DNA of 64,000 bases from Bacteroidia bacterium. Lineage in GTDB: Bacteria; Bacteroidota; Bacteroidia; J057. Shown here piece by piece: positions 1 to 64,000 of this stretch. Numbering within the stretch: position 1 is the stretch's first letter; the number at the start of each line of letters is the position of its first letter. The notes beneath the pieces were generated by a model. That model ran no database searches, was not told the DNA's origin, and saw nothing but the letters and a program-made list of their open reading frames with translations. The DNA lies in assembly GCA_030430575.1 (NCBI GenBank), contig JAUIKF010000021.1, positions 1 to 64,000 on the forward strand, written 5' to 3'. Position numbers and translations under genes: made by a program.

Positions 1-221
1 AAAGTTCGTTATCTTCGAACAGGTAGTGAGATCTGTCATTTTTTTTGTTTAAGCACCTTAAAGATGCCTAATTTCTCACTACCGTTTTTCTTTTTCTAAA
101 GGGGGACAGATCGCAACTGCGCCCAATTGAGGTTGAACTTGAGTTTGCACTTGAGGTTGTATTTGATCTTTTCTGATGGCCAAATTCACACATTCTCTCC
201 TTATTTTCTTATTTTCGTAAG
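1..221. other. Intergenic leader with inverted repeat and word tract
   Basis: No complete gene is visible. A 10-bp inverted repeat (GGTAGTGAGA at 22-31, TCTCACTACC at 74-83) brackets an AT-rich loop. From about 130 to 170 there is a tract built from TTGAACTTGAGTTT-like words, the same vocabulary seen near 23.8, 28.6, 40.3 and 41.0 kb. A minus-strand ATG at 39 opens toward the window edge, but only 13 codons are visible, so no gene is called. Confidence 0.4.
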
Positions 222-1859
222 ATGATGAATCTCTTCAAGTGGATTAGTTTTTTTTCCTTGCTTATCAGCTGCTTTTGCGGCTTTTCTCAAACCGACCCTA
301 ACACCAAGAATGCCCGCAAAGACCTGATACTGGGCATGGGCATTACCGGAACGGGTTTTTATGGCGACCTCAATTATAGCCCTGAGGGGCTGTTTGATAG
401 TGATTTTTTTAGTTTTTATCCAGGCTTTGACCTCTCGCTGCGCTCGGACGCGCCGCGCAGGCTGCTGCCCATGCTTCATCTGGGCTACGCCAAATTTGTG
501 GCGCAGAACCCTGACCTGCTGCCTGTCATGCATCCTGGGACCGATCCCCTTGATCCGCCTTTGTCTATCCAGCCCAATACCTACGCCGAGACGGCCATCG
601 TCTATGGAGAAATAGGCCTGCATCTCAATGTGGTCAGGCGCTACGCGCAGTTCAGACCCTATATGGAGGTGAGCCTTGGCGTTTTGACCTTTTCGCCGCA
701 GAGTGAAACGGGGATTCCCCTCGTGCGCCGTCGGTCCACCCGTGCACCTTCGGAACAGACCTTCGAAGCGATCACCGTTTCCATGCCCCTCAGCGCAGGC
801 CTAGACATCAACCTCAGCCGCAAAATCGGCCTGAATCTCGCCTATACCTATCGGTTTCTGGGGTCTGATTACCTCGACAATATCGCCGACTTGGGGCTAC
901 ACGAAGGGCGCGACCGCCTGCATAGCCTGCGGCTAGGCGCCAACTTCCGCCTCTTCGACTCGGGGAGCTCCGAACCTGTGCGCAAAAGAGTGCCGAGGAA
1001 AGATGTCCTCGCTTCGGGCAATACGCCAGACCGCGACGAGTCCAGCGGCCAGCTAGACCCGCAACTGACCATTGCTGCGAATGCGGGCAGAGATACGGTG
1101 GCATTACCTGCCAGTACACCAGATTGTGATAGCTTGATCGACTATTATGAGGCGCGCCTCGCCGAGCTGCGTGCCGAGCGAGATCAGTATAAGAACATGG
1201 CCGAGACCATCGCCGATGAGTCCAGTCAGTTTCGCAGAGAGGTGGATTCGCTCCAGCAGCGTATCCAGGGTGAATTGATTTCCCTAAACGAGGAACTCAC
1301 CAAGGCACGCATCAAAGATGGCGTGACGGTGCGTGAACTGGAGGCCTTGCGCGTTCGAGTCAATGAAATGGAAGCTGAGCAACGAGCCAATGAAGCACAA
1401 GACATGGGAGATGTGACCTCTATGAGTGTGGTCAAAGCGGAGAATGTGAAGTTATTAGGAGAAATAGAAAAGCTAAAGGAAGAAATGCAGTTGTTGCAGA
1501 AAGGGGCTGCGTTGGAGACCATGATGACGCCGTTTTTGGCGCGTTCGGGTGCCGTACAGTTGCGGGAGTTCACCTTGGTGTTTGAAGCTGACCCTCAGCC
1601 ACTTATCGATAAAACGATCAGTCATTTTGCCCACCTTGGCTATAGCTATACGGGCCTCGACCAGTGGCTCAATTACCGCAATGTACGCTTGCTCAGGATG
1701 AGCACCCAAGCCTACGACATCCACCTCAATAGCGACAAGGAAAATAGCAAATACCAGGTCCGCTTCAGGCTCCGCGACAACCGCCAGTTGCCTATTGAAC
1801 AAATGGCCAAGGAAGCTGAGAAAGCCCATACTTACTTCAAAGAGTTATTAGGTATTTAA
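222..1859 (+). CDS. Exported envelope protein, beta-barrel-like N-terminal half plus coiled coil
   Basis: A 545-residue protein of unknown function. A hydrophobic signal sequence covers residues 1-23; it can be read as a signal peptidase I site after FSQ or as a lipobox (LISC, Cys17). Residues about 34-245 are rich in alternating strands with glycine/aromatic turns, resembling Bacteroidota outer-membrane barrel domains. Residues about 300-425 are strongly charged heptads (coiled coil), followed by a compact C-terminal domain (about 440-545) with no recognised signature. The start could be either of the two adjacent ATGs at 222 and 225. Transcription is probably monocistronic: the next gene begins 66 bases downstream behind an AT-rich tract. 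A peptidoglycan-spanning or scaffold role is possible but is inference. Confidence 0.7.
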   Translation: MMNLFKWISFFSLLISCFCGFSQTDPNTKNARKDLILGMGITGTGFYGDLNYSPEGLFDSDFFSFYPGFDLSLRSDAPRRLLPMLHLGYAKFVAQNPDLLPVMHPGTDPLDPPLSIQPNTYAETAIVYGEIGLHLNVVRRYAQFRPYMEVSLGVLTFSPQSETGIPLVRRRSTRAPSEQTFEAITVSMPLSAGLDINLSRKIGLNLAYTYRFLGSDYLDNIADLGLHEGRDRLHSLRLGANFRLFDSGSSEPVRKRVPRKDVLASGNTPDRDESSGQLDPQLTIAANAGRDTVALPASTPDCDSLIDYYEARLAELRAERDQYKNMAETIADESSQFRREVDSLQQRIQGELISLNEELTKARIKDGVTVRELEALRVRVNEMEAEQRANEAQDMGDVTSMSVVKAENVKLLGEIEKLKEEMQLLQKGAALETMMTPFLARSGAVQLREFTLVFEADPQPLIDKTISHFAHLGYSYTGLDQWLNYRNVRLLRMSTQAYDIHLNSDKENSKYQVRFRLRDNRQLPIEQMAKEAEKAHTYFKELLGI

Positions 1860-1925
1860 GCAAAAAATCAACCTTTTAGGTGGGAAGAGATTATTAATTG
1901 ATAGATGAATAATAACTAATTCTTA

Positions 1926-3026
1926 ATGCAAGATCTCCTCTCAATAGAAGCTTGGGGCCTCGGGCTTCACAGTCCCCTGACCATTGCAGGGCCTTGCAGC
2001 GCCGAGAGCGCGGCACAGGTCTCACAGACATTGGATCTGCTGGCAGAGCAGTCAGTGGATGTGTTTCGCGCAGGCATCTGGAAGCCGCGCACCCGCCCCA
2101 ACTCCTTTGAGGGCGTGGGAACTGTGGGATTGAAATGGCTAAAGGATGCAGGGCTAAAACATGGCAAGCCTGTCTGTGTGGAAGTAGCCAATGTCAAACA
2201 TGTCCATGAAGCCTTGGCACATGGCATTGATATCCTCTGGGTGGGCGCACGCACCACCACCAATCCTTTTGCAGTGCAAGAGATTGCAGATGCGCTGGAA
2301 GGCATTGACATCCCCGTGATTGTCAAAAACCCCGTGAATCCAGACCTCGAGTTGTGGATAGGGGCGATAGAACGCCTCTATCGGGCTGGCATCACCAAGT
2401 TAGCAGCTATTCATCGAGGCTTTTCTACCTATGACAAATCGAAATACCGCAATCGTCCACATTGGGAGATTCCCATTGAATTGCGTCGTCGGTTGCCCGA
2501 GCTTCCGCTTCTGTGTGACCCCAGTCATATCTGTGGGCGGCGTGACCTGATTCCAGGCGTAGCCCAAGAAGCTCTTGACCTGAATTTTGACGGACTGATG
2601 ATCGAGTCTCATGTCAATCCGGATGTGGCCTTGAGTGATGCCAAGCAGCAGTTGACACCTGCTGCGCTCAGCCAAGTATTGGCAAGCCTTGTCTACCGTC
2701 AACCTGATACGGAGGACCCCATTTTCCACAATAAACTAGAGCGATTCAGGGGAGAAATCGACAAACTGGATCGCGAGTGGATTGATATTTTGAGCAAAAG
2801 GATGGAGATCGTGCGGGAAATTGGGCATTACAAAAAAGCTAATAACGTGGCCATCCTCCAGGCTGCCCGTTGGAATGAAATCATAGAGACACGCCTGGCG
2901 CAAGGCATTCCACTAGACCTGGGAGAGAATTTTCTCCTCACCCTCTTGCAATCTATCCATAGTGAGTCTATCCGCAATCAAGCCCATGTGATGAATGGAG
3001 CTGAAGAAGTGATTAAGGTTCAATAG
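1926..3026 (+). CDS. Bifunctional 3-deoxy-7-phosphoheptulonate synthase / chorismate mutase
   Basis: Catalyses the entry step of the shikimate pathway (phosphoenolpyruvate + erythrose 4-phosphate to DAHP) and the chorismate-to-prephenate branch step. Residues 1-about 265 are a type I-beta (KDO8P-synthase-like) DAHP synthase: AGPCSAES at 21-28, FRAGIWKPRTRP, the WVGARTTTNPF segment, and the DPSHICGRRDL metal/substrate loop are all visible. Residues about 270-366 are an AroQ-type all-helical chorismate mutase (RFRGEIDKLDREWIDILSKR ... IGHYKK). The order synthase-mutase is the usual fusion in Bacteroidota, where the mutase domain also serves allosteric control. The 366-residue length is normal. 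No other aromatic pathway gene lies alongside. Confidence 0.93.
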   Translation: MQDLLSIEAWGLGLHSPLTIAGPCSAESAAQVSQTLDLLAEQSVDVFRAGIWKPRTRPNSFEGVGTVGLKWLKDAGLKHGKPVCVEVANVKHVHEALAHGIDILWVGARTTTNPFAVQEIADALEGIDIPVIVKNPVNPDLELWIGAIERLYRAGITKLAAIHRGFSTYDKSKYRNRPHWEIPIELRRRLPELPLLCDPSHICGRRDLIPGVAQEALDLNFDGLMIESHVNPDVALSDAKQQLTPAALSQVLASLVYRQPDTEDPIFHNKLERFRGEIDKLDREWIDILSKRMEIVREIGHYKKANNVAILQAARWNEIIETRLAQGIPLDLGENFLLTLLQSIHSESIRNQAHVMNGAEEVIKVQ

Positions 3027-3039
3027 AGGTTCAAAGGTT

Positions 3040-3195
3040 GAGTCCACTCCAGAAAGTCAAATTTGACTTTTTCCTTGATTGCGATGGACTAAAGTCCAGT
3101 CGCAATAGTTCTTTGCCTGTCATTTTTTACTATTGCGACTGGGTTTCAACCCGTCGCAATAAGGCAAACTCCTTTAAAAAGGAGTTTCTGAAGTC
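3040..3195. repeat. Family A intergenic repeat: two adjacent hairpins
   Basis: Two near-perfect stem-loops in tandem. The first pairs ATTGCGATGGACT with GTCCAGTCGCAAT around an AAA loop; the second pairs ATTGCGACTGGG with ACCCGTCGCAAT around TTTCA. A shorter AAACTCCTTT/AAAGGAGTTT hairpin follows. Related copies lie near 12.34-12.76, 18.98-19.12, 35.15-35.48 and 51.23-51.35 kb. Loop sequences (GTTTCAAC, CTTTAGT) are conserved between copies. The region is open in one frame for 110 codons, but the peptide is just the translated repeat. Confidence 0.8.
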
Positions 3196-3289
3196 GACTC
3201 AGGGTTTAAGAGGTAATTCACTCTTTATCTGGGACTTTTTGACTGGAGAAAGAATTAGCCATAGATTACACGGATTCACACAGATTTTT

Positions 3290-3391
3290 CTTATAATTCG
3301 TCCCAATCAAGCAATACAATCAATAGAGTTGAACGACTTGAACGTTGAACCCTTCTTCTCCTCTTCTTGAACCCTTGAACGACTTAATCCC
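3290..3391. repeat. Tract of TTGAACGACTTGAACG-type words
   Basis: A run of degenerate TTGAAC(G)-containing words leads directly into the TTG start codon of the CHAT gene. The same vocabulary reappears at 51.36-51.38 kb. Just before it (3250-3290) is a short stretch of the 'ATTACACGGATTCACACAG' vocabulary, which recurs at 16.67, 58.57-58.65 and 63.25 kb. Confidence 0.5.
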
Positions 3392-6300
3392 TTGAACGCT
3401 TCTTCCCCCCTCCCCGTCATTCTCCTCGCCTTTGCGGACTACCGCACCAACGAAGAGCTCCATCTACGTGAATTGGGAGCGGAGCAAGATGAGATAGTTT
3501 CGGCATTAAAAGCAGCAGAAGAAGCGAAACTGTGCAAGGTGGTGCAGATCGCTGACGCCACCGTAAAAAAAATCACGGATGCTTTCAGTGATTATGACGT
3601 AGTCGTTTTTCACTATGGGGGCCATGCCAATGGCTATAGTTTGCTGATGGAAAAGGCAGCCAATGCAGAGGAATTAGCCGTCTTTTTGGGAAAACAACCT
3701 TCCTTACAGCTTGTCTTTCTCAACGGCTGTGCCACAGGGCCACAGGCCAAGGCCTTACTCAGAGAAGGCGTGCCCTTGGTCATTGCCACCTCAAAAGCCA
3801 TCAATGATAGGGTAGCACGAGAATTTTCTGTGAGTTTTTATGCCCAATTAGGAAAGGGGAAAAATATTGAAACGGCCTATGCGCATTACCCCTATCAATA
3901 TAGCATCACGCACAAAGATAAATCCGAGGGGGAAAGATTACGGGGCCTGTATTTCAGGAAAATGCCCGCAAGCCTCATCGAGCGCGTACCCTGGGACCTG
4001 TATCATACCCCTGGGGCAGAAGTCGCTAAAGAATGGAATCTTCCCTTGGTAGCGGGAGATCCGCTTTTTGGTTTACCCCCCATCTACCCTATCTACGACC
4101 TTCCCGAACATCCTTTTCGCTATTTAAAATGGTTTGAACCCGAACATGCGGAGGTTTTTTTTGGGCGGTCTCACCAGATACGGGAGCTATTTAAGAAACT
4201 CACAGAAGCCCATATGCCGCCCATCAGTTTATTATTTGGGAAGACAGGGGTGGGCAAATCATCTCTTTTGCATGCGGGCCTTTTTCCGCGATTGAAGCCT
4301 GCACATCATGTGGAGTATGTGCGCCGTGACCCTTCCCTGGGGTTGCTTGGAACCCTGTTACAAAAACTGGATGGAACAGCTTTAAAGGAAGTATGGCTTG
4401 ATTGGGAAGCATCAGAGAATAAACCGTTGATCGTCATCCTGGATCAGGCAGAAGAGGTGTTTCACCGGCCCATGACAGAGGTGCCTCCCCAAGCGGAATT
4501 GGAACTATTCACCCAAGCCCTCAAAACTGCCTTTGGGGACCCCACCAACCGTCCTTCAGGAAAGCTCCTATTGAGCTATCGCAAAGAATACCATGCTGAA
4601 ATCGACAAAGCCTTAAGTATTAAGAAAATAGCGCGCAGCAAAACTTTTTTAGAGCCGTTAAAAATGGCGGATATTGAAGCCGCGGTTACAGGCATTACGG
4701 ATGCGGAGCGTTGCAAGGCGCAATATGGTCTCACAGTCGAAGAGGGGCTGGCGTCCACTATTGCACATGATTTATTGGCGGATTCCCGCTCGGCTATTGC
4801 ACCTGTATTGCAAATTTTACTGACGAATTTATGGGAAGCAGCGATCAAAGAAGATAGTATCCACCCTGCCTTTACCCAGGAAAGCTACCGTGCGCGCAAA
4901 CGTCAGGGCCTTTTATTGGCAGACTTCCTCGATCGACAAATATCCTGGCTAGCGGAGCAGCACCCCGACGCGGTGGCGTCTGGTCTGGCGTTAGACCTGC
5001 TACATTACTTCACCACGCCAGGAGGCACCTCAGCGCGACAGGCCCGCACGGACCTATCGGAACGCTATTCACACTTAGCGGAAGGGGTATCGAAATTATT
5101 GCAAGACTTGGTAGATGCGTATTTATTGGTGGAAAATGGGGCAGAATACCTGAGCCTGGCGCATGATACCCTGGCACCGCTGGTGCGTACACGTCATGAA
5201 CTTTCTGACCTGCCTGGCCAACGTGCCGACCGCCTATTGCGCAGTGCTATGCGTGAATACCTCTTAGGGGAGTCATCTGCATTGCTTGACCTTTCCGAGA
5301 TTCACATCGTTGAGAAAGGGCTTCCTGGTCGTCATATGTTGGATAAAAATGAAAAGGAATTACTCGCTGAAAGCCAGGCACTTGCTGAAAATATGGCAAG
5401 CAAGGAAGCAGCAGAGGCCAAAGTCTTAGAAGCGCTCCAACTGGTGGATCAAGACCCCACCAAAAGCTTTGAACTGGCGAAGGCAGCATGGTCACAGGAC
5501 CCTACCAGCAAGAGCTTTACAGCTATGCATCAGGCGTTTTACAAGCAACAATTTGTCTACCACAACCAACGCTACGCTTCCCCACCCTATCGTGAAATCA
5601 CGCACTTCGATGACTATATCGACTTTGCCGATTTTCATCCCGATGGCCAACGCATCATCAGTGCCTCCAAAGACCAAATGGTGCGCATCTGGGATTTGCA
5701 AGGCAATGAATTATTCCATTTTTCTCCCCATCAAGCGCGCACTTATTCCGCCAAATTCTCTCCGAATGGAAAGTACCTCGTGACAGCAGGGGCAGAAGGA
5801 GTGGCAAAAGTATGGGAGGTGGGCGTTGAAATGACCTTGCTGGTAGAGTTGGCCCATGAAGATAGCGTCAAGTATGCTGAATTCTCTCCTAATAATGAAC
5901 TGATCGTCACCGCTTCTGTAGACAAAACTGCCAAGGTATGGACCTTGGAAGGCAAGCTCATCGACACGATGGCGGGACATACCGATCGCGTCAACTTTGC
6001 CACCTTTACCCCAGACAGCCGCTACATCATCACCGTATCCAATGACCAACAGGTAAGGGTGTGGAATCGTTTTGCCCGATTTGGTGTGCCGATCCAGATG
6101 CTTGGTCCCCCTCAAAAGCCCAAAAGCTTACCCATCCAACATCACGATCCTATTCTATGCTGTGCAGTTTCTTCTCATAACCCCTTTGAAGCTCATTCTA
6201 ATAAATACCTGGTCGCTACGGCTTCTTTTGACGGAACTGTAACCCTCTATAAAGACTCCCTTGCGCGTGAATTTCATACCTATACCCATGGAGATTATTC

Positions 6301-6970
6301 AAGGACTGAAAAGGCGGATATGACAGTGCTTGATAAACACACAGACCGCGTGCATTATGTCACTTTTTCGCCTGATGGACAGTATCTGGTAACGACGGCC
6401 TGGGATACCACCATCCGTTTGTGGGACTTGGAAGGCACGGAACTAGTTGTTTTAAAAGGGCATGAGCAAGGCGTGTTTTGTGCCAATTTCTCCCCAGATG
6501 GACGTTATCTGGTGAGTGCTTCTTCAGATGGGCGGTTGTTGTTGTGGAATTTACAAGCTCGGCTGATCGAAGCGGGATCGGATACACCTCAACAGCCTAT
6601 TGGTAGTACGCTAATAAGCGGCAACCTTTTTCCTGAAATCCACAAGCCTTTCCCTGACGGAAGTGGCTACGTCACTTATCAGACCAACAATGCACAGGTC
6701 TACGATGCCGATGGGAAGCGCTTGCGAGAACTTCCTGCCCAGCGCGGCGGCGGCGTGCCGCCTTACCTCGACATCTCCGCCGATGGCCAGTACATCCTCT
6801 TGCCCAAAGGCATGCGCGCCTGCCAGGTCTACGACCGTGAAGGCAACTCGCTCTGCGACTTTTCAGGTATCGAAAAGGCGATTGTGGCAGCTGAGTTTGG
6901 GGAAAATGATGCATACGTCGTGACGACGTATGAGGATGGAATGGTCCTGAAATGGCCATTTCGGATATGA
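3392..6970 (+). CDS. CHAT protease - nSTAND1 ATPase - WD40 conflict-system protein
   Basis: A 1192-residue signalling protein. Residues 1-190 are a caspase-like CHAT peptidase with the catalytic His in HYGGHANG (His78) and Cys in NGCATG (Cys113). Residues about 243-480 are an nSTAND1 NTPase: an AEVFFGR segment, Walker A GKTGVGKS (283-290) and Walker B PLIVILDQAEE (345-355). A winged-helix-like linker ends in YLSLAHDTLAPLVR (585-599), then a helical stretch, then about nine WD40 units from residue 735 to the end (SPDGQYLV, VRIWDL, LRLWDLE-type motifs). In known STAND systems the repeats sense a trigger, the ATPase oligomerises and the protease effector is switched on, often causing cell death. 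The only start between the in-frame stop at 3368 and the CHAT core is TTG at 3392; no in-frame ATG occurs before residue 86. The target is unknown. Confidence 0.92.
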   Translation: MNASSPLPVILLAFADYRTNEELHLRELGAEQDEIVSALKAAEEAKLCKVVQIADATVKKITDAFSDYDVVVFHYGGHANGYSLLMEKAANAEELAVFLGKQPSLQLVFLNGCATGPQAKALLREGVPLVIATSKAINDRVAREFSVSFYAQLGKGKNIETAYAHYPYQYSITHKDKSEGERLRGLYFRKMPASLIERVPWDLYHTPGAEVAKEWNLPLVAGDPLFGLPPIYPIYDLPEHPFRYLKWFEPEHAEVFFGRSHQIRELFKKLTEAHMPPISLLFGKTGVGKSSLLHAGLFPRLKPAHHVEYVRRDPSLGLLGTLLQKLDGTALKEVWLDWEASENKPLIVILDQAEEVFHRPMTEVPPQAELELFTQALKTAFGDPTNRPSGKLLLSYRKEYHAEIDKALSIKKIARSKTFLEPLKMADIEAAVTGITDAERCKAQYGLTVEEGLASTIAHDLLADSRSAIAPVLQILLTNLWEAAIKEDSIHPAFTQESYRARKRQGLLLADFLDRQISWLAEQHPDAVASGLALDLLHYFTTPGGTSARQARTDLSERYSHLAEGVSKLLQDLVDAYLLVENGAEYLSLAHDTLAPLVRTRHELSDLPGQRADRLLRSAMREYLLGESSALLDLSEIHIVEKGLPGRHMLDKNEKELLAESQALAENMASKEAAEAKVLEALQLVDQDPTKSFELAKAAWSQDPTSKSFTAMHQAFYKQQFVYHNQRYASPPYREITHFDDYIDFADFHPDGQRIISASKDQMVRIWDLQGNELFHFSPHQARTYSAKFSPNGKYLVTAGAEGVAKVWEVGVEMTLLVELAHEDSVKYAEFSPNNELIVTASVDKTAKVWTLEGKLIDTMAGHTDRVNFATFTPDSRYIITVSNDQQVRVWNRFARFGVPIQMLGPPQKPKSLPIQHHDPILCCAVSSHNPFEAHSNKYLVATASFDGTVTLYKDSLAREFHTYTHGDYSRTEKADMTVLDKHTDRVHYVTFSPDGQYLVTTAWDTTIRLWDLEGTELVVLKGHEQGVFCANFSPDGRYLVSASSDGRLLLWNLQARLIEAGSDTPQQPIGSTLISGNLFPEIHKPFPDGSGYVTYQTNNAQVYDADGKRLRELPAQRGGGVPPYLDISADGQYILLPKGMRACQVYDREGNSLCDFSGIEKAIVAAEFGENDAYVVTTYEDGMVLKWPFRI

Positions 6971-7085
6971 GGTTGTGTACCAATTTTTTAGTAATGATAT
7001 ACAAAGGGATGGGCTTCCTTTCATTTTTCCCAAAAGACACTTATCACCTTATTATTAACCTAAATAATACAATATTTCATTATTT

Positions 7086-7116
7086 TTTGCCTACAAAAAG
7101 GTATTAATTATATTTG
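7086..7116 (+). promoter_or_regulatory. Bacteroidota-type promoter for the abiE pair
   Basis: TTTG at 7086-7089 and TATATTTG at 7109-7116 are separated by 19 bases. This fits the Bacteroidota -33/-7 consensus (TTTG, TAnnTTTG) recognised by the primary sigma factor, and lies 24 bases before the abiEi ATG. It implies the toxin-antitoxin pair is transcribed separately from the CHAT gene. Confidence 0.75.
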
Positions 7117-7125
7117 TATTACCTT
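7098..7125. promoter_or_regulatory. Inverted repeat overlapping the -7 element (candidate AbiEi operator)
   Basis: AAGGTATTA at 7098-7106 pairs with TATTACCTT at 7117-7125 (8 of 9 positions), with the -7 box in the centre. AbiEi antitoxins are known to repress their own promoters by binding inverted repeats, so negative autoregulation here is a reasonable inference. Confidence 0.5.
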
Positions 7126-7139
7126 AAATCATACAAATA

Positions 7140-7952
7140 ATGCCTATTGATTTTTCATGGAATATGCTAAAAGACTTTTCACTAGCTGGGAATGACTGTT
7201 TTTCATTCCAGGAAGTAGTAGATAAATACCCTAAAAAAGATAGCGTTTATTTATCTAAAGTCCTTTCTAAAATGGTGGATAAAGGGATGTTGATTAAGTT
7301 GGTGCATGGGCTTTATCATATTGTTCCTTTGAATGCTAATGCAAATCATTACCTCCCTGATTGGCATTTGGTGTCCAAGTATATCATGCAAGGAAAGCCC
7401 TATTATGTAGGATACTTCTCTGCTATGGAAATTCATGGCCTGACTACCCAGCCTAGCCTGAAGGAAATTATCGTAACAGACCAGCAACCAAGTTCCTCTA
7501 CTCGAAAGATTCAAGGGATTGAGTTTCAGTTTGTCACACATATTCCAAGCAGATTTTTTGGGTATAAAAATATCTGGATCAATCAGTATGATAAGGTCAT
7601 GGTCAGTGACCTAGAAAAAACAATAGTCGATGCAGTAACTCGACCTCATCTAGGAGGAGGGATAGTGGAGATATCTAAGGCAATCTATGAATCAAGACAG
7701 GCAATAAAACGAGATACACTCTTTAAATACTTTCAACAAAATGGAAGCCAAGCCGCTATTAAACGCTATCTCTTTATCTGTGAGTTATTTCAGATAGATC
7801 CACTTTTTTCTATTCAAGATGTTCTTAGGAAACCCCAAAACAGCTATTCTCTACTTGACACCTCTGCTCCTAATCAAGGTGCAAAAAATTCAAGGTTTGG
7901 GCTAAAAATAAACCTTGACCCTGATACCTTAAAGCACGCCATATATACATGA
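7140..7952 (+). CDS. abiEi: AbiEi-type antitoxin / transcriptional repressor
   Basis: A 270-residue AbiEi homologue, antitoxin of a type IV toxin-antitoxin system. The N-terminal 60 residues form a winged helix (FSFQEVVDKYPKKDSVYLSK ... GLYHIVP). The following AbiEi core includes YVGYFSAMEIHGL and SDLEKTIVDAVTRP. Its last bases overlap the toxin start by four bases (ATGA), indicating translational coupling. In characterised AbiE systems the antitoxin both represses the operon and counteracts the toxin without a stable complex. An upstream promoter and operator-like repeat support autoregulation. Placement directly behind a CHAT-STAND-WD40 gene suggests a shared defence locus. Confidence 0.88.
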   Translation: MPIDFSWNMLKDFSLAGNDCFSFQEVVDKYPKKDSVYLSKVLSKMVDKGMLIKLVHGLYHIVPLNANANHYLPDWHLVSKYIMQGKPYYVGYFSAMEIHGLTTQPSLKEIIVTDQQPSSSTRKIQGIEFQFVTHIPSRFFGYKNIWINQYDKVMVSDLEKTIVDAVTRPHLGGGIVEISKAIYESRQAIKRDTLFKYFQQNGSQAAIKRYLFICELFQIDPLFSIQDVLRKPQNSYSLLDTSAPNQGAKNSRFGLKINLDPDTLKHAIYT

Positions 7953-8779
7953 TCAGAGCTAATATTCTTCACCAATATGCTAATAAAGATGCCGTCCGGC
8001 CCCAGCAAATCGAGAAAGATTATATGATCTCTTGGTTATTGTGGGGAATATCGAAGCATGATTTATTGAAAGATATACTAATCTTCAAAGGCGGAACCTG
8101 TCTCAAAAAGGTCTTTATCGAAGACTATCGGTATTCCGAAGACATGGACTTCACACTGGATCCAGAAATGGAAAGACCAGTTCAAAATGAGGTTATTTAT
8201 GCAGCATTTAATGAGTTGTTTGAGGAAATAGAAGAAGCCGCAAACATCGCTCTTTCCATTAATGAGGATTCAAAAGGAGTTCATGAGACAAGCCAAAGTA
8301 TTCGATTTTATATTGAATACATGGGCCCTTTAGGAGGAAAAGGGAGTCATCTAAAAGTAGATATTACCAGAGGAGAGAAACTTGAATTTGAACCTATACA
8401 AGGCCTTGTACTTCATCATTATTCTGACCTACAAGAGGAAGGAGAATATAAGGTCAAGTGTTATAGCCTGTTAGAAGTTCTTATTGAAAAAATGGTTGCA
8501 TTAATGGGTAGAACTATTCCAAGAGATCTATACGATTTTGATTATTTGACTTATCATGAAGGCATCGACCTCCAACATATCTTTTATGAATTTAATCGTA
8601 AGGCTCAGCACAAAGGCCATAACCCCCAAGACTTTGTGGAAATCGTAACAGCCAAACAAAAATCGCTTGAAAAATCCTGGAATGCGAACCTCAGCCATCA
8701 GATAAGAGAATTGCCCCAATTTAAGGAGGTATGGAGAAGGACTGGAAAGCAATTTCGTAGGTTTAAGAAGATCACCTAA
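7949..8779 (+). CDS. abiEii: AbiEii-type nucleotidyltransferase toxin
   Basis: A 276-residue AbiEii/DUF1814 toxin of the DNA polymerase beta-like nucleotidyltransferase fold. Motif I is visible as FKGGTCLKK (46-54) and RYSEDMDFTL (61-70) with the metal-binding acidic residues Asp65 and Asp67; IEKDYMISWLLW near residue 21 is typical of the family. Characterised relatives bind GTP or transfer nucleotides to tRNA acceptor ends and cause reversible growth arrest, giving abortive infection. The start overlaps the antitoxin stop. The gene is full length with catalytic residues intact, so it should be functional. The stop codon runs straight into a terminator-like hairpin. Confidence 0.88.
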   Translation: MIRANILHQYANKDAVRPQQIEKDYMISWLLWGISKHDLLKDILIFKGGTCLKKVFIEDYRYSEDMDFTLDPEMERPVQNEVIYAAFNELFEEIEEAANIALSINEDSKGVHETSQSIRFYIEYMGPLGGKGSHLKVDITRGEKLEFEPIQGLVLHHYSDLQEEGEYKVKCYSLLEVLIEKMVALMGRTIPRDLYDFDYLTYHEGIDLQHIFYEFNRKAQHKGHNPQDFVEIVTAKQKSLEKSWNANLSHQIRELPQFKEVWRRTGKQFRRFKKIT

Positions 8780-8796
8780 AAATCGCCTCGATTTTT
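8778..8796 (+). terminator. Hairpin terminator after abiEii
   Basis: AAAAATCG-CCT-CGATTTTT forms an 8-bp stem with a T-rich 3' side that begins inside the abiEii stop codon. The same hairpin, slightly longer, opens the leader of the second ELWxxDGT gene at 12939-12961. Confidence 0.65.
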
Positions 8797-9027
8797 ATTA
8801 ATACTTTTTAATAATTCAAAGGGTGATGCGCTATGCATCCCTACGACTATGAAGGTGAATCGCCTAAAAGACGGCTTTTCGCCCTAAAAGGGACCTCGTT
8901 CTTTCCCCCTTTGCCAGCGCAATCACTTAGACCCAACTCAAACATTAGAAGCAAAATATATCTGCTGTAAAAGCAGGGGTGGCATTTATTGCCCCAATCA
9001 AAACCTTAACAATCAATCATCTCAATC
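8778..9027 (+). repeat. Duplicated leader upstream of the first ELWxxDGT gene
   Basis: The sequence from the AAAAATCG hairpin through AGGGTGATGC, CGACTATGAAG(G/A)TGAA and CGTTCTTTC is recognisably repeated at 12939-13090 before the second paralogue. Close to the ATG both leaders also carry a small GGGGTGG-type hairpin (about 8975-8995 and 13122-13148). The leader was therefore duplicated along with the gene. Confidence 0.6.
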
Positions 9028-12000
9028 ATGAAAAAGCTATTTTTACTCTTCACTGTCCTGGCCCTTTCTTTTAATGCCTTCGCCCAAGCCAACCTCCTCA
9101 AGGACATCAACCTCCTCGTTGGCGGTGACGATGTCATCAACTCCAATCCACGGCACTATGTCGTGATGAATGGCATTGCTTACTTCACTGCATCTAGTTT
9201 TAATAATGGGCTGGATAGTGACACGGAACTCTGGCGGACAGATGGCACCGCATCTGGTACGTATCGGGTGAAGGACATTCGCATCGGTCATAAAGGCGGA
9301 GTCAGTGTCATCAATGATTATATGTATGCAGTCGGAAATACCCTCTATTTCCGGGCAGATGATGGAAATTCGGGCCAAGAACTCTGGAAATCCGATGGAA
9401 CAGAAGGAGGCACCCAACTGGTCAAAGACATCAACCCAGGAACCTATGGTTCCAATCCAAGCGAATTTCAGTCCTATAATGGGATTCTGTATTTCAGCGC
9501 TTATAGAGTTGATTATGGGTATGAACTATGGCGTTCTGATGGGACGCCCAACGGCACATGGCGTGTCCGCGACATCAATGTAGGGGGAGGATCAAGCATG
9601 CCTAATTCCTTTACGCCCTTTAATAATGCCCTTTACTTCGTTGCCAATGACGGCACGAATGGAGATGAACTATGGAAGACCGATGGCACTTATGCAGGCA
9701 CAGTCATGGTCAAAGACAATGCCCCTGGTGCGAAGTCAGGCGTATTTGCTTCTGCCCCAGGGAATGGAAATAAATACCTCCAGGTATTAAATAACTACTT
9801 GGTTTTCAGTGGTTCTGCAGATGGAGCAGACTGGGAACCATGGCGTAGTGACGGCACAGCTAATGGAACGATCGAAATCCGCGATGTCTACTGGGGGTCC
9901 GAAAGGTCTTTGCCTTCCAATATGACTGTGATAGGGAATCAAATGTACTTTGCAGCGACCCATCCTGCGTATGGACGTGAGCTTTGGAAAACAGATGGAA
10001 CCTACCTGGGAACCAAACTCGTCGAAGACATTGAACCAGGAGCTGCTGGCAGTGCACCACTTCACTTTCTTGTTGCGGGTAGCATCTTGTATTTTGCAGC
10101 TACTACCACGACTCACGGGCGTGAGTTATGGCGGAGCCTAGGCACCGCCGCCAATACCTATATGATCAAGGACATTGACGTAGGGGTGGAAGATTCATGG
10201 CCGATTCCCTTTGCCTATATGGGAGGATATGTCTATTTCTCAGCAGAAGATGATACTTATGGCAAGGAATTGTGGAAAACGACAGGTGGCGCACAGACTA
10301 CGAGCAGAGTGAAAGATATTTACCCTGGGGTAGAAGGGGGATTACACTATAGTTTAGGGGGAATTGTATTGGGCAATCAATTACTCTTCTCAGCCAATAA
10401 CGGTGTGAATGGCCTCGAATTGATGCGGACCAATGGTACCAACGCGGGCACAGTTGTGGTGAAAGACATCAACACCTTTCAGGCGGGCGGCAACGATTTT
10501 CGCCATAGCTATTTTTGGAATGGGAAAACCTATTTTCAGGCCCAAGACGCCAGCGGCGGCAAGGAGCTATGGGCTACCGATGGCACCACCTCTGGCACGC
10601 AGCGAGTCAAAGACATCCGTCCAGGGAGCGAAGGCTCGGAGCCTGAGGGGTTCATAGGGATTGGCAACCATATTTACTTCACAGCCGATGACGGCGTCAA
10701 TGGCGGCGAACTCTGGCGTTCCAATGGCACTGCCAATGGCACTCAGATGATCAAAGACATCTGGACAGGAGCCGAAGGCAGCCAAATCTCCAACCTTACT
10801 GAACTAAATGGCGTCCTCGCTTTTAGTGCACGGACCGTCACTTACGGCCGAGAATTGATGATTTATAATGGCTTTAACACCTTTACCATCGATATTAACC
10901 CCAATGGTTCAGGCTTGGCATCGTCTTATAAGAATTTTGTGATGTATAATGGGATCCTATACTTCACAGCCAATGATGGGACCAATGGACAAGAATTGTG
11001 GCGGTCAAATGGCACCCCACAAGGCACCTATATGGTCAAAGATATACAAGCAGGTGCCAATAGTAGTTTTCCTACAGAACTCACCGTGATCAATGGAGAA
11101 CTATATTTTGCCGCTATCGACAATGTCAATGGAACCCAACTTTGGAAGACAGATGGGACCGCATTTGGTACCGTACGTCTTACCTCACTCAGCATCGTGC
11201 CTTCCTCCCTTGGCATCAAAGACCTGACTGTCATAGGGGATAAAATCTATTTTATCGCCTCTCATAGCACCTACGGCACCGAAGTATTTCGCTATAGCAT
11301 GGCTCTCAACAACACCTTGATCACCAAAGACATCAACCCTGGCAGCAAAAGTAGCAACCCGAGAGAGTTGACCGCCTATAACAATGTCCTCTACTTCGTC
11401 GCCAATGACGGCGTACATGGCACTGAGCTGTGGGAAAGCTACGGAACGACTCAGTCCACCCAAATGGTCGCAGACGTATGGCCAGGCGCTTCTGGCCTTC
11501 AGCCAGAAGACTTGACAGTCGCTGGTAACTTCCTGTACTTCTCTGGCGTCGATGCCCAGCATGGCCGTGAACTGTGGATCACCAATGGCACAGCCAGCGG
11601 CACGCAGCTTTTCCAAGACATCCTTGCAGGCCCAGCCTCCTCAGCGCCTCGTGACCTTTCTCTGAGGAATAATATGCTTTACTTCGCCGCCTACACCCCT
11701 GGCGTCAATTTTGAACCCTATATCCTCGATCCCACCAATGTACCTTTCCCCGTCGAAGGACTCACCTTCGAGGCAAGACCTGATGGCCAGACCGTGCAAC
11801 TACATTGGGAAACCACCAAAGAAATAAATTCGGATTACTTCACAGTAGAGCGATCAGCAGATGGACAGGCATTTACCTTTGTAGAAAATGTACAAGCCGC
11901 AGGCAATAGCGAAATAGAATTATCCTACGAAACAGTTGACTACCAGCCATTTGATGGGCGTTCGTACTACCGTCTCAAGCAAGTAGACCTCGACGGACAG

Positions 12001-12282
12001 TTTGTGTATTCGCCCATTGTAGAAGTGATCTTAGGCCAAAGCACAGCTTCCTGGAAACTCGCCCCCAACCCCAGTACCGACGGTACCCTGCGCCTCGTAT
12101 CGGGCGCGTTGAGTGAAGGCCATGTGGATGTCCAGGTCTATGATCTACAAGGAAGATTGGTAGCTCAAAAAGGGTTTGACAGCCAGGCGAGAGAACTACA
12201 ATTTACTCTACCCTCCACCATCTCCAAAGGCATGTACATCGTGCGGGTCGGAAATTGGAGTGAGAGGCTTATCGTGAAGTAA
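9028..12282 (+). CDS. Secreted ELWxxDGT-repeat protein with T9SS sorting domain (copy 1)
   Basis: A 1084-residue exported protein. Signal peptide at 1-20 (MKKLFLLF ... AFAQA). The body holds about 17 units of some 50 residues, each with the pattern YF.A.D...G.ELW..DGT..GT..VKDI.PG (the ELWxxDGT family), probably folding as a large beta-propeller-like array. Residues about 905-1010 form a fibronectin-like linker (VQLHWETTKEINSDYFTVER) and the last about 75 residues are a type A T9SS C-terminal sorting domain (LAPNPSTDGTLRL ... GMYIVRVG). It should cross the outer membrane by T9SS and be surface bound or released. A paralogue follows immediately. Function is unknown; adhesion or matrix roles are inference. 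Confidence 0.88.
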   Translation: MKKLFLLFTVLALSFNAFAQANLLKDINLLVGGDDVINSNPRHYVVMNGIAYFTASSFNNGLDSDTELWRTDGTASGTYRVKDIRIGHKGGVSVINDYMYAVGNTLYFRADDGNSGQELWKSDGTEGGTQLVKDINPGTYGSNPSEFQSYNGILYFSAYRVDYGYELWRSDGTPNGTWRVRDINVGGGSSMPNSFTPFNNALYFVANDGTNGDELWKTDGTYAGTVMVKDNAPGAKSGVFASAPGNGNKYLQVLNNYLVFSGSADGADWEPWRSDGTANGTIEIRDVYWGSERSLPSNMTVIGNQMYFAATHPAYGRELWKTDGTYLGTKLVEDIEPGAAGSAPLHFLVAGSILYFAATTTTHGRELWRSLGTAANTYMIKDIDVGVEDSWPIPFAYMGGYVYFSAEDDTYGKELWKTTGGAQTTSRVKDIYPGVEGGLHYSLGGIVLGNQLLFSANNGVNGLELMRTNGTNAGTVVVKDINTFQAGGNDFRHSYFWNGKTYFQAQDASGGKELWATDGTTSGTQRVKDIRPGSEGSEPEGFIGIGNHIYFTADDGVNGGELWRSNGTANGTQMIKDIWTGAEGSQISNLTELNGVLAFSARTVTYGRELMIYNGFNTFTIDINPNGSGLASSYKNFVMYNGILYFTANDGTNGQELWRSNGTPQGTYMVKDIQAGANSSFPTELTVINGELYFAAIDNVNGTQLWKTDGTAFGTVRLTSLSIVPSSLGIKDLTVIGDKIYFIASHSTYGTEVFRYSMALNNTLITKDINPGSKSSNPRELTAYNNVLYFVANDGVHGTELWESYGTTQSTQMVADVWPGASGLQPEDLTVAGNFLYFSGVDAQHGRELWITNGTASGTQLFQDILAGPASSAPRDLSLRNNMLYFAAYTPGVNFEPYILDPTNVPFPVEGLTFEARPDGQTVQLHWETTKEINSDYFTVERSADGQAFTFVENVQAAGNSEIELSYETVDYQPFDGRSYYRLKQVDLDGQFVYSPIVEVILGQSTASWKLAPNPSTDGTLRLVSGALSEGHVDVQVYDLQGRLVAQKGFDSQARELQFTLPSTISKGMYIVRVGNWSERLIVK

Positions 12283-12339
12283 GGGAACGTTCGAGCGTTT
12301 GAGCTTTGAGACTACTCCGAAAAGGCCTTTTTAAGGACT

Positions 12340-12765
12340 TTGCCTTCTTGCGACGGGCTGAAGCCCCTATTGATTATCCATAAGTATTGTGCCATGGGCT
12401 TCTAGGATCGCTTTGCGATCCTGGCTAGAGGCTCCCCTTCCGTTTGCCGCCCACCCCTTCGGCGAAGTCTCAGGGCAAGTCTTGAAAAAGGGGCTAACGG
12501 TATGACATGAAAAATCGGAGATTTTTTGAGTCAATCGTTAGCCCTCCCGTAGCCTGAGCTTGTCGAAGGCAAGGGAGGGCGTCGCAACGAAAGGGTGGGT
12601 TCAAACCGAAATCGATGCCATCGACTGGACCTCAAGGAAGCTATTTCCTGCCCAAAAGATGTGGGTAATCAATAGGGCTGAAGCCCAGTCGCAATAGTAA
12701 AATGGGACATAAAAGGCTATTGCGACGCGACTTTAGCCCGTCGCAATAGGAGAAAAAATCCAATT
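12340..12765. repeat. Family A double hairpin split by an insertion
   Basis: Left part TTGCGACGGGCTGAAGCCC ends at 12366; right part resumes with GGGCTGAAGCCCAGTCGCAA at 12675, followed by the second hairpin (CTATTGCGACGCGACTTTAG ... CGTCGCAATAG). The two parts flank the MITE-like element described separately. Together they account for most of the 890-base gap between the two ELWxxDGT genes. Confidence 0.7.
12367..12674. mobile_element. MITE-like element, copy 1 (about 308 bp)
   Basis: Terminal inverted repeats CTATTGATTATCCA (12367-12380) and TGGGTAATCAATAG (12662-12675) bound a non-coding, highly structured interior. Internal hairpins include GGCTAACGGTATG...CAATCGTTAGCC and AAAAATC...GATTTTT. 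The host hairpin sequence GGGCTGAAGCCC is present on both sides (12355-12366 and 12675-12686), consistent with an 11-12 bp target duplication. A second copy is at 35167-35457. No transposase is present in the window. Confidence 0.65.
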
Positions 12766-12827
12766 TTTACTTTCTAGCGCAGGCTCATTGTTCGAGTTTT
12801 TTTGGGGGGGATGTGGAGATACACCAC

Positions 12828-12884
12828 GAATTATTTGCAATGATTGATTGAAGAGGGCGTGCCTAAGGGTGCACCCTTTCTTTA
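12828..12884 (+). terminator. Displaced terminator-like hairpin of ELWxxDGT copy 1
   Basis: TTGCAATGATTGATTGAAGA followed by an imperfect GC-rich hairpin (about 12855-12878) and a T-rich run matches the terminator directly behind copy 2 (about 16480-16530). Here it lies 550 bases from the stop, apparently pushed away by repeat insertions. Confidence 0.5.
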
Positions 12885-12938
12885 TGAGAAAAGATACTTT
12901 CAATCGTCTAAAACACTTATTTTTCAACCATACCCCAC

Positions 12939-13172
12939 AAAAAAATCGCTTCGATTTTTTTAATATCTTTTAATATTTCTAAGGGTGATGCCCCTCACCT
13001 CCATTCGACTATGAAGATGAACCGCTTAAACAAAGGCTGTTCGCTCCCGTTCTTTCTGCCTTTTCAGAAACATTTTCCCTAAAAAAAAATCAACATCTGA
13101 TCATATCAATACCTGCTTCACTAGCGGGGTGGGATTTTTTTACCCTATCCTCCTACAACTAATCGCATCATC
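12939..13172 (+). repeat. Duplicated leader upstream of the second ELWxxDGT gene
   Basis: Begins with the AAAAAAATCG-CTT-CGATTTTTTT hairpin (12939-12961), then follows the 8778-9027 leader in order, with point differences and small gaps. A GGGGTGGGATTTTT...ACCC stem lies about 30 bases before the ATG. Confidence 0.6.
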
Positions 13173-16100
13173 ATGAAAAAGCTAATTTTACTCTTCATCG
13201 CCCTTTTTTCCCTTGCCTTCACTGCTTTTGGCCAGGCAAATCTATTAAAAGACATCAATCTAGTGGTCGGAGATGACCGCCTGATTGACGCCAAACCCAA
13301 TTCCTTTGTCGAGATGAATGGCGTCGCCTATTTTGTGGCGCGGGACTATTCTAACCTATTTCATAACAATTCAGAATTATGGCGAAGCGATGGCACAGCC
13401 TTAGGCACCTATAAAGTCATCGATTTGTATCAAGGGAAAGAAGGAGCGTTTCCTTCTTACTCCGACGAGAACTACCTGTATGCTATGGGAAATACACTTT
13501 TTTTCAGGGCAAACAACGGAGACTCAGGCGATGAACTCTGGAAATCTGATGGAACAAAAGCTGGGACCGAACTCGTCCATGACATCAACCCTGGCACAGG
13601 AAGTTCTTATCCATATGGTTTTCAGTCCTATAACGGGGTCCTCTATTTTGCTGCATATACCAGTAACGAAGGCACGGAGCTATGGCGTTCCGATGGAACT
13701 GCCAATGGCACCTGGCGCGTACGCGATATATACGTAGGGCACCATTCTAGCAATTTGAGTTCCCTCACAATTTACAATAATCAATTATATTTTATCGCCA
13801 GAGATGCCACTCATGGCAGAGAGCTATGGAAAACCAACGGGACCTATGCTGGCACCACCATTGTCAAAGACGTAGCCCCCGGCGTGACAAGTGGCGTATC
13901 TGGCATTGCCTCAAGTAATGATTTCCCTTATCTCAATGTGCTAAATGGCTACCTCCTGTTTGTTGGTTCTACAGACGGCAGCGACTGGGAGCCTTGGCGT
14001 ACCAATGGCACCGCGAATGGTACCATGGAGGTGCGTGATGTCTATTTTGGGGGATCACCTTCCCAGCCGACGGACATGACTGTGATTGGCAATAAGATGT
14101 ATTTTGCGGCTTGGCACGCTGCTTATGGGCGGGAAATATGGGTGACCGATGGCACCTACCTAGGCACCAGGCTGGTAGAGGATCTTGAGCCAGGTCCTAC
14201 AGGCAGTTTTCCCAGGGACTTTCTGGCAGCTGGGTCTATTTTGTATTTTTCTGCCGCTACGGCCCTCTCAGGACGCGAATTATGGCGCAGCCTAGGCACT
14301 GCGGCCAATACCTATCAAATCAAAGACATCAATGCAGGGAATGCTTCTTCTGACCCGCTGCCATTGGCTTATTGGGGAGGGACAGTCTACTTCCAAGCAG
14401 AAGACAATGCATCAGGAAGGGAACTGTGGAAAACGACTGGAGGCGCCCATACGACAAGCCTCGTCAAGGACTTGAATCCAGGAGCAGAAGATGGGGTAGA
14501 TGAAAATTACTTGAGTATCCTCTTGGGAAATACCCTGCTTTTTGTGGGAGATAATGGGACCAATGGCCTAGAACTGATAAAGACGGATGGCACGAATGGC
14601 GGCACTGCCTTGCTCAAGGATATCAACCCTTTCATGGCGGGAGGGAATCCCTATAATAAGAGCTATTATTGGAATGGGAAATACTATTTCAGTGCAGCAG
14701 ACGCTCAAGGCGAAGAACTTTGGGTCACCAATGGCACTGCTTGGGGCACCCATAAGGTCAAGGACATCCATGTAGGAGGAGAAGGGTCCAATCCAAATTA
14801 TTTTGCAGGAATAGGGAACTATGTCTACTTCTCAGCCGACGATGGCATCCACGGAGCAGAACTATGGCGCACCGATGGCACCTTTGCGGGGACCCAAATG
14901 GTCAAAGACATCTATCCCGGTGCCACCTCCAGCCGCCTGTCCAACCTGGTAGCCTACAATGGCCTCTTAGCCTTTGTAGCAGAGACGCCTAACTATGGCT
15001 ATGAATTGATGTTTTACAATGGGTTTAATACCTCTACAATTAATATAAATCCGAATGGCAATGGGATGGGGGTATCCACGAATAACCTAGTGGAATACAA
15101 TGGTATGTTGTATTTCAGAGGGGAAAATGGACAGCTTGGGAAAGAGCTATGGCGCTCGAACGGCACCAATGCTGGCACCTATCCACTAAAGGATATAAAC
15201 CCTGGCGGCGATGATAGTTTTCCCAAGGAATTTATTGTGACAAATGGCGACCTGTACTTCAGCGCTGATGACGGCACCCATAAGCGCCAAATCTGGAAGA
15301 CCGATGGGACTTCCCAAGGCACTGTACGCCTCACTTCCATCAATACCAACTACGCCGCCCAACGCCTAGAACAATTGACAGTGCTAGGAAATAAAATATT
15401 TTTCATCGACAATCATGAAACTTACGGGGAAGAACTCTGGTGCTATGATATCGCTACGACACAAGCGCAGTTGCTCAAGGACATTATCCCAGGCAGAGGA
15501 AAAGCTTATATCTCAGAATTGACTGCATATAACAATGCGGTATATTTCACAGCCAATGATGGCATTCATGGGACTGAATTATGGCGAAGTGAAGGTACCC
15601 CATCTTCCACCATGATGGTTGGCGACATCATCCCCGGCCCGGATGGGCTACAACCGGAAGCACTGACCATCGTGGACAATTTTATCTACTTCTCTGGACT
15701 AGATGTCCAGCATGGTCGCGAACTCTGGATCACCAATGGGACAGCGAACGGAACGCAGCTATTGCAAGATATCAATCCTGGCCCTGCTTCTTCTGCCCCC
15801 AAATACTTCAGATCCCTGAATGACAAGCTCCTTTTCAACGCCTATACCCCTGGGGTCAATTATGAACCTCATTTCCTTGATCCTCGGAACGTATCTTTCC
15901 CCGTCGAAGGACTCACCTTCGAGGCGAGGCCCGATGGGCAGACCGTGCAATTACATTGGCAGACCACCAAAGAAGTGAATTCAGATTACTTCACCGTAGA
16001 GCGTTCCGCAGATGGGCAGGCATTTACTTTTGTAGAAAATGTCCAAGCCGCAGGTAATAGCGAAGTAGAAGTATCCTACGAAACAACTGACTATCAACCA

Positions 16101-16433
16101 TTTGATGGGCGATCCTACTACCGACTCAAGCAAGTAGACCTCGACGGACAGTTTGTCTATTCGCCCATCGTGGAGGTAGTCTTAGGGGAAAGCGCCGCTG
16201 CTTGGAAGCTCGCGCCCAACCCCAGTACCGACGGTACCCTGCGCCTCGTATCGGGCGCGTTGAGTGAAGGCCATGTAGATGTCCAGGTATATGACTTACA
16301 AGGCAGGCTGGTGGTGCAAAAAGGGTTTGACAGCCAGACACGTGAACTGCAATTTACCCTTCCTTCAACCATTTCTAAGGGCATGTACATCGTGCGAGTG
16401 GGGAATTGGAGTGAGCGACTTGTGGTGAAATAG
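13173..16433 (+). CDS. Secreted ELWxxDGT-repeat protein with T9SS sorting domain (copy 2)
   Basis: A 1086-residue paralogue of the preceding gene with the same architecture: signal peptide (1-21), about 17 ELWxxDGT units, fibronectin-like linker and type A T9SS sorting domain. Unit-by-unit order is preserved, so this is a whole-gene duplication, not repeat shuffling. Identity is uneven. The repeat region has many replaced residues and silent changes, while the last about 180 residues are almost the same protein and stretches of more than 60 bases (about 12060-12125 versus 16210-16275) differ at only one or two positions. This suggests recent gene conversion or selection on the secretion end. 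Function is unknown. Confidence 0.88.
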   Translation: MKKLILLFIALFSLAFTAFGQANLLKDINLVVGDDRLIDAKPNSFVEMNGVAYFVARDYSNLFHNNSELWRSDGTALGTYKVIDLYQGKEGAFPSYSDENYLYAMGNTLFFRANNGDSGDELWKSDGTKAGTELVHDINPGTGSSYPYGFQSYNGVLYFAAYTSNEGTELWRSDGTANGTWRVRDIYVGHHSSNLSSLTIYNNQLYFIARDATHGRELWKTNGTYAGTTIVKDVAPGVTSGVSGIASSNDFPYLNVLNGYLLFVGSTDGSDWEPWRTNGTANGTMEVRDVYFGGSPSQPTDMTVIGNKMYFAAWHAAYGREIWVTDGTYLGTRLVEDLEPGPTGSFPRDFLAAGSILYFSAATALSGRELWRSLGTAANTYQIKDINAGNASSDPLPLAYWGGTVYFQAEDNASGRELWKTTGGAHTTSLVKDLNPGAEDGVDENYLSILLGNTLLFVGDNGTNGLELIKTDGTNGGTALLKDINPFMAGGNPYNKSYYWNGKYYFSAADAQGEELWVTNGTAWGTHKVKDIHVGGEGSNPNYFAGIGNYVYFSADDGIHGAELWRTDGTFAGTQMVKDIYPGATSSRLSNLVAYNGLLAFVAETPNYGYELMFYNGFNTSTININPNGNGMGVSTNNLVEYNGMLYFRGENGQLGKELWRSNGTNAGTYPLKDINPGGDDSFPKEFIVTNGDLYFSADDGTHKRQIWKTDGTSQGTVRLTSINTNYAAQRLEQLTVLGNKIFFIDNHETYGEELWCYDIATTQAQLLKDIIPGRGKAYISELTAYNNAVYFTANDGIHGTELWRSEGTPSSTMMVGDIIPGPDGLQPEALTIVDNFIYFSGLDVQHGRELWITNGTANGTQLLQDINPGPASSAPKYFRSLNDKLLFNAYTPGVNYEPHFLDPRNVSFPVEGLTFEARPDGQTVQLHWQTTKEVNSDYFTVERSADGQAFTFVENVQAAGNSEVEVSYETTDYQPFDGRSYYRLKQVDLDGQFVYSPIVEVVLGESAAAWKLAPNPSTDGTLRLVSGALSEGHVDVQVYDLQGRLVVQKGFDSQTRELQFTLPSTISKGMYIVRVGNWSERLVVK

Positions 16434-16498
16434 CATGATAGGAGGAATAAAGCATCATAAAGGAAATATCACCTATTAGTTGCAATGATTGATTGAAG

Positions 16499-16528
16499 AA
16501 GGGCGTACTTGCGGGTACGCCCTTTATA
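16499..16528 (+). terminator. Rho-independent terminator after ELWxxDGT copy 2
   Basis: AAGGGCGTAC (16499-16508) pairs perfectly with GTACGCCCTT (16515-16524), followed by a TATAGTTATTTTT tail. It is 65 bases after the stop. Confidence 0.75.
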
Positions 16529-16837
16529 GTTATTTTTCAACCCTTAGAGAAGAAAGCCCCTAGTTTTTCACAACTCGAATGGATTGACGAATTTCATTTC
16601 CATAAGGTCTTCTGATTAAGGACACAAAAGCGAACAATCAATCTTGTGGGTAATCACCTGCAATGTTGAAAATCCGTGATAATCTGTGCAATCCGTGGCT
16701 TATTCTTCCTTTTGCTCTGATTTTTTGCAAAAAATAGTAGATGTTTGCCCTGACTTTTTGTAAAAAATAGTTAAAGCGGTTCTTTTACCTTGATTTCTGT
16801 AACTTGCTAAGGATTTCTTATCCCACGACAATCCCTT
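16529..16837 (+). promoter_or_regulatory. Upstream region of methylmalonyl-CoA mutase with repeated TTTTTGCAAAAAATAG sites
   Basis: Two direct copies of a near-palindrome, TTTTTTGCAAAAAATAGT (16721-16738) and CTTTTTGTAAAAAATAGT (about 16754-16771), precede the gene. The core TTTTTTGCAAAAAA is a perfect 14-bp palindrome. TATTTGCAAAAAATAGTAG recurs at 57421-57439 upstream of the cysteine desulfurase. A transcription factor site is possible. The word tract AATCCGTGATAATCTGTG (about 16670-16700) is part of the intergenic palindrome vocabulary. Confidence 0.35.
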
Positions 16838-18973
16838 ATGAAGCGACCCGATTTCTCCTCATATAGCTATCGTTCAGACCGCACAGAAACAACTGACAAT
16901 CAGCCAGTTGATACCACTCCTTTGGAGACACCCGAACAAATAGCGATCAAATCGCTCTACACGGCCGCCGACCTGGCGGGGCTGGAGCATCTCGGCTATG
17001 CGGCAGGACTACCGCCCTTTCTCCATGGCCCTTACGCCAGCATGTATGTGACGCGCCCCTGGACCGTCCGCCAATATGCGGGTTTCTCCACCGCTGAAGC
17101 GTCCAACGCTTTTTACCGAAAGAACCTGGCCGCAGGCCAGAAGGGACTCTCTGTGGCCTTTGACCTGGCGACTCATAGAGGCTATGATTCGGATCATCCG
17201 CGGGTAGAAGGAGATGTGGGGAAAGCAGGCGTAGCCATTGACTCTGTAGAGGACATGAAAATCCTTTTTGCTGGGATTCCATTGGACAAAATGTCCGTTT
17301 CCATGACCATGAACGGTGCCGTACTGCCCATCATGGCCTTCTACATCGTCGCAGCTGAAGAGCAAGGCGTATCTCCCGATCAGTTAAGCGGTACCATACA
17401 GAATGACATCCTGAAAGAATTTATGGTGCGCAACACCTATATCTACCCACCTGCGCCATCCATGCGCATTGTAGGAGATATATTTGTCCACACCGCCAAG
17501 CACATGCCGCGCTTCAATTCTATCTCGATCAGCGGCTACCACATGCAAGAGGCAGGCGCTACGGCCGATTTGGAATTGGCCTATACCCTGGCCGACGGCT
17601 GGGAATACCTGCGGACAGGCTTAGAATCAGGCCTGGACATCGACGCCTTTGCCCCACGCTTGTCTTTCTTTTGGGCCATCGGCATGAATTTTTTCATGGA
17701 GATCGCTAAACTGCGGGCGGGCCGCTTATTATGGGCCAAAATTGTCAAGCAATTTGATCCCAAAAATCCTAAATCCATGTCCCTCCGCACCCATTGCCAG
17801 ACATCTGGCTGGAGCTTGACGGAGCAAGACCCCTTCAACAATGTGGCCCGTACGACGGTCGAGGCCCTCGCTGCGGCCTTTGGCCACACCCAGTCCCTCC
17901 ACACCAATTCCTTCGACGAAGCCATCGCCCTTCCTACAGAATTCTCCGCACGCATTGCCCGCAACACGCAGCTATATTTACAGGAAGAAACGGGCATCAC
18001 AGGCGCAGTGGACCCCTGGGCGGGTTCTTATTATGTCGAACGCCTCACCCACGAGCTGGCACACCGCGCCTGGGAATTGATCGAGGAAGTGGAATCGTAT
18101 GGCGGTATGTCCAAAGCCATAGAAGCAGGCATCCCCAAAATGCGGATTGAAGAAGCCGCTACGCGCAAGCAGGCGCGGATCGATTCAGGGAAGGATGTCA
18201 TAGTAGGGGTAAATCGCTTTGTGACAGAAACAGAAGACAATTTTGAAGTGCGGGAAGTTGATAATCAAGCGGTTCTAGCTTCTCAAAAAGCGCGCTTAGT
18301 TGAACTGAAAAAGAACCGTGACCAATCCGCTGTCGACGCAGCAATCACTGATTTGGCAGCAGCTGCCAAATCAGGCGAAGGCAATTTGCTTACCCTGGCC
18401 GTGGTAGCTGCCCGTGCGCGTGCTACGCTAGGCGAAATATCTGATGCCCTAGAAACAGCATTTGGGCGGTATCAGCCTGTCACCCGTGCCGTATCGGGCG
18501 TTTATGCCAAAGAAGTTATGACAGAATCATCCTTCAAAGAAGTGACCGATCTTGCAGATCGCTTTGCCCAACTCGAAGGGCGCAGGCCCCGGATCCTCAT
18601 CGCGAAGATGGGCCAAGACGGCCACGACCGTGGTGCCAAGGTGATCTCTACCAGTTTTGCGGATTTAGGCTTTGATGTGGACATCGGTCCGCTCTTTCAG
18701 ATGCCATCTGAAGTCGCCCGTCAAGCTGCAGAAAACGACGTACATGTCGTCGGCGTATCCAGTCTGGCCGCAGGCCATAAGACGTTGGTCCCTCAGCTCG
18801 TCGCAGAACTCAAGAATCTAGGACGCGAAGACATCCTCGTGACCGTAGGCGGCGTCATCCCCAAACAGGATTATGATTTCTTATATGAAGCAGGAGCCGT
18901 AGGCATATTTGGCCCTGGGACCGTGATTCCTGAAGCGGCGAAGGTGATACTGGAGAAGTTGATGGAAGGGTGA
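16838..18973 (+). CDS. scpA: Methylmalonyl-CoA mutase, catalytic (large) subunit
   Basis: Interconverts methylmalonyl-CoA and succinyl-CoA using adenosylcobalamin, linking propionyl-CoA and odd-chain or branched substrates to the TCA cycle. Residues about 30-560 are the substrate-binding TIM barrel ([48 protein letters not shown]). Residues about 580-711 are the B12-binding domain with the diagnostic DGHDRG (594-599), where His596 is the lower cobalt ligand, plus the GGVIP segment. 711 residues is the normal full length. The usual small subunit gene (mutA) is not adjacent, so either it lies elsewhere or the enzyme is a homodimer. Confidence 0.95.
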
Positions 18974-18984
18974 GACCGCTCGCC

Positions 18985-19120
18985 AAACTCCTTTTTAATG
19001 GAGTTTGCCCTATTGCGACGGGTTGAAACCCAGTCGCAATAGTAAGATACGCGGAAAAAACTATTGCGACGCGACTTTAGTCCGTCGCAAAAAAGGAAAA
19101 AGTCAAACTTGACTTGCTGG
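18985..19120. repeat. Family A double hairpin repeat
   Basis: The AAACTCCTTTTTAATGGAGTTT hairpin, then CTATTGCGACGGG-TTGAA-ACCCAGTCGCAATAG, then CTATTGCGACGCGACTTTAG...CCGTCGCAA. Orientation is opposite to the 3.04 kb copy. It begins 12 bases after the mutase stop and probably serves as its transcription end. Confidence 0.75.
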
Positions 19121-19166
19121 AGTAGATTCAACCCAGAACATAAAACCTAGAACCTAAAACCCAAAA

Positions 19167-19200
19167 CTAGAAAAGACGCGATTCATCGCGTCTTTTCTAG
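19167..19200 (-). terminator. Perfect palindromic terminator behind the tRNA-like gene
   Basis: CTAGAAAAGACGCGA-TTCA-TCGCGTCTTTTCTAG is a 15-bp perfect stem located just 3' of the minus-strand tRNA-like gene. Its core GACGCGAT/ATCGCGTC is the same as in the hairpins at 47855-47884 and 49624-49657. A word tract (CCTAGAACCTAAAACC, 19140-19166) precedes it. Confidence 0.7.
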
Positions 19201-19206
19201 TTTTGC

Positions 19207-19318
19207 TGTAGGGGAAGGAGTCGAACCTTCACGAGGTGGTTAGCCCAGATTACCAGATTTTTCCCGATCCCTCACCCTCGAGACAAGAGGGCATGGCTGC
19301 CTATTTCATCACCCTACA
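19207..19318 (-). tRNA. Non-canonical tRNA-like gene, 112 nt, very long variable region
   Basis: Read on the minus strand it forms a cloverleaf. Acceptor TGTAGGG/CCCTACA is 7 bp. The D arm is ATG/CAT with a GG-containing loop, as in Leu/Ser tRNAs. The anticodon stem is CCCTC/GAGGG with loop TTGTCTC, and the T arm is GAAGG-TTCGACT-CCTTC with a consensus T loop. Between anticodon and T stems is a region of about 44 nt, including a GAGG/CCTC stem, far longer than in normal class II tRNAs. The literal anticodon is GTC (Asp), which conflicts with the Leu/Ser-type body, and position 37 is T rather than a purine. Discriminator is G; CCA is not encoded. A strong terminator follows. Decoding identity is uncertain; it may not act in translation. 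Confidence 0.6.
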
Positions 19319-19321
19319 GTA

Positions 19322-19400
19322 TGGTGAATTATTAATTGATAAATTGACTGATTATTGATGCTAAGTGGTCAATTGATGAATTAATAATTTTGTAAATGAA
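19322..19400. repeat. Intergenic palindrome, ATTGATTA vocabulary
   Basis: GAATTATTAATTGATAAATT on the left and AATTGATGAATTAATAATTT on the right pair imperfectly around a central TTGATGCTAAGTGG. It sits between the divergent tRNA-like gene and the Lrp-type regulator; the remaining bases to 19570 are AT-rich with no further feature. Confidence 0.5.
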
Positions 19401-19570
19401 CGGTACCAAACTAAGCTGTCTCTGTGTGTATATGTTCGCCTTGTTTGATGAATCAAAGTAAATGCATTGCGTTCTTTTTTCAAAATATTTTAAGAAATAT
19501 TTATTATTTTTATTAATATTGAAAATATTATAGCAAATAATTAAAAAAATCATAATTATCATTATTTATC

Positions 19571-20050
19571 ATGAGCCTGAATTCACAAATTGATAATACA
19601 GACTTGCAGATTCTTTCCATCCTCATGGAAGATGCCCAAACCCCCTATACAGAAATCGCCAATCGACTGATTATTTCTGGCGGAACCGTCCATGTGCGCA
19701 TGAAGAAACTGATAAGGCTCGGGGTCGTCCGGGGGTCTCATTTGGAAGTAAATCCTGAACTATTGGGCTATGACGTCTGTGCGTTTGTGGGGATGTTTTT
19801 GGAGAAAGGCTCTTTTTACAATGAGTTGGTGGAAAAGCTTAAGGGGATTCCTGCTGTGACAGAAGTCCATTATACTACGGGTGTTTATAGCATATTCATG
19901 AAGATCGTATGCCGAAATACGAGAGAACTCCGCAATATCCTCAACGAGCAGATCCAACCCCTCCCTGGGGTACAACGGACAGAGACCTTTATCTCATTAG
20001 AAGAAAGCATCATACGGCAGCTCCAGATTTTGCCTGATGAATCATCATGA
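19571..20050 (+). CDS. Lrp/AsnC family transcriptional regulator
   Basis: A 159-residue feast/famine regulator. Residues about 7-55 form the winged helix-turn-helix (LQILSILMEDAQTPYTEIAN ... GTVHVRMKKL). Residues about 75-150 are the RAM/AsnC effector-binding domain (VEKLKGIPAVTEVHYTTGVY, then GVQRTETFISLEE). Members form dimers and octamers and respond to amino acids. No target can be deduced; the gene is alone, with the nearest upstream element being the tRNA-like gene on the other strand. Length is typical. Confidence 0.9.
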   Translation: MSLNSQIDNTDLQILSILMEDAQTPYTEIANRLIISGGTVHVRMKKLIRLGVVRGSHLEVNPELLGYDVCAFVGMFLEKGSFYNELVEKLKGIPAVTEVHYTTGVYSIFMKIVCRNTRELRNILNEQIQPLPGVQRTETFISLEESIIRQLQILPDESS

Positions 20051-20422
20051 GACTGAACCTCTCCCTTTATTCTGGAAACAATGTGTACACAAAAATATAC
20101 ACATCAGGTGTCCAATAAATACACATTTCCTCCAAGGGAAAGAAGTTTTCAGAAAACCGTGCCAAACTTGTCAAAGAGTAGAAAAATCGCCATATTGCTA
20201 TGGTTCAGGCGATTATCTGCCGCTTATTAATTTTTATCTGACCTTAAATAAGGATTAAATCGCAGGCGTTATTGAACTGGGCACACCCCTTGCTAATTCT
20301 AGGTGTACGTGTTGAAGATTATAGGGAGTAGTGACCCTTTTTTCCGACAATTTTTCCAAATAAACAATGGTCCCTAAATGCCAGAAAAAAGAAAGAAGCC
20401 TAACTGAAAGAACCCTTTTCAC
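20051..20422 (+). other. Intergenic region before rpoN
   Basis: 372 bases without a convincing gene. A reading frame of 73 codons overlapping the regulator's end has an implausible composition. A weak hairpin (AATCGCC 20185-20191, GGCGATT 20208-20214) followed by ATTAATTTTTATC could be a terminator for the regulator. No clear promoter for rpoN is seen. Confidence 0.35.
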
Positions 20423-21901
20423 ATGCTAAAACAGAGTCAGCGGTTAAAACTGCTACAAAAAATATCGCCCCAGCAGATACAGTTTATCAAGCTCCTCCAG
20501 ATTCCCACTTCTACGATGGAGCAACGAATCAAGGAAGAGATCGAAAAGAATCCTGCATTGGAGGATGAGAAAATGAGCGTCCAGGAAGATGAGGGCGAAT
20601 ACTCAGACCTAGATAGGAAAGACGAGTCAGAAATGAGTGCAGAAGAAAAGGAAGCTGCTAGCCAGGAGTCTTCTATCGATGACTACCTCATGAATGATGG
20701 CTACGACTACCGCACAAGTCTGCCTTCCAATAACCGAGACGAAGAAGACGAGTTTGAAGCACCTATCGTGCAAATGAAGTCCCTCTACGATCAGTTGACG
20801 GATCAGTTTGCGCTGCTTAAATTGACAGAACGTGAAGTGATCATCGGAGAGCATATCATAGGTAGCATTGACGAAGACGGCTACCTCCGTCGTCCCCTCA
20901 AAGCGATGAAGCATGACATGATGTTTCGCTACAACTTGATCGCAGATGAGGAAGAAATAGAAGCTGTCTTGAAACGCATTCAGCGGTTTGACCCTCCGGG
21001 CATCGGTGCCCGTAGCTTGCAGGAGTGTCTACTCCTCCAATTGGAACGTAAGCCCCCCAGCGAAGACATCGCGATCGCCCATACCGTGATTCACAAATAT
21101 TTTGATGAATTCACCAAAAAGCACTTTACCAAACTCCGTTCACGCTTAGGCATCACAGAAGAGCAACTTAAGTTGGTATATGACATCATTGTGAAGCTGA
21201 ATCCCAAACCTGGTGAATCTCAGACCACCGTCAAACACGAATATATCATCCCTGATTTTATCCTAACCCACGAATCGGGCAAGGTCAAAATCCGCCTCAA
21301 TAGCCGCAACGCGCCAGATCTTAAGGTAAGCCGCAATTACCTGAACATGTACACGGAGTACAAGCAGATCAATAAAGCTAAAGGGAAAAAGGATACCAAG
21401 GTCAAAGAGACCTTTGATTTTGTAAAATCACGCATCGAAGCGGCTCAGTGGTTCATCGATGCCATCCGCCAACGGCAGTTCACGCTGCTGAATACGATGG
21501 AAGCCATCGCCGCTAAACAGAAAGAATTCTTCCTTTCTGGTGGAAATGAGAAGAAGCTTCGCCCCATGATCCTCAAAGACATCGCAGAAGAGATCAATAT
21601 GGACATCTCTACGGTCAGCCGTGTCGCCAACAGTAAGTATGTGCAAACTGAATTTGGCATCTATTCCCTCAAATTCTTCTTTACAGAAGGCATCGAAACG
21701 GAAGATGGCATGGTCTCCAACCGCGAAGTGAAGAAATCTCTCGAAGAAATTATCGGTGGAGAAAGCAAGAGAAAACCACTTTCAGATGATAAAATTGCCG
21801 GTATGCTTAAGGAAAAAGGCTACAATATCGCTCGCCGTACGGTAGCCAAGTACAGAGAGCAACTCGGGATTCCCGTTGCGCGGCTGCGCAAAGAGGTATA
21901 A
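20423..21901 (+). CDS. rpoN: RNA polymerase sigma-54 factor
   Basis: A 492-residue sigma-54, which directs RNA polymerase to -24/-12 promoters under control of AAA+ activators. Region I is seen at 1-50 (MLKQSQRLKLLQKISPQQIQ ... KNPALE), followed by an acidic region II (about 55-115). The core-binding domain runs from about 120 to 300 (IIGSIDEDGYL, DPPGIGARSLQECLLLQL). The DNA-binding domain includes the helix-turn-helix (DIAEEINMDISTVSRVANSK) and the invariant RpoN box ARRTVAKYRE at 470-479. All diagnostic parts are present and length is normal. No enhancer-binding activator gene is nearby. Confidence 0.96.
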   Translation: MLKQSQRLKLLQKISPQQIQFIKLLQIPTSTMEQRIKEEIEKNPALEDEKMSVQEDEGEYSDLDRKDESEMSAEEKEAASQESSIDDYLMNDGYDYRTSLPSNNRDEEDEFEAPIVQMKSLYDQLTDQFALLKLTEREVIIGEHIIGSIDEDGYLRRPLKAMKHDMMFRYNLIADEEEIEAVLKRIQRFDPPGIGARSLQECLLLQLERKPPSEDIAIAHTVIHKYFDEFTKKHFTKLRSRLGITEEQLKLVYDIIVKLNPKPGESQTTVKHEYIIPDFILTHESGKVKIRLNSRNAPDLKVSRNYLNMYTEYKQINKAKGKKDTKVKETFDFVKSRIEAAQWFIDAIRQRQFTLLNTMEAIAAKQKEFFLSGGNEKKLRPMILKDIAEEINMDISTVSRVANSKYVQTEFGIYSLKFFFTEGIETEDGMVSNREVKKSLEEIIGGESKRKPLSDDKIAGMLKEKGYNIARRTVAKYREQLGIPVARLRKEV

Positions 21902-21914
21902 AAAAAGCACCTAG

Positions 21915-22012
21915 TTGATTGAACCATATAAGGAATATAAGAGCATATAAGAGAATTGCTTTCGCATCTTATATGCCCTTATATGTCTTATATGGTTTTT
22001 GAATTTGTGTTT
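21915..22012. repeat. Intergenic palindrome, CATATAAGG vocabulary
   Basis: AACCATATAAGGAATATAAG on the left pairs with CTTATATGTCTTATATGGTT on the right. It lies between convergent rpoN and the HD gene, so it can terminate both strands. The same vocabulary is used at 28458-28532. A TTTGAATTTGTGTTTGAATT tract follows. Confidence 0.7.
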
Positions 22013-22028
22013 GAATTTGTGTTTTTCC

Positions 22029-22649
22029 TCACCTCTTCCCACCCAATTCCCACAACAAGTTTTCACGCGCTTGTTCCTCCCTTTCCCGAAAAAAGGCATC
22101 AGTTTTGAAAATGCGATCCATCGCCAGAAAATGGCGCAAGACCTTCTTCCGTCCTTTTTTATAAAGAAACATGGGATACATCTTGTACTCCTGTCTGATC
22201 TGTTCAGTGTACTGATCATACACTTCCCTCGAATCTCCCAAGACTGCCAAATCGGCGTCCAATATATAAAGGGTGTCTTCGGACACGCCCGCCTCGTGGT
22301 TTTTGGTGGCCAGGATGTGAGCTTCACATAGTTGAATGGTGGATTCACTGACTCCTAATTCCCTCAACTGGTTTTTCATGACTTCCGCACTTTGTGCTTC
22401 ATTGTCTTGGCGTTTGGCGTCATAGACGATGTCGTGATAAAATACCGCGAAGGCAAGTGCCTCCCAGTTGTCAATCGCCTCGCGATGGGGTGACAATTGC
22501 TCAAACATATACGCCAAGTGGTCCAGCGTATGATAATACCGACTGGCATGTTGATAGGCTTCCACCAACTGTTGCCAAAAATCTGCTACCAGGCTTGTAT
22601 CTCCGCAGCCTACAAGCAGATTGTGCCAACGATCAGAAAGTGAAAACAT
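22029..22649 (-). CDS. HD-domain metal-dependent phosphohydrolase
   Basis: A 206-residue protein of the predicted HD-superfamily hydrolases (COG4339-like). Metal-binding motif residues are visible: YYHTLDH (38-44), the HD pair in FYHDIVYD (His72-Asp73), a later His in EAHILATK, and LDADLAVLG carrying the last Asp. Such proteins are thought to hydrolyse nucleotides or phosphomonoesters, but substrates are generally unknown. It is followed in the same direction of transcription by nothing; upstream, the YbhN-type membrane gene ends three bases before its start, so the two probably form an operon. Confidence 0.85.
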   Translation of the reverse strand: MFSLSDRWHNLLVGCGDTSLVADFWQQLVEAYQHASRYYHTLDHLAYMFEQLSPHREAIDNWEALAFAVFYHDIVYDAKRQDNEAQSAEVMKNQLRELGVSESTIQLCEAHILATKNHEAGVSEDTLYILDADLAVLGDSREVYDQYTEQIRQEYKMYPMFLYKKGRKKVLRHFLAMDRIFKTDAFFREREEQARENLLWELGGKR

Positions 22650-22652
22650 GAA

Positions 22653-23765
22653 TTATTCTGAAATTGTCTCATCATTTTGCTCTCCATACACCCGCTTCAG
22701 CCACCTCGGCAAAATCGGAATTCCAATGAATAAGTAGGGATAATAACTAATCAGTCGCCAAATAGTGGCCAGCACCAGGATAATTCCTACTGGCGTGACG
22801 ATGTCCGCAAATAACTGATTGAAGGTGATTTCGGCAATGCCTGAGCTGCCAGGCGTGGGAGAGATCAGCATGACCACAAATAATACCGCCTGTCGGGCAA
22901 ATGCTTCGACATGCCCTGCAAAGGATAAGCCTCCTGTAATGAATGCAGCCAACACACAGTTGAGCACGAGGTAGCGGCCCATCCAGGCCATGAAGGTGGC
23001 GGCGCCAGCTTCTAGCCAGAAGCGGACTGATTTCCGATTAAATTCTTCTGAGGCCAATAGAAGCTCGTCTGCGGTCTTGAATCCCCTGCGCTTCCAGCGC
23101 TTCAACAGGCGTGTTGTAAACAGGCGCTTGATCGTCCTAGAGATGCCTTTTGGCATGAAGAACAGCCCTATTGCCAAAAATACGACATATACAAAGATGA
23201 CGGAATAGGCAATCCAGAATCCCGCAAATAAACTGGTCCCAAATACGGAACCGTCTGCATCTAGCTCCCTGATCGGCTGAAAGATCGTATCTGCTCCCAC
23301 CAATAAGACGACCATCGGTAGGATAAAGAGGTAAAATAATTCATCCAAAAAGATGGTCACAAATACAATGGCAGTACTGCGACCCGGAGAGATTTTTTCC
23401 TTAATAAACATAAATACAGCCACTGCAGCACCTCCCACCACAGAAGGCGAAGCAGCTGAAGCAAACTCCCAAAGCAGCGTCACCTCAAAGCAGGCCCGCC
23501 AGCTCATTTCTCGATTGGTCATCACGCGCATCCGCCACATATAGGCGAAGTCTCGCACCACCATCATCAAGAAGCCCAACCCTATCCACATAAACGTATG
23601 GGCAGTCCAGGACATCTGCTCCAAATCTGCCCAGAAGGCATCGCCTTTTTTGTCTATCTCTCGATAGAGTAAGTAGCCTACTATGCCAAAACCGATGAGG
23701 ATAGGCCAGATGATGCGGCGTAGTTTGAAATTCTTAAGGATGTCGGACTGGTTGGTTTCGGACAT
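22653..23765 (-). CDS. YbhN/LPG-synthase-TM family integral membrane protein
   Basis: About 370 residues with eight or so hydrophobic segments, matching the lysylphosphatidylglycerol synthase TM (UPF0104, YbhN) family. Motifs visible include the WEFASAASPSVVGGAAVAVF loop and the later ISPTPGSSGIAEITF, the two conserved SP(S/T)..GG/G-type signatures. Members lacking the C-terminal transferase domain, as here, are proposed flippases or lipid-associated membrane proteins. I place the start at MSETNQSDIL (23765). The reading frame is open 27 codons further upstream, but those codons only translate a word-repeat tract. Likely co-transcribed with the HD gene. Confidence 0.85.
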   Translation of the reverse strand: MSETNQSDILKNFKLRRIIWPILIGFGIVGYLLYREIDKKGDAFWADLEQMSWTAHTFMWIGLGFLMMVVRDFAYMWRMRVMTNREMSWRACFEVTLLWEFASAASPSVVGGAAVAVFMFIKEKISPGRSTAIVFVTIFLDELFYLFILPMVVLLVGADTIFQPIRELDADGSVFGTSLFAGFWIAYSVIFVYVVFLAIGLFFMPKGISRTIKRLFTTRLLKRWKRRGFKTADELLLASEEFNRKSVRFWLEAGAATFMAWMGRYLVLNCVLAAFITGGLSFAGHVEAFARQAVLFVVMLISPTPGSSGIAEITFNQLFADIVTPVGIILVLATIWRLISYYPYLFIGIPILPRWLKRVYGEQNDETISE

Positions 23766-23814
23766 GGAAGATTGCTTGGAGTAAACTAAATAATATGTTA
23801 GGGCTAAGAGAAGA

Positions 23815-23892
23815 AAGTTCAAGTGCAAACTCAAGTTCAAATTCAAAAAAATACAGTTGAGTTTGAGTTTGTACTTGAATTTGAACTTTTCG
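23815..23892. repeat. Intergenic palindrome, CAAGTTCAAATTC vocabulary
   Basis: Left arm CAAGTGCAAACTCAAGTTCA, right arm TTGAGTTTGTACTTGAATTT with AAAAAATACAG between. It lies between the divergent YbhN-type gene and gldA, so here it is not at a transcript end. Confidence 0.65.
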
Positions 23893-23921
23893 TAAGGAAT
23901 CCCAAGTTAAAAAAAATATAT

Positions 23922-23953
23922 TTTGGCAATGTTTAGATCAGCCTATATTTTTG
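23922..23953 (+). promoter_or_regulatory. Bacteroidota-type promoter for gldA
   Basis: TTTG at 23922-23925 and TATTTTTG at 23946-23953 are 20 bases apart, matching TTTG/TAnnTTTG. The gldA ATG is 30 bases further on. Confidence 0.65.
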
Positions 23954-23983
23954 TTCCCTCATAATTAAAGTTGTTGTTTCACT

Positions 23984-24913
23984 ATGGATATCACAGTAAA
24001 AAACCTCACAAAAGTCTATGGGCCGCAGAAAGCAGTAGACAATATTTCTTTTGAGGTAAAAACCGGAGAGATCCTGGGGTTCCTCGGACCCAATGGTGCA
24101 GGAAAGACAACCACCATGAAAATCCTTTCTTGTTATATGTCTCCTTCCCAAGGAGACGTGCAAGTAGGGAATTATGACATCTTTTCCAGCCCAGAAGAGA
24201 TCAAAAGGCGAATCGGATATTTGCCCGAAAACAATCCGCTCTACCTCGAAATGCCCGTCATGGAGTACTTGCAATTTGTCGCGCAGCTCCAAGGCGTGAC
24301 CAAAGCCCAGCTCCCTGGTCGCCTCAAAGAGATCGTAGGCATGTGCGGCCTCAACCGCGAGAAGCACAAGAAGATCGGCGAGCTTTCCAAGGGTTACCGC
24401 CAGCGCGTGGGCCTCGCCCAAGCCCTCATCCACGACCCCGAAATTCTCATCCTCGATGAGCCTACTACAGGGCTTGACCCCAACCAGATCGTGGAGATAC
24501 GAAACCTGATCCGTGAGATCGGACAGGAAAAGACCATTTTGCTCAGTACCCACATCCTCCCAGAAGTAGAAGCCACCTGCGACCGCATCCTCATCATCAA
24601 CAAAGGCAAGATCGTGGCCGACGGCACCCCTGACACCTTGCGCAACCGCGCTCAGGGAGAAGAGACGATCCGCGTCCAGATCAAAGCACCTGGCGATGCA
24701 GGGCTATTTGACAGCCTCATGGGCATGAAAAGCGTGGCCATGGTGGATCCCTTGGCCGAAGGCGAGAATCGCTTCCAGGTAGTCAGTAAAGACAATATGT
24801 CCGCACGAGAAGAGGTATTTCACCTCTGCGTGGAGAAAGGCTGGGTACTCACAGAGCTCACGCCTATCGAAACCAAATTGGAAGACATCTTCCGCGACTT
24901 GACATTAAATTAA
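23984..24913 (+). CDS. gldA: Gliding motility ABC transporter ATP-binding subunit GldA
   Basis: A 309-residue ABC ATPase: Walker A GPNGAGKTT (35-43), Q-loop region, signature LSKGYRQRV (134-142), Walker B ILILDEP (154-160) and the H-loop STHILPEVE. Sequence and context (gldF, gldG directly downstream) identify it as GldA, which with GldF and GldG forms an ABC transporter linked to gliding in Flavobacterium. Its cargo is not established, and the system occurs also in non-gliding Bacteroidota. It has a promoter 30 bases upstream. It is separated from gldF by 167 bases of nested palindromes, so expression may differ between the ATPase and the permease. Confidence 0.9.
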   Translation: MDITVKNLTKVYGPQKAVDNISFEVKTGEILGFLGPNGAGKTTTMKILSCYMSPSQGDVQVGNYDIFSSPEEIKRRIGYLPENNPLYLEMPVMEYLQFVAQLQGVTKAQLPGRLKEIVGMCGLNREKHKKIGELSKGYRQRVGLAQALIHDPEILILDEPTTGLDPNQIVEIRNLIREIGQEKTILLSTHILPEVEATCDRILIINKGKIVADGTPDTLRNRAQGEETIRVQIKAPGDAGLFDSLMGMKSVAMVDPLAEGENRFQVVSKDNMSAREEVFHLCVEKGWVLTELTPIETKLEDIFRDLTLN

Positions 24914-24914
24914 A

Positions 24915-25078
24915 AATTATAGATTGATTGATTATTGATTTGTTGTGCTAGTTACTGTGTGTAAAAAGTTTTTCCTTATGATGACAGCTTTGCTGTAGGA
25001 TAAATTACAAGATATTCTTTTACACACGACACTCAGACTGCCAATCAATAATCAATCAATGAATAATCAATAATCTCT
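24915..25078. repeat. Nested palindromes between gldA and gldF
   Basis: Outer arms use the ATTGATTGATTATTGATT vocabulary (about 24921-24941 and 25042-25072). Inside lies a 71-bp element with GTGTGTAAAAAG (24957-24968) and CTTTTACACAC (25017-25027) ends, the same ends as the family B repeats at 36.8, 40.4 and 46.4 kb, but with almost all of the interior missing apart from ATGACAGCTTTGCTGTAGGA. Confidence 0.65.
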
Positions 25079-25080
25079 TC

Positions 25081-25806
25081 ATGAAAAATAGTTGGATCAT
25101 TGCAAAAAAAGAACTCCGCACCTTCTTTGATTCGCTGGTAGGGTACATCCTGCTGGTGATCTTCTTGGGGGTGACGGGATTTTTGACGTGGCTGTATGGA
25201 AATGACATCTTCTATACAGGCATTGCTGACTTGGGTCAGTTTTTTAATATGGCGTTTTGGACGCTTTTCTTTTTTATCCCTGCCATCACGATGCGTATGG
25301 TTGCGGAAGAAAAACGAGCAGGCACACTTGAAGTCCTGCTCACACGGGCAGTGACGGACTGGGAAGTGGTTTTGGGTAAATTTTTGGGATGCCTGCTGAT
25401 GATCCTCATCGCCTTGGCTTTTACCCTGCCTTTCTACGCAGGCGTAGCTTATCTCGGTCCAGTGGACCACGGCGCTACCCTCTGTGGTTACCTCGGCCTG
25501 ATCTTATTGAGCTGTGCCTACATCAGCATTGGCATCTTTGCCAGTAGCATTACCAGCAATCAGATTGAAAGCTTGTTGCTGGCCTTAGGCATCGGCTTTT
25601 TATTCCACTTTATCCTAGGCTTTCTCTCCAATGCGACTTCAGGTAGTCTAGGCGAAATCCTCAACGGACTCAGCACTGCGACACATTATGAGTCGATGGC
25701 CAGAGGCGTCATCGATTTGAGAGATGTCCTCTATTTTGTCCTCATCACATTGACAGGCCTTTTATTAGCAGAAACCCAACTCGCAAAACGAAATATCTTG
25801 GCATAA
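25081..25806 (+). CDS. gldF: Gliding motility ABC transporter permease GldF
   Basis: A 241-residue ABC-2-type permease with six hydrophobic segments (for example VGYILLVIFLGVTGFLTWLY, LLMILIALAFTLPFYAGVAY, LGIGFLFHFILGFL). The MRMVAEEKRAGTLEVLLTRA segment between membrane spans 2 and 3 is the classic ABC-2 coupling motif. It partners GldA. The stop codon shares one base with the gldG start (TAATG), so the two are translationally coupled. Confidence 0.9.
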   Translation: MKNSWIIAKKELRTFFDSLVGYILLVIFLGVTGFLTWLYGNDIFYTGIADLGQFFNMAFWTLFFFIPAITMRMVAEEKRAGTLEVLLTRAVTDWEVVLGKFLGCLLMILIALAFTLPFYAGVAYLGPVDHGATLCGYLGLILLSCAYISIGIFASSITSNQIESLLLALGIGFLFHFILGFLSNATSGSLGEILNGLSTATHYESMARGVIDLRDVLYFVLITLTGLLLAETQLAKRNILA

Positions 25807-27383
25807 TGAAACTCACAAGTACTAGTTATTTCATCAGGATATTGCTGTTTCTCGGCATCTTTTTGCTGGCAGGCATGCTTGTCTACCGGCATTATTTTCG
25901 CCTTGACTTCACCGAAGACAAGCGCTACACGCTCAGCAATATCACCAAAGAGATGCTCAAGCAGCTCGACGCGCCCATCACGGCGACGGTATATTATCCC
26001 GAAGACATCAACCCTGCCCTCTCTCGCTACCGCCAGGAACTCCAAGACCTGCTCAGCGAGTACAAGAGTTATGGAGGACGAAACTTTCAGTATTCTTTTG
26101 TCAATACCAATAAGAAAGATCAGGAAGCCAGGGAAGAAATCGCCGCAGAAGCTCAGCAAGCAGGCATTCCTTCCTACTTCTTGACAGTCCGTGAGCAGGA
26201 CCAGTCTAGCCAGGTCAGAACCTTCATCGGCACCCAATTGAAATTGGGAACCAAAGAGGAGTTCTTTAACCTGGGTGAACATGTCCTTACGGCACTTCAG
26301 ACAGGGCGGGAACCAGCCCCTTTTGAGTATCCATTAACCAAAACCCTCAAAAAGCTCACTACCGACACCAAACCTAAAGTGGGTTTTGTACAAGGGCATG
26401 GAGAGCCAGGCAAAGACGCCTATGAGGCTGTCCTAAAAGAACTGGAAGTCCTCTATGAAGCGGACACCGTAAGTCTCGAAAGTCCCACACGGTGGTCAGA
26501 GTTCTCGACTTTGCTTATCGTCGCGCCGAGTGATTCATTTCCCGCAAGGCACCTGGCTCGGCTGGATCAGTTTTTGGAAAGTGGCGGCCGTCTATTTGTG
26601 GGCATCAATGCCGTGAATGGCGACTTGCAACAACAGACGGGTACACCTTTAGTCACAGGCCTCGAAGGCTGGCTGACGGGCAAAGGCATCAATGTCGAGG
26701 CTTCTTTCCTCACGGACCAGAATTGTGGCCAAGTCCAAGTGCCTCGCCAAATGAGCTTTATGGGCATGAATACGATGGGCTATGTGCCCGTAAAATTCCG
26801 CTATCTGCCATTGATCACGACCTTTGAGGATCATCCGATCACCAGTGGATTGGAGGCGATGCTGACCATTTTTGTGAGCCCTATCAATGTCGCGATCAGT
26901 GATTCAAGCATTCAGACGGGTGTATTGGCTTATACATCTGCCAAGACAGGCAAGATGCCAGGCAATACCCGCTTCGACATCGAAGCTGACATCAACTTCC
27001 AGCAGACGTGGACAGACGCTGCATTCTCCTACGGGCCGCAGCCTGTAGCCGTCTACGCCGAAGGCAAATTGGTCGGCGACAACTCCAGCAAGCTGGTTGT
27101 CGTGGGTGACGGTGATTTTGCCACCAATCCGCAGCCGCCCAATAATGTTGACTTCCTGGTAAATGCCGTCGATTGGCTGGCAGATGACACAGGGCTGATC
27201 GAGCTTCGTAGCCGCCGCGCGAAGTTCCGCTTGATCGACAAGGAATTGTCGGATGGAGAGCGTACCGCGTTCAAATACACGATCTTCCTCCTACCGATTC
27301 TTATCGCGATCTTCTTTGGCGTGATTCGCGCCCAGTTGCGTAGAACGCGCAGGTCCAGGTGGCAGGAGAAGGATTATAGCTAG
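25806..27383 (+). CDS. gldG: Gliding motility-associated ABC transporter component GldG
   Basis: A 525-residue membrane-anchored protein: one transmembrane span near the N terminus (about 9-28), a large periplasmic region of the GldG/ABC_transp_aux family (FTEDKRYTLSNITKEMLKQL near residue 36; KVGFVQGHGE near 195; VGINAVNGDLQQQTG), and a second span at about 493-513 (FLLPILIAIFFGVIRAQL). It is thought to act as an accessory or substrate-handling subunit with GldA/GldF. Starts inside the gldF stop codon. A DUF4340 gene follows after a palindrome, the common arrangement for this locus type. Confidence 0.9.
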   Translation: MKLTSTSYFIRILLFLGIFLLAGMLVYRHYFRLDFTEDKRYTLSNITKEMLKQLDAPITATVYYPEDINPALSRYRQELQDLLSEYKSYGGRNFQYSFVNTNKKDQEAREEIAAEAQQAGIPSYFLTVREQDQSSQVRTFIGTQLKLGTKEEFFNLGEHVLTALQTGREPAPFEYPLTKTLKKLTTDTKPKVGFVQGHGEPGKDAYEAVLKELEVLYEADTVSLESPTRWSEFSTLLIVAPSDSFPARHLARLDQFLESGGRLFVGINAVNGDLQQQTGTPLVTGLEGWLTGKGINVEASFLTDQNCGQVQVPRQMSFMGMNTMGYVPVKFRYLPLITTFEDHPITSGLEAMLTIFVSPINVAISDSSIQTGVLAYTSAKTGKMPGNTRFDIEADINFQQTWTDAAFSYGPQPVAVYAEGKLVGDNSSKLVVVGDGDFATNPQPPNNVDFLVNAVDWLADDTGLIELRSRRAKFRLIDKELSDGERTAFKYTIFLLPILIAIFFGVIRAQLRRTRRSRWQEKDYS

Positions 27384-27389
27384 GAAGAA

Positions 27390-27474
27390 ATTTTGAATGA
27401 TCAATGTTGAATTTTGAATGAAAAGCATGATAAATACATATTCAAAATTCAGTCATTCACAATTCAAAATTAAT
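27390..27474. repeat. Intergenic palindrome, TTGAATTTTGAATG vocabulary
   Basis: AATTTTGAATGATCAATGTT and GAATTTTGAATGAAAAGC on the left pair with ATTCAAAATTCAGTCATTCA and CAATTCAAAATTAATCC on the right. It separates gldG from the DUF4340 gene. Confidence 0.65.
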
Positions 27475-27515
27475 CCTCGTAAAAAGACAATCTTTTATTT
27501 TTTAGCATAAAAAAT

Positions 27516-28451
27516 ATGTTCAAGAAATTTAGCAATAAACAACTCACAATCACCCTTGTCGTCTTGGGGGTATTGTATTTGGCTTCGCTGGCATTTAGCG
27601 GGGGGAGCGATAGTTCCTTTCAGAAAAACCTCGCTCTCATCGATACGGCTACGGTAAAAAGCATTGTGATTGAGCCAGCCAAGGTGGAAGGCACCGTTTC
27701 CATCATCCGTGCCGCCAATGGCTGGCAGGTTACACGGCCAGATGGGCAGGTATTCGAAGCAGATGCAGCAGGCGTCACACAAGCCTTAGACGGTGTGAGT
27801 GCCTTGGAGGCTCTCCAGATCATCGCCAATGATGAAAGCCAATGGACTGAGTACAAAGTAGATGAAGAAAATGGTACCCGTGTGAAGGTCTCTACAGGAG
27901 ACAAAACACCTCTTAATCTGATCGTAGGGCGGTTTGAATATAAGCAAAGTGGCTTGATGAGCTATGTCCGACTGAGTGGGGAAGATGAGGTGTATCTGGT
28001 AAAAGGATTTCTCGACGCCACCTTCAACAAAGAAGCCAATGACTGGCGCAATAAGCGCATGATCACAGGAACAGACGCCGACTGGCTCAGCTTCAATTTC
28101 ACCTACCCTGACAGCTCCTTCCAGATGTTCAAAGGCGTTGACAACCAATGGCGCTTGGCTGATTCCACGCAGTTGGATGGTGGAAAGGTCAACGGTTTCC
28201 TTGGCACTTTCTCAAACCTTACAGGAACTACATTCGTGGAGAATGCGCCAGGCGGCGCACCCGCCATGCGCATCGAGGCGACCCGCCTCAATCAGGAGCC
28301 AGTGACGCTCTCTGCTTTTGCCGTGGATACCACTTTTGTGCTGAGTTCTAGCCAGAATCCTGGGGCTTATTTCAGTGGAGAAGGGTTTTATGACCGGGTA
28401 TTTAAAGGATTGGGGCATTTTATGCCTGTGGTGGTCGCTCAGCCAGAATAA
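27516..28451 (+). CDS. DUF4340 domain-containing protein
   Basis: A 311-residue protein with one N-terminal transmembrane segment (KQLTITLVVLGVLYLASLAF) and an extracytoplasmic DUF4340 domain made of repeated strand-rich units (VKSIVIEPAKVEGTVSIIRA ... WRNKRMITGTDADWLSFNFT ... WRLADSTQLDGGKVNGFL). DUF4340 genes commonly accompany gldG-like ABC transporters, and this one lies 132 bases behind gldG on the same strand. Biochemical role unknown; an accessory subunit of the GldAFG transporter is inferred from context. The start at 27516 fits the usual N terminus. Confidence 0.85.
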   Translation: MFKKFSNKQLTITLVVLGVLYLASLAFSGGSDSSFQKNLALIDTATVKSIVIEPAKVEGTVSIIRAANGWQVTRPDGQVFEADAAGVTQALDGVSALEALQIIANDESQWTEYKVDEENGTRVKVSTGDKTPLNLIVGRFEYKQSGLMSYVRLSGEDEVYLVKGFLDATFNKEANDWRNKRMITGTDADWLSFNFTYPDSSFQMFKGVDNQWRLADSTQLDGGKVNGFLGTFSNLTGTTFVENAPGGAPAMRIEATRLNQEPVTLSAFAVDTTFVLSSSQNPGAYFSGEGFYDRVFKGLGHFMPVVVAQPE

Positions 28452-28457
28452 GAACAG

Positions 28458-28532
28458 ATTGAACCATATAAGGCATATAAGACCATATAAGCATCTCTTC
28501 CTTCTATGAACTTATATGCCTTATATGGTTTT
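28458..28532. repeat. Intergenic palindrome, CATATAAGG vocabulary
   Basis: AACCATATAAGGCATATAAG pairs with CTTATATGCCTTATATGGTT, then TTTTTTC, a good terminator for the DUF4340 gene. The right arm overlaps the ATG at 28506, one of the possible starts of the next gene. Confidence 0.7.
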
Positions 28533-29513
28533 TTCGCTAAAAAATGCCCCGTCAAAACGGGCATATCAGGATTGAGGTTGAACTTGTACTTGATTTTGAG
28601 CTTGAACTTTCTCCTCTTCTTCTCCTGTGACTATTTTCCCCGACAACCCAAACACCTCGACAAATTTGACCCTGTCCGCCCGGAGATGGTGCTGATTGAA
28701 GGGGGCGAATTCACGATGGGTAGTAAGGAGGGGCAAAAATATGAAAAGGCCCATAAGGTATCTGTGAGTAGCTTTTATCTGGGGAAATATGAGGTGACGG
28801 TAGGGGAATTTAAACGCTTTGTGTTGAAAACGGGCTATAAGACCAGCGCAGATAAGACCGGCTGGTCCAATGTCTACAACGGCAAGGCCGTCAAGCGCAT
28901 GGGCGGCGCCAATTTCGAATTTGACGAGCACGGCGTTCAGCGCCTGCCTAGTGAATATCACTACCCCGTCATCCACGTCAGTTGGGAAGATGCGGTGGCG
29001 TATTGCAAATGGCTTTCCAAGGCCACAGGCGCTGATTACCACCTCCCCACAGAAGCGCAGTGGGAATATGCGGCCTCTCTCCGTGGCCAGGTATCCACCT
29101 TCCCTTGGGGTGATGAACTCCCCCCCAACCAGCGCGTCGCCAATTTCTCCGACAAAAGCGCCAAGGCTGCTTGGGAGTGTGCCTGGGCAGAGGCTGACTA
29201 TGATGATGGCTACGCCTATATCGCCCCTGCCGACAGCTTCCCTCCCAATGCCCTAGGCCTCTACAATATGCAAGGCAATGTATGGGAATACTGCGCTGAC
29301 TGGTATGACCGTGCCTATTATCAGGAAGGACGCGAGCGTAACCCCCACAATGTCAAGCAAAAGCTCAAGGACGGCACGACCCGTGTTGTTCGAGGCGGCA
29401 GTTGGTATGAAGGCTTGGATGCTATGCGGGTCTCCCATCGCAATCGACGCCTGCCGTCTAAGTCTAGTAATATCGTGGGATTTCGGTTGGCGAGAAGGAA
29501 AGGAACGATTTAA
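28506..29513 (+). CDS. SUMF1/FGE-fold lipoprotein (formylglycine-generating-enzyme family)
   Basis: About 300-335 residues. The domain from EMVLIEGGEFTMGS to the end (VVRGGSWYEG ... SNIVGFRLARR) is a complete FGE-sulfatase (SUMF1) fold; GldJ and GldK of the gliding/T9SS machinery are lipoproteins of the same fold, but this protein is shorter and lone. A lipobox-like FFSC (Cys41 counting from 28506) supports export. The start is unclear. ATG at 28506 lies inside the right arm of a palindrome; a TTG at 28572 would give a proper signal peptide whose hydrophobic core (LNLYLILSLNFLLFFSC) is encoded by the TTGAACTTGTACTTG word tract. Cofactor or target is unknown; structural rather than catalytic use is common in Bacteroidota. 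Confidence 0.8.
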   Translation: MNLYALYGFFAKKCPVKTGISGLRLNLYLILSLNFLLFFSCDYFPRQPKHLDKFDPVRPEMVLIEGGEFTMGSKEGQKYEKAHKVSVSSFYLGKYEVTVGEFKRFVLKTGYKTSADKTGWSNVYNGKAVKRMGGANFEFDEHGVQRLPSEYHYPVIHVSWEDAVAYCKWLSKATGADYHLPTEAQWEYAASLRGQVSTFPWGDELPPNQRVANFSDKSAKAAWECAWAEADYDDGYAYIAPADSFPPNALGLYNMQGNVWEYCADWYDRAYYQEGRERNPHNVKQKLKDGTTRVVRGGSWYEGLDAMRVSHRNRRLPSKSSNIVGFRLARRKGTI

Positions 29514-29517
29514 GTTT

Positions 29518-29727
29518 TAGGTTCTAGTGTTCTTTTAAGACTGAAATGTGGAGGAGACAGAGGCGCGGATTACACACAAATCAGCCCCTCGAATCCGGAA
29601 ATCCACGCCAGCTTGCATAGCAAGCAATTTGATTTGCTGGGGCGGATTTCCAGAAGGTGAGTTGGCTCTTGGCGTAATCCGACCCGTTAACTCCACCTTT
29701 CTAAATTGAAAGAACACTAGGTTCTAG
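29518..29727. mobile_element. MITE-like insertion (about 190-200 bp)
   Basis: TAGGTTCTAG occurs at 29518-29527 and again at 29718-29727, consistent with a target duplication. Between them the ends TGTTCTTTTAAG...TGTGGA and TCCACC...GAAAGAACAC are inverted repeats of about 27 bases with several mismatches. The interior is non-coding. The insertion splits a palindrome of the TTTTAGGTTCTAG vocabulary, whose other arm (CATAGAACCTAAAACTTAAA) is at 29739-29766. Confidence 0.55.
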
Positions 29728-29774
29728 GTGAAGGCACGACATAGAACCTAAAACTTAAAACATAGAACCGCCTC

Positions 29775-30752
29775 TTATCTCCTCCCCATGATCCAGATCA
29801 AGGCATAGATCGCAATGGCTTGAAAAGGCAGTGCCTTGACGTAAGGCCACAGATACATGACTGTTTGGTACTTCATCTTGTGGTAGTGCTGCCAGGTCCA
29901 CCATTCGGGATCGGCGTTGGAAACACCGATATACCAGGAAGGCACAAAAAGGACTAGCGCAATTAACATATAAGCGAGTTTCTTGCGGGAGGGGGAGAAG
30001 TGGAATAGCCGATGACTTTGCATGAAGAGGGAGCCAAACACCAAGCTGATCAGCGCAGAGGCCAACACAATAGCATTGTATATCCAATTATAAGTCATGC
30101 CGTGATTCTCCCACAGGCTATGGGTAAAATCAAAGATTTCTTGGAAGTAGGCTACCGCTAATTTACTGAAGATCAACGTTGCGATCAGCAAAATCATGCT
30201 GTACACCAAGGTATCAGAGATGATAGGATGACGAATGAACCACCGCAGGCGCTTGCGCACCTGATAGCCAAAGCCACGGGTCTTGGCGCTGTGGCGTGGG
30301 ACACGACTGAGGGTATTGCGCTTGCGCTCATGGATGGCGTGGCGCCACACTTCGAAATAGGCGTTTTTATCGCCTGAAGTCGCCCATACAAACTCCGCCG
30401 TGGTCACGGCAGCATAGCTAAAGCCCTGGTCAATGGCTTCCTGGAAAACAGTTTTGGAGACGCCTTTCTTTTTACATTCGACGATGATCAAGGGGTCCTT
30501 ACAATCGTCATCCCGATAGACCACAATATCTGCTTCGCGGGTAGAAGACCCGATCTTTACTTTTTCACATACTTTGATCTTATGAGAAGGATACTGATGT
30601 TTATAGATCAGGTCCAGATAGGTCTGGAGTTGGATTTGCTCCTCAGGATTGCTGAGTTTTCGCTCTTTGAGATGCGGAAGATAGGTAACTTTGGTTCTTT
30701 TGGGATCGACGACCACATTGCGGTCTTTGATGGCTTTTTCCAATAATTTCAT
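29775..30752 (-). CDS. Membrane-anchored HsdR_N / PD-(D/E)xK nuclease-like protein
   Basis: A 325-residue two-part protein. Residues about 30-150 match the type I restriction enzyme R-subunit N-terminal nuclease fold: YLDLIYKHQYPSHKI, then READIVVY with Asp75, and LIIVECKKKG with Glu92 and Lys94, giving an intact D-ExK catalytic signature, followed by QEAIDQGFSYAA. Residues about 180-322 contain four hydrophobic spans (about 180-199, 226-246, 258-276, 306-322). No helicase or methylase partner is present. A nuclease tied to the membrane resembles known defence effectors, but no such function is shown. It could also be a membrane protein using the fold for nucleic acid binding. Confidence 0.75.
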   Translation of the reverse strand: MKLLEKAIKDRNVVVDPKRTKVTYLPHLKERKLSNPEEQIQLQTYLDLIYKHQYPSHKIKVCEKVKIGSSTREADIVVYRDDDCKDPLIIVECKKKGVSKTVFQEAIDQGFSYAAVTTAEFVWATSGDKNAYFEVWRHAIHERKRNTLSRVPRHSAKTRGFGYQVRKRLRWFIRHPIISDTLVYSMILLIATLIFSKLAVAYFQEIFDFTHSLWENHGMTYNWIYNAIVLASALISLVFGSLFMQSHRLFHFSPSRKKLAYMLIALVLFVPSWYIGVSNADPEWWTWQHYHKMKYQTVMYLWPYVKALPFQAIAIYALIWIMGRR

Positions 30753-30860
30753 AAACGCTTCTTAAGTAGAGTGAAATTGAAGCAATTGTTAGCAAAAAAA
30801 TAAAAGCTATTGGAAAATCAACCAATAACACCAACGCCACTCGTAAAAATATTAGTATAT

Positions 30861-30930
30861 CACTAATAAAAAAAGCACGTTTCTCCTCCTCCCTTCGGTC
30901 GTCGTTGAAAAGCTGCTTTTTTTATTAGTG
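30861..30930. promoter_or_regulatory. 17-bp perfect inverted repeat between divergent genes
   Basis: CACTAATAAAAAAAGCA (30861-30877) and TGCTTTTTTTATTAGTG (30914-30930) pair perfectly around a 36-base loop containing CTCCCTTCGGTCGTCG. Since the flanking genes diverge, this is not at the end of either known transcript. It may be a regulatory site or the end of an unannotated small RNA. The rest of 30753-31063 shows no gene. Confidence 0.6.
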
Positions 30931-31063
30931 AGTGCAGATTGTGGTTGAGAAAATTTCTTTAGGGAAATCATTTTCAACTCTTTTATGCGGAAACTGAATA
31001 TGGCGTTTTTTTTGCTGTATTTTTCATGGAAAATGTCCAATTTTGGCCTAACTCCTAGCACCC

Positions 31064-31750
31064 ATGAATAACCATTTACTCACCCGGTGCCTCCCACTAC
31101 CCTCTCCCGACGCAAAAGCCTTCTTGGCTTATTGCCTCCTCAGTATGTTTCTTTTTCCCTTTTCTTCTCTCATCGCTCAGCATGAACCGATGCCGGGATT
31201 ATTGGGTTTTCGTGCCGCAAAACTCGGCGACGATGCGCAGCTCGAATGGCAGATGAAAGAGGAATTTGTGAAATATGACTTTGTGGTCCAGCGGTCGTTG
31301 GACGATGTGGAGTTCTACGCCATAGGCGTAGTGAATGCGGGTGGCAGCATGAAAAGCCACGATACCTATGGCTTCACCGACGAAAACGTAGCGGTCCACG
31401 ATTGCGAGACCCTGTATTATCGGCTGGTACAAATAGGGGAAAAAGGGACCAATTACCAGAGCAAAAGTATTGGTCTTTCCCAGTATGAAACCCAAGGCAT
31501 CATTGTGGACCATTTCCCTAATCCTGAGAAGCCAGGCATCATGAACATCGCCTACCTCGCCAAGGGCGAAGGGGAATTACTCATGCAGATTGTCGATGAC
31601 AATGGCCAGTCGGTTTTCTTCTCCGACCTACCCGTAGGGAAAGGGTTTCTAGTGAAGGAAGTGGCCGTAGGCCGCTTTCCGTCAGGGACGTATCATATTC
31701 GTCTGTTTGACGACCGCTATGCGGTGACGAGAGAGATGGTGCTGGAGTAA
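31064..31750 (+). CDS. Small secreted protein: T9SS-associated C-terminal module without a cargo domain
   Basis: 228 residues. After a signal segment (about 20-38, FLAYCLLSMFLFPFSSLIAQ) the protein begins at once with the fibronectin-like module that normally precedes T9SS sorting domains (DAQLEWQMKEEFVKYDFVVQ ... YYRLVQIGEKGTNYQSKSI) and ends in a sorting-domain-like stretch (FPNPEKPGIMNIAY ... GTYHIRLFDDRYAVTREMVL). The same module occupies only the last about 180 residues of the two ELWxxDGT proteins. Either it is the decayed end of a larger cargo gene or a free-standing module. The frame is intact and codon use is like its neighbours, so it is probably expressed. Confidence 0.7.
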   Translation: MNNHLLTRCLPLPSPDAKAFLAYCLLSMFLFPFSSLIAQHEPMPGLLGFRAAKLGDDAQLEWQMKEEFVKYDFVVQRSLDDVEFYAIGVVNAGGSMKSHDTYGFTDENVAVHDCETLYYRLVQIGEKGTNYQSKSIGLSQYETQGIIVDHFPNPEKPGIMNIAYLAKGEGELLMQIVDDNGQSVFFSDLPVGKGFLVKEVAVGRFPSGTYHIRLFDDRYAVTREMVLE

Positions 31751-31754
31751 AGAT

Positions 31755-31852
31755 TGCAGATTGATGATTGAAGAACAAGGATTGAAGAAGGAGGAAATTC
31801 TTTTTCTTTCTTAAATCCTTGTTCCTTGTTCGATATTCTGCAATCTCAATGG
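31755..31852. repeat. Intergenic palindrome, GAACAAGGATTGAAG vocabulary
   Basis: ATTGCAGATTGATGATTGAA and GAACAAGGATTGAAG pair with TTAAATCCTTGTTCCTTGTT and ATTCTGCAATCTCAAT. It lies between convergent genes. The same vocabulary is used at 53446-53530. Confidence 0.7.
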
Positions 31853-31863
31853 GGTTGAATTGT

Positions 31864-34800
31864 TTATTTCACCACCACCATCTGACTCCCTCTTCGCCCT
31901 CCATCTTGCAGATGTAAGAGATAAGCTCCCGCAGGAAGACTTGGTAATTGGATTTCATACTGGTCATCAGAACGTGCATTCATCACTTCCTTTATCCATA
32001 CCTTTTTCCCTGCTAAATCGGTCAAAATCAGCTTTATTACTGGGGATTGAGCCATATATCGAAGCGAGAACTGGCCATTATTCGGATTGGGGTAAAGGGA
32101 AAAGGTTGCTCGCAGATGAGGTGCTATTCCTGTTGTTCCCAGATCAATATGGGTGAGGTTCTCGACGTCAGCACATTTGGAAAGCGAGGTTAGGGTTATG
32201 GCCTGGGGGCCACCATTTGTATAGGTATGATAGAATGTATCTGGCAAATTCATCCGTGTATCATAGGTCGCTATCGTTCCATCCCCAAAATCCCAAATCA
32301 GGGTATCTGCAAACGTGTACGATTTAGATAAATAAGTTTTTACGGAGAGAGACTGCGTATCTACCACGACCATAAAAGGATCATCAGGGGTAGGGAAAAT
32401 ATTTTGACCTACTTTCAACAACACTGAATCCCGATACAGGCAGCCATTTTTCTCGGCACTTACAGTTACCCATTTTTCCAGTCCTGTAAAACTCAGGCCA
32501 TCTACGATGATGCTATTCCCTGGCGCACCAGTAGACCAGTTGTAATTCGTGAAGGTAGGATCTGCGACGATATTAGCATCTGGGCACACATCACGAACCC
32601 TATCAATAATGGCTACATTCCCTAAACTGCCCAAGGCATAGGCAGCAAACTTGCCACCTTGGCCATCGCCATGACGATTAAACGTCCCCCCAAGGAAAAG
32701 TTGATTGAAGGTATTGGAAAGCGCAAGCGCATTCACTGCGGGATGCTGGTTTAGAAAACAAGCATTGCTCGCAACGCCAGCTTGCGGCAAGCTCTGCCAG
32801 CCCAAGGAGGGAATATAGTGAGCCACGCGGTCAGCGCTTACGCCATCGATGGATGAAAATTCACCCCCAATATAGAAGTTGCCATCTGCTGCCATCTCTA
32901 TGCTGCGAACTATCGGAGCATATTCGCTAGGGCTTGTGAAAAGTGCCCCCGCACTCCCACGAGAAGACCAGCTGGTCCCATTCCAAATGGCAAGGCCTGC
33001 TGAAGTGAGTTTTGTCCCATCACTTTGATACACATCCTCAAACTGGCCCCCTACGATCAGTTCCTGATTCACGCTGTCCCAGGCCAGGGCTAATACATCG
33101 TCTTGAAACCCAAAGTTCTGTCCCAGGGCCGACCAGGTGTTTCCATCCCATGCGGCGATGCCTGCGATGGGCATGCCATTCACTGTGGAGAAGGTCCCTC
33201 CAATGTAAACCAGGCTGTCGTTTACGACCTCTATATCCTGCACCTGTCCGCCGCCTATACTGGCAAAGGATTGCCAGGTATAGTTGGCGGTATCTTCGAA
33301 CGCCAATCCTTGAATAGGGGTTCCGTCTACAGCGGTGAAATTTCCACCGATGATCCACTGACCTTTCCATAAATCCACTGTATGTACCACGCCATTTCCC
33401 CCTAACTGATCAATTTTAGTGAGCCATAACCCCAAAGCTGCATTGTATTCCACTATGCCAGCGCCTCCATTTTTAAAGATGCCTCCCCCACCGGGCAAGT
33501 GATGATACAAGGTGTCAAAGACCGCTGCCACGGCTACGCGAGGGGTACTTGTTCCCCCTCCGATAAAGATATCTTGCACCTCAGGATCACTAAACCCATT
33601 TCTCTGCAATTCTAAGCCCTTATACCTGTGCCAACCGTCGCCAGGCGAATAGGCGGCAATTCCCGTAACATAGGCGCCTCCCATCGCTTCAAACTTCCCG
33701 CCCGCTACGACTTCACTGGTCTGTGTATCCACTGTCATGGTATAGATTTCGTCACAGCTTCCGTGGGCGCCATGTCCTACAGGATGCCAGAACTCCGTGG
33801 GGCCTAAGTTGTATGCTGCCAGGAAATTCGCGGGTTTGAAATCTGCCTCAGAAAAGTTTCCACTGACAAAAATTTCTCCTTTGTATTTGGAAATCGCGCT
33901 CACCTCTTGCCCTATGCTCGTTTGGGTAAGCCCCGCCCGCATGTTGTCAAAGCCCTCTTGTAACTCATCGTAGACGGCAACATAATTGCCTGCAGGATTC
34001 CTGAAAGGGTTGTTAAAGGAATTAAAATTTCCGCCTACATATACCTTATTCTCCGATGTATCTACATACATTTCATACCCAACGAACATGCTACCTGAAT
34101 TATCGGGTTTGCCCAGTCCGCTGATTTCAGACCATTGGGACCCATTCCATGCAGAGAGGACATTGTCCCCGCCAATCGAATAGCCAAGGTGGCCCACGGC
34201 ATAGAGTTTTTGAGAATTGGGGTTATAGGCCAAATGGTTGACAAGACCTGGGTATTTCTGAGCTTGCAAGTTATACGCCAAGAATATGCCTCCTCCAATG
34301 GACTGCCAACCTTGAGCTGGAGACCACTGAGCAACGGAAAAAACAGTGTCTTGCCCATTAATTTTTGAAAAACGCCCCCCCGCATAGACTGTCCCATCCG
34401 CCCCTAAGGCCAGCGTATGCACATCTCCATTATCATCTGTCGAAAGATTATGTGACCCAATTCCCTGGCCTAAAGCAGCCCACGATTGGTTGACATTGTC
34501 ATACAGCGCAATATTATTGACAGCAAGGTCCCCTCCCACATTTTTGGCTTGAGTGATTCGTCCTGCAGCAAAAAGGGAGTCGTTGCGGTATGCTACTGCA
34601 TACACATTTGCAGCTTCTAGCCCCAGCCCGAGGGGCTCAAAACTTTGCGCCTGTGCGCTGTAGCGAATGACGTTCTGGGACGCCACATAGGCACCATTGT
34701 TCCCTGTAGCTCCCTCAAAGAAGCCGCCAATGTAGACATCTCCAGAGTCCCCAATAGCAAGACTCTCAATTCGGCCATTGCCACAGGAGGTACATTTAAA

Positions 34801-35040
34801 TGCCCCGATAAACCGCCAGTTAGCGCCATCATAAGCCGCCAATTGTACCAGCTCGTCGTCTCCCCCAAAGCGGTCTGCTCCCGCCACATACAGGAGGTCG
34901 CTAAAAGGGTCATAGGCCATCGTACGGGCCAAAGAAGCCAAGCCTGGCTTGCCCAATCCTGGCACCCACCCTTCGCAGATTTGGGCGATGCTGAGGAGTG
35001 GGATGAGGATAAAGGTAAATAGAGAGAATATTGATTTCAT
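31864..35040 (-). CDS. Large secreted T9SS protein with GGxF propeller-like repeats and a PKD domain
   Basis: A 1058-residue exported protein. Signal peptide 1-20 (MKSIFSLFTFILIPLLSIAQ). Residues about 25-830 carry some fifteen units with the pattern LA.....VY.GG.F......G.....A.W....W....G (for example VYAGGRFSKING, VYIGGTFSTVNGM, FYIGGEFSSIDGV), resembling delta-60/galactose-oxidase-type propeller blades. A PKD-like domain (LIWDFGDGT, then YHTYTNGGPQAITL) follows at about 920-975. The last 75 residues are a T9SS sorting domain (SLYPNPNNGQFSLRY ... GAYLLHLQDGG). Cargo of unknown function, presumably on the cell surface. The units are diverged, so the expansion is old. Confidence 0.85.
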   Translation of the reverse strand: MKSIFSLFTFILIPLLSIAQICEGWVPGLGKPGLASLARTMAYDPFSDLLYVAGADRFGGDDELVQLAAYDGANWRFIGAFKCTSCGNGRIESLAIGDSGDVYIGGFFEGATGNNGAYVASQNVIRYSAQAQSFEPLGLGLEAANVYAVAYRNDSLFAAGRITQAKNVGGDLAVNNIALYDNVNQSWAALGQGIGSHNLSTDDNGDVHTLALGADGTVYAGGRFSKINGQDTVFSVAQWSPAQGWQSIGGGIFLAYNLQAQKYPGLVNHLAYNPNSQKLYAVGHLGYSIGGDNVLSAWNGSQWSEISGLGKPDNSGSMFVGYEMYVDTSENKVYVGGNFNSFNNPFRNPAGNYVAVYDELQEGFDNMRAGLTQTSIGQEVSAISKYKGEIFVSGNFSEADFKPANFLAAYNLGPTEFWHPVGHGAHGSCDEIYTMTVDTQTSEVVAGGKFEAMGGAYVTGIAAYSPGDGWHRYKGLELQRNGFSDPEVQDIFIGGGTSTPRVAVAAVFDTLYHHLPGGGGIFKNGGAGIVEYNAALGLWLTKIDQLGGNGVVHTVDLWKGQWIIGGNFTAVDGTPIQGLAFEDTANYTWQSFASIGGGQVQDIEVVNDSLVYIGGTFSTVNGMPIAGIAAWDGNTWSALGQNFGFQDDVLALAWDSVNQELIVGGQFEDVYQSDGTKLTSAGLAIWNGTSWSSRGSAGALFTSPSEYAPIVRSIEMAADGNFYIGGEFSSIDGVSADRVAHYIPSLGWQSLPQAGVASNACFLNQHPAVNALALSNTFNQLFLGGTFNRHGDGQGGKFAAYALGSLGNVAIIDRVRDVCPDANIVADPTFTNYNWSTGAPGNSIIVDGLSFTGLEKWVTVSAEKNGCLYRDSVLLKVGQNIFPTPDDPFMVVVDTQSLSVKTYLSKSYTFADTLIWDFGDGTIATYDTRMNLPDTFYHTYTNGGPQAITLTSLSKCADVENLTHIDLGTTGIAPHLRATFSLYPNPNNGQFSLRYMAQSPVIKLILTDLAGKKVWIKEVMNARSDDQYEIQLPSLPAGAYLLHLQDGGRRGSQMVVVK

Positions 35041-35144
35041 GACGTTATAGGTTAATTGTTAAGTTTTGAAGAAAAGGTTAAGCCCAAGGCTTCTAGGGTC
35101 GGGAACATCCCCCATTATGCTTAGAGGGATTGCCTCTTTTCCCT

Positions 35145-35490
35145 TATTGCGACTGGGTTTCAACCCTATTGGTTACCCATAAGTATTGGGTTAGCGCTTT
35201 CTAGGATCGCTTTGTGATCCTGGCTATTAGACTCCCCTTCCGTTTGCCGCCCACCCTTCGGCGAGCTCAGGACAAGTCTCAGAGAAAGGGGCTAACGGTA
35301 TGAGATAAAAAATCGAAGATTTTTTCTACCAATCGTTAGCCATCCCTCTTGAGGGAGGGCGTCAAAACGAAAGGGTGGGTTAAAAACGCTATCGATGGCA
35401 TCCATCGAACCTGATCAAAGAGGCAAAAGCTTTCTAAAAAGATCTGGGTAATCATTAGGGATTTCAACCCGTAGCAATTGAGCAACCTCT
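35145..35490. repeat. Degraded family A repeat split by an insertion
   Basis: TTATTGCGACTGGGTTTCAA (ending in CCC at 35166) and GGGATTTCAACCCGTAGCAA (from 35458) are the two halves of one family A hairpin. The second hairpin of the family is missing; AACCTCTTTAAAAAAAGGAGG marks the outer end. Most of the 477-base gap 35041-35517 is this composite. Confidence 0.65.
35167..35457. mobile_element. MITE-like element, copy 2 (about 291 bp)
   Basis: Ends TATTGGTTACCCA and TGGGTAATCATTA are inverted repeats matching those of the 12367-12674 copy. Shared interior landmarks in the same order: TAGGATCGCTTTG, CTCCCCTTCCGTTTGCCGCC, GGGGCTAACGGTATGA, ATCGTTAGCC, GGGAGGGCGTC and ACGAAAGGGTGGGTT. Flanks GGGTTTCAACCC and GGGATTTCAACCC fit a duplicated target, at the same hairpin position as copy 1. 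Confidence 0.65.
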
Positions 35491-35517
35491 TTAAAAAAAG
35501 GAGGATGAGGAGCAACT

Positions 35518-36564
35518 TCATTCCACCACCACCTTTGCAACAGCCTTTTGGCCATCTTCTCCCTTCACCTCTACCCAGTAAAAGCCTTTATGTACCAAGG
35601 ATAGGTCTAGCGACAACTCATCTCCTGACCAGGTGCCAATATAGAGTTGTTTCACTCTTTGGCCTTGTAGATTCATCAGGTTAACTTCTACATGTTCATG
35701 CATTCCAAAAGCATTTGTCACCAAAAATGCACGGTCCTGAACTGGGTTAGGAAAAAGGGTTATGGGAATAGCAGGAGTCGCAGCAGTGGAAAATAAGCCA
35801 CTTGAATTGAGTTTTTTGGAGTAATACAAGGTAGGCTCTCCCCCGTCGACGTCCAAGGAGTATTCATAGACCAGTAAGGCGAGGCCATTGCCTTCCTGCA
35901 TCCAAAGATGCTGAAATGAAGTGTCCCGCTCTACGATACCCGCAAAAATGGTATCGACCTTGATTCGCTTGATGGTCATCCGAAGCACATCTTGGTAGGT
36001 GGCATTGGGCAGTTTGAGGGTTCCGTATCCGTCAATGGTCACTTCCCCATCAATGAAGGAATTCAAAGTAAACCCGGTAACGACTGTTTGTTCCGTAGCA
36101 GTGAACGAATACGTTTTTTGGTAGATTAGCGGGTACTGAACGGCGTTATCATCATTTAGATAGGTGCTTTGGGACAGAACAGTCCCATTGTCAAATACGA
36201 CCCCTCCAAGGGTTGCCCGTGTTTGATTGTCAGTGAATTCATATTGATAGAATTGAAATCCGATCAAGTCCCACTTCATGACATAACTGGCATTCGGAAA
36301 TGCAGCCGACATCGGGGCATTTTGGGTGTCTAGCACAGAAAACTCAAAGGGAGGAAAACCCGCTTGAGTGGGGACCATAGAAAAGTCCCAGGTTTGATTT
36401 GGCCCTGTAGGACCGGGATCGAAACTATTGAAATCCAACATGGTGGCTTCCCATCGATCGCCGACTTGGGGGTTTGCAGCCGCAGTAATGGTAGGTTGAG
36501 CGTAGCTGAGGGATACCAAGCAGATTAAGCTCAAGGTCCCAAGGAAGGGTAATAAACGGTTCAT
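35518..36564 (-). CDS. Secreted protein with T9SS sorting domain
   Basis: 348 residues. Signal peptide 1-22 (MNRLLPFLGTLSLICLVSLS, AQ). The middle region (about 25-265) has no recognised family; it starts with a strand-rich PQVGDRWEATMLDFNSFDPG and GPNQTWDFSM pattern that is common in T9SS cargo of unknown function. A sorting domain occupies about 272-348 (ITLFPNPVQDRAFLV ... HKGFYWVEVKGEDGQKAVAK). It follows the 1058-residue gene on the same strand only after a repeat-filled gap, so it is probably transcribed alone. Confidence 0.8.
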   Translation of the reverse strand: MNRLLPFLGTLSLICLVSLSYAQPTITAAANPQVGDRWEATMLDFNSFDPGPTGPNQTWDFSMVPTQAGFPPFEFSVLDTQNAPMSAAFPNASYVMKWDLIGFQFYQYEFTDNQTRATLGGVVFDNGTVLSQSTYLNDDNAVQYPLIYQKTYSFTATEQTVVTGFTLNSFIDGEVTIDGYGTLKLPNATYQDVLRMTIKRIKVDTIFAGIVERDTSFQHLWMQEGNGLALLVYEYSLDVDGGEPTLYYSKKLNSSGLFSTAATPAIPITLFPNPVQDRAFLVTNAFGMHEHVEVNLMNLQGQRVKQLYIGTWSGDELSLDLSLVHKGFYWVEVKGEDGQKAVAKVVVE

Positions 36565-36740
36565 ATCGATGCGATTGATTAAGGGGTAAATGAAAAATTT
36601 ACCTCAATCACGCACCTGAAGCGTGTATTTGCTGGGCTTTGTCCGAGTTTGGCGAGATTTTGTCCGAGAAAGGGGGGGAGAGAAGTTCAAATGCAAGTTC
36701 AAGGCAATTTTTTATCTCCCTAAAAAAGTGTTATCCGTGG

Positions 36741-36769
36741 CTTAATCTATCATTTCTTGATAGATTAAG
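36741..36769. terminator. Perfect 12-bp hairpin
   Basis: CTTAATCTATCA-TTTCT-TGATAGATTAAG. It abuts the left end of the next family B repeat, between two minus-strand genes. No U tract on the minus strand; role uncertain. Confidence 0.5.
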
Positions 36770-36770
36770 T

Positions 36771-36986
36771 ACTGTGTAAATTAAATTTCTTGTCTTTACA
36801 ACTAAGTTGTCATTTCGACCAACGGGAGAAATCTAACATGCTGGTCTAGTAAATAAGTCGAAGCGCATGGGCTAAACATTATATAGCCAGTACAAAAGGG
36901 CGTGTTAGATTTCTCCTCCCTTCGCAAAGCCTCCGGTCGTCGAAATGACAGTAAGACTGTTATGGTAAGAAACTTTGTTTACAGTG
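36771..36986. repeat. Family B intergenic repeat
   Basis: Ends ACTGTGTAAA and TTTACAGT are inverted. Interior: GTTGTCATTTCGACCAACGG, GAGAAATCTAACATG, a GGTCTAG segment, AGGGCGTGTTAGATTTCTCC, CGTCGAAATGACAG. The outer CATTTCGAC/GTCGAAATG and inner AGAAATCTAACA/TGTTAGATTTCT pairs make a long cruciform. The remainder of 36565-37093 shows no gene. Confidence 0.7.
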
Positions 36987-37093
36987 TATTTAGCCACGGA
37001 TAGGGATGTTTTTCTACAGAAATTTGGGTAAAAAACGCCTATCCACGAATTTTTCGAGGCTTTGCGAGAAAAATTCTTCGCGAGAAAAATTCT

Positions 37094-37831
37094 TCAAAAT
37101 TTCTGCACATACGCCATAAATCCCTCCCGATAACTCTTTCCAATCGGGATCTCATCCCCAGCCACCACGACTGTCTGATTGGCCTCATGGATAGCTTCGA
37201 TAAATTGCGCATTGATCAGGTAGGAGCGGTGCACCCGCACGAAGGGAAAAGCTTGCAGCTTTTGCTCCATCTCTGCCAGCGAAGCGCGCACATGAGCTTT
37301 GCGGTCTTCCGTGACCACTTCACAATAGCGATTGCCTGAGACAGCGACCCACTTGACATCTTCAGGAAGGATTTTTTGTAACCGATTCCCAATTTTCACA
37401 AAAAAGCAATTGCGGAAATAGACATCTGCTGCCCAATTTTTAGGCGCGACATCCGCTTGCATCACCTGCTGGTAGGCAGATTCGATGCTTGCCTGTAGGC
37501 TGATAGCATTTACAGGTTTCAGGAGATAGGCATGGGGTTGGGTAAGGCGGGCCCGCTCATAGGTCGCGGTGTCTTGGAAGGCGGTGAGGTAAATAATGGG
37601 ATAATCGCCCGTTTGGTTGATATGGTGAGCCAATTCGATGCCGTCTTGGGCGCCGCTGAGTTGGATATCGAGCAAGATTAAGTCCGCTTTGCTTTTTTTG
37701 AGCTTGGGCAATACGCCCTCCGCTTTTTCCTCCAATCCCACCAAATCATACCCCAGCTCATCGAGGGTCATTTGCAGATTTTCCTGCTGGATCAGGTCGT
37801 CTTCCAGGGCAAATATGCGGATGGGAGTCAT
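37094..37831 (-). CDS. LytTR-family response regulator
   Basis: 245 residues. Receiver domain at about 4-120 with the acidic pair Asp11-Asp12, phosphoacceptor Asp55 (LILLDIQLSG), and conserved Thr/Lys (YLTAF, LLKPV). LytTR DNA-binding domain at about 145-245 (RLQKILPEDVKWVAVSGNRYCEVV ... FVRVHRSYLIN). LytTR proteins bind imperfect direct repeats and control surface or secretion genes; no obvious target is visible. It lies downstream of the histidine kinase gene on the same strand, separated by a hairpin, so kinase and regulator almost certainly act together. Confidence 0.92.
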   Translation of the reverse strand: MTPIRIFALEDDLIQQENLQMTLDELGYDLVGLEEKAEGVLPKLKKSKADLILLDIQLSGAQDGIELAHHINQTGDYPIIYLTAFQDTATYERARLTQPHAYLLKPVNAISLQASIESAYQQVMQADVAPKNWAADVYFRNCFFVKIGNRLQKILPEDVKWVAVSGNRYCEVVTEDRKAHVRASLAEMEQKLQAFPFVRVHRSYLINAQFIEAIHEANQTVVVAGDEIPIGKSYREGFMAYVQKF

Positions 37832-37857
37832 AGGGAATTATTGATTATATTGGTGTA

Positions 37858-37903
37858 GACCTCGGAGGATTAAACCAAAACTGCCGGTTAAACCTCCGAG
37901 GTC
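37858..37903. terminator. Hairpin between kinase and regulator genes
   Basis: GACCTCGGAGG (37858-37868) pairs with CCTCCGAGGTC (37893-37903), extended inward by ATTAAACC/GGTTAAA. On the plus strand it is followed by TTTTTTT; on the minus strand, the direction of both neighbouring genes, the U tract is absent. It could attenuate the regulator relative to the kinase. Confidence 0.55.
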
Positions 37904-37908
37904 TTTTT

Positions 37909-40275
37909 TTATTTCGCAGGCAGATAAATCTGCACATAGGTGCCTTTTTGCACGTCGCTCTGGATCTCCAACTTTCCGCCCCAGTGACGGATCAGTTGGG
38001 CGACAAGGTTGAGCCCCAGCCCTGTCCCGGCTTCGCCGGCACTTCCTTTCTGAGAAGGCAAGCTGCCTTTTTCTCTGAACTCCTTTAGCTGCGCTTCTGT
38101 CATACCACTTCCCGTGTCCCGCACCTCAATATACAATTGGTCAGCCTTTCGCTGGGCTTTGAGCCATATTTTCCCTTTTTCTGTGAATTTAATCGCATTG
38201 CTCAAGAGATTGTTGAGGACTACGTGTAGACCATTTTTATCTGCCTTCACATGCAGGTCTTCAGGAATTTCCAGTTCGATCTGTGTGTCTTTCGCGGCAC
38301 TACTCTCTGCATGGAGGGCGATTACCTCCCGCCCGAGGGGTTCGAGCAGGACCTGCTCCCATTGGGGGCGATAGGTACCCAATTGCTGCAAGGACCATTG
38401 AAGCAGGTTGTCGAGCAAGGTTTTCAGTTGAAGGCCCTGCTGTTCTACTCGTTCACTGAGGGCCTTGAGCTTGTCTGTATTTCCTCGTTGGAGGTGATGG
38501 GTAAAAAGCTTTCCAAGGGTCTGAAAGCCCGTTACAGGCCCTCGCAAGTCATGCGCAACTATGCCAAAGAGACGATCTTTGGTGGCATTGAGGGCTGTCA
38601 ATTCATCGGCCTGCCGCTGAATTTGTTTTTTGCTATAACTTAATTGTACAAATAGGAAACTGATCGCAAAAGCGGCAATGGCTAAGATGGAAGCAAGTGC
38701 CAGCAGAAGGTTTCGCTGGTTGGTGGTTTTGCTGAGTTGCAATGCCTGAATTTCTTCCGCTTGCGCCATCTCCTTGATGGTCGCTTCTTTTTGGGCCGTT
38801 CGTAAGGCCGTTTCTGCCTGAGCTACTTGCTCATTGTATTGCCGCTCCGACAAGGTATCATCCAACTGGTAAAAGGCCCATAAATGCTGATAAGCTTTGA
38901 CAAAATTCCCCAAACTAGAATCACAGCTTGCCAGGCCTCTCAGAGCTTTTTTTCGATAAAAACTAGCTGTACTTGCCTGACTGAGTTCCAAAAGGGCCAA
39001 ATAGTTTTTCCTAGCTACTTCAAATCGTTTCAGGCGATAGTTTGTGATAGCTATCGCTGAAATATAGCGATCAGCAAGTGCTGGTTCACCCAGATCTTTG
39101 GCTTCTTGGTATAAATCAAGTGCCAGCTGATAGTTCATTTCCTCAAAAGCCATATCGCCAAGTTGCTTGAGTGCCAAAGCCTGAGAAGCAGGCGTATTGA
39201 GGGCCTCAGCCGTAGAGACAGCTTCTTGATAATGTAGCGTCGCGTCCTCTTTATTTCCCATTCCCACATATATATTTCCCACCAAATTGAGGATAGAAGG
39301 AAGATGCCCTGAGGGACTCGCTCGTTCGATAGCTAGTTGTTTTTGGGCATATCGCAAGGCTTCCTCATACATCTTTTGTCCCTGATAAAACGTCGCCAAA
39401 AGCTTATTCCCCTGGCGGATAGCCTCAGGGTTATTCGTTTGCTCTCCTAAGGAAATGGAAAGTTTAGTGTATTTCAACACTGAATCCGCATAGCCCAGAT
39501 CTGAATAATACGTACCAATTTCAGTGAAAATGACCCCCAATTGATGCAACTTTTGTTCTGAGGAAAACACCTGCCTTGCCTGTTGGAAGAAATAAATGGC
39601 TGAGTCATTTTGCGTATTGCGATAGGAGGTTCCTAACGCAGCCATCTGTATCCCAAACCGAAAACGGCTGCCTGCTTTTTGAGCATAATGTGCTGCTTTT
39701 TTACGCCATTGGATACTTTGTTCCAGGTCCTTTTGCATATATAGAAACCCCAAACTCCCGCATGCGTCCGTCAGGTTTTTATATCGTTTTTCGCTTTCCC
39801 GTTTTTGCACCAATTCCTCCAATACCTGAACCGCATCTTCTGTATATTGAATCGCTTCAGGAAGACTGATGGCAGGCCAGGTCATGCCTATTTCCATCCC
39901 TGCTGTAGCCATTTTGACCGAATCATCCATCGCTATGGCCAAAGCCATCGCCTTTTTCCCCTCTTCGAGCATCCCCTCCATGTCCATTTGCATAGAGCCT
40001 TTAATCCGGCCTAACTTCCGATGAGCGAGAAATAATTCACTTGAATCGCCCAGTTCTGCTGCCACAGATACCCCTAGCTCAGCGTATTTCCGTGCAGAGT
40101 CTGCATTGATGGCCGTGAATTGACTTGTAAGGGAAAAGATGGCTTGTAAGCCTTCCACCTCCCATTTTTGATGGGACAGGATGACTTCCCGAAGGCTGTC
40201 AACTGTAGCATTTTGGGGAAATAATAGGGCAGGGAAAAGGAAAATCAAGCCAAACAGAGCAGGTAGGGTTTTCAT
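37909..40275 (-). CDS. TPR-containing membrane histidine kinase
   Basis: 788 residues. Signal sequence or first span at 1-20, then a periplasmic array of TPR repeats (about 30-470; for example ALKQLGDMAFEEMNYQLALD), a coiled coil rich in Ala/Glu (about 480-525), and a transmembrane span (LLLALASILAIAAFAISFLF, about 527-546). The kinase core has a HisKA phosphoacceptor in FGIVAHDLRGPVTGF and HATPase boxes NLLSNAIKFTEKG (N), DTGSGM (G1) and GTGLGLNLV (G2). It should phosphorylate the LytTR regulator encoded just downstream. TPR sensor kinases of this layout are common in Bacteroidota; the signal is unknown. Pairing a HisKA-type kinase with LytTR output is less usual than the LytS type. Confidence 0.9.
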   Translation of the reverse strand: MKTLPALFGLIFLFPALLFPQNATVDSLREVILSHQKWEVEGLQAIFSLTSQFTAINADSARKYAELGVSVAAELGDSSELFLAHRKLGRIKGSMQMDMEGMLEEGKKAMALAIAMDDSVKMATAGMEIGMTWPAISLPEAIQYTEDAVQVLEELVQKRESEKRYKNLTDACGSLGFLYMQKDLEQSIQWRKKAAHYAQKAGSRFRFGIQMAALGTSYRNTQNDSAIYFFQQARQVFSSEQKLHQLGVIFTEIGTYYSDLGYADSVLKYTKLSISLGEQTNNPEAIRQGNKLLATFYQGQKMYEEALRYAQKQLAIERASPSGHLPSILNLVGNIYVGMGNKEDATLHYQEAVSTAEALNTPASQALALKQLGDMAFEEMNYQLALDLYQEAKDLGEPALADRYISAIAITNYRLKRFEVARKNYLALLELSQASTASFYRKKALRGLASCDSSLGNFVKAYQHLWAFYQLDDTLSERQYNEQVAQAETALRTAQKEATIKEMAQAEEIQALQLSKTTNQRNLLLALASILAIAAFAISFLFVQLSYSKKQIQRQADELTALNATKDRLFGIVAHDLRGPVTGFQTLGKLFTHHLQRGNTDKLKALSERVEQQGLQLKTLLDNLLQWSLQQLGTYRPQWEQVLLEPLGREVIALHAESSAAKDTQIELEIPEDLHVKADKNGLHVVLNNLLSNAIKFTEKGKIWLKAQRKADQLYIEVRDTGSGMTEAQLKEFREKGSLPSQKGSAGEAGTGLGLNLVAQLIRHWGGKLEIQSDVQKGTYVQIYLPAK

Positions 40276-40383
40276 GTGAAGGCACAGTTTTATTGGAATA
40301 TTAACCTTAAAGCCTTTAAAGAGAAGTGCAAGTGCAAACTCAAATTCAAGTGCAATTCTTTTTTGAACTTTAGGATGCGTATC
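40276..40383. repeat. Word tract upstream of the kinase gene
   Basis: AAGTGCAAGTGCAAACTCAA and related words (40320-40355), then TTTTGAACTTT. The same vocabulary recurs at 41040-41080 (TTGAGTTTGAGGTTGCGCTT) on the far side of the composite repeat, as the other arm of one long palindrome that has been opened by insertions. Confidence 0.5.
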
Positions 40384-41036
40384 GTGTGTACAAAGTTATC
40401 ATACCTTTTTCAAAAGGTCATTTCGACGAGTCGAGCCTGTCCTGAGCAACGCCGAAGGGAGGAGAAATCTAGCAATATGGTCTAGAAGCATGGAAATAAC
40501 CGCTCGAAAGGGCGTGTTAGATTTCTCCCTCCCTTCGGCTGGGCTCAGGGCAAGGGTCGAAATGCATGCCCTGAGTATTCCGAAGGGACAACTGTGTTGT
40601 TATGAAATGGCTAAAAACTTTTGGTTCTCTGACAAATTCCGTGGGAAGCTTGTCGCTTCTGGCAAACACATCCCCGATCACACAGGCCTCAACCCCTTCA
40701 AAGGGGTTTTCGCGCTAACCAGGGCTTGTGGGAAGTCCTCTTTGAAGAGAGAGCCTGCCCTGAGACTTCGGCGTGAGCTCAGTCGAACGCTTGCCGAAGG
40801 GGGGCCTGCGGGGTTCAGGAGATGTGAAAGCCAAAGTGGGCACTCCACTAAAATTGTCAGAGAACCAAACTTTTTACACCTTTTCTAAAAGGTCATTTCG
40901 ACGAGTCTTCGAGGAGAAATCTAACAGTGTGGTCTAGAAGCCTGGAAATAACCACTCAAAAGGGCATTTTAGATTTCTCCCGTTGGTCGAAATGACAACT
41001 ACGTTGTTATGAAATAACTAAAAACTTTTTACACAC
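40384..41036. repeat. Two family B units with an internal MITE
   Basis: Begins GTGTGTACAAAG and ends CTTTTTACACAC. Two copies of the CATTTCGACGAGTC...GGAGAAATCTA...TTAGATTTCTCC...GTCGAAATG unit lie at about 40420-40567 and 40889-41000, separated by the insertion at 40621-40868. An apparent 132-codon reading frame across it is only translated repeat. Confidence 0.7.
40621..40868. mobile_element. MITE-like element with 19-bp terminal inverted repeats
   Basis: Ends TTGGTTCTCTGACAAATT and AATTGTCAGAGAACCAA are inverted repeats. Flanking ACTT on each side (40617-40620, 40869-40872) looks like a 4-bp target duplication: the uninterrupted sequence AAAAACTTTTTACAC is present at 41020-41034 as an empty site. 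Interior is non-coding with hairpins such as CCCCTTCAAAGGGG. About 248 bp; no transposase nearby. Confidence 0.7.
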
Positions 41037-41086
41037 AATATTGAGTTTGAGGTTGCGCTTGAGCTTGAATTTGAGTTTTTATTAGC

Positions 41087-42514
41087 CTAACTCCTCGTCC
41101 GAAGCGGATCGCTATACCCAAACAGGCCTTTTCCTTTTATGGCCAACACCACAGGATCTGGCAAGGCATTTTCCCAGCCCTCTTCTCCCTTTGTCACCTG
41201 TTCCAATACTGCTTCAGCATCGATATGTAACAAGTCCAAATCAGCCCCTTCCAAGTCTTCCAGCTTATTATTGTCAAATAAATAGCGAAATAAGCTAAAC
41301 TGAGCGGGCGGCAATTCGAAGTTATCGCAGGTATAGATCTGCTCTGAATAGTCCATTCGCGTCGGGTACACATAGAGTTTCACATCTCTGCCAAACAGCG
41401 TCCCAAATGCTTCCAGAATCCCGCCACGCAGGTCACTATAGTATTTGTCTGCAAATATATCTTCCAGGTTAAAGGTACTTAGCACCACGCCAATCTTCTT
41501 ATTGCGGTTGTGGTGATAAAGGTGAGAAATGACCCGGTAGTATTCGGAATAATTGGAAATCATGACCGTGTGCCCCATAGAGCTGAGGATGTCTACGCGG
41601 TCGAGGTAGTCTTGATCGTCTATCAGGCCCTGTTCAGGATCAGTCAAGGATTTAAGCGTCAGCTCAAAAAGCGGCTGTATCCGCGCCTCGTCTACATCTG
41701 GTTCCTGCTCAAACTGATGCAGGGCTGTCCGGTACATGTCCATGTGGACTTTGGTAAGGGGACGGAAACGGCCCCGCAACAGCAACGCATGCTTTTTGTA
41801 GAGGACTTCGGAGGGCTGGCGGACCTGACCGTCTGGGCCAAAGATGGCTGCATGGGTGAGGCCTCTCTTCACGAGCTTAAGGGCCAATAGGCGGTTGTCC
41901 ACCTGCTCAAAGGCAGGCCCTGCAAGCCTGAGCATATCGATCTCTACTCGACCAGCGCCTACATTTTGCATCAGGACCTGCAAGAACTCATCGAGGTTCT
42001 GGTTTTCAAAATAGCAGGCGTAGAGCATATTCACGCCGATGATGCCCAGAATCTGCTGTTGCCAGACAGCATCTTGGTCATGCAGGACGACGTGCATGAT
42101 GCAATCATTGGATTTGCCGCCAGGCGTGAGCTGAAAGCGAACGCCGATCCAGCCGTGACCTTGGTTGGTCTTTTGGTAGTTGATGGTCTCTACGGTATTA
42201 GCGAGGGCAAAAAATCGCGTTTCATCGGCACGTTTTTTTAAACGTTGCTCTAAGAGACGGAATTCTTTTTTTAGCATTCTCAACAATCGATCTTCACAGA
42301 CATAGCGGCCACTTTTGCCATAAATCGCATCACTGAAGGTCATGTCATAGGCCGACATCGTCTTGGCTACCGTCCCTGAGGCGCCGCCAGCCTTAAAAAA
42401 ATGCGCTGCAATCTCCTGCCCTGCCCCAATCTCGGCAAACGAGCCATAGACGGATCTATCCAAATTGAATTTGAGCGCTTTTTCTTTGGTGGTAAGTTCT
42501 CTAAAAGGGTCCAA
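41087..42514 (-). CDS. Conserved Bacteroidota protein of unknown function
   Basis: 475 residues with no signal peptide. The N-terminal YGSFAEIGAGQEIAAHFFKA, SGTVAKTMSAYDMTFSDAIY and later GHGWIGVRFQ, LLALKLVKRGLTHAAIFGPDG, LLLRGRFRPLTKVHMDMY and YYSDLRGGILEAFGTLFGRD segments are strongly conserved in a family I recognise from Bacteroidota genomes. From memory, relatives have been labelled nicotinate-nucleotide adenylyltransferase or TonB-dependent receptor. Neither label is supported here: there is no adenylyltransferase HxGH motif, no barrel and no export signal. Cytosolic and probably enzymatic, but the reaction is unknown. Transcribed alone, with repeats on its 3' side. Confidence 0.75.
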   Translation of the reverse strand: MDPFRELTTKEKALKFNLDRSVYGSFAEIGAGQEIAAHFFKAGGASGTVAKTMSAYDMTFSDAIYGKSGRYVCEDRLLRMLKKEFRLLEQRLKKRADETRFFALANTVETINYQKTNQGHGWIGVRFQLTPGGKSNDCIMHVVLHDQDAVWQQQILGIIGVNMLYACYFENQNLDEFLQVLMQNVGAGRVEIDMLRLAGPAFEQVDNRLLALKLVKRGLTHAAIFGPDGQVRQPSEVLYKKHALLLRGRFRPLTKVHMDMYRTALHQFEQEPDVDEARIQPLFELTLKSLTDPEQGLIDDQDYLDRVDILSSMGHTVMISNYSEYYRVISHLYHHNRNKKIGVVLSTFNLEDIFADKYYSDLRGGILEAFGTLFGRDVKLYVYPTRMDYSEQIYTCDNFELPPAQFSLFRYLFDNNKLEDLEGADLDLLHIDAEAVLEQVTKGEEGWENALPDPVVLAIKGKGLFGYSDPLRTRS

Positions 42515-42567
42515 GTATGTTGAGAATTAAGAATGGTGAATTAATAATGAAAGATAAAATAAAAAAA

Positions 42568-42590
42568 CCGGCAGTCAAATCGACTGCCGG
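42568..42590 (-). terminator. Rho-independent terminator of the 379-residue T9SS gene
   Basis: CCGGCAGTC and GACTGCCGG (42568-42576, 42582-42590) form a perfect 9-bp stem; read on the minus strand it is followed by TTTTTTTATTTTA. It is 32 bases past the stop of the gene. Confidence 0.85.
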
Positions 42591-42622
42591 GCCTAACAGG
42601 TCTCAAAACCTAACAAACGTGC

Positions 42623-43762
42623 CTATTGCTTGGAGATTTTCAGGTGCTGCACTTCATCTTTCATGTCAGAAACTTCCAACATGTACATACCCGCAGGAAA
42701 ATCACTCATATCGATCTGAAAATCCGAACCATAATTAGGTCCTAGTTCCTGCGTGTCATAAAAGAAAGCTCGTCCTTGCATATCATATAGCTTGAAGCTA
42801 TAAGTCTGGTCATCGGTGAGAGCGAGACGAATATTTAAGTTGTTTTTTGTGGGGTTAGGGAAGGCTTTGACGTCAAATTTGAGTCCATCAAATTGTACCC
42901 TTACCGTATTTGAGTAACCAAATTCACCGTCAAGGTCTACATTTTTAAGGCGATAATATACGACCTTGGCCATTGGCGTTCCGTCAACATGCTGGTAAGA
43001 TTGCACTTGGTCTGTAGTACCTGCTCCTTGGATTTGAGCGATCTCAACTGCATCAGCAAAGTCTGAGCGGAAGCTTTTTTCTACAGAGAAATAATCATTG
43101 TGAAGCTCCATGGCTGTCTCCCAAGTAAGGAGGACCTCATCATTGGTCTGGCGCTGTGCATCAAAAGAAGCGATCTCTACAGGAAGTGTAGGGCCACCGA
43201 GATATGAGACGGAATAAGGGATAGGGAAGAAATTGACGTCCCCAAGTTGGTTAATTAAGTTTTCACTTTCATTTTCGAGGTAGACATTAGCTACACAAGA
43301 ACGGTCGATAGAAAGCTTCAGGACAAGTAATGGAGCAGCACTAGGCACTGTGAGGATATTAAAAGGCAAGCCTGGAGGGGTCGCATCAGAGATAGCGTAG
43401 CTATAGCGAGCGTTGAAATTGAGGGATGCATAATCCAAGTTCAAAGACTCAGTCATAGCGCAACGCTCAAAAATGGGAGGGTTCCAAACAGAAAGAAAAT
43501 AAGAGTACTCCATGTTAACAATTGTGTCTTCTGTCGCACAGAAAGCAGCAGTATAAGAGTAGACACATGAAGACTGAAAAGCGAGAGAAAAATTAGCGCC
43601 GCGAATGCTTACAGGTGTTGGACCATTGCTTTGCATGTATACATAGACTGTATCCTTATTTAGGGTACCCGTCTTAACTTCATAAGAAACAGTAATAGCT
43701 TGAGAAAAAACAAGAGTGGTTGCAAGGAGGAAGATAACGGTTAGTAGAAGTTTTTTGCTCAT
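42623..43762 (-). CDS. Secreted protein with T9SS sorting domain
   Basis: 379 residues. Signal peptide 1-20 (MSKKLLLTVIFLLATTLVFS, Q). Residues about 22-185 form a domain of unknown family with several cysteines (SSCVYSYTAAFCATED, RSCVANVYLENES), resembling cohesin-like surface modules. A fibronectin-like module follows (VLLTWETAMELHNDYFSVEK ... YYRLKNVDLDGEFGYSNT), then the sorting domain (KAFPNPTKNNLNIRLALTD ... GMYMLEVSDMKDEVQHLKIS). A strong terminator lies just after it and a 38-bp palindrome is about 180 bases upstream of the ATG. A role at the surface is likely; specific function unknown. Confidence 0.82.
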   Translation of the reverse strand: MSKKLLLTVIFLLATTLVFSQAITVSYEVKTGTLNKDTVYVYMQSNGPTPVSIRGANFSLAFQSSCVYSYTAAFCATEDTIVNMEYSYFLSVWNPPIFERCAMTESLNLDYASLNFNARYSYAISDATPPGLPFNILTVPSAAPLLVLKLSIDRSCVANVYLENESENLINQLGDVNFFPIPYSVSYLGGPTLPVEIASFDAQRQTNDEVLLTWETAMELHNDYFSVEKSFRSDFADAVEIAQIQGAGTTDQVQSYQHVDGTPMAKVVYYRLKNVDLDGEFGYSNTVRVQFDGLKFDVKAFPNPTKNNLNIRLALTDDQTYSFKLYDMQGRAFFYDTQELGPNYGSDFQIDMSDFPAGMYMLEVSDMKDEVQHLKISKQ

Positions 43763-44336
43763 GGTTAGGTTTGTTAGAAAAAAAGAATCCTGATAGTTGA
43801 GACGCTAGGTGTAAGAGAAACGAGAAACGTTGTAAGTACTTTAGATGTTATGTTTTTGTTTAAAATGTTATACAAACATACCTCCAAAGAACATTTTTGT
43901 CAATGCTTTTAGTCAAAAAATGGCCAAAAACACTCAAAAATACGTATTTTACGGTATACATACCGCAAAATACGTATGTTAGTATCTGGTACGTTTTTGC
44001 ATTTTTTCTAGGTAGAAGATGAGAATATTTACGTATCCTTCCACAAACAAGATGTAAGGATAGTATACAAAGTGTACAAAAAATGGAAATCTTACCCTGA
44101 AATGAGGATTTCGGGTAAGGCACAAGGGGTGTGTCACAGGAAGGAAAAAGGAAATACCTGAATAGGCATACCTATAGGTGGCACACAAGAAGTAGACAAT
44201 AGAAAGGTAGAAAAAGGAAGCTTACAAGAGCAGGTGTAGCTTTGATTCAGTCTAAGTGCGTTCTATTAAATGAAGCGAATCATTTTTTCCGCTCTTAAAT
44301 TACTGATTTTGTAAATGTAGGGACAAAAAACATTTC
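43763..44336. other. AT-rich intergenic region with an operator-like palindrome
   Basis: 574 bases between two minus-strand genes. An 87-codon minus-strand frame exists but lacks plausible composition. The palindrome at 43940-43977 is described separately. No hairpin with a U tract ends the SDR gene here other than weak AAATGTAGGGACA-type sequence, and no other structure is seen. Confidence 0.4.
43940..43977. promoter_or_regulatory. 38-bp near-perfect palindrome
   Basis: ATACGTATTTTACGGTAT (43940-43957) and ATACCGCAAAATACGTAT (43960-43977) are inverted with 17 of 18 positions matching and only two bases between. The short loop and long arms favour a protein-binding site over a terminator. 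A partial ACGTATGTTAGTATCTGGTA follows. It lies 178 bases upstream of the 42623-43762 gene. Confidence 0.6.
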
Positions 44337-45170
44337 CTACAAATGTTTTTTATCTTTCCTACTATGACCAACAAATGTACTCATTGCATCATAGACCTTT
44401 AGCATATCGCCTACAACAAAGTCAAATAGGCGGGCGGGCATGATCCCTCGCAGAACGGGTGCCAGCTTGACGACCCATGGTTCGCGTACATGGATATGGT
44501 TGTGCTTGATGGCGTCTATGATTTTGGTGACAATCTCGTCTGGCTCCATGAGTGGCATCAGGGGCGGTGCCTCTACCCCGTCAAACATCCCTGTGTTGAT
44601 ATAGCCTGGCGTGACAGTGGTCACATTGATATTATTATAAGCCCGCTCCAACTCTATCCTGAGCGATTCGGACCAGCCAAGAACTGCCCACTTGCTGGCG
44701 ACATAAACAGACATGCCTGGATTTGGGATCAGGCCCGCCGCCGAAGCAATATTTACAATATGTCCCCTCCCTCGACGAATCATCGTCGGCAAAAAGAGGC
44801 GCGTGGCATGCATCACTGCGGAGACGTTGATCTCCAATGTGCGGTCAATCTCTTCTCTTGAATGGCCTTCAAAGTCTTTGCCGACCACTACCCCCGCATT
44901 ATTAATCAGAATATCTACGCCGCCACAGGTTTCGAGCACCGTCTGGGCAGCCGCTTCCATCGCATCGGTATCACGTACATTCATCACCTGAGGCAAAACC
45001 TCATAGCCCATTGCCTGAAATTCACCAGCAGTCTCATATAAAAGGCTTTCATTTACATCCCATATCACCAACATCCTCGCACCCGCTTCTAGCGCACGCT
45101 GGCCCATGAGTTTGCCGATCCCTGCGGCTCCACCAGTGATGAGTACTGTACGATTCTTGATTTTTGACAT
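44337..45170 (-). CDS. Short-chain dehydrogenase/reductase (classical SDR)
   Basis: 277 residues, NAD(P)-dependent oxidoreductase with a Rossmann fold. Cofactor motif TGGAAGIG (12-19), NNAG (90-93), and catalytic Ser143, Tyr156 and Lys160 (NIASAAGL, YVASK) are intact. The IWDVNES after strand 2 has Asp at the end, which favours NAD(H). The protein extends about 30 residues beyond the minimal SDR and includes RGIMPARLFDFVVGDML, as in long-chain alcohol or RDH10-like SDRs. The substrate cannot be deduced and no pathway genes are adjacent. Confidence 0.9.
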   Translation of the reverse strand: MSKIKNRTVLITGGAAGIGKLMGQRALEAGARMLVIWDVNESLLYETAGEFQAMGYEVLPQVMNVRDTDAMEAAAQTVLETCGGVDILINNAGVVVGKDFEGHSREEIDRTLEINVSAVMHATRLFLPTMIRRGRGHIVNIASAAGLIPNPGMSVYVASKWAVLGWSESLRIELERAYNNINVTTVTPGYINTGMFDGVEAPPLMPLMEPDEIVTKIIDAIKHNHIHVREPWVVKLAPVLRGIMPARLFDFVVGDMLKVYDAMSTFVGHSRKDKKHL

Positions 45171-45227
45171 ATTATTAGCTATTTCATTTATACAAAACTA
45201 CAAAAGTATGCATGCATAACAAATGAA

Positions 45228-45312
45228 AGAATGAGTGGAGGAGAGAATGATAGAATGGGAAACTTCTTCCATGCTGAATTCTTCATTCTCAATTCTTCAT
45301 TTTCAATTTTCA
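45228..45312. repeat. Intergenic palindrome, GAATGATAGAATG vocabulary
   Basis: AATGAAAGAATGAGTGGAGG and AGAGAATGATAGAATGGGAA pair loosely with GAATTCTTCATTCTCAATTC and TTCATTTTCAATTTTCACTT. Located between the SDR gene and the first of two paralogous lipoprotein genes. Confidence 0.5.
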
Positions 45313-45321
45313 CTTCCTCCC

Positions 45322-46347
45322 CTACCATTTATCCTTTGGGAGATACTGCACCTCTTGGCCTATCTCTCCATCAATGTCATCAATCGTATAAAAAGTATTT
45401 TCAACCTTGAACAGCTTCACATGGAATCCATTTTCAAGGATCCAAAAGTACTCACTGCCCATACATTTGCCTGCCTCATCATAGTGACATAGGTACCGAA
45501 GCATAGGATTGTCTTTTTGAAAAATATCCATATAGGCCAATTGGCCATCCGCGCGCCAGGTCATTTTTAGCTCTTCTTTGACGGCAGTTAATGAATTTAC
45601 ATCTACCCGATAAGAAGTCAGCGCTTTATAAGGCCGCGCAGCTTTGGGGCTCCTATAATAAAAGCGATAAGTTTTGAGAGGCTTTTCCCCAACAAAATAG
45701 GTCCGCCGAATCATGTGTTGCGTCTTCTGGTTATGTTCTCCATAGTCTTGGACAAATGAATAGCGCCAAGGAGCCTTTTTCTCCCATAGGATATGATTCA
45801 AATCATATCGCTTGATGTAATTTTCCATAGAAATCTTTCCCGCCTCGGTCAGATGCGTCACCGCCTCTTGGTGGCCATCCAGCCCCCAATGGACTACTGC
45901 GACTTTCTGCCAAGCAGAATCCGTCCGTCTATACACCTCCTGCGATTTGATGCATGTTTGGAGTTTCTCAGTCGAATAGGGAAATTTAATCGCCACGCCT
46001 GTAAGGACTGCTTCTGGGGAGGCGTACTCATCTTTCAGGACCCACTTCCTTTTATCCAACAAAATCGCATCTGCCTTTACCTTATGGCCTTCATGTTTAA
46101 GCTTTCCCAAAAGCACTTCATATGACCCACTTCCCTTCACTTCTAGCTTGGAAATGAAACGATAGGTAGTGTCCGCAGGCTCCTCCCCAGGCGGATATAG
46201 GACCAACTTGTCATCCTGGCTCCAGGGATTTGAAGGAGAGTATGTTTGTGCCTGTCCTGCATAAGGCTTCATGTAATAATAACTCTCAGTACAGGCTGAG
46301 GCCAGCAATAGCATTAGGAAGAGGTATATAGGGTGGTAGTATTTCAT
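45322..46347 (-). CDS. Lipoprotein, paralogue pair member 1
   Basis: 341 residues. Lipoprotein signal MKYYHPIYLFLMLLLASACT with lipobox ASAC (Cys19). The mature protein shares with the gene at 46626-47648 a matching order of motifs: LVLYPPGEEPADTTYRFISK / LEVKGSGSYEVLLGKLK / ADAILLDKRK / GVAIKFPYS / HWGLDGHQEAVTHLTEAGK, and both end in YLPKDKW or YLPKEKW. No known domain is recognised. The pair is separated by a family B repeat. Anchored to the periplasmic or outer membrane face; function unknown. Confidence 0.75.
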   Translation of the reverse strand: MKYYHPIYLFLMLLLASACTESYYYMKPYAGQAQTYSPSNPWSQDDKLVLYPPGEEPADTTYRFISKLEVKGSGSYEVLLGKLKHEGHKVKADAILLDKRKWVLKDEYASPEAVLTGVAIKFPYSTEKLQTCIKSQEVYRRTDSAWQKVAVVHWGLDGHQEAVTHLTEAGKISMENYIKRYDLNHILWEKKAPWRYSFVQDYGEHNQKTQHMIRRTYFVGEKPLKTYRFYYRSPKAARPYKALTSYRVDVNSLTAVKEELKMTWRADGQLAYMDIFQKDNPMLRYLCHYDEAGKCMGSEYFWILENGFHVKLFKVENTFYTIDDIDGEIGQEVQYLPKDKW

Positions 46348-46380
46348 CTTAATTAAATTTTGAGATTGAATTTGAGTATC

Positions 46381-46604
46381 GTGTGTAAAAAGTCTATGAT
46401 CATTTCATAACAACAGAGTTGTCCCTTCGGAATACTCAGGGCATGCATTTCGACCAACGGGAGAAATCTAACAGGCCCTTTCGAGCGGTTATTTCCAGGC
46501 TTCTAGACCACACTGTTAGATTTCTCCTCCCTTCGGCGTTGCTCAGGACAGGCTCGACTCGTCGAAATGACCTTTTGAAAAAGGTATGAAAACTTTTTAC
46601 ACAC
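46381..46604. repeat. Complete family B repeat (224 bp)
   Basis: Ends GTGTGTAAAAAG (46381-46392) and CTTTTTACACAC (46593-46604), both flanked by ATC/GAT. Interior is the reverse orientation of the 40.4 kb unit, including CCAACGGGAGAAATCTAACA and TGTTAGATTTCTCCTCCCTT. This is the cleanest single copy in the window. The outer bases TTGAATTTGAGT and TTGAGTTTGAGC belong to the word vocabulary. Confidence 0.75.
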
Positions 46605-46625
46605 GATATTGAGTTTGAGCTTCTC

Positions 46626-47648
46626 CTACCACTTTTCCTTTGGCAAATACTGCGCATTAGGAGAAGCCGGGCCTTGGAAGTCTTCAAGGGTATAGAATTC
46701 ATAGGCGATCTTGAGGAAAGTGATATGCTCTCCATCCTTGCGATACCATTGCATGACACCCCCCAGGCATTTTCCATCAGCCTTAAAGGTCTGGCTATAG
46801 CGCAGTTTGGGAGCTTTTTTGGGGGGAATGATTTTCATATCTGCCAACAGACCATTGGGTCGCCAGTTCATGATCAATACCGTCTGGGAATAAGGGGCAG
46901 AAAGGGTATGGGGAGGCTTGGCGTAGATTCTGGCTTTATGGGGTCTTGGATCATTCAGATCGGCAAAATAGAATTTGCAACTCTTTTGCTGCTTGCCTTC
47001 TATATAATACTTGCGATGCAGCACCCTGAATGTGGTTGACCGCTGTGGCCTGACATTAACAAAGGTATACTTCCAGTTCTCATTTTGCTCCCACAACAGA
47101 TGCCATAAGTCATAAGGTTTCACATATCTTTCTAGAATAGAATCTCCCGTTCCTGTGAGGTCAGTGACTATTTGTTCTTTGAAGTCTAAGGACCAATCAA
47201 TCCGTGCCACTTGTTCCCAACCCGTATCTACTCGGTGGTAGATATGCTTGGATTTGACAAAATTAGTTAGGTAATCAAGCTGGTTATGGTACTTGATCCC
47301 AATTCCTGAAAGGCTCATTTCAGGGTAAGGAGACGCATCTGTGGGGATCGTTTTGGGTTCTGCCAGCAGGACCGCATCCACCCCGGCCTTGGCGCCTTCT
47401 GCCATCATTTTCTTTTGTAAGTCTTTGTAGAAATTAGGCCCCTTTACTTCTAGTGTCACGATTTTGAAGTAATTGGAATCTGCCGGGAAGGAGCCTGGAG
47501 GGAAAAGGGTGACTTCCTTATTATGGGCAAATGTGGGGATAGGGGAAAGGCGTTTGCCTATGGGAGGCGTATCCCTGACGGGATAGGTCTGGAGGCAGGC
47601 AGAACAACAGAGGAAAATCAGGAAAAAGAAAGAATAAAAGATTCGCAT
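46626..47648 (-). CDS. Lipoprotein, paralogue pair member 2
   Basis: About 340 residues from the start MRIFYSFFFLIFLCCSACLQ (47648), giving a lipobox CSAC. The frame is open 23 codons further upstream but that sequence adds nothing expected. Homologous throughout to the 45322-46347 protein: VTLFPPGSFPADSNYFKIVT, LEVKGPNFYKDLQKKM, VDAVLLAEPKT, GIGIKYHNQLDYLTNF, DWSLDFKEQIVTDLTGTG and terminal YLPKEKW. The pair arose by tandem duplication and has since diverged widely. Function unknown; not part of a recognised surface-polysaccharide (SusD) family. Confidence 0.75.
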   Translation of the reverse strand: MRIFYSFFFLIFLCCSACLQTYPVRDTPPIGKRLSPIPTFAHNKEVTLFPPGSFPADSNYFKIVTLEVKGPNFYKDLQKKMMAEGAKAGVDAVLLAEPKTIPTDASPYPEMSLSGIGIKYHNQLDYLTNFVKSKHIYHRVDTGWEQVARIDWSLDFKEQIVTDLTGTGDSILERYVKPYDLWHLLWEQNENWKYTFVNVRPQRSTTFRVLHRKYYIEGKQQKSCKFYFADLNDPRPHKARIYAKPPHTLSAPYSQTVLIMNWRPNGLLADMKIIPPKKAPKLRYSQTFKADGKCLGGVMQWYRKDGEHITFLKIAYEFYTLEDFQGPASPNAQYLPKEKW

Positions 47649-47830
47649 GTTAAGGGCTATTAAGGGTGAAAAAAAGATCAGCAAACCAGTCATTTGCCGA
47701 ATATTTCCCTTAATCAAGCAAATCGATGCGTTTTTCTCAATCCTGAGTGAATATCCGTGTAGGGATGGTTAGCGTGGGTGGTAACTATTCTCAAACACTT
47801 CTTGGATAAAATCAATTTTGGCAATAAAAA

Positions 47831-47884
47831 AAAACCGCCCGAAGGCGGTTTTCCTGTAGAGACGCGATGAATCGCGTCTCTACA
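47831..47884 (-). terminator. Tandem double-hairpin terminator
   Basis: On the minus strand, TGTAGAGACGCGAT/ATCGCGTCTCTACA (47855-47884) is followed by AAAACCGCC/GGCGGTTTT (47831-47852) and a run of T. It ends the 47899-49452 gene. A matching pair stands on the other side of that gene at about 49601-49657. Confidence 0.85.
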
Positions 47885-47898
47885 AATTATATCAAAAA

Positions 47899-49452
47899 TT
47901 ATTTTTTGAGCACTTTGATCGTCTGCGACGCTGTCGCTGTCCTCACCATCAGGAGGTACATCCCTGCGGTCAGGTCACTCGTTTCGAGTGTGCCTTCGTG
48001 CTGGGCTTCGCCCAGTTGAATCGTTTCGCTACGGACGACACGGCCCGTCATGTCCAAGAGGCGAACGTGAGCTTCACCTGCCTCAGTACCGCTCAAGCGA
48101 TAGCTGAGCTGTGCGCCAAATGGGTTGGGATATCCTTCCAGATTCAGTTCCAGCGCACCTGGATTGGCTAAGCGAGGAGGAGGAGGAAAATTACATTCGT
48201 GTGAGAAATTGGCAAAGCTGAAGTTCTTTGCACCTCCACCAGCTCCTTTGCTGGCCACCATGCCTGCGGCATAAGGATCGGATGAGAAGGTGGTGCTGCC
48301 CACATACTCCCATACCGTCCCTCGTCTTGAGTAATAGCCTGTGACATTATTCCCTGTGCGGATCAGGCGCAGCCAAGAGCCAAGGCGGCGTTTGGCAGCC
48401 TTGGTAGCTACGGTGACAGTGGTAGCTCCAGCGGTAGAGCGAGTAAGCATCTTGATTTGCTTTTGTCCATTGACAACAATAGCTACGTGACTGGCATCTT
48501 CGGTATCACACGCACGGAGCATCAAGCCCGCCTGGCGATTGGCATTGTTCTGAATGCCCGTCACTCGGACGATCAGGTCAATATCGCCTGTCTCTTCATT
48601 CGAAGCAAAGTGAAAGCCATCGGCTGTGCCCTTGATACCTGATCCGGCAGCATTCATATTATAGCTTCCCGAAGGTCCATAAATATGGTAGGTAGCGCCG
48701 CCACTGGCATCTCCGATGTCCATCCCACCGTGGCAGTCGCCCAGGTCACAAGGAACTTCACAAGTTCCAAATTCCAGGTTGTCGACTACTTCTCCAGCTC
48801 CATTTGGAGATTCGATCTCTATACGTGTGATGACTTCATCTGCGGTCAGGCCAAAGAAGATACCATTAATACCATTAGTTGCTGGTGTATAGGTATTGAT
48901 CAAGGCTCCCCCTGCTCCATATACCCTGATTGTCGTATTTTCTGGGGCCCCAGCAATATAAAGGTCTAGCCCTACAGAAAAGACATCATTATTGGGGAAG
49001 CTAATGATATTATATGCGGCAAAAAGGTCTGCTGCGATCAGTGGCGTCGGGGTGGAAGGCCCAAAAGTTCCCGCTCCTAAAGCAACTACAGTTCCAGCGT
49101 TAGCAGCATAGGAAAAGCCCCCTACGAGGGTCCCCCCACAGGAATTGGCACTATTTACTGGATTACCACATCCGACAACTCCGCTAGGGGGCACTGCTAA
49201 GGTATTAAAGTCCTCTAAGGTCAAGCCTGCACAGGCGGCCTGGAAGGCAGTCCGGTCACTGTAGGTATTGGTGATGCCCTCAGGCTGAGGGGTAATGGTC
49301 GGCGGCGCATAAGACTGGCTTTGTGACTGTAGGGGCATGCCTGCCTCTAAGTCGGAGAAGGAGGTGGCCACTTTGGTCTCTTGCTGCGCAAGCAATAGGC
49401 TGGGGATTAACAAACAAGTGAGAAAGCTAATAATAAGCGAAAAGTTCTTCAT
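47899..49452 (-). CDS. Secreted protein with concanavalin-like domain and T9SS sorting domain
   Basis: 517 residues. Signal peptide 1-22 (MKNFSLIISFLTCLLIPSLL, LAQ). Residues about 60-235 form a beta-rich domain (AACAGLTLEDFNTLAVPPSG ... FPNNDVFSVGLDLYIAGAPE) of unknown role. Residues about 240-420 resemble the concanavalin A-like DUF1349 domain (GLMLRACDTEDASHVAIVVN, WLRLIRTGNNVTGYYSRRGT), a fold often linked to carbohydrate binding. The last 75 residues are a T9SS sorting domain (NLEGYPNPFGAQLSYRLSG ... GMYLLMVRTATASQTIKVLK). It is bounded on both sides by the same double-hairpin terminator type, so it is an independent unit. Confidence 0.83.
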   Translation of the reverse strand: MKNFSLIISFLTCLLIPSLLLAQQETKVATSFSDLEAGMPLQSQSQSYAPPTITPQPEGITNTYSDRTAFQAACAGLTLEDFNTLAVPPSGVVGCGNPVNSANSCGGTLVGGFSYAANAGTVVALGAGTFGPSTPTPLIAADLFAAYNIISFPNNDVFSVGLDLYIAGAPENTTIRVYGAGGALINTYTPATNGINGIFFGLTADEVITRIEIESPNGAGEVVDNLEFGTCEVPCDLGDCHGGMDIGDASGGATYHIYGPSGSYNMNAAGSGIKGTADGFHFASNEETGDIDLIVRVTGIQNNANRQAGLMLRACDTEDASHVAIVVNGQKQIKMLTRSTAGATTVTVATKAAKRRLGSWLRLIRTGNNVTGYYSRRGTVWEYVGSTTFSSDPYAAGMVASKGAGGGAKNFSFANFSHECNFPPPPRLANPGALELNLEGYPNPFGAQLSYRLSGTEAGEAHVRLLDMTGRVVRSETIQLGEAQHEGTLETSDLTAGMYLLMVRTATASQTIKVLKK

Positions 49453-49600
49453 TCAGAAAAAATTGAAGGGTGGGTAAAATTAACATGTCTAAAGTATAAT
49501 AAATATTTGTCCTATGAAAATAAAAATAATTATATATTATTATAAAATGTATCAAATAAAAAATATTCACCTCAAAAAAATGGTTTTTATTTAAGGGATA

Positions 49601-49657
49601 AAAACCGCTTTCGGCAGTTTTTTCCTATAGAGACGCGATGAATCGTGTCTCTATAGG
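49601..49657 (-). terminator. Tandem double-hairpin terminator
   Basis: CCTATAGAGACGCGAT/ATCGTGTCTCTATAGG (49624-49657) preceded on the plus strand by AAAACCGC/GCAGTTTT (about 49601-49618). It ends the GrpB-containing unit. Sequence differs from the 47831-47884 pair at several stem positions (for example GTGTCT instead of GCGTCT), while architecture is the same. Confidence 0.75.
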
Positions 49658-49680
49658 AGAAAATCCTCATACGTCAACTG

Positions 49681-50211
49681 CTAATATTCCTTCTGCGCTT
49701 TTCTCAACACATCAGCGATAAAATCGCTTTTACCCGCCAAGTACTTCTCGAATTGCCTGCCATAATTGTAAGCATTGGAAAGACCTACCTTTAAATCAGC
49801 ATAGGCCGCCGCTGCTTCTGGGTGATCATTGAGGTATCGGACAAATAGTAGTTTAGCCATGATCTCAGGATGGCCGATTTGGCAGACGTGCATCTTGTGG
49901 GTTCTCACGTAGTTGACGTCTTTGCTATAGTAAAAGCGGCCAGGCGTTCCGCCCTGAGTCACCAACTCCCCTCGGACCCGATAGCCCAATGCTTCTATCG
50001 CCCGATCATAATCTGACAAACGCTGATCATCCTTGGCCACTGCCAATATGTCGATCTCGGGCTTTGCAAGCGTCAGCGGAATTGCCGTGCTGCCAATGTG
50101 ATGGATCGAGCAGAGCAAGTCTCCAAAAACACGAGTTATGGCTTCCTTTTCCGCTATGTATTGGTCTTTCCAGATAGGATTATAAGGGAGCAGCTTAAAT
50201 TCTTTTTTCAT
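49681..50211 (-). CDS. GrpB family (UPF0157) nucleotidyltransferase-fold protein
   Basis: 176 residues from MKKEFKLLPYNPIW (50211). GrpB-family signatures are clear: SIHHIGSTAIPLTLAKPEID (nucleotidyltransferase motif with the GSTAI...K.EID residues), HVCQIGHPE and YLNDHPEAAAAYADLK. Family members have the polymerase-beta nucleotidyltransferase fold but no settled substrate; some are linked to small-molecule or dephospho-CoA metabolism by fusion. It is the last gene of a tight three-gene unit and is followed by a strong terminator. Confidence 0.88.
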   Translation of the reverse strand: MKKEFKLLPYNPIWKDQYIAEKEAITRVFGDLLCSIHHIGSTAIPLTLAKPEIDILAVAKDDQRLSDYDRAIEALGYRVRGELVTQGGTPGRFYYSKDVNYVRTHKMHVCQIGHPEIMAKLLFVRYLNDHPEAAAAYADLKVGLSNAYNYGRQFEKYLAGKSDFIADVLRKAQKEY

Positions 50212-50212
50212 G

Positions 50213-50491
50213 CTAAAAGAAAGATAAAAATTCGAGAATCGCCCCAAACACCGAAAGAGTCCTTTCCGTGCTTTCCCTGCCAGCGGATTTCACCTCAGCA
50301 ATGCTTTTCGCTATTTGGGCAGGGGGACGGGAAGTATCTATTTTTGCCAACTCAGTCGTACCAAAGAATCTCTTCAAATCTGCCTCATCCTTGCATTTTT
50401 TGAGCTGCTGAAATTCTTTATAGGTGAAGGTAGACCGAAACAATCGCTGGCGTCGGATTTCTGCGTGGATTTGTTGGCCAAGGGTTTTCAT
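50213..50491 (-). CDS. Small hypothetical protein (92 residues)
   Basis: I do not recognise this family. Soluble, basic N-terminal half (MKTLGQQIHAEIRRQRLFRS ... FQQLKKCKDEADLKRFF) and no membrane span or cysteine pair. Its start overlaps the stop of the upstream gene by four bases (ATGA) and its stop lies one base from the downstream GrpB start, which strongly favours a real, translationally coupled gene. Confidence 0.65.
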   Translation of the reverse strand: MKTLGQQIHAEIRRQRLFRSTFTYKEFQQLKKCKDEADLKRFFGTTELAKIDTSRPPAQIAKSIAEVKSAGRESTERTLSVFGAILEFLSFF

Positions 50492-51117
50492 TCCTCTTTG
50501 ATGACTTTATGGAAGGGTAAGTCAAAGGTGTCTTTAGGAAGAGGCATTCGCTTGATGCTAGTGGCGACCATATCCACTTCAAACTCCGCATACACAATAA
50601 TCTGCCGTAAGTACACAGCTCCTATTAATTTCTGAATTTGATCTCGGTTGTTTTTAGTAAAGTTCTCAAAAAATGAAGCATCTTGCGGATATTCTCGAGA
50701 AAAATAATAGATCCTTTGTCCATCATCGTCTGTAATAACCAATTTATCACAAACTATCCCAAGGACCGTATCCGCATTCCGTTCTATTGAGTAATCGAAT
50801 GATGATTCAATATCCGTCGAAATAGTAGAGAATCGCCGTAAAGTATCATCCTTCAAGCCATGCTTATAATAAATAGAGTCTGTATCGTGACGAAATAGCT
50901 GGTAGCACCAAGCATTTGAGTTATCGATGCTCTTATAAAAGCCACTTTTGATAAATACCACAGAATGTGTGCCTCCATATTCCATTAATTCCTCAACACT
51001 AACCCTAGTATCCTTTGATTTATAGGTAAAATCAAACTCTATAACCCCTTCGAAATCTTGGGCGAAACCTACAGAGGCTATGAGAATGTACAAGATGAGG
51101 ATGAAATATTTTTTCAT
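50488..51117 (-). CDS. Exported protein, DUF4412-like
   Basis: 209 residues. Signal peptide 1-19 (MKKYFILILYILIASVGFAQ). The mature part begins DFEGVIEFDFTYKSKDTRVS and contains SVVFIKSGFYKS, DTVLGIVCDKLVITDDDG and YYFSREYPQD, a pattern seen in Bacteroidota DUF4412-type periplasmic proteins; assignment is tentative. First gene of an overlapping unit with the 92-residue protein and GrpB. Role unknown. Confidence 0.7.
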   Translation of the reverse strand: MKKYFILILYILIASVGFAQDFEGVIEFDFTYKSKDTRVSVEELMEYGGTHSVVFIKSGFYKSIDNSNAWCYQLFRHDTDSIYYKHGLKDDTLRRFSTISTDIESSFDYSIERNADTVLGIVCDKLVITDDDGQRIYYFSREYPQDASFFENFTKNNRDQIQKLIGAVYLRQIIVYAEFEVDMVATSIKRMPLPKDTFDLPFHKVIKEE

Positions 51118-51139
51118 TTGTTAATTGGGTTTGTTTCCT

Positions 51140-51350
51140 AAACATAGTAAGATCCTTCTATCCGTTCAGGATGCCTGCCCTGAGTATGCCGAAGGGACAA
51201 CTTTGCTGTCTTACTAGAAGAAAGCTTCAAGCCTTATTGCGACGGATTGAAACCCAGTTGCAATAGTTCTTTGTCTGTGATTTTTTACTATTGCGACTGG
51301 ACTTTAGTCCGTCGCAATGAAGGAAAAAGTCAAAATTGATCTTCTGAAGC
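51140..51350. repeat. Family B fragment followed by a family A double hairpin
   Basis: CCTGCCCTGAGTATGCCGAA and GGGACAACTTTGCTGTCTTA (51170-51220) are a piece of family B. Then CTTATTGCGACGGA-TTGAA-ACCCAGTTGCAATAG and CTATTGCGACTGGACTTTAG...CCGTCGCAATG form family A (51232-51325), and GAACAAATTGAACGACTTG ends the stretch. No gene in the 272-base gap. Confidence 0.65.
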
Positions 51351-51389
51351 GGACTCCCCCCTTGAACAAATTGAACGACTTGTCCTCCC

Positions 51390-53099
51390 CTAGAATCCCA
51401 TCGCTACCCCATCCCTGCGGGGATCTGCCCCGCCTTCCAGCTTCCCATTGGAAAGCACAAGGATGGCATTGACACATCCCTTGACGGGAACGGGTTTACC
51501 GTCAAAGCGGTGTCCCATGGCTTGAAGCACGCTCCGCGTGTCTCCACCCACAGCGCCTTTCTCGTAGCGAATGGAATCAGGCAGCCATTGGTGATGAAAT
51601 CGAGGCACGCTTACAGCGCCTTGCATGGACATGTCGTACTCCACGACATTGAGGAAAGCCTGAAATACTGAGGTGATAATAGTCGATCCGCCGGGACTCC
51701 CCAGAACCATGAACAGTTCATCGTCTTTTTCGATGATCGTTGGTGTCATGCTGCTGAGCATGCGCTTGCCAGGTTCGATGGCATTGGCTGCTGCACCGAT
51801 CAGGCCATAGATATTGGCGTGGCCAGGCTTGGCGCTGAAGTCGTCCATTTCATTATTGAGAAAAAATCCCGCCCCCCCAACCACCACACACGAACCAAAA
51901 CCACCGTTTAGGGTGGTCGTTACCGAAACCGCATTGCCTTGGGCATCTACAATGGAATAATGGGTCGTTTGGTCCGATTCAAATAGCTGAAAATTTCCAG
52001 CAGATATTTCCTTGGATAAGGAAGCACGCTCAGGATTAAAATCCGCCATGCGTGCGAGGTTATAAGCAGGGTCCAATAAGCTATCCATTGGCACATTGTA
52101 ATAGTCGCTATCGCCTAAGTGCTTCGACCTGTCAGCGTATACACGCCGTTCCGCCTCTACCATGACATGGGTGGCTTCAGGGCTTTGCCAGCCATAGTCC
52201 TCCAGCGGATAGGCTGAGACCATCTGCAAGAGCTGGAGCAGTGCGATTCCCCCGCTGGAAGGCGGCGCCATAGAGATGATGTCATAATTTTTATATGTCC
52301 CTGTAATGGGCGGGCGCCATCTGGCTTGATAATTGGCGAGGTCAAGCAGGTTCATGATGCCATTTCCCGCCTCCATTTCTGCGATGATCTTCTCGGCCGT
52401 TTCGCCTTCATAGAATCCTGCTGCACCTTGGTCGCGAATTAGGCTGAGGGTCCGGGCAAGGTCTGGATAGGAAATACTGTCACCGGCGGCCCATGTCGTT
52501 TTTTGTGTAAATTCATTGGGCTGGGTACTGTACTGGGCTATCGCCCCAAGTTTTTTGTTTAACTCTTTTACTTCCTTTTCGGAGAAGGCATGCCCTTTTT
52601 TGGCTAATTCCACTGCTGGTTGCACCAGCTCCGCCCAAGGCAGGGAGCCCAGGCTGTCATGGGCAGCAGTCATGCCCGCTACAGAACCAGGTACCCCCGC
52701 AGCCAAGTGACCACGTGTACTCAGGTCTTTGATCACCTCACCATTTTCATCCAAATACATGTCCTTATCTGCCTCCGAAGGCGCCATCTCGCGGAAGTCC
52801 AAGGTATGGACTTGCCCCTCATGCGTGCGCATCACCATAAAGCCTCCTCCACCTATATTGCCCGCATACGGATACACCACCGCCAGCGCAAAATGCACCG
52901 CCACCATGGCATCTACGGCATTTCCGCCTTTTTTCAACACATCATATCCTACCTGAGACGCTAATTCATCCACACTCACCACCATGGCTTCTGTGGCGAT
53001 TACCCCTCGCTGATACTTAATATCTTCTCGTGATTTACAAGCATTTAGGAGGAGAATTAGGATAAGGATCGGTAGAGAAATCGAATGAATTACCTTCAT
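51390..53099 (-). CDS. ggt: Gamma-glutamyltransferase, lipoprotein form
   Basis: 569 residues. Cleaves glutathione and gamma-glutamyl compounds and transfers the glutamyl group to amino acids or water. The precursor autocleaves before the nucleophile Thr378 in DQTTHYS; the large subunit has GGNAVDAMVAV and PYAGNIGGGGFMV, and the small subunit has TTTLNGGFGS, DDFS and SPGGSTIITSV. The N terminus is a lipoprotein signal (LLLNAC, Cys21) rather than a plain signal peptide, placing it on a membrane in the periplasm. All catalytic residues are present. Apparently monocistronic. Confidence 0.94.
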   Translation of the reverse strand: MKVIHSISLPILILILLLNACKSREDIKYQRGVIATEAMVVSVDELASQVGYDVLKKGGNAVDAMVAVHFALAVVYPYAGNIGGGGFMVMRTHEGQVHTLDFREMAPSEADKDMYLDENGEVIKDLSTRGHLAAGVPGSVAGMTAAHDSLGSLPWAELVQPAVELAKKGHAFSEKEVKELNKKLGAIAQYSTQPNEFTQKTTWAAGDSISYPDLARTLSLIRDQGAAGFYEGETAEKIIAEMEAGNGIMNLLDLANYQARWRPPITGTYKNYDIISMAPPSSGGIALLQLLQMVSAYPLEDYGWQSPEATHVMVEAERRVYADRSKHLGDSDYYNVPMDSLLDPAYNLARMADFNPERASLSKEISAGNFQLFESDQTTHYSIVDAQGNAVSVTTTLNGGFGSCVVVGGAGFFLNNEMDDFSAKPGHANIYGLIGAAANAIEPGKRMLSSMTPTIIEKDDELFMVLGSPGGSTIITSVFQAFLNVVEYDMSMQGAVSVPRFHHQWLPDSIRYEKGAVGGDTRSVLQAMGHRFDGKPVPVKGCVNAILVLSNGKLEGGADPRRDGVAMGF

Positions 53100-53184
53100 G
53101 GAGGGGAATTATTGAAATTCTTTGAGAGAATATGGGGGAAGCAGAATAGTCTAGGACTATTTGGCTATTCTAATATGCTAATAT

Positions 53185-53530
53185 GATTATGTAAAAATAA
53201 GAAACAAGGAAGTAAAAAGGGAAGAGTGACTTTGAATGACTTTTTACTTTGTCCTTTCTTGTTCATTATTTTTACTTTATTCAAGCATCAATGGATTACA
53301 TCCACTAAACTTCTCAAGAAACAATTATTGATTATTGAGATGAATTATCCGAAAGATAGGGAGGGGAAGGCCAAAGTTCAAAAGGGAATGCCATAAACAA
53401 TTGTAGCGGAGGCATGCCTCCGCTATACAAGTTGATTTATGAATATCGAACAAGGATTGAAGAATGTTGATGTCCGTGAAAGTTCTATCCTTCCAAAATC
53501 CTTGTTCATCAATCTTTATTCTGCAATCTC
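53185..53530. repeat. Three intergenic palindromes between ggt and trxB
   Basis: First: GTAAAAATAAGAAACAAGGA...AAGTAAAAAGG pairs with CTTTTTACTTTGTCCTTTCT...TTATTTTTAC (53192-53277). Second: TAGCGGAGGCATGCCTCCGCTA (53404-53425), a 22-bp perfect palindrome without loop. Third: TCGAACAAGGATTGAAGAAT pairs with AAAATCCTTGTTCATCAATC (about 53446-53518). Both genes run on the minus strand. No gene is seen in the 431-base gap. Confidence 0.65.
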
Positions 53531-54517
53531 TTACACCATCTCCATCTCCGCCTCACGGGCCGCGAGCCAGCGCTCAGCGTCGAGGGCTGCCATACAGCCA
53601 GTACCGGCTGCCGTCACCGCTTGGCGGTAGACGTGGTCCTGGGCGTCGCCACTGGCAAATACACCGGGGATATTGGTGTAGCTGCTGTCAGCCTTGGTGA
53701 TGATGTAGCCATTATCATCCATATCTAATTGGCCTTTGAATATCTGCGTATTCGGCGTGTGGCCGATCGCGACAAAAAAGCCTTTGATAGAGATGGTAGT
53801 TTCTTCCTGGGTCTGATTGTTGAAGACGCGGACAGCATTTACAGCTTTATGGCCTCTTTCATTTTCTCCCCCCAAGATTTCAGCGGTTTCCGTATTCCAA
53901 TGGACGATGATATTGGGATTCGAGAGGACCCTTTTTTGCATCACCTTAGAGGCACGCATCTCGTCACGACGGACAAACATGTGCACTTTCGGGCAGAGTT
54001 TGGCGAGGTAGAGGGCTTCTTCAGCAGCGGTATCGCCTGCCCCTACGACGGCCACGTCCATTCCTTTAAAGAAAAAGCCATCACAGACAGCACAGGCGCT
54101 CACGCCGCCGCCGTAGTTGTATTCTTCTTCAGAAGGCAGTCCTAGCCAACGCGCAGATGCGCCAGTAGAGATGATGACCGTATCTGCGGTATATTGCTCG
54201 CCACTGTCAGTCCACATTTTTTTGGGATGGCTCTCCAATTCGACCTTACTGATGACCTCATATTTGATCTCGGTATCAAATCGCTCAGCTTGCTTGCGGA
54301 AGTCTTCCATCATCTGGGGGCCGCCTATGCCTTCTGCATAGCCAGGATAATTCTCCACATCTGTGGTGATCATCAACTGCCCGCCTGGCTGAGGACCTGC
54401 AAAAACGAGGGGCTTCATATCCGCCCGCGCAGCGTAGATAGCCGCAGTGTAACCTGCTGGCCCTGAACCAATTATGATCGTCTTGTAATGTTTGTCTGAA
54501 CCGTTGTTTGAACTCAT
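53531..54517 (-). CDS. trxB: Thioredoxin-disulfide reductase
   Basis: 328 residues. Transfers electrons from NADPH through FAD to thioredoxin. FAD motif GSGPAG (17-22), redox-active Cys142 and Cys145 in CAVCDG, NADPH motif VGAGDTAAEEA, and the C-terminal FAD-binding GVFASGDAQDHVYRQAVTAA are all present. Length and order match the low-molecular-weight bacterial enzyme. It begins 12 bases after the NYN/OST-HTH gene on the same strand, so the two are likely co-transcribed. Confidence 0.96.
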   Translation of the reverse strand: MSSNNGSDKHYKTIIIGSGPAGYTAAIYAARADMKPLVFAGPQPGGQLMITTDVENYPGYAEGIGGPQMMEDFRKQAERFDTEIKYEVISKVELESHPKKMWTDSGEQYTADTVIISTGASARWLGLPSEEEYNYGGGVSACAVCDGFFFKGMDVAVVGAGDTAAEEALYLAKLCPKVHMFVRRDEMRASKVMQKRVLSNPNIIVHWNTETAEILGGENERGHKAVNAVRVFNNQTQEETTISIKGFFVAIGHTPNTQIFKGQLDMDDNGYIITKADSSYTNIPGVFASGDAQDHVYRQAVTAAGTGCMAALDAERWLAAREAEMEMV

Positions 54518-54529
54518 GATTTGTGCACC

Positions 54530-56110
54530 TTAAAAAAGAATTTCTACAATTTCGTTATTTGATAAACTGGGGAATTTAGACTTCATGACTTTGCCTATTT
54601 GTTGGATATAACAGTCGTCTAAATCCTCAGCGTGAGAAATAACTGACTTCAGCCCTAAGAGTTTTGAACTGAGGCCTTGAGAATGCTTCGAAGGTACAAA
54701 AGCTCCCCCATATTTTAAACTGAGAATAAATTTTCTAATCGAATGGGTGCTTGCAGGTTGCTGACATTGGTCTCTTAAAATAGCCTTCATTTGCTCCAAA
54801 TTCATCCAAGGGGTTTCCTGAAATCCTTTGATCAAGCAGTGGCCCATTTGCAGCCTTTGGTCCCTATGGACATTATAGGACAATTCCTGGGTCAGGTAGT
54901 TTTTTGCTTCTTCCCTGACCAGTTTTTCGACCATTTGGGGCTTAAAAAAGCTTTTGTAGGTGCCATTGGGCATAAGGGGGAGGGTCTTCCCAGAGGTGAT
55001 GGCCAGCGGTTTCTGTTCTAGCAAGGGAGAAAAATGAAGGGTATAATTGTGGTTTTCTACGGATATTTTTTCTACTAAATCGCCAACCAACTCCTCGGCG
55101 AAGTGCTTAAAATAGCGGTACCCAAGTTTCTTTTCAGAAAATTCGGGATCGAGCTTTAGGAGCAAAGGTTTAAACCGTGCCATGGGCAGCGGTTCTTGAC
55201 TCCCCCGCTCTTCTAGCATCTTCAAGACCAATTGGCGGGCTTCCTCAAAAGCGGGTCGCTCACGGAGCAGGACAGGCGACGCCATGCCTTCGGGAGCATC
55301 CGCTTCTTTGATTTCATCAAAATAGACGAGCCACTCCCTATGTCGTTTTTCCATCCGATTGACCAAATCCCCTTGGAAGGATCTGATAAATTTTCGGAAT
55401 TTCTTAAATCCCCAATCCGTCTCTGAAAACGATGGGTCCATTTTCAGCAGCTCCTGTTTCAAGACTGAAAGCGCAATAGGCTCCTGATTCATGCGTCCCT
55501 TCAAAAACTTCATCAATAATTCCCTGGCCTCTGGGGAGACTGGAGGGTGGTTTTTCTTACAGGAGCTGTCTCCCTCTGGAGAGGCAGCAAGACTTTTGGC
55601 TGATCCCAAAATCTCCTGAAGAGAGATAAACTCTGTGCAATAATTGCGCACCATATCGCTCACGCTATGATCAAAACCGATCACCACCACTTCCTTGTTT
55701 TGGTTGAGCATATGTTGGGTCAGAGGGATAAAATCGGAATCCCCAGAACCGATGATGATGGTATTCACCTCATGGTGCTGCTGGAGCTGTCCCATGACAT
55801 CAATGACCAGACGCATGTCCGAGCCATTTTTTCCCATGAGATTGGTTTCTGGAAGGTGAATAAGTTCAAAGCCCTCAGAGATGAGGAGTTTTTGGTACTG
55901 TGAAAACTTCTTTTTGGACCAGTCAGCATATGCTTTCTTGATGCGGACCTTACCCAGGCTTTCGGCGTATTTCACAATGGGATGGGCCTTGAGGGGGCGG
56001 TCCATCCCTTTATAAACTTCTAATGCCGATATGGCCAAGTTTTCAAAGTCAAGATATATGGCTACGTTCCTTAAATTCACTGAGTAGACAAGGGTTAGGG
56101 CGGAAAACAA
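54530..56110 (-). CDS. NYN (LabA-like) nuclease-fold protein with two OST-HTH/LOTUS domains
   Basis: 526 residues. Residues about 12-170 are a NYN/PIN-like domain with the acidic centre Asp21 (IYLDFEN), Asp98 and Asp104 (GSDMRLVIDVMG), Asp124 and Asp126 (GSGDSDF). Two OST-HTH/LOTUS-like winged helices follow (about 192-265 and 288-362), each with the pattern ...LLKMDPSFSE...FKKF and ...LLLKLDPEFSE...YKHF, and a further C-terminal region of about 150 residues of unknown type. The layout predicts an RNA-binding ribonuclease. The start may be GTG at 56080 (VNLRNVAIYLDFEN) instead of the ATG at 56110. It probably shares a transcript with trxB. Confidence 0.85.
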   Translation of the reverse strand: MFSALTLVYSVNLRNVAIYLDFENLAISALEVYKGMDRPLKAHPIVKYAESLGKVRIKKAYADWSKKKFSQYQKLLISEGFELIHLPETNLMGKNGSDMRLVIDVMGQLQQHHEVNTIIIGSGDSDFIPLTQHMLNQNKEVVVIGFDHSVSDMVRNYCTEFISLQEILGSAKSLAASPEGDSSCKKNHPPVSPEARELLMKFLKGRMNQEPIALSVLKQELLKMDPSFSETDWGFKKFRKFIRSFQGDLVNRMEKRHREWLVYFDEIKEADAPEGMASPVLLRERPAFEEARQLVLKMLEERGSQEPLPMARFKPLLLKLDPEFSEKKLGYRYFKHFAEELVGDLVEKISVENHNYTLHFSPLLEQKPLAITSGKTLPLMPNGTYKSFFKPQMVEKLVREEAKNYLTQELSYNVHRDQRLQMGHCLIKGFQETPWMNLEQMKAILRDQCQQPASTHSIRKFILSLKYGGAFVPSKHSQGLSSKLLGLKSVISHAEDLDDCYIQQIGKVMKSKFPSLSNNEIVEILF

Positions 56111-56134
56111 ATTCCGTCCTTAAGGCAAGGCGAA

Positions 56135-56252
56135 GAATTATTAATTAAAAATTGATTGATTATTGATTGGGGGGCAAAATACCATTGTGATAATCAACAC
56201 AATTAACTCCCCCGAGCGAATCAATAATCAGTAATCAATCAATGAATAATTA
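56135..56252. repeat. Intergenic palindrome, ATTGATTGATTATTGATT vocabulary
   Basis: AATTATTAATTAAAAATTGA and TTGATTATTGATTGGGGG on the left pair with CCCCGAGCGAATCAATAATC and AATCAATCAATGAATAATTA on the right, with GGGGG/CCCCC at the top of the stem. It lies between two same-strand genes. Confidence 0.7.
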
Positions 56253-56253
56253 A

Positions 56254-57408
56254 CTACTGCACGGGCTGCAAAGTCTGTACGATCTCTTTGAGCTTCTCTA
56301 CGGCATAGTCGATCTCAGCTTTAGTATTCTGCATTCCAAAAGAGAAACGAATGGAGTTTCTCGCTCTGGAAGGATCACATCCTATGGCTCTTAAGACATG
56401 AGAACCCAGATTTGCACCAGAGTTACACGCGGAACCTCCTGAGGCAGATATGCCCACAAGGTCAAGGTTGAAGATCAGCATCGCGTCGCCCTCTCCACAG
56501 GGAGGAGCCACATTGAGTACCGTAGGAAGGGAGCCTTCGGCACTGGTATCTCCATTGAATTGGATCCCAGGAATTTGTGCCTGAAGCTGTTCCATCATAT
56601 AACTTTTCAAAGCGCGCAACTGTCCGTTTTTGCCATCAAGGTCGGCATAACACTTCTTGAGTGCAAATGCCATACCAGCTATCGCAGGTACATTTTCTGT
56701 GCCTGCGCGCATGTTGCGCTCCTGACTTCCGCCTTGGATGTGGGCGGGAATTTTATTGCTTCGTTTTACATAGAGAAAGCCCACTCCCTTAGGCCCATAA
56801 AACTTATGGGCAGAAGCAGACAAAAAGTGTATAGGTAGGTTCTTAAGATCGTAGGCAATATGCCCCATCGTTTGGACGGTATCACTGTGAAAAAGCGCAT
56901 CATATTCCACGCATAGATTACCTATTGCTTCCAGGTCGTTTAGCGTACCCAATTCATTGTTTCCATGCATCAGGGTTACTAGGGAGCGAGGATTGTTGGC
57001 CAAAGCGGTCCGTAGATCTGCTAATTTCACAGACCCTTTATCGTCAACGGGCAGCCAAGTGACAGTGATAAGTCCCTCTTTTTCAAGTAGTTCTATCGTG
57101 TGAGTCACCGCATGGTGTTCTATCTCAGTGGAGATAACATGTGTTAACCCAAATCCTTTCACAGCCCCACAGATGGCTGCATTATCAGCCTCAGTACCCC
57201 CACTGGTAAAGACAATTTCTGCGGGGCTTGCGCCGATCAGGTCAGCGATAGTTCGGCGAGATTGTTCGATGGCAGCTCGTAGTTCACGCCCATGGGCATG
57301 TGTGGAAGAAGGGTTGCCACTGAGGTCACAGAAATAAGGTTTCATGTGGTCAAAAACCTCAGGGTTCATCGGTGTAGAAGCGGCATTATCTAGATAAATT
57401 TTTGTCAT
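56254..57408 (-). CDS. Cysteine desulfurase (NifS/IscS family)
   Basis: About 384 residues from MTKIYLDNAASTPMNP (57408). A further 40 in-frame upstream codons are not expected in the family. PLP-dependent enzyme that removes sulfur from cysteine for Fe-S clusters and thiolation. Visible: GGTEADNAAI, TEIEHHAV, the PLP-lysine in SASAHKFYGPKG, GTENVPAIAG, and the active-site loop with Cys in SGGSACNSGAN, where CNSG replaces the usual CSSG. Upstream (57421-57439) there is a TTTGCAAAAAATAGTAG motif shared with the mutase promoter region. No iscU or other Isc/Suf gene is adjacent. Confidence 0.92.
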   Translation of the reverse strand: MTKIYLDNAASTPMNPEVFDHMKPYFCDLSGNPSSTHAHGRELRAAIEQSRRTIADLIGASPAEIVFTSGGTEADNAAICGAVKGFGLTHVISTEIEHHAVTHTIELLEKEGLITVTWLPVDDKGSVKLADLRTALANNPRSLVTLMHGNNELGTLNDLEAIGNLCVEYDALFHSDTVQTMGHIAYDLKNLPIHFLSASAHKFYGPKGVGFLYVKRSNKIPAHIQGGSQERNMRAGTENVPAIAGMAFALKKCYADLDGKNGQLRALKSYMMEQLQAQIPGIQFNGDTSAEGSLPTVLNVAPPCGEGDAMLIFNLDLVGISASGGSACNSGANLGSHVLRAIGCDPSRARNSIRFSFGMQNTKAEIDYAVEKLKEIVQTLQPVQ

Positions 57409-57780
57409 AATTAAGCCCTTTATTTGCAAAAAATAGTAGCTGAAATAGATGAAATTTTTGCAAATATCGCGAGAAAGGGAAAAGGAAACAAAATAGGGTG
57501 CCTTAGGATTGATCTGAATTCGTCGCAAATACTATCCAATAATATTCGGACAAAAAATCATTTCCATTAGAAAAAAAATTAACTACCTTGGAAGTCTTTT
57601 CGACGCTATTCCAAACTCAGTTCCAATTTTTTTCACTTTGGACCTTCCATTACCTACAATTAGAATCCTCAATTGACCCTCTATCAATCCAAAATTTGAT
57701 AATTCTTGTGAGGTAAGTTCCACCCGTAAATACATTTTTTTCGCTTGCGGCACTGCCGTACTTTAGTACTTCTTGCTCTC
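57409..57780. other. Intergenic region between divergent genes
   Basis: A 503-base divergent gap (57409-57911). Apart from the TATTTGCAAAAAATAGTAG motif at 57421-57439 and the palindrome at 57781-57892, it is AT-rich without visible genes or hairpins. Promoters for both flanking genes should lie here, but none fits the consensus well. Confidence 0.35.
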
Positions 57781-57892
57781 TGTAGATTATGCATTAATTG
57801 ATTGAATGATTATTGATTCTTTCGGCTGATTTGTCTTGTAATTATCAGCTAATCAATATTTCATCAATTAATCAATCACTAATCTCGCCTAA
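57781..57892. repeat. Intergenic palindrome, ATTAATTGATTGAATG vocabulary
   Basis: GCATTAATTGATTGAATGAT and TATTGATT on the left, AATCAATATTTCATCAATTA and ATCAATCACTAATC on the right; inner AGCTGAT-like GGCTGATTTG...ATCAGCT also pairs. It lies in the 5' leader of the LRR gene. Confidence 0.6.
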
Positions 57893-57911
57893 TTCCTTAA
57901 ATGCCAAATTG

Positions 57912-58448
57912 ATGAAACGCACGTTTTCATGGTGGTTGATCTGTAGCCTGCTGTTGTCGACAGGTTATGCACAAGTGGCCGAATCCTTGGAAGAGGCCCT
58001 TAGCCACCCTAAAGAAATCACTGTCCTTGACCTTTCTGGTCAAGGTATCACCTCCCTTCCAGAAGAAGTCGGAAGGCTCAAAAACCTTGAGGAACTCGAC
58101 CTCAGCCCAGAACGCATACTGACCTATAGAGGTGGCACCCCTAATCCAATCAATGGTAACTTCATCCAGCACCTGCCAGATGCCATAGGCAAGCTAAAAA
58201 ACCTCAAACGCCTGAACCTTCAGGCTACTGACCTCCGTATACTACCGTCTGCAATCATCAACCTGCAAAACCTCAATTACCTAGATTTGAGTTTTAACCC
58301 TCGGATTGATGTGAGAACGATTCTCAAAGTCCTCCCCTTACTCTTAGGCCTTAAGTATGTAGACCTCACTGGATGTAAGTTGTCCGCTGCAGATGTCGAT
58401 CTCCTACAGACAAGACTTCCAGATGCTGTCATCCAATTTCAACCGTAG
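57912..58448 (+). CDS. Secreted leucine-rich-repeat protein
   Basis: 178 residues from MKRTFSWWLICSLLL (57912). The frame extends 33 codons upstream but that part lies in the palindrome, and the signal peptide (cleavage after GYAQ) decides the start. About five LRR units of the LPxxIGxLKNLxxLxL type follow (ITVLDLSGQGITSLPEEVGR, IQHLPDAIGKLKNLKRLNL, LPSAIINLQNLNYLDLSFN). No sorting domain, so the protein probably stays in the periplasm. Likely a protein-binding scaffold. It lies upstream of leuS but is functionally unrelated. Confidence 0.82.
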   Translation: MKRTFSWWLICSLLLSTGYAQVAESLEEALSHPKEITVLDLSGQGITSLPEEVGRLKNLEELDLSPERILTYRGGTPNPINGNFIQHLPDAIGKLKNLKRLNLQATDLRILPSAIINLQNLNYLDLSFNPRIDVRTILKVLPLLLGLKYVDLTGCKLSAADVDLLQTRLPDAVIQFQP

Positions 58449-58483
58449 CTAAAACCTCGCTGGTTTTCTTTGCGGATTCCTAC

Positions 58484-58491
58484 TAACTTTG
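58484..58491 (+). promoter_or_regulatory. Candidate -7 element (TAACTTTG) for leuS
   Basis: TAACTTTGCA fits the Bacteroidota TAnnTTTG box and its frequent GCA extension. A good TTTG at the right distance is missing (TGGT at -33). It would give a leader of about 235 bases containing the palindrome at 58566-58652. Confidence 0.4.
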
Positions 58492-58565
58492 CAGCCTTTC
58501 AATATTGACCTAACAGGTTTTTATAATCTGTTGGGAAGATTTTGATTTTTGATGGCTCTAATGGC

Positions 58566-58652
58566 GAAAGAAGATAAAGCCACGGATTACACAGATTCTC
58601 ACGGATTTTCTTCTTTCATCTGTGGAAATCCGTGTAATCTGTGGCAAATTTT
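58566..58652. repeat. Intergenic palindrome, CCACGGATTACACAGATT vocabulary
   Basis: AAAGCCACGGATTACACAGA and TCTCACGGATTTTCTTC on the left pair with CATCTGTGGAAATCCGTGTA and ATCTGTGGCAAATTTT on the right. It sits in the putative leader of leuS and may end transcripts from the LRR gene. Confidence 0.7.
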
Positions 58653-58726
58653 CAGGATTCATGGCATCTCTACATAAGATGTCTCATAGACCAATTATTT
58701 TTCAAACACCCTTAAAACTATCCCTC

Positions 58727-61669
58727 ATGGGAACATACAATTTCAGAGAAATAGAGAAAAAGTGGCAGAAGTACTGGAAAGAGAACCGGTCTTTTGTAGC
58801 AGAAAAGGTAAGTGAAAAGCCCAAATTTTATGTCTTGGACATGTTTCCCTACCCTTCAGGAGCGGGATTGCATGTGGGCCATCCGCTCGGCTATATCGCC
58901 ACGGACGTCATGACGCGCTATAAGCGCGCCAAGGGCTTCAATGTATTGCACCCTATGGGCTTTGACTCCTTTGGATTACCGGCCGAGCAGTACGCTTTGC
59001 AGACAGGCATTCACCCTACAGAAACCACTCGCGTCAACTGTCAGCGGTATTGGGAGCAAATGGAAATGCTCGGGTTTCACTATGACCCCGATGCTGTTTT
59101 GCGGACGAGTGATCCAGATTATTACAAATGGACCCAATGGATTTTCCTCCGTTTGTTTGAGCATTGGTATGACAAATCTGCAGAGGTCGCCAAGCCTATT
59201 TCGGAATTGTTAGCGGAATTTGAGAAAAATGGGAATACCCAGATTCACGCCGCTACAGACCAAAAGGAATCCTTCACTGGGGCTGAATGGAAGGCCATGA
59301 CACCCAAAGCACAAAATGATGTGCTTATGAATTATCGTTTGGCTTATAATAGCTACGCGACCGTGAACTGGTGCCCTGCCCTCGGCACCGTCCTCGCCAA
59401 TGACGAGGTCAAGGAAGGCCGCTCAGAGCGCGGCAATCACCCCGTAGAGCGCAGGTCTATGCGCCAGTGGATGCTCCGCATCACCGCCTATGCAGATCGC
59501 TTATTATACGACTTGGAAGACCTCGACTGGTCCGACGCTATGAAGGCCATGCAGGCCAACTGGATCGGCCGCTCTACAGGTGCGAATATTATCTATGAGG
59601 TAGCTGATTTTCCCGAAGAACAGATCGAAGTCTTCACCACACGTCCCGACACAATCTTTGGGAATACCTTTATGGTATTGGCCCCTGAGCATCCATTGGT
59701 CGAAAAGATCACTACTTCGGAGAAAAAAGAAGAGGTAGACGAATATATCGCTTGGGCGAAGAACCGTACAGAGCGTGAGCGAATCGCAGATACGCGCAAG
59801 ACCGGTGTACATACAGGCGGCTACGCCATTCATCCCTTTACAGGGAAGAAGCTCCCTGTCTGGATCTCCGACTACGTCGTGATTACCTATGGCACAGGCG
59901 CCATCATGGCAGTTCCAGGCCACGACCAGCGCGACTGGGAATTCGCCAAAATATTTGACTTGGACATCGTAGAGGTGGTTTCTGGCGGCGACATCAGCAT
60001 AGAAGCCTTTAATTCGAAAGATGACCCCATGGTTAACTCCGATTTCCTCAACGGCCTTCCAGCCCATGAGGCCATCACTGCGACGATCGCGGCATTGGAG
60101 GAACGAGGCATCGGCCACGGAGAGGTAACCTATCGCCTCCGCGATGTGATCTGGTCGCGCCAGCGCTACTGGGGCGAACCCACGCCCATTGTCTTCAAAG
60201 ACGGCGTAGCAAGTGGGATTAGCAACGATGAGTTGCCTTTGGAGCTTCCACACCTCGAAGTCTATAAGCCTTCAGAAGCGGGCGAACCGCCGCTTGCACG
60301 GGCCGGCGATAGCTATCGCCATTTGCCAGATGGCAGCGAGCGCGACCTCAACACCATGCCAGGTGCTGCGGGCTCTAGCTGGTATTTCTTCCGCTATTTT
60401 GATAGAGAAAATGATACAGCCTTCGCCGACCCTGAACGCATCAAATACTGGATGCCAGTAGACTTGTATGTGGGTGGTACGGAGCATGCCGTAGGGCACT
60501 TATTGTATTCAAGGTTTTGGACCAAATTCTTATATGATTTGGACTTAAGCCCTGTGAAAGAGCCTTTCAAAAAGTTGGTCAACCAAGGCATGATTCAAGG
60601 GGTTTCGGAGAAAACTATCATGGTGACTGTACCTACTACCACCATTTTTGGCAAGGATAAACAAGGCAATTGGCACGCCCATGACGTCTCTCATGATCCA
60701 GTGACGGTATTTGTGAGTACTTCCATTTCTGATAAATACCCTGATTTTCAAGGAGAGAATGGTGCTCGTCGTGCAGAGATTCCTATTTATATCAAATACG
60801 TACAACACTACGGCCTTTCCACACCTTCTTATCTCGATGGAGAAAGCATCAAGGAAATCCGAAAATGGCGCCCAGAATACGCTGATGCGGTTTTTGTAGC
60901 TGAAGGCGGGTATTATCAAAGTGGCATATTCCACCCCTTTGGAAACGATGCGAGTGAGCACATTTTCACCAAAACTGAAGTGGAAAAGATGTCCAAATCC
61001 AAGTTTAACGTCGTCAATCCCGACGATGTGATCGCGGAAGTGGGCACTGACACCTTTCGTTTGTTTGAAATGTTCTTGGGACCATTGGAACAAAGCAAAC
61101 CCTGGGATACCCAGAGTATCAACGGAGTCTATAAATTTCTCCGTAGAACCTGGGACTTGGTGATGGACGATGACAACCAAGTCAATGTCTCAGAAGAGGA
61201 ACCCAATAAGGCTGAATTGAAAGCCTTGCACCTTGCGATCAAGCAGACGCAAGAAGGCATTGAACGCCTTTCTTTCAATACCTGTGTACCAGGGTTTATG
61301 ACCTTGATCAATTCGCTCACCAAGCTCAATTGTCGCAAACGGGCCATTTTGGAGCCGTTTATTGTGATCATGGCGCCTTTTGCCCCCCACTTCTGTGAAG
61401 AATTGTGGGAAGCTCTGGGGCATGAAGGAAGCATCCTCGATGTGCCTTTCCCTGAGTGGAAAGAAGCCTATATCGCCGAAGACGAAATCGAATACCCGAT
61501 TCAAGTCAACGGCAAGGTGCGCAGCAAACTCACCGTACCCAAAGACGCTTCACGCGAGGCTGTCACAGAAGCCGTATTGGCTGATGAGAAGGTACAAGAA
61601 TACCTCAATGGAAATCCACCGCGTAAGGTCATTGTGGTGCCTGGAAGGATTGTCAATGTGGTAATCTAA
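58727..61669 (+). CDS. leuS: Leucyl-tRNA synthetase
   Basis: 980 residues from MGTYNFREIEKKWQKYW (58727); 35 further in-frame codons upstream belong to a repeat region. Charges tRNA-Leu. HIGH motif as HVGH (49-52) in PYPSGAGLHVGHPLGY; the CP1 editing domain includes VFTTRPDTIFG and the TGAIMAVPGHDQRDWEF segment. KMSKS is intact at 754-758. The protein is about 110 residues longer than E. coli LeuRS because of insertions before KMSKS (for example around TTTIFGKDKQGNWHAHDVS), which is normal in Bacteroidota. Essential housekeeping gene. Confidence 0.96.
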   Translation: MGTYNFREIEKKWQKYWKENRSFVAEKVSEKPKFYVLDMFPYPSGAGLHVGHPLGYIATDVMTRYKRAKGFNVLHPMGFDSFGLPAEQYALQTGIHPTETTRVNCQRYWEQMEMLGFHYDPDAVLRTSDPDYYKWTQWIFLRLFEHWYDKSAEVAKPISELLAEFEKNGNTQIHAATDQKESFTGAEWKAMTPKAQNDVLMNYRLAYNSYATVNWCPALGTVLANDEVKEGRSERGNHPVERRSMRQWMLRITAYADRLLYDLEDLDWSDAMKAMQANWIGRSTGANIIYEVADFPEEQIEVFTTRPDTIFGNTFMVLAPEHPLVEKITTSEKKEEVDEYIAWAKNRTERERIADTRKTGVHTGGYAIHPFTGKKLPVWISDYVVITYGTGAIMAVPGHDQRDWEFAKIFDLDIVEVVSGGDISIEAFNSKDDPMVNSDFLNGLPAHEAITATIAALEERGIGHGEVTYRLRDVIWSRQRYWGEPTPIVFKDGVASGISNDELPLELPHLEVYKPSEAGEPPLARAGDSYRHLPDGSERDLNTMPGAAGSSWYFFRYFDRENDTAFADPERIKYWMPVDLYVGGTEHAVGHLLYSRFWTKFLYDLDLSPVKEPFKKLVNQGMIQGVSEKTIMVTVPTTTIFGKDKQGNWHAHDVSHDPVTVFVSTSISDKYPDFQGENGARRAEIPIYIKYVQHYGLSTPSYLDGESIKEIRKWRPEYADAVFVAEGGYYQSGIFHPFGNDASEHIFTKTEVEKMSKSKFNVVNPDDVIAEVGTDTFRLFEMFLGPLEQSKPWDTQSINGVYKFLRRTWDLVMDDDNQVNVSEEEPNKAELKALHLAIKQTQEGIERLSFNTCVPGFMTLINSLTKLNCRKRAILEPFIVIMAPFAPHFCEELWEALGHEGSILDVPFPEWKEAYIAEDEIEYPIQVNGKVRSKLTVPKDASREAVTEAVLADEKVQEYLNGNPPRKVIVVPGRIVNVVI

Positions 61670-61671
61670 GA

Positions 61672-61768
61672 TAAGTTTTACGTTCTATGTTCTAAGTTCT
61701 AGGATACCTCTTTGAGCTTAAAATATAGAACGTAGAACATAAAACTTAGAACTTAGAACGTTCTTCTC
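61672..61768. repeat. Intergenic palindrome, GTTCTAAGTTCTAG vocabulary
   Basis: TACGTTCTATGTTCTAAGTT on the left pairs with ATAGAACGTAGAACATAAAA and CTTAGAACTTAGAACG on the right, around GATACCTCTTTGAGC. Related words occur at 19.14 and 29.51-29.77 kb. Located between leuS and the flippase gene on the same strand. Confidence 0.75.
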
Positions 61769-61769
61769 C

Positions 61770-63221
61770 ATGCGCTCCAACAACGTCTTTCAGGCTACGA
61801 TCATCTTCTACGTCCTGGCCTTTTTGCAGCCAGCGATCAACTTTTTCTTGTTGCCGGTCTACCTGAATTACTTTCAGCCTGACGACTATGCGCTGTATAC
61901 CTTGATGATCCGCATCTCCTCACTGGTGAGCATGTTTGCGGCCCTTAGGATCAATGCGGCCATGTATCCCTTTTATTACGACTTCAAAAAAGACCCCAAG
62001 AAGCTGGATCAGTTTCTGGGGAATGTGATTTTGTTCTCACTGGTGAGTGGGGGGCTATTTTTGCTGCTATCCCTTCCCCTAGGGCCATTGGCCTTTGATT
62101 GGGTATTTGGGGATGAAAGCATCACCTTCTTCCCCTATGGCATCATGGCTGTAGGGATCGGCTTGACAGAAGTGTTGTTTTTACCGTTTGTCATTTACCT
62201 AAAAAATGAAAAAAAGCTGGTCTATTATGGCCTTTTATACCTCTTGTTGATCTTTTTCACGGTAGGGCTGCAGGTCTTTCTGATTATTTTCCTTGAATTA
62301 GGGGTAAAGGGAGCCTTATTGGCCAAGTTGATTGCGGGATGTGTGGTGGTCCTGTATGTGTTGGGACTAAATGCAAAAAGGCTGCTGATGCGCATCGATT
62401 GGAACCAATTACGGCAAGCCCTCTCCTACTCTGTTCCGCTGATCCCTGCCATGCTCATCGCCTGGTTTTACGTGTCTGGTGATCGCTTTTTTATGGAGCG
62501 CTTGCTCGACCTCAAGGCCGTGGGAATCTATAGTTTGCTGATCACCATCGTTTCCCTCACCAGTATGGCCTCAGAAGCCCTTGCCAATGCCTTACAGCCA
62601 TTTCTTTTCGAATATTACAGCGAAGGCGTCAGCAGTCATCGGCAGAAAATCAATCAACTCTTCCAGATGTTTGCCCACCTCCAATTGCTGGTGAGTTCAG
62701 GCCTGATTATGCTTGGGAGCAACCTTCATTTTTTGACAGACAATACGGACTACCTTTCCATCACGGGATTTGTAGCCGTAGGTACCGTCATTTACTTGAT
62801 CGCTGGCTATGCCAAATTATTCCGCTTGACACTTGTCTATAAAAAAGCATCCAAAGAGATCTCTATGATCGCTTTTCTCAATGTGCTGGTACTTGCAGCA
62901 GCCTACTGGATCATGATCCCTCGCTGGCAGATTTGGGGCGCCATCGGCGCAAACATGCTCAGCAACCTCCTCTTGCTCACCGCCTTCTGGTGGGCTTCCA
63001 AGCGTCACCTTCATTTGCCCATTCAGGTAAAGGGCTTTGTCTTTATTCCGCTAGTGATTCTGGGAGGCATCCTTTTGATGAGCCTTATAGCCCATCAAGA
63101 AGTCATGAGTTTCTCCCTCATGGGTCTGCTCCAGTTTTTGGGAACTGCGACGGTCCTGATTTGGATCAATAAAAAGGAGATTGCGGAGCAATGGAGGAAG
63201 ATAAGAGGTCTGAACGTCTGA
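61770..63221 (+). CDS. Oligosaccharide flippase / polysaccharide export protein (MOP superfamily)
   Basis: 483 residues with about 13-14 hydrophobic spans in the arrangement of Wzx-like flippases (FYVLAFLQPAINFFLLPVYL at the N terminus; YSVPLIPAMLIAWFYVSGDR, the characteristic span-7 region; FMERLLDLKAVGIYSLLITI). These proteins move lipid-linked sugar units across the inner membrane. The downstream FkbM-type methyltransferase supports membership in a surface polysaccharide or glycolipid locus that continues past 64000. Start ATG at 61770 immediately follows a palindrome. Confidence 0.88.
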   Translation: MRSNNVFQATIIFYVLAFLQPAINFFLLPVYLNYFQPDDYALYTLMIRISSLVSMFAALRINAAMYPFYYDFKKDPKKLDQFLGNVILFSLVSGGLFLLLSLPLGPLAFDWVFGDESITFFPYGIMAVGIGLTEVLFLPFVIYLKNEKKLVYYGLLYLLLIFFTVGLQVFLIIFLELGVKGALLAKLIAGCVVVLYVLGLNAKRLLMRIDWNQLRQALSYSVPLIPAMLIAWFYVSGDRFFMERLLDLKAVGIYSLLITIVSLTSMASEALANALQPFLFEYYSEGVSSHRQKINQLFQMFAHLQLLVSSGLIMLGSNLHFLTDNTDYLSITGFVAVGTVIYLIAGYAKLFRLTLVYKKASKEISMIAFLNVLVLAAAYWIMIPRWQIWGAIGANMLSNLLLLTAFWWASKRHLHLPIQVKGFVFIPLVILGGILLMSLIAHQEVMSFSLMGLLQFLGTATVLIWINKKEIAEQWRKIRGLNV

Positions 63222-63350
63222 TTGGCCGAGCGTCCGAAAGGAAAAATCCGTGATAATCTGTGGAATCTGTGGCTGAATTCTTCTCCCCTCGCTAAAGTCC
63301 TTGATAAATCAAAACGATCAGACAATCAGACTATAGACGTTCAGACTTCC
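63205..63350. repeat. Two intergenic palindromes at the flippase end
   Basis: GTCTGAACGTCTGATTG (63207-63223, reaching into the flippase stop) pairs with CAATCAGACTATAGACGTTC (63325-63344). Inside lies AATCCGTGATAATCTGTGGA and ATCTGTGG, a single arm of the 58.6 kb vocabulary. Confidence 0.6.
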
Positions 63351-63394
63351 CCCCCTTTCAGTTTGCCCACATTTTAAATACTTTTGTCGCCGTT

Positions 63395-64000
63395 ATGGGA
63401 TTTCGAAAAATATTGAGTTGGCCGGGCCAATGGATGGTGTTGCGGCGTGCCGTAGGAGCGGGGAATGCCACCCGTCTGATGTGGCAAAAGTATGTGCAAC
63501 GCGCTGCCATTTTGCACTTCCAACGACCTTCAGGCCCCATGTATGTTAACAATGACGAATCGGCGATCTTTCACATCGTGCATTCCCTGCACAAGATGCA
63601 AAAACTGGTGGACAGCCTGGAGGGAGATTGTAAGGTGGCGGTGGATGTGGGGGGAAATAATGGCTGGTTTTCTCGGTTGCTGAAGGAGCGTTATCCAGCC
63701 GCAAAAGTCTATGTTCTGGAGCCATTCGAAGGCTTGGCAGCCATGATTCACAAGAATCTCGAAGGGATGGGAGAATATAAATTGGTCCAAAAGGCCATGA
63801 CAGATGTTGTGGGGGAAAAGTTGCCCTTTTTTGTCAATCCCGATAGCCTCCAGACCAATTCCCTGATGAAGTCCTCTGTGACGCCCTACGAAACCGCCAC
63901 AGCCATCCAAACTGATTATGTGGAGTCTATTACCCTTGACCACCTTTTTTCTACCCTAAATACCGCTCAAATCGACGTGCTCAAAGTAGATGTTCAAGGC
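63395..64000 (+). CDS. FkbM family methyltransferase (truncated by window end)
   Basis: Starts ATG at 63395 and stays open for 202 codons to the last base, so the C-terminal part is missing. SAM-binding motif I is VAVDVGGNNGWFSRLL (near residue 85), followed by VYVLEPFEGLAAMIHKNL, the motif II region (KAMTDVVGEKLPFFVN), SITLDHLF and IDVLKVDVQG, an order typical of FkbM methyltransferases. Such enzymes O-methylate sugars or small molecules; beside a flippase gene, methylation of a surface glycan is a reasonable inference. 173 bases separate it from the flippase. Confidence 0.88.
   Translation, partial: MGFRKILSWPGQWMVLRRAVGAGNATRLMWQKYVQRAAILHFQRPSGPMYVNNDESAIFHIVHSLHKMQKLVDSLEGDCKVAVDVGGNNGWFSRLLKERYPAAKVYVLEPFEGLAAMIHKNLEGMGEYKLVQKAMTDVVGEKLPFFVNPDSLQTNSLMKSSVTPYETATAIQTDYVESITLDHLFSTLNTAQIDVLKVDVQG

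Follow-up and report, generated by a model that had tools for sequence, protein, structure and literature searches.

The locus described here lies in a 64,000-nt stretch of DNA from a Bacteroidia bacterium (the window) and raises the question of what is served by an RNA that has the build of a tRNA, an aspartate anticodon, and the long variable (V) arm of a class II tRNA. The original prediction had placed this gene at 19207-19318. The locus was correct, but the end was one base short, having been set at A72 rather than at G73 (Table 1). As predicted, the acceptor, D, anticodon, and T arms are all well formed, with G18G19 and the T loop UUCGACU; the variable region, estimated at about 44 nt, is exactly that length; and GUC, U37, and the discriminator G73 are all present. 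U8 was also found. The acceptor stem has 7 bp and the T stem 5 bp, and an eighth pair, C-1:G73, is possible. U33 is present, but position 37 is not a purine. C74 is encoded, as it is in 18 of 18 ordinary tRNAs examined from the same genome.

Table 1. Features of the tRNA-like RNA and its surroundings in the window
Feature	Position	Strand	Remarks
tRNA-like RNA, nt 1-73	19206..19318	-	113 nt; U1 = 19318, G73 = 19206; 95 full members known
Flanks of the tRNA-like RNA	C-1 at 19319, C74 at 19205	-	
Acceptor stem, 5' strand UGUAGGG	19312..19318	-	U1 pairs with A72 (19207), G2 with C71
D arm AUG / loop AAAUAGGCAGC / CAU	19293..19309	-	Without U20a by the numbering used here
Anticodon arm CCCUC-UUGUCUC-GAGGG	19275..19291	-	GUC at 19284-19282, C38 at 19280
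44-nt variable region	19231..19274	-	4-bp stem 19273-19270 / 19236-19233
Variable region beyond the V stem	19231..19274		Bulge, short stem (imperfect in the window), conserved internal loop, apical helix
T arm GAAGG-UUCGACU-CCUUC, acceptor 3' strand CCCUACA, and G73	19206..19230	-	
Terminator-like hairpin, 3' of the RNA	19164..19203 (approx.)	-	Strong hairpin in the window
Divergent AsnC/Lrp-type regulator gene, 159 aa	19571..20050	+	PF01037, PF13412, PF13404

Standard tRNA detection, which had been suggested as a check, did not resolve the locus as any tRNA. Neither ARAGORN nor the Rfam model RF00005 called one at 19206..19318, and RF00005 matched 61 other places in this 8.16-Mb genome. The single-sequence fold was not better than those of shuffled sequences (z = -0.56). 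The other suggested check, for conserved copies in relatives, was positive: a DNA search of 100 genomes gave matches in 18, its own included, and in 9 of the 12 others of the same genus or family. A covariance model (R1) was built from 17 sequences, that of the window included, and run on 395 genomes of the class. The R1 matches listed fell into two groups, one of 109 to 177 nt at 73.9 to 130 bits and one of about 78 to 89 nt at no more than 64.5 bits; the shorter-group match in the bacterium's own genome was tRNA-Leu GAG (61.4 bits). The long form was present in at least 67 of the 395 genomes, a count that could miss weaker members, the matches being listed down to about 57 bits. The window and 76 fetched loci gave 95 full members at 76 loci, belonging to these 67 genomes and two further relatives, with one locus (L171) contributing only a cut-off piece. 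A pattern scan of named genomes returned at least 119 stretches, and all 80 of those listed had an R1 match of at least 72.9 bits. Among the listed genomes were Chitinophaga, Mucilaginibacter, Pedobacter, Algoriphagus, Cyclobacterium, Dyadobacter, Spirosoma, Neolewinella, and Saprospiraceae, together with one MAG labelled Ignavibacteriales. Adjoining full copies at two loci, weak R1 matches were seen that are possibly decayed second copies (L104:2329-2431, 27.6 bits, and L099:9618-9732, 28.5 bits). No paper on this RNA was found in the literature searched, where subscription papers were mostly outside reach and bioRxiv was not covered.

The anticodon is GUC in 90 of the 95 members found by R1 (which was trained on GUC sequences, so that some anticodon bias is possible), and C38 is present in 92. 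The four other readable anticodons are CUC (L125 and L140) and UUC (L106 and L165). The pattern used to collect the named-genome and viral sets itself contained GUC and C38, which makes the counts at these positions circular there. All other position counts were taken from 185 distinct bacterial sequences parsed by script, unless stated otherwise. U1-A72 was found in 184 of these, G2-C71 in all 185, U3-A70 in 176, and G73 in 184. Variation is seen in pairs 4-69 to 7-66, with the pairing mostly retained. In the D arm, U11-A24 occurs in 171 sequences and C11-G24 in 14. The pattern of a decoding tRNA, U33 with a purine at position 37, was not observed: of the 94 loops that could be read, 77 have U at position 33, 15 have G, and 2 have C (17 with G or C), and position 37 is U in 153 sequences, C in 18, G in 13, and A in 1 (a pyrimidine in 171 of 185).

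The V arm ranges from 35 to 103 nt across the family. Its 4-bp stem is complete in 99% of 118 thinned bacterial V arms compared to 17% of shuffles. The bulge is 4 nt long in 141 of the 185 sequences and is followed by a 3-bp stem of several pair types, which was found at a fixed place in 64% of the thinned arms and in 5% of shuffles. The internal loop is most often GAUAAA / CUAA, and an insert, GGRUNGACCAC, is present in the V arm of 70 of the 185 sequences.

Signals for transcription were found on both sides of the gene. A terminator-like hairpin lies within 120 nt downstream in 55 of the 95 members, the window included, compared to 6.8 expected from shuffles; the terminator that had been taken to suggest real transcription thus recurs in the family. 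Upstream, 62 of 94 members have a TAnnTTTG box, a Bacteroidetes promoter motif, within 120 nt (8.6 expected), and no exact form was seen by eye in the window. These data support the predicted specialised tRNA with signs of its own transcription. The gene is real, its conservation and the pairing of its V stem lie far beyond chance, and it is not decaying. The arms, whose absence in relatives would have indicated decay, are conserved across the family, and this conservation refutes the suggested tRNA pseudogene.

The identity elements of the RNA were compared to those given in the available text of PMC9976931, which names G73, G34, U35, C36, and C38 as strong determinants for aspartate. All five are present in the window RNA and kept in the family. 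The further aspartate elements G10 and G1-C72 are replaced in the window by A10 and U1-A72. According to the same text, U1-A72 confers amidation of Asp-tRNA-Asn and serves for glutamine as well, while G1-C72 and U20a on tRNA-Asp prevent amidation. With respect to these GatCAB determinants, the RNA has U1-A72, lacks G1-C72, and lacks U20a (in the window, by the numbering used here). In the bacterium's own genome, which has at least three ordinary tRNA-Asp genes, the ordinary tRNA-Asp has G1-C72 and U20a (numbering used here), and tRNA-Asn has U1-A72. Compared to bacterial tRNA-Asp, the RNA shares GUC, C38, G73, and G2-C71 but differs by U1-A72 in place of G1-C72, by the lack of U20a, by the long V arm, and by the mostly pyrimidine position 37. 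By its sequence, the RNA joins two identity sets, the AspRS determinants and the GatCAB pair U1-A72. A long V arm is also shared with the allo-tRNA or tRNA-Sec-like group, and GUC occurs among the anticodons of some allo-tRNAs; the acceptor branch of these is 8/4 or 9/3 in the available text of PMC7609411, and membership was rejected as that of the RNA is 7/5.

The gene divergent from the RNA in the window encodes an AsnC/Lrp-type regulator, for which the best NCBIfam model is AsnC NF008384 at 163 bits, below the cut-off of 227. When 1201 open frames around the 76 loci were clustered, this regulator was found at 46 loci, always on the opposite strand, and the next-largest cluster covered 8 loci. 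Counting one truncated copy, the divergent regulator is present at 47 of the 76 loci, and three of those without it (L096, L105, and L170) have less than 250 nt of upstream sequence. Across the 395 sampled genomes, 65 of the 67 that carry the RNA have an ortholog of the regulator, defined by at least 200 bits with profile A3, versus 25 of the 328 others. In 8 of these 25 RNA-less genomes, an asparagine synthetase gene scoring over the curated cut-off adjoins the regulator, being asnB in G118, G268, G291, G370, and G381 and archaeal-type AsnA in G189, G234, and G344. The surroundings of the regulator were fetched from 20 of the 25, in which the facing gene is AsnB at L445, L447, L449, and L454 and archaeal-type AsnA at L444, L448, and L453, in agreement with the gene coordinates; G291 was added from these coordinates, outside the 20 loci. 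Two AsnB and two archaeal-type AsnA proteins were also scanned directly, with 3p8t as the PDB relative.

The 20 RNA-less loci were also searched with R1 without filters, which gave one RNA, L457 at 32.5 bits. By eye, this stretch (L457:1769-1883, upstream of the AsnC-like gene) has kept the acceptor and T arms and not the D and anticodon arms. Where the RNA would otherwise lie, upstream of the regulator, other possibly structured stretches were seen by eye at L451, L455, and L459, and what appear to be remnants of a promoter and terminator at L446, L450, and L452. In the remaining six of the 20 loci, nothing was recognised by eye upstream of the regulator, part of L461 consisting of N.

Standard asnB (NF006949, E up to 1e-100) occurs in 50 of the 395 genomes, in none of the 67 with the RNA, and in 10 of the 25 RNA-less genomes with the regulator. 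Counts for gatB, GlnRS, AsnRS, AsnA, and archaeal-type AsnA cover a panel of 80 genomes, namely 40 of the 67 RNA-carrying genomes, the 25 RNA-less genomes with the regulator, and 15 RNA-less genomes without it that were chosen as asnB negative; G377, which carries one of the CUC forms (L140), lies outside the panel. In these three groups, respectively, archaeal-type AsnA was found in 0/40, 3/25, and 0/15, AsnA in 1/40, 4/25, and 0/15, gatB in 40/40, 17/25, and 11/15, and GlnRS in 24/40, 8/25, and 5/15; AsnRS was found in all 80. The only RNA-carrying panel genome with AsnA is G203, whose RNA (L125) has the anticodon CUC. Unlike G203, the two genomes with the anticodon UUC, G340 and G176, have none of the three synthetases.

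A genome that has both AsnRS and GlnRS does not need GatCAB for decoding. Among the 37 panel genomes with both enzymes, gatB was present in 24 of 24 with the RNA versus 2 of 13 without it (Fisher 9e-8, a value that overstates independence because the genomes are related). The two RNA-less genomes concerned are G243 and G031, the latter with a weaker match in a 1120-aa frame. Within family f1, the five RNA-carrying panel members have gatB and none of the three synthetases, and RNA-less G009 has AsnA and no gatB. Within family f47, the same was found for the four RNA-carrying panel members, and three RNA-less genomes without gatB all have AsnB, two of them also AsnA. Family f42 is an exception: in RNA-less G243, GlnRS, GatB, and the regulator are present and all three tested synthetases are missing. 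In total, these synthetases are lacking in 10 of the 25 RNA-less genomes with the regulator, two of which have no gatB, and in the 15 RNA-less genomes without the regulator (chosen as asnB negative). AsnB-like paralogues over the TIGR01536 cut-off gave no contrast, being present in 34/40, 23/25, and 15/15 of the three groups; at E 1e-78, TIGR01536 was absent from six RNA-carrying genomes (G001, G176, G255, G301, G311, and G340). The copy in the bacterium's own genome lies on the same contig, outside the window, where by eye it adjoins an epimerase-like gene and is near glycosyltransferase-like genes. This setting is as in a polysaccharide cluster, but the paralogue could make asparagine.

The best explanation of these data, and one that we consider probable, is that the RNA is a dedicated, probably nondecoding carrier tRNA for AspRS/GatCAB-dependent asparagine synthesis. 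What the data show are the conservation and structure of the RNA, the two identity sets, the linkage, the distribution complementary to that of standard asnB, and the presence of gatB. A role in asparagine synthesis had not been proposed in the original prediction and is suggested by the conserved AspRS set in combination with U1-A72. Charging, amidation, release, and regulation, which we infer, would proceed as follows. AspRS would charge the RNA with aspartate, reading GUC, C38, and G73. GatCAB may then amidate the RNA-borne aspartate, yielding asparagine, since U1-A72 is the pair typical of the tRNA-Asn acceptor end and the tRNA-Asp antideterminants G1-C72 and U20a are absent. The asparagine freed from the RNA would supply the cell in place of an asparagine synthetase, release being conceivable by spontaneous hydrolysis, by an enzyme, or by the V arm itself. 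No dedicated release enzyme was found, and there is no candidate for this step. Control of the RNA gene in response to asparagine supply probably lies with the divergent AsnC-type regulator.

A tRNA serving outside protein synthesis is known from Staphylococcus, where a nonproteinogenic tRNA-Gly serves cell-wall synthesis. It is likewise set apart from decoding for metabolism, with another amino acid, enzyme, and product. Closer to the proposed carrier is the tRNA-dependent route of Bdellovibrio, Deinococcus, and Thermus, in which, according to the available text of PMC4206432, aspartate on an RNA with U1-A72 is amidated by GatCAB. In that route, however, aspartate is carried by the ordinary decoding tRNA-Asn, and a nondiscriminating AspRS is needed; with a separate RNA bearing an Asp anticodon, the first step would be open to an ordinary AspRS. 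The same text gives 18 genera, Bacteroidetes among them, with AsnRS, GlnRS, GatCAB, and no asparagine synthetase and suggests that asparagine is made on tRNA-Asn by a relaxed AspRS. For the Bacteroidetes cases, a separate carrier RNA is an alternative to that route.

Several findings count against the carrier tRNA. These are the AsnB-like paralogues in most RNA-carrying genomes, the RNA-less genomes that have none of the three synthetases, G243 among them, and G340 and G176 with their UUC anticodons. In addition, tolerance of the long V arm by AspRS and GatCAB is only presumed, the window has A10 in place of the listed Asp element G10, and 6 of 72 phage sequences, short and long forms both, have A1-U72.

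These phage sequences come from contigs catalogued as viral, in which a pattern scan gave at least 120 stretches. Of the 80 listed, 79 have an R1 match of at least 58 bits, and these comprise 72 distinct sequences; since ordinary tRNAs reach 64.5 bits with R1, score alone does not settle the weaker matches. The GGRUNGACCAC insert is present in 58 of the 62 viral copies of at least 105 nt. ARAGORN, run on 15 viral loci, gave arrays with an ordinary tRNA-Asp and tmRNA at L320 and L330, an array with tRNA-Asp at L370, and several tRNAs plus tmRNA at L340. Three partial proteins were scanned with PHROGs, and one was a phage DNA polymerase (L303) while two matched families of unknown or doubtful role. 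A blast search of three phage sequences against named phages matched a single record, a 636-kb uncultured phage without annotation. No strong conserved neighbor was seen around the 72 viral copies. The most widespread cluster of proteins (25 loci) was rejected as it looks by eye like spurious frames antisense to tRNAs, and the next is a small membrane-like protein (15 loci).

Some further observations were made on these contigs. One of them, L369, encodes by eye a TonB-receptor-like protein and may be cellular. A perfect palindrome of at least 8 nt was found in 53 of 62 viral V arms compared to 26% of shuffles, with differing sequences (e.g., L363, L358, L316, and L339), while bacterial V arms had no excess (42/185 versus 23% in shuffles); the viral palindromes could form kissing dimers. 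Four viral copies (L364, L362, L361, and L302) have an apparent extra hairpin inside the D loop by eye, and short forms of 94 to 96 nt at L296, L297, and L310 were named tRNA-Asp by ARAGORN. A second odd, long tRNA-like RNA, with the acceptor AGUCAGG/CCUGACU and no clear anticodon arm by eye, was seen on three viral contigs that carry the RNA (L313:7682-7831, L317:4587-4707, and L322:4906-5050). In the bacterium's own genome, a dense array (L172; G000:C119:180242-186475) with 28 tRNA-model matches, a further tRNA-Asp among them, resembles the tRNA arrays of phages or mobile elements.

The alternative that survives best is that the RNA is regulatory, its charged state (Asp or Asn) being sensed, for example, by the AsnC-like protein or GatCAB and governing the uptake or use of asparagine rather than its synthesis. 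This we consider unlikely. It agrees with the divergent linkage to the AsnC-type regulator, with a conserved V-arm motif that could bind protein, and with the AsnB-like paralogues in 34 of 40 RNA-carrying genomes, but by itself it leaves unexplained both the synthetase gene found opposite the regulator in 8 of the 25 RNA-less genomes and the occurrence of asnB in none of the 67 genomes with the RNA. It is very improbable that the RNA is an unusual tRNA-Asp isoacceptor active in translation. The complete cloverleaf with GUC, the U33 of 77 of 94 readable loops, and the phage copies within tRNA arrays at some of the 15 scanned loci would be expected of one; however, an ordinary tRNA-Asp is present in the same genome and beside the RNA at the viral loci L320, L330, and L370, 171 of 185 sequences have a pyrimidine at position 37, U1-A72 stands in place of G1-C72, and the RNA is linked to asparagine genes. 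We give hardly any credence to a Glu-to-Gln carrier acting through GluRS and GatCAB, even for some members. The four Glu-type anticodons that point to it form a weak pattern because every change at position 34 except to A yields a Glu anticodon, and GUC is present in 90 of 95 members. In the available text of PMC9976931, U1-A72 serves Gln too, but the Glu elements G1-C72 and U2-A71 given there are missing from the RNA.

Charging by SerRS or LeuRS, by which the RNA would misread Asp codons as the original prediction had it, is barely credible and was rejected. The long V arm is common to tRNA-Leu and tRNA-Ser, and the closest other R1 match in the bacterium's own genome is tRNA-Leu GAG. The RNA nevertheless has G73 rather than the Leu determinant A73, and its A72 and mostly U11-A24 (171/185) misfit the bacterial Ser set of C72 and C11-G24 (PMC9976931, available text). 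It differs from class II tRNAs also by GUC and by a V arm with an internal loop and, in many members, the insert, and the conservation of GUC and C38 would be needless. A decaying pseudogene, for which the sole point is that standard detectors miss the RNA, can be practically discounted given the strong conservation, the pairs kept through change, and the upstream and downstream signals.

The preferred reading is therefore a carrier tRNA for asparagine synthesis. A broader proposal is offered tentatively, with rather less than even confidence: a nondecoding, reusable carrier tRNA would replace the protein asparagine synthetase in many Bacteroidota families, the V arm would bar the Asn-RNA from the ribosome and help release, and large phages would carry the RNA as an auxiliary metabolic RNA. 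For annotators, the finding is an RNA family that ARAGORN and the Rfam tRNA model missed here. If the carrier is confirmed, a tRNA would act as a purely metabolic carrier, uniting the identity sets of two enzymes, AspRS and GatCAB. It would offer a possible route to asparagine for many Bacteroidota and a reason for those with both AsnRS and GlnRS to retain GatCAB, and it would point to a possible metabolic RNA in large phages.
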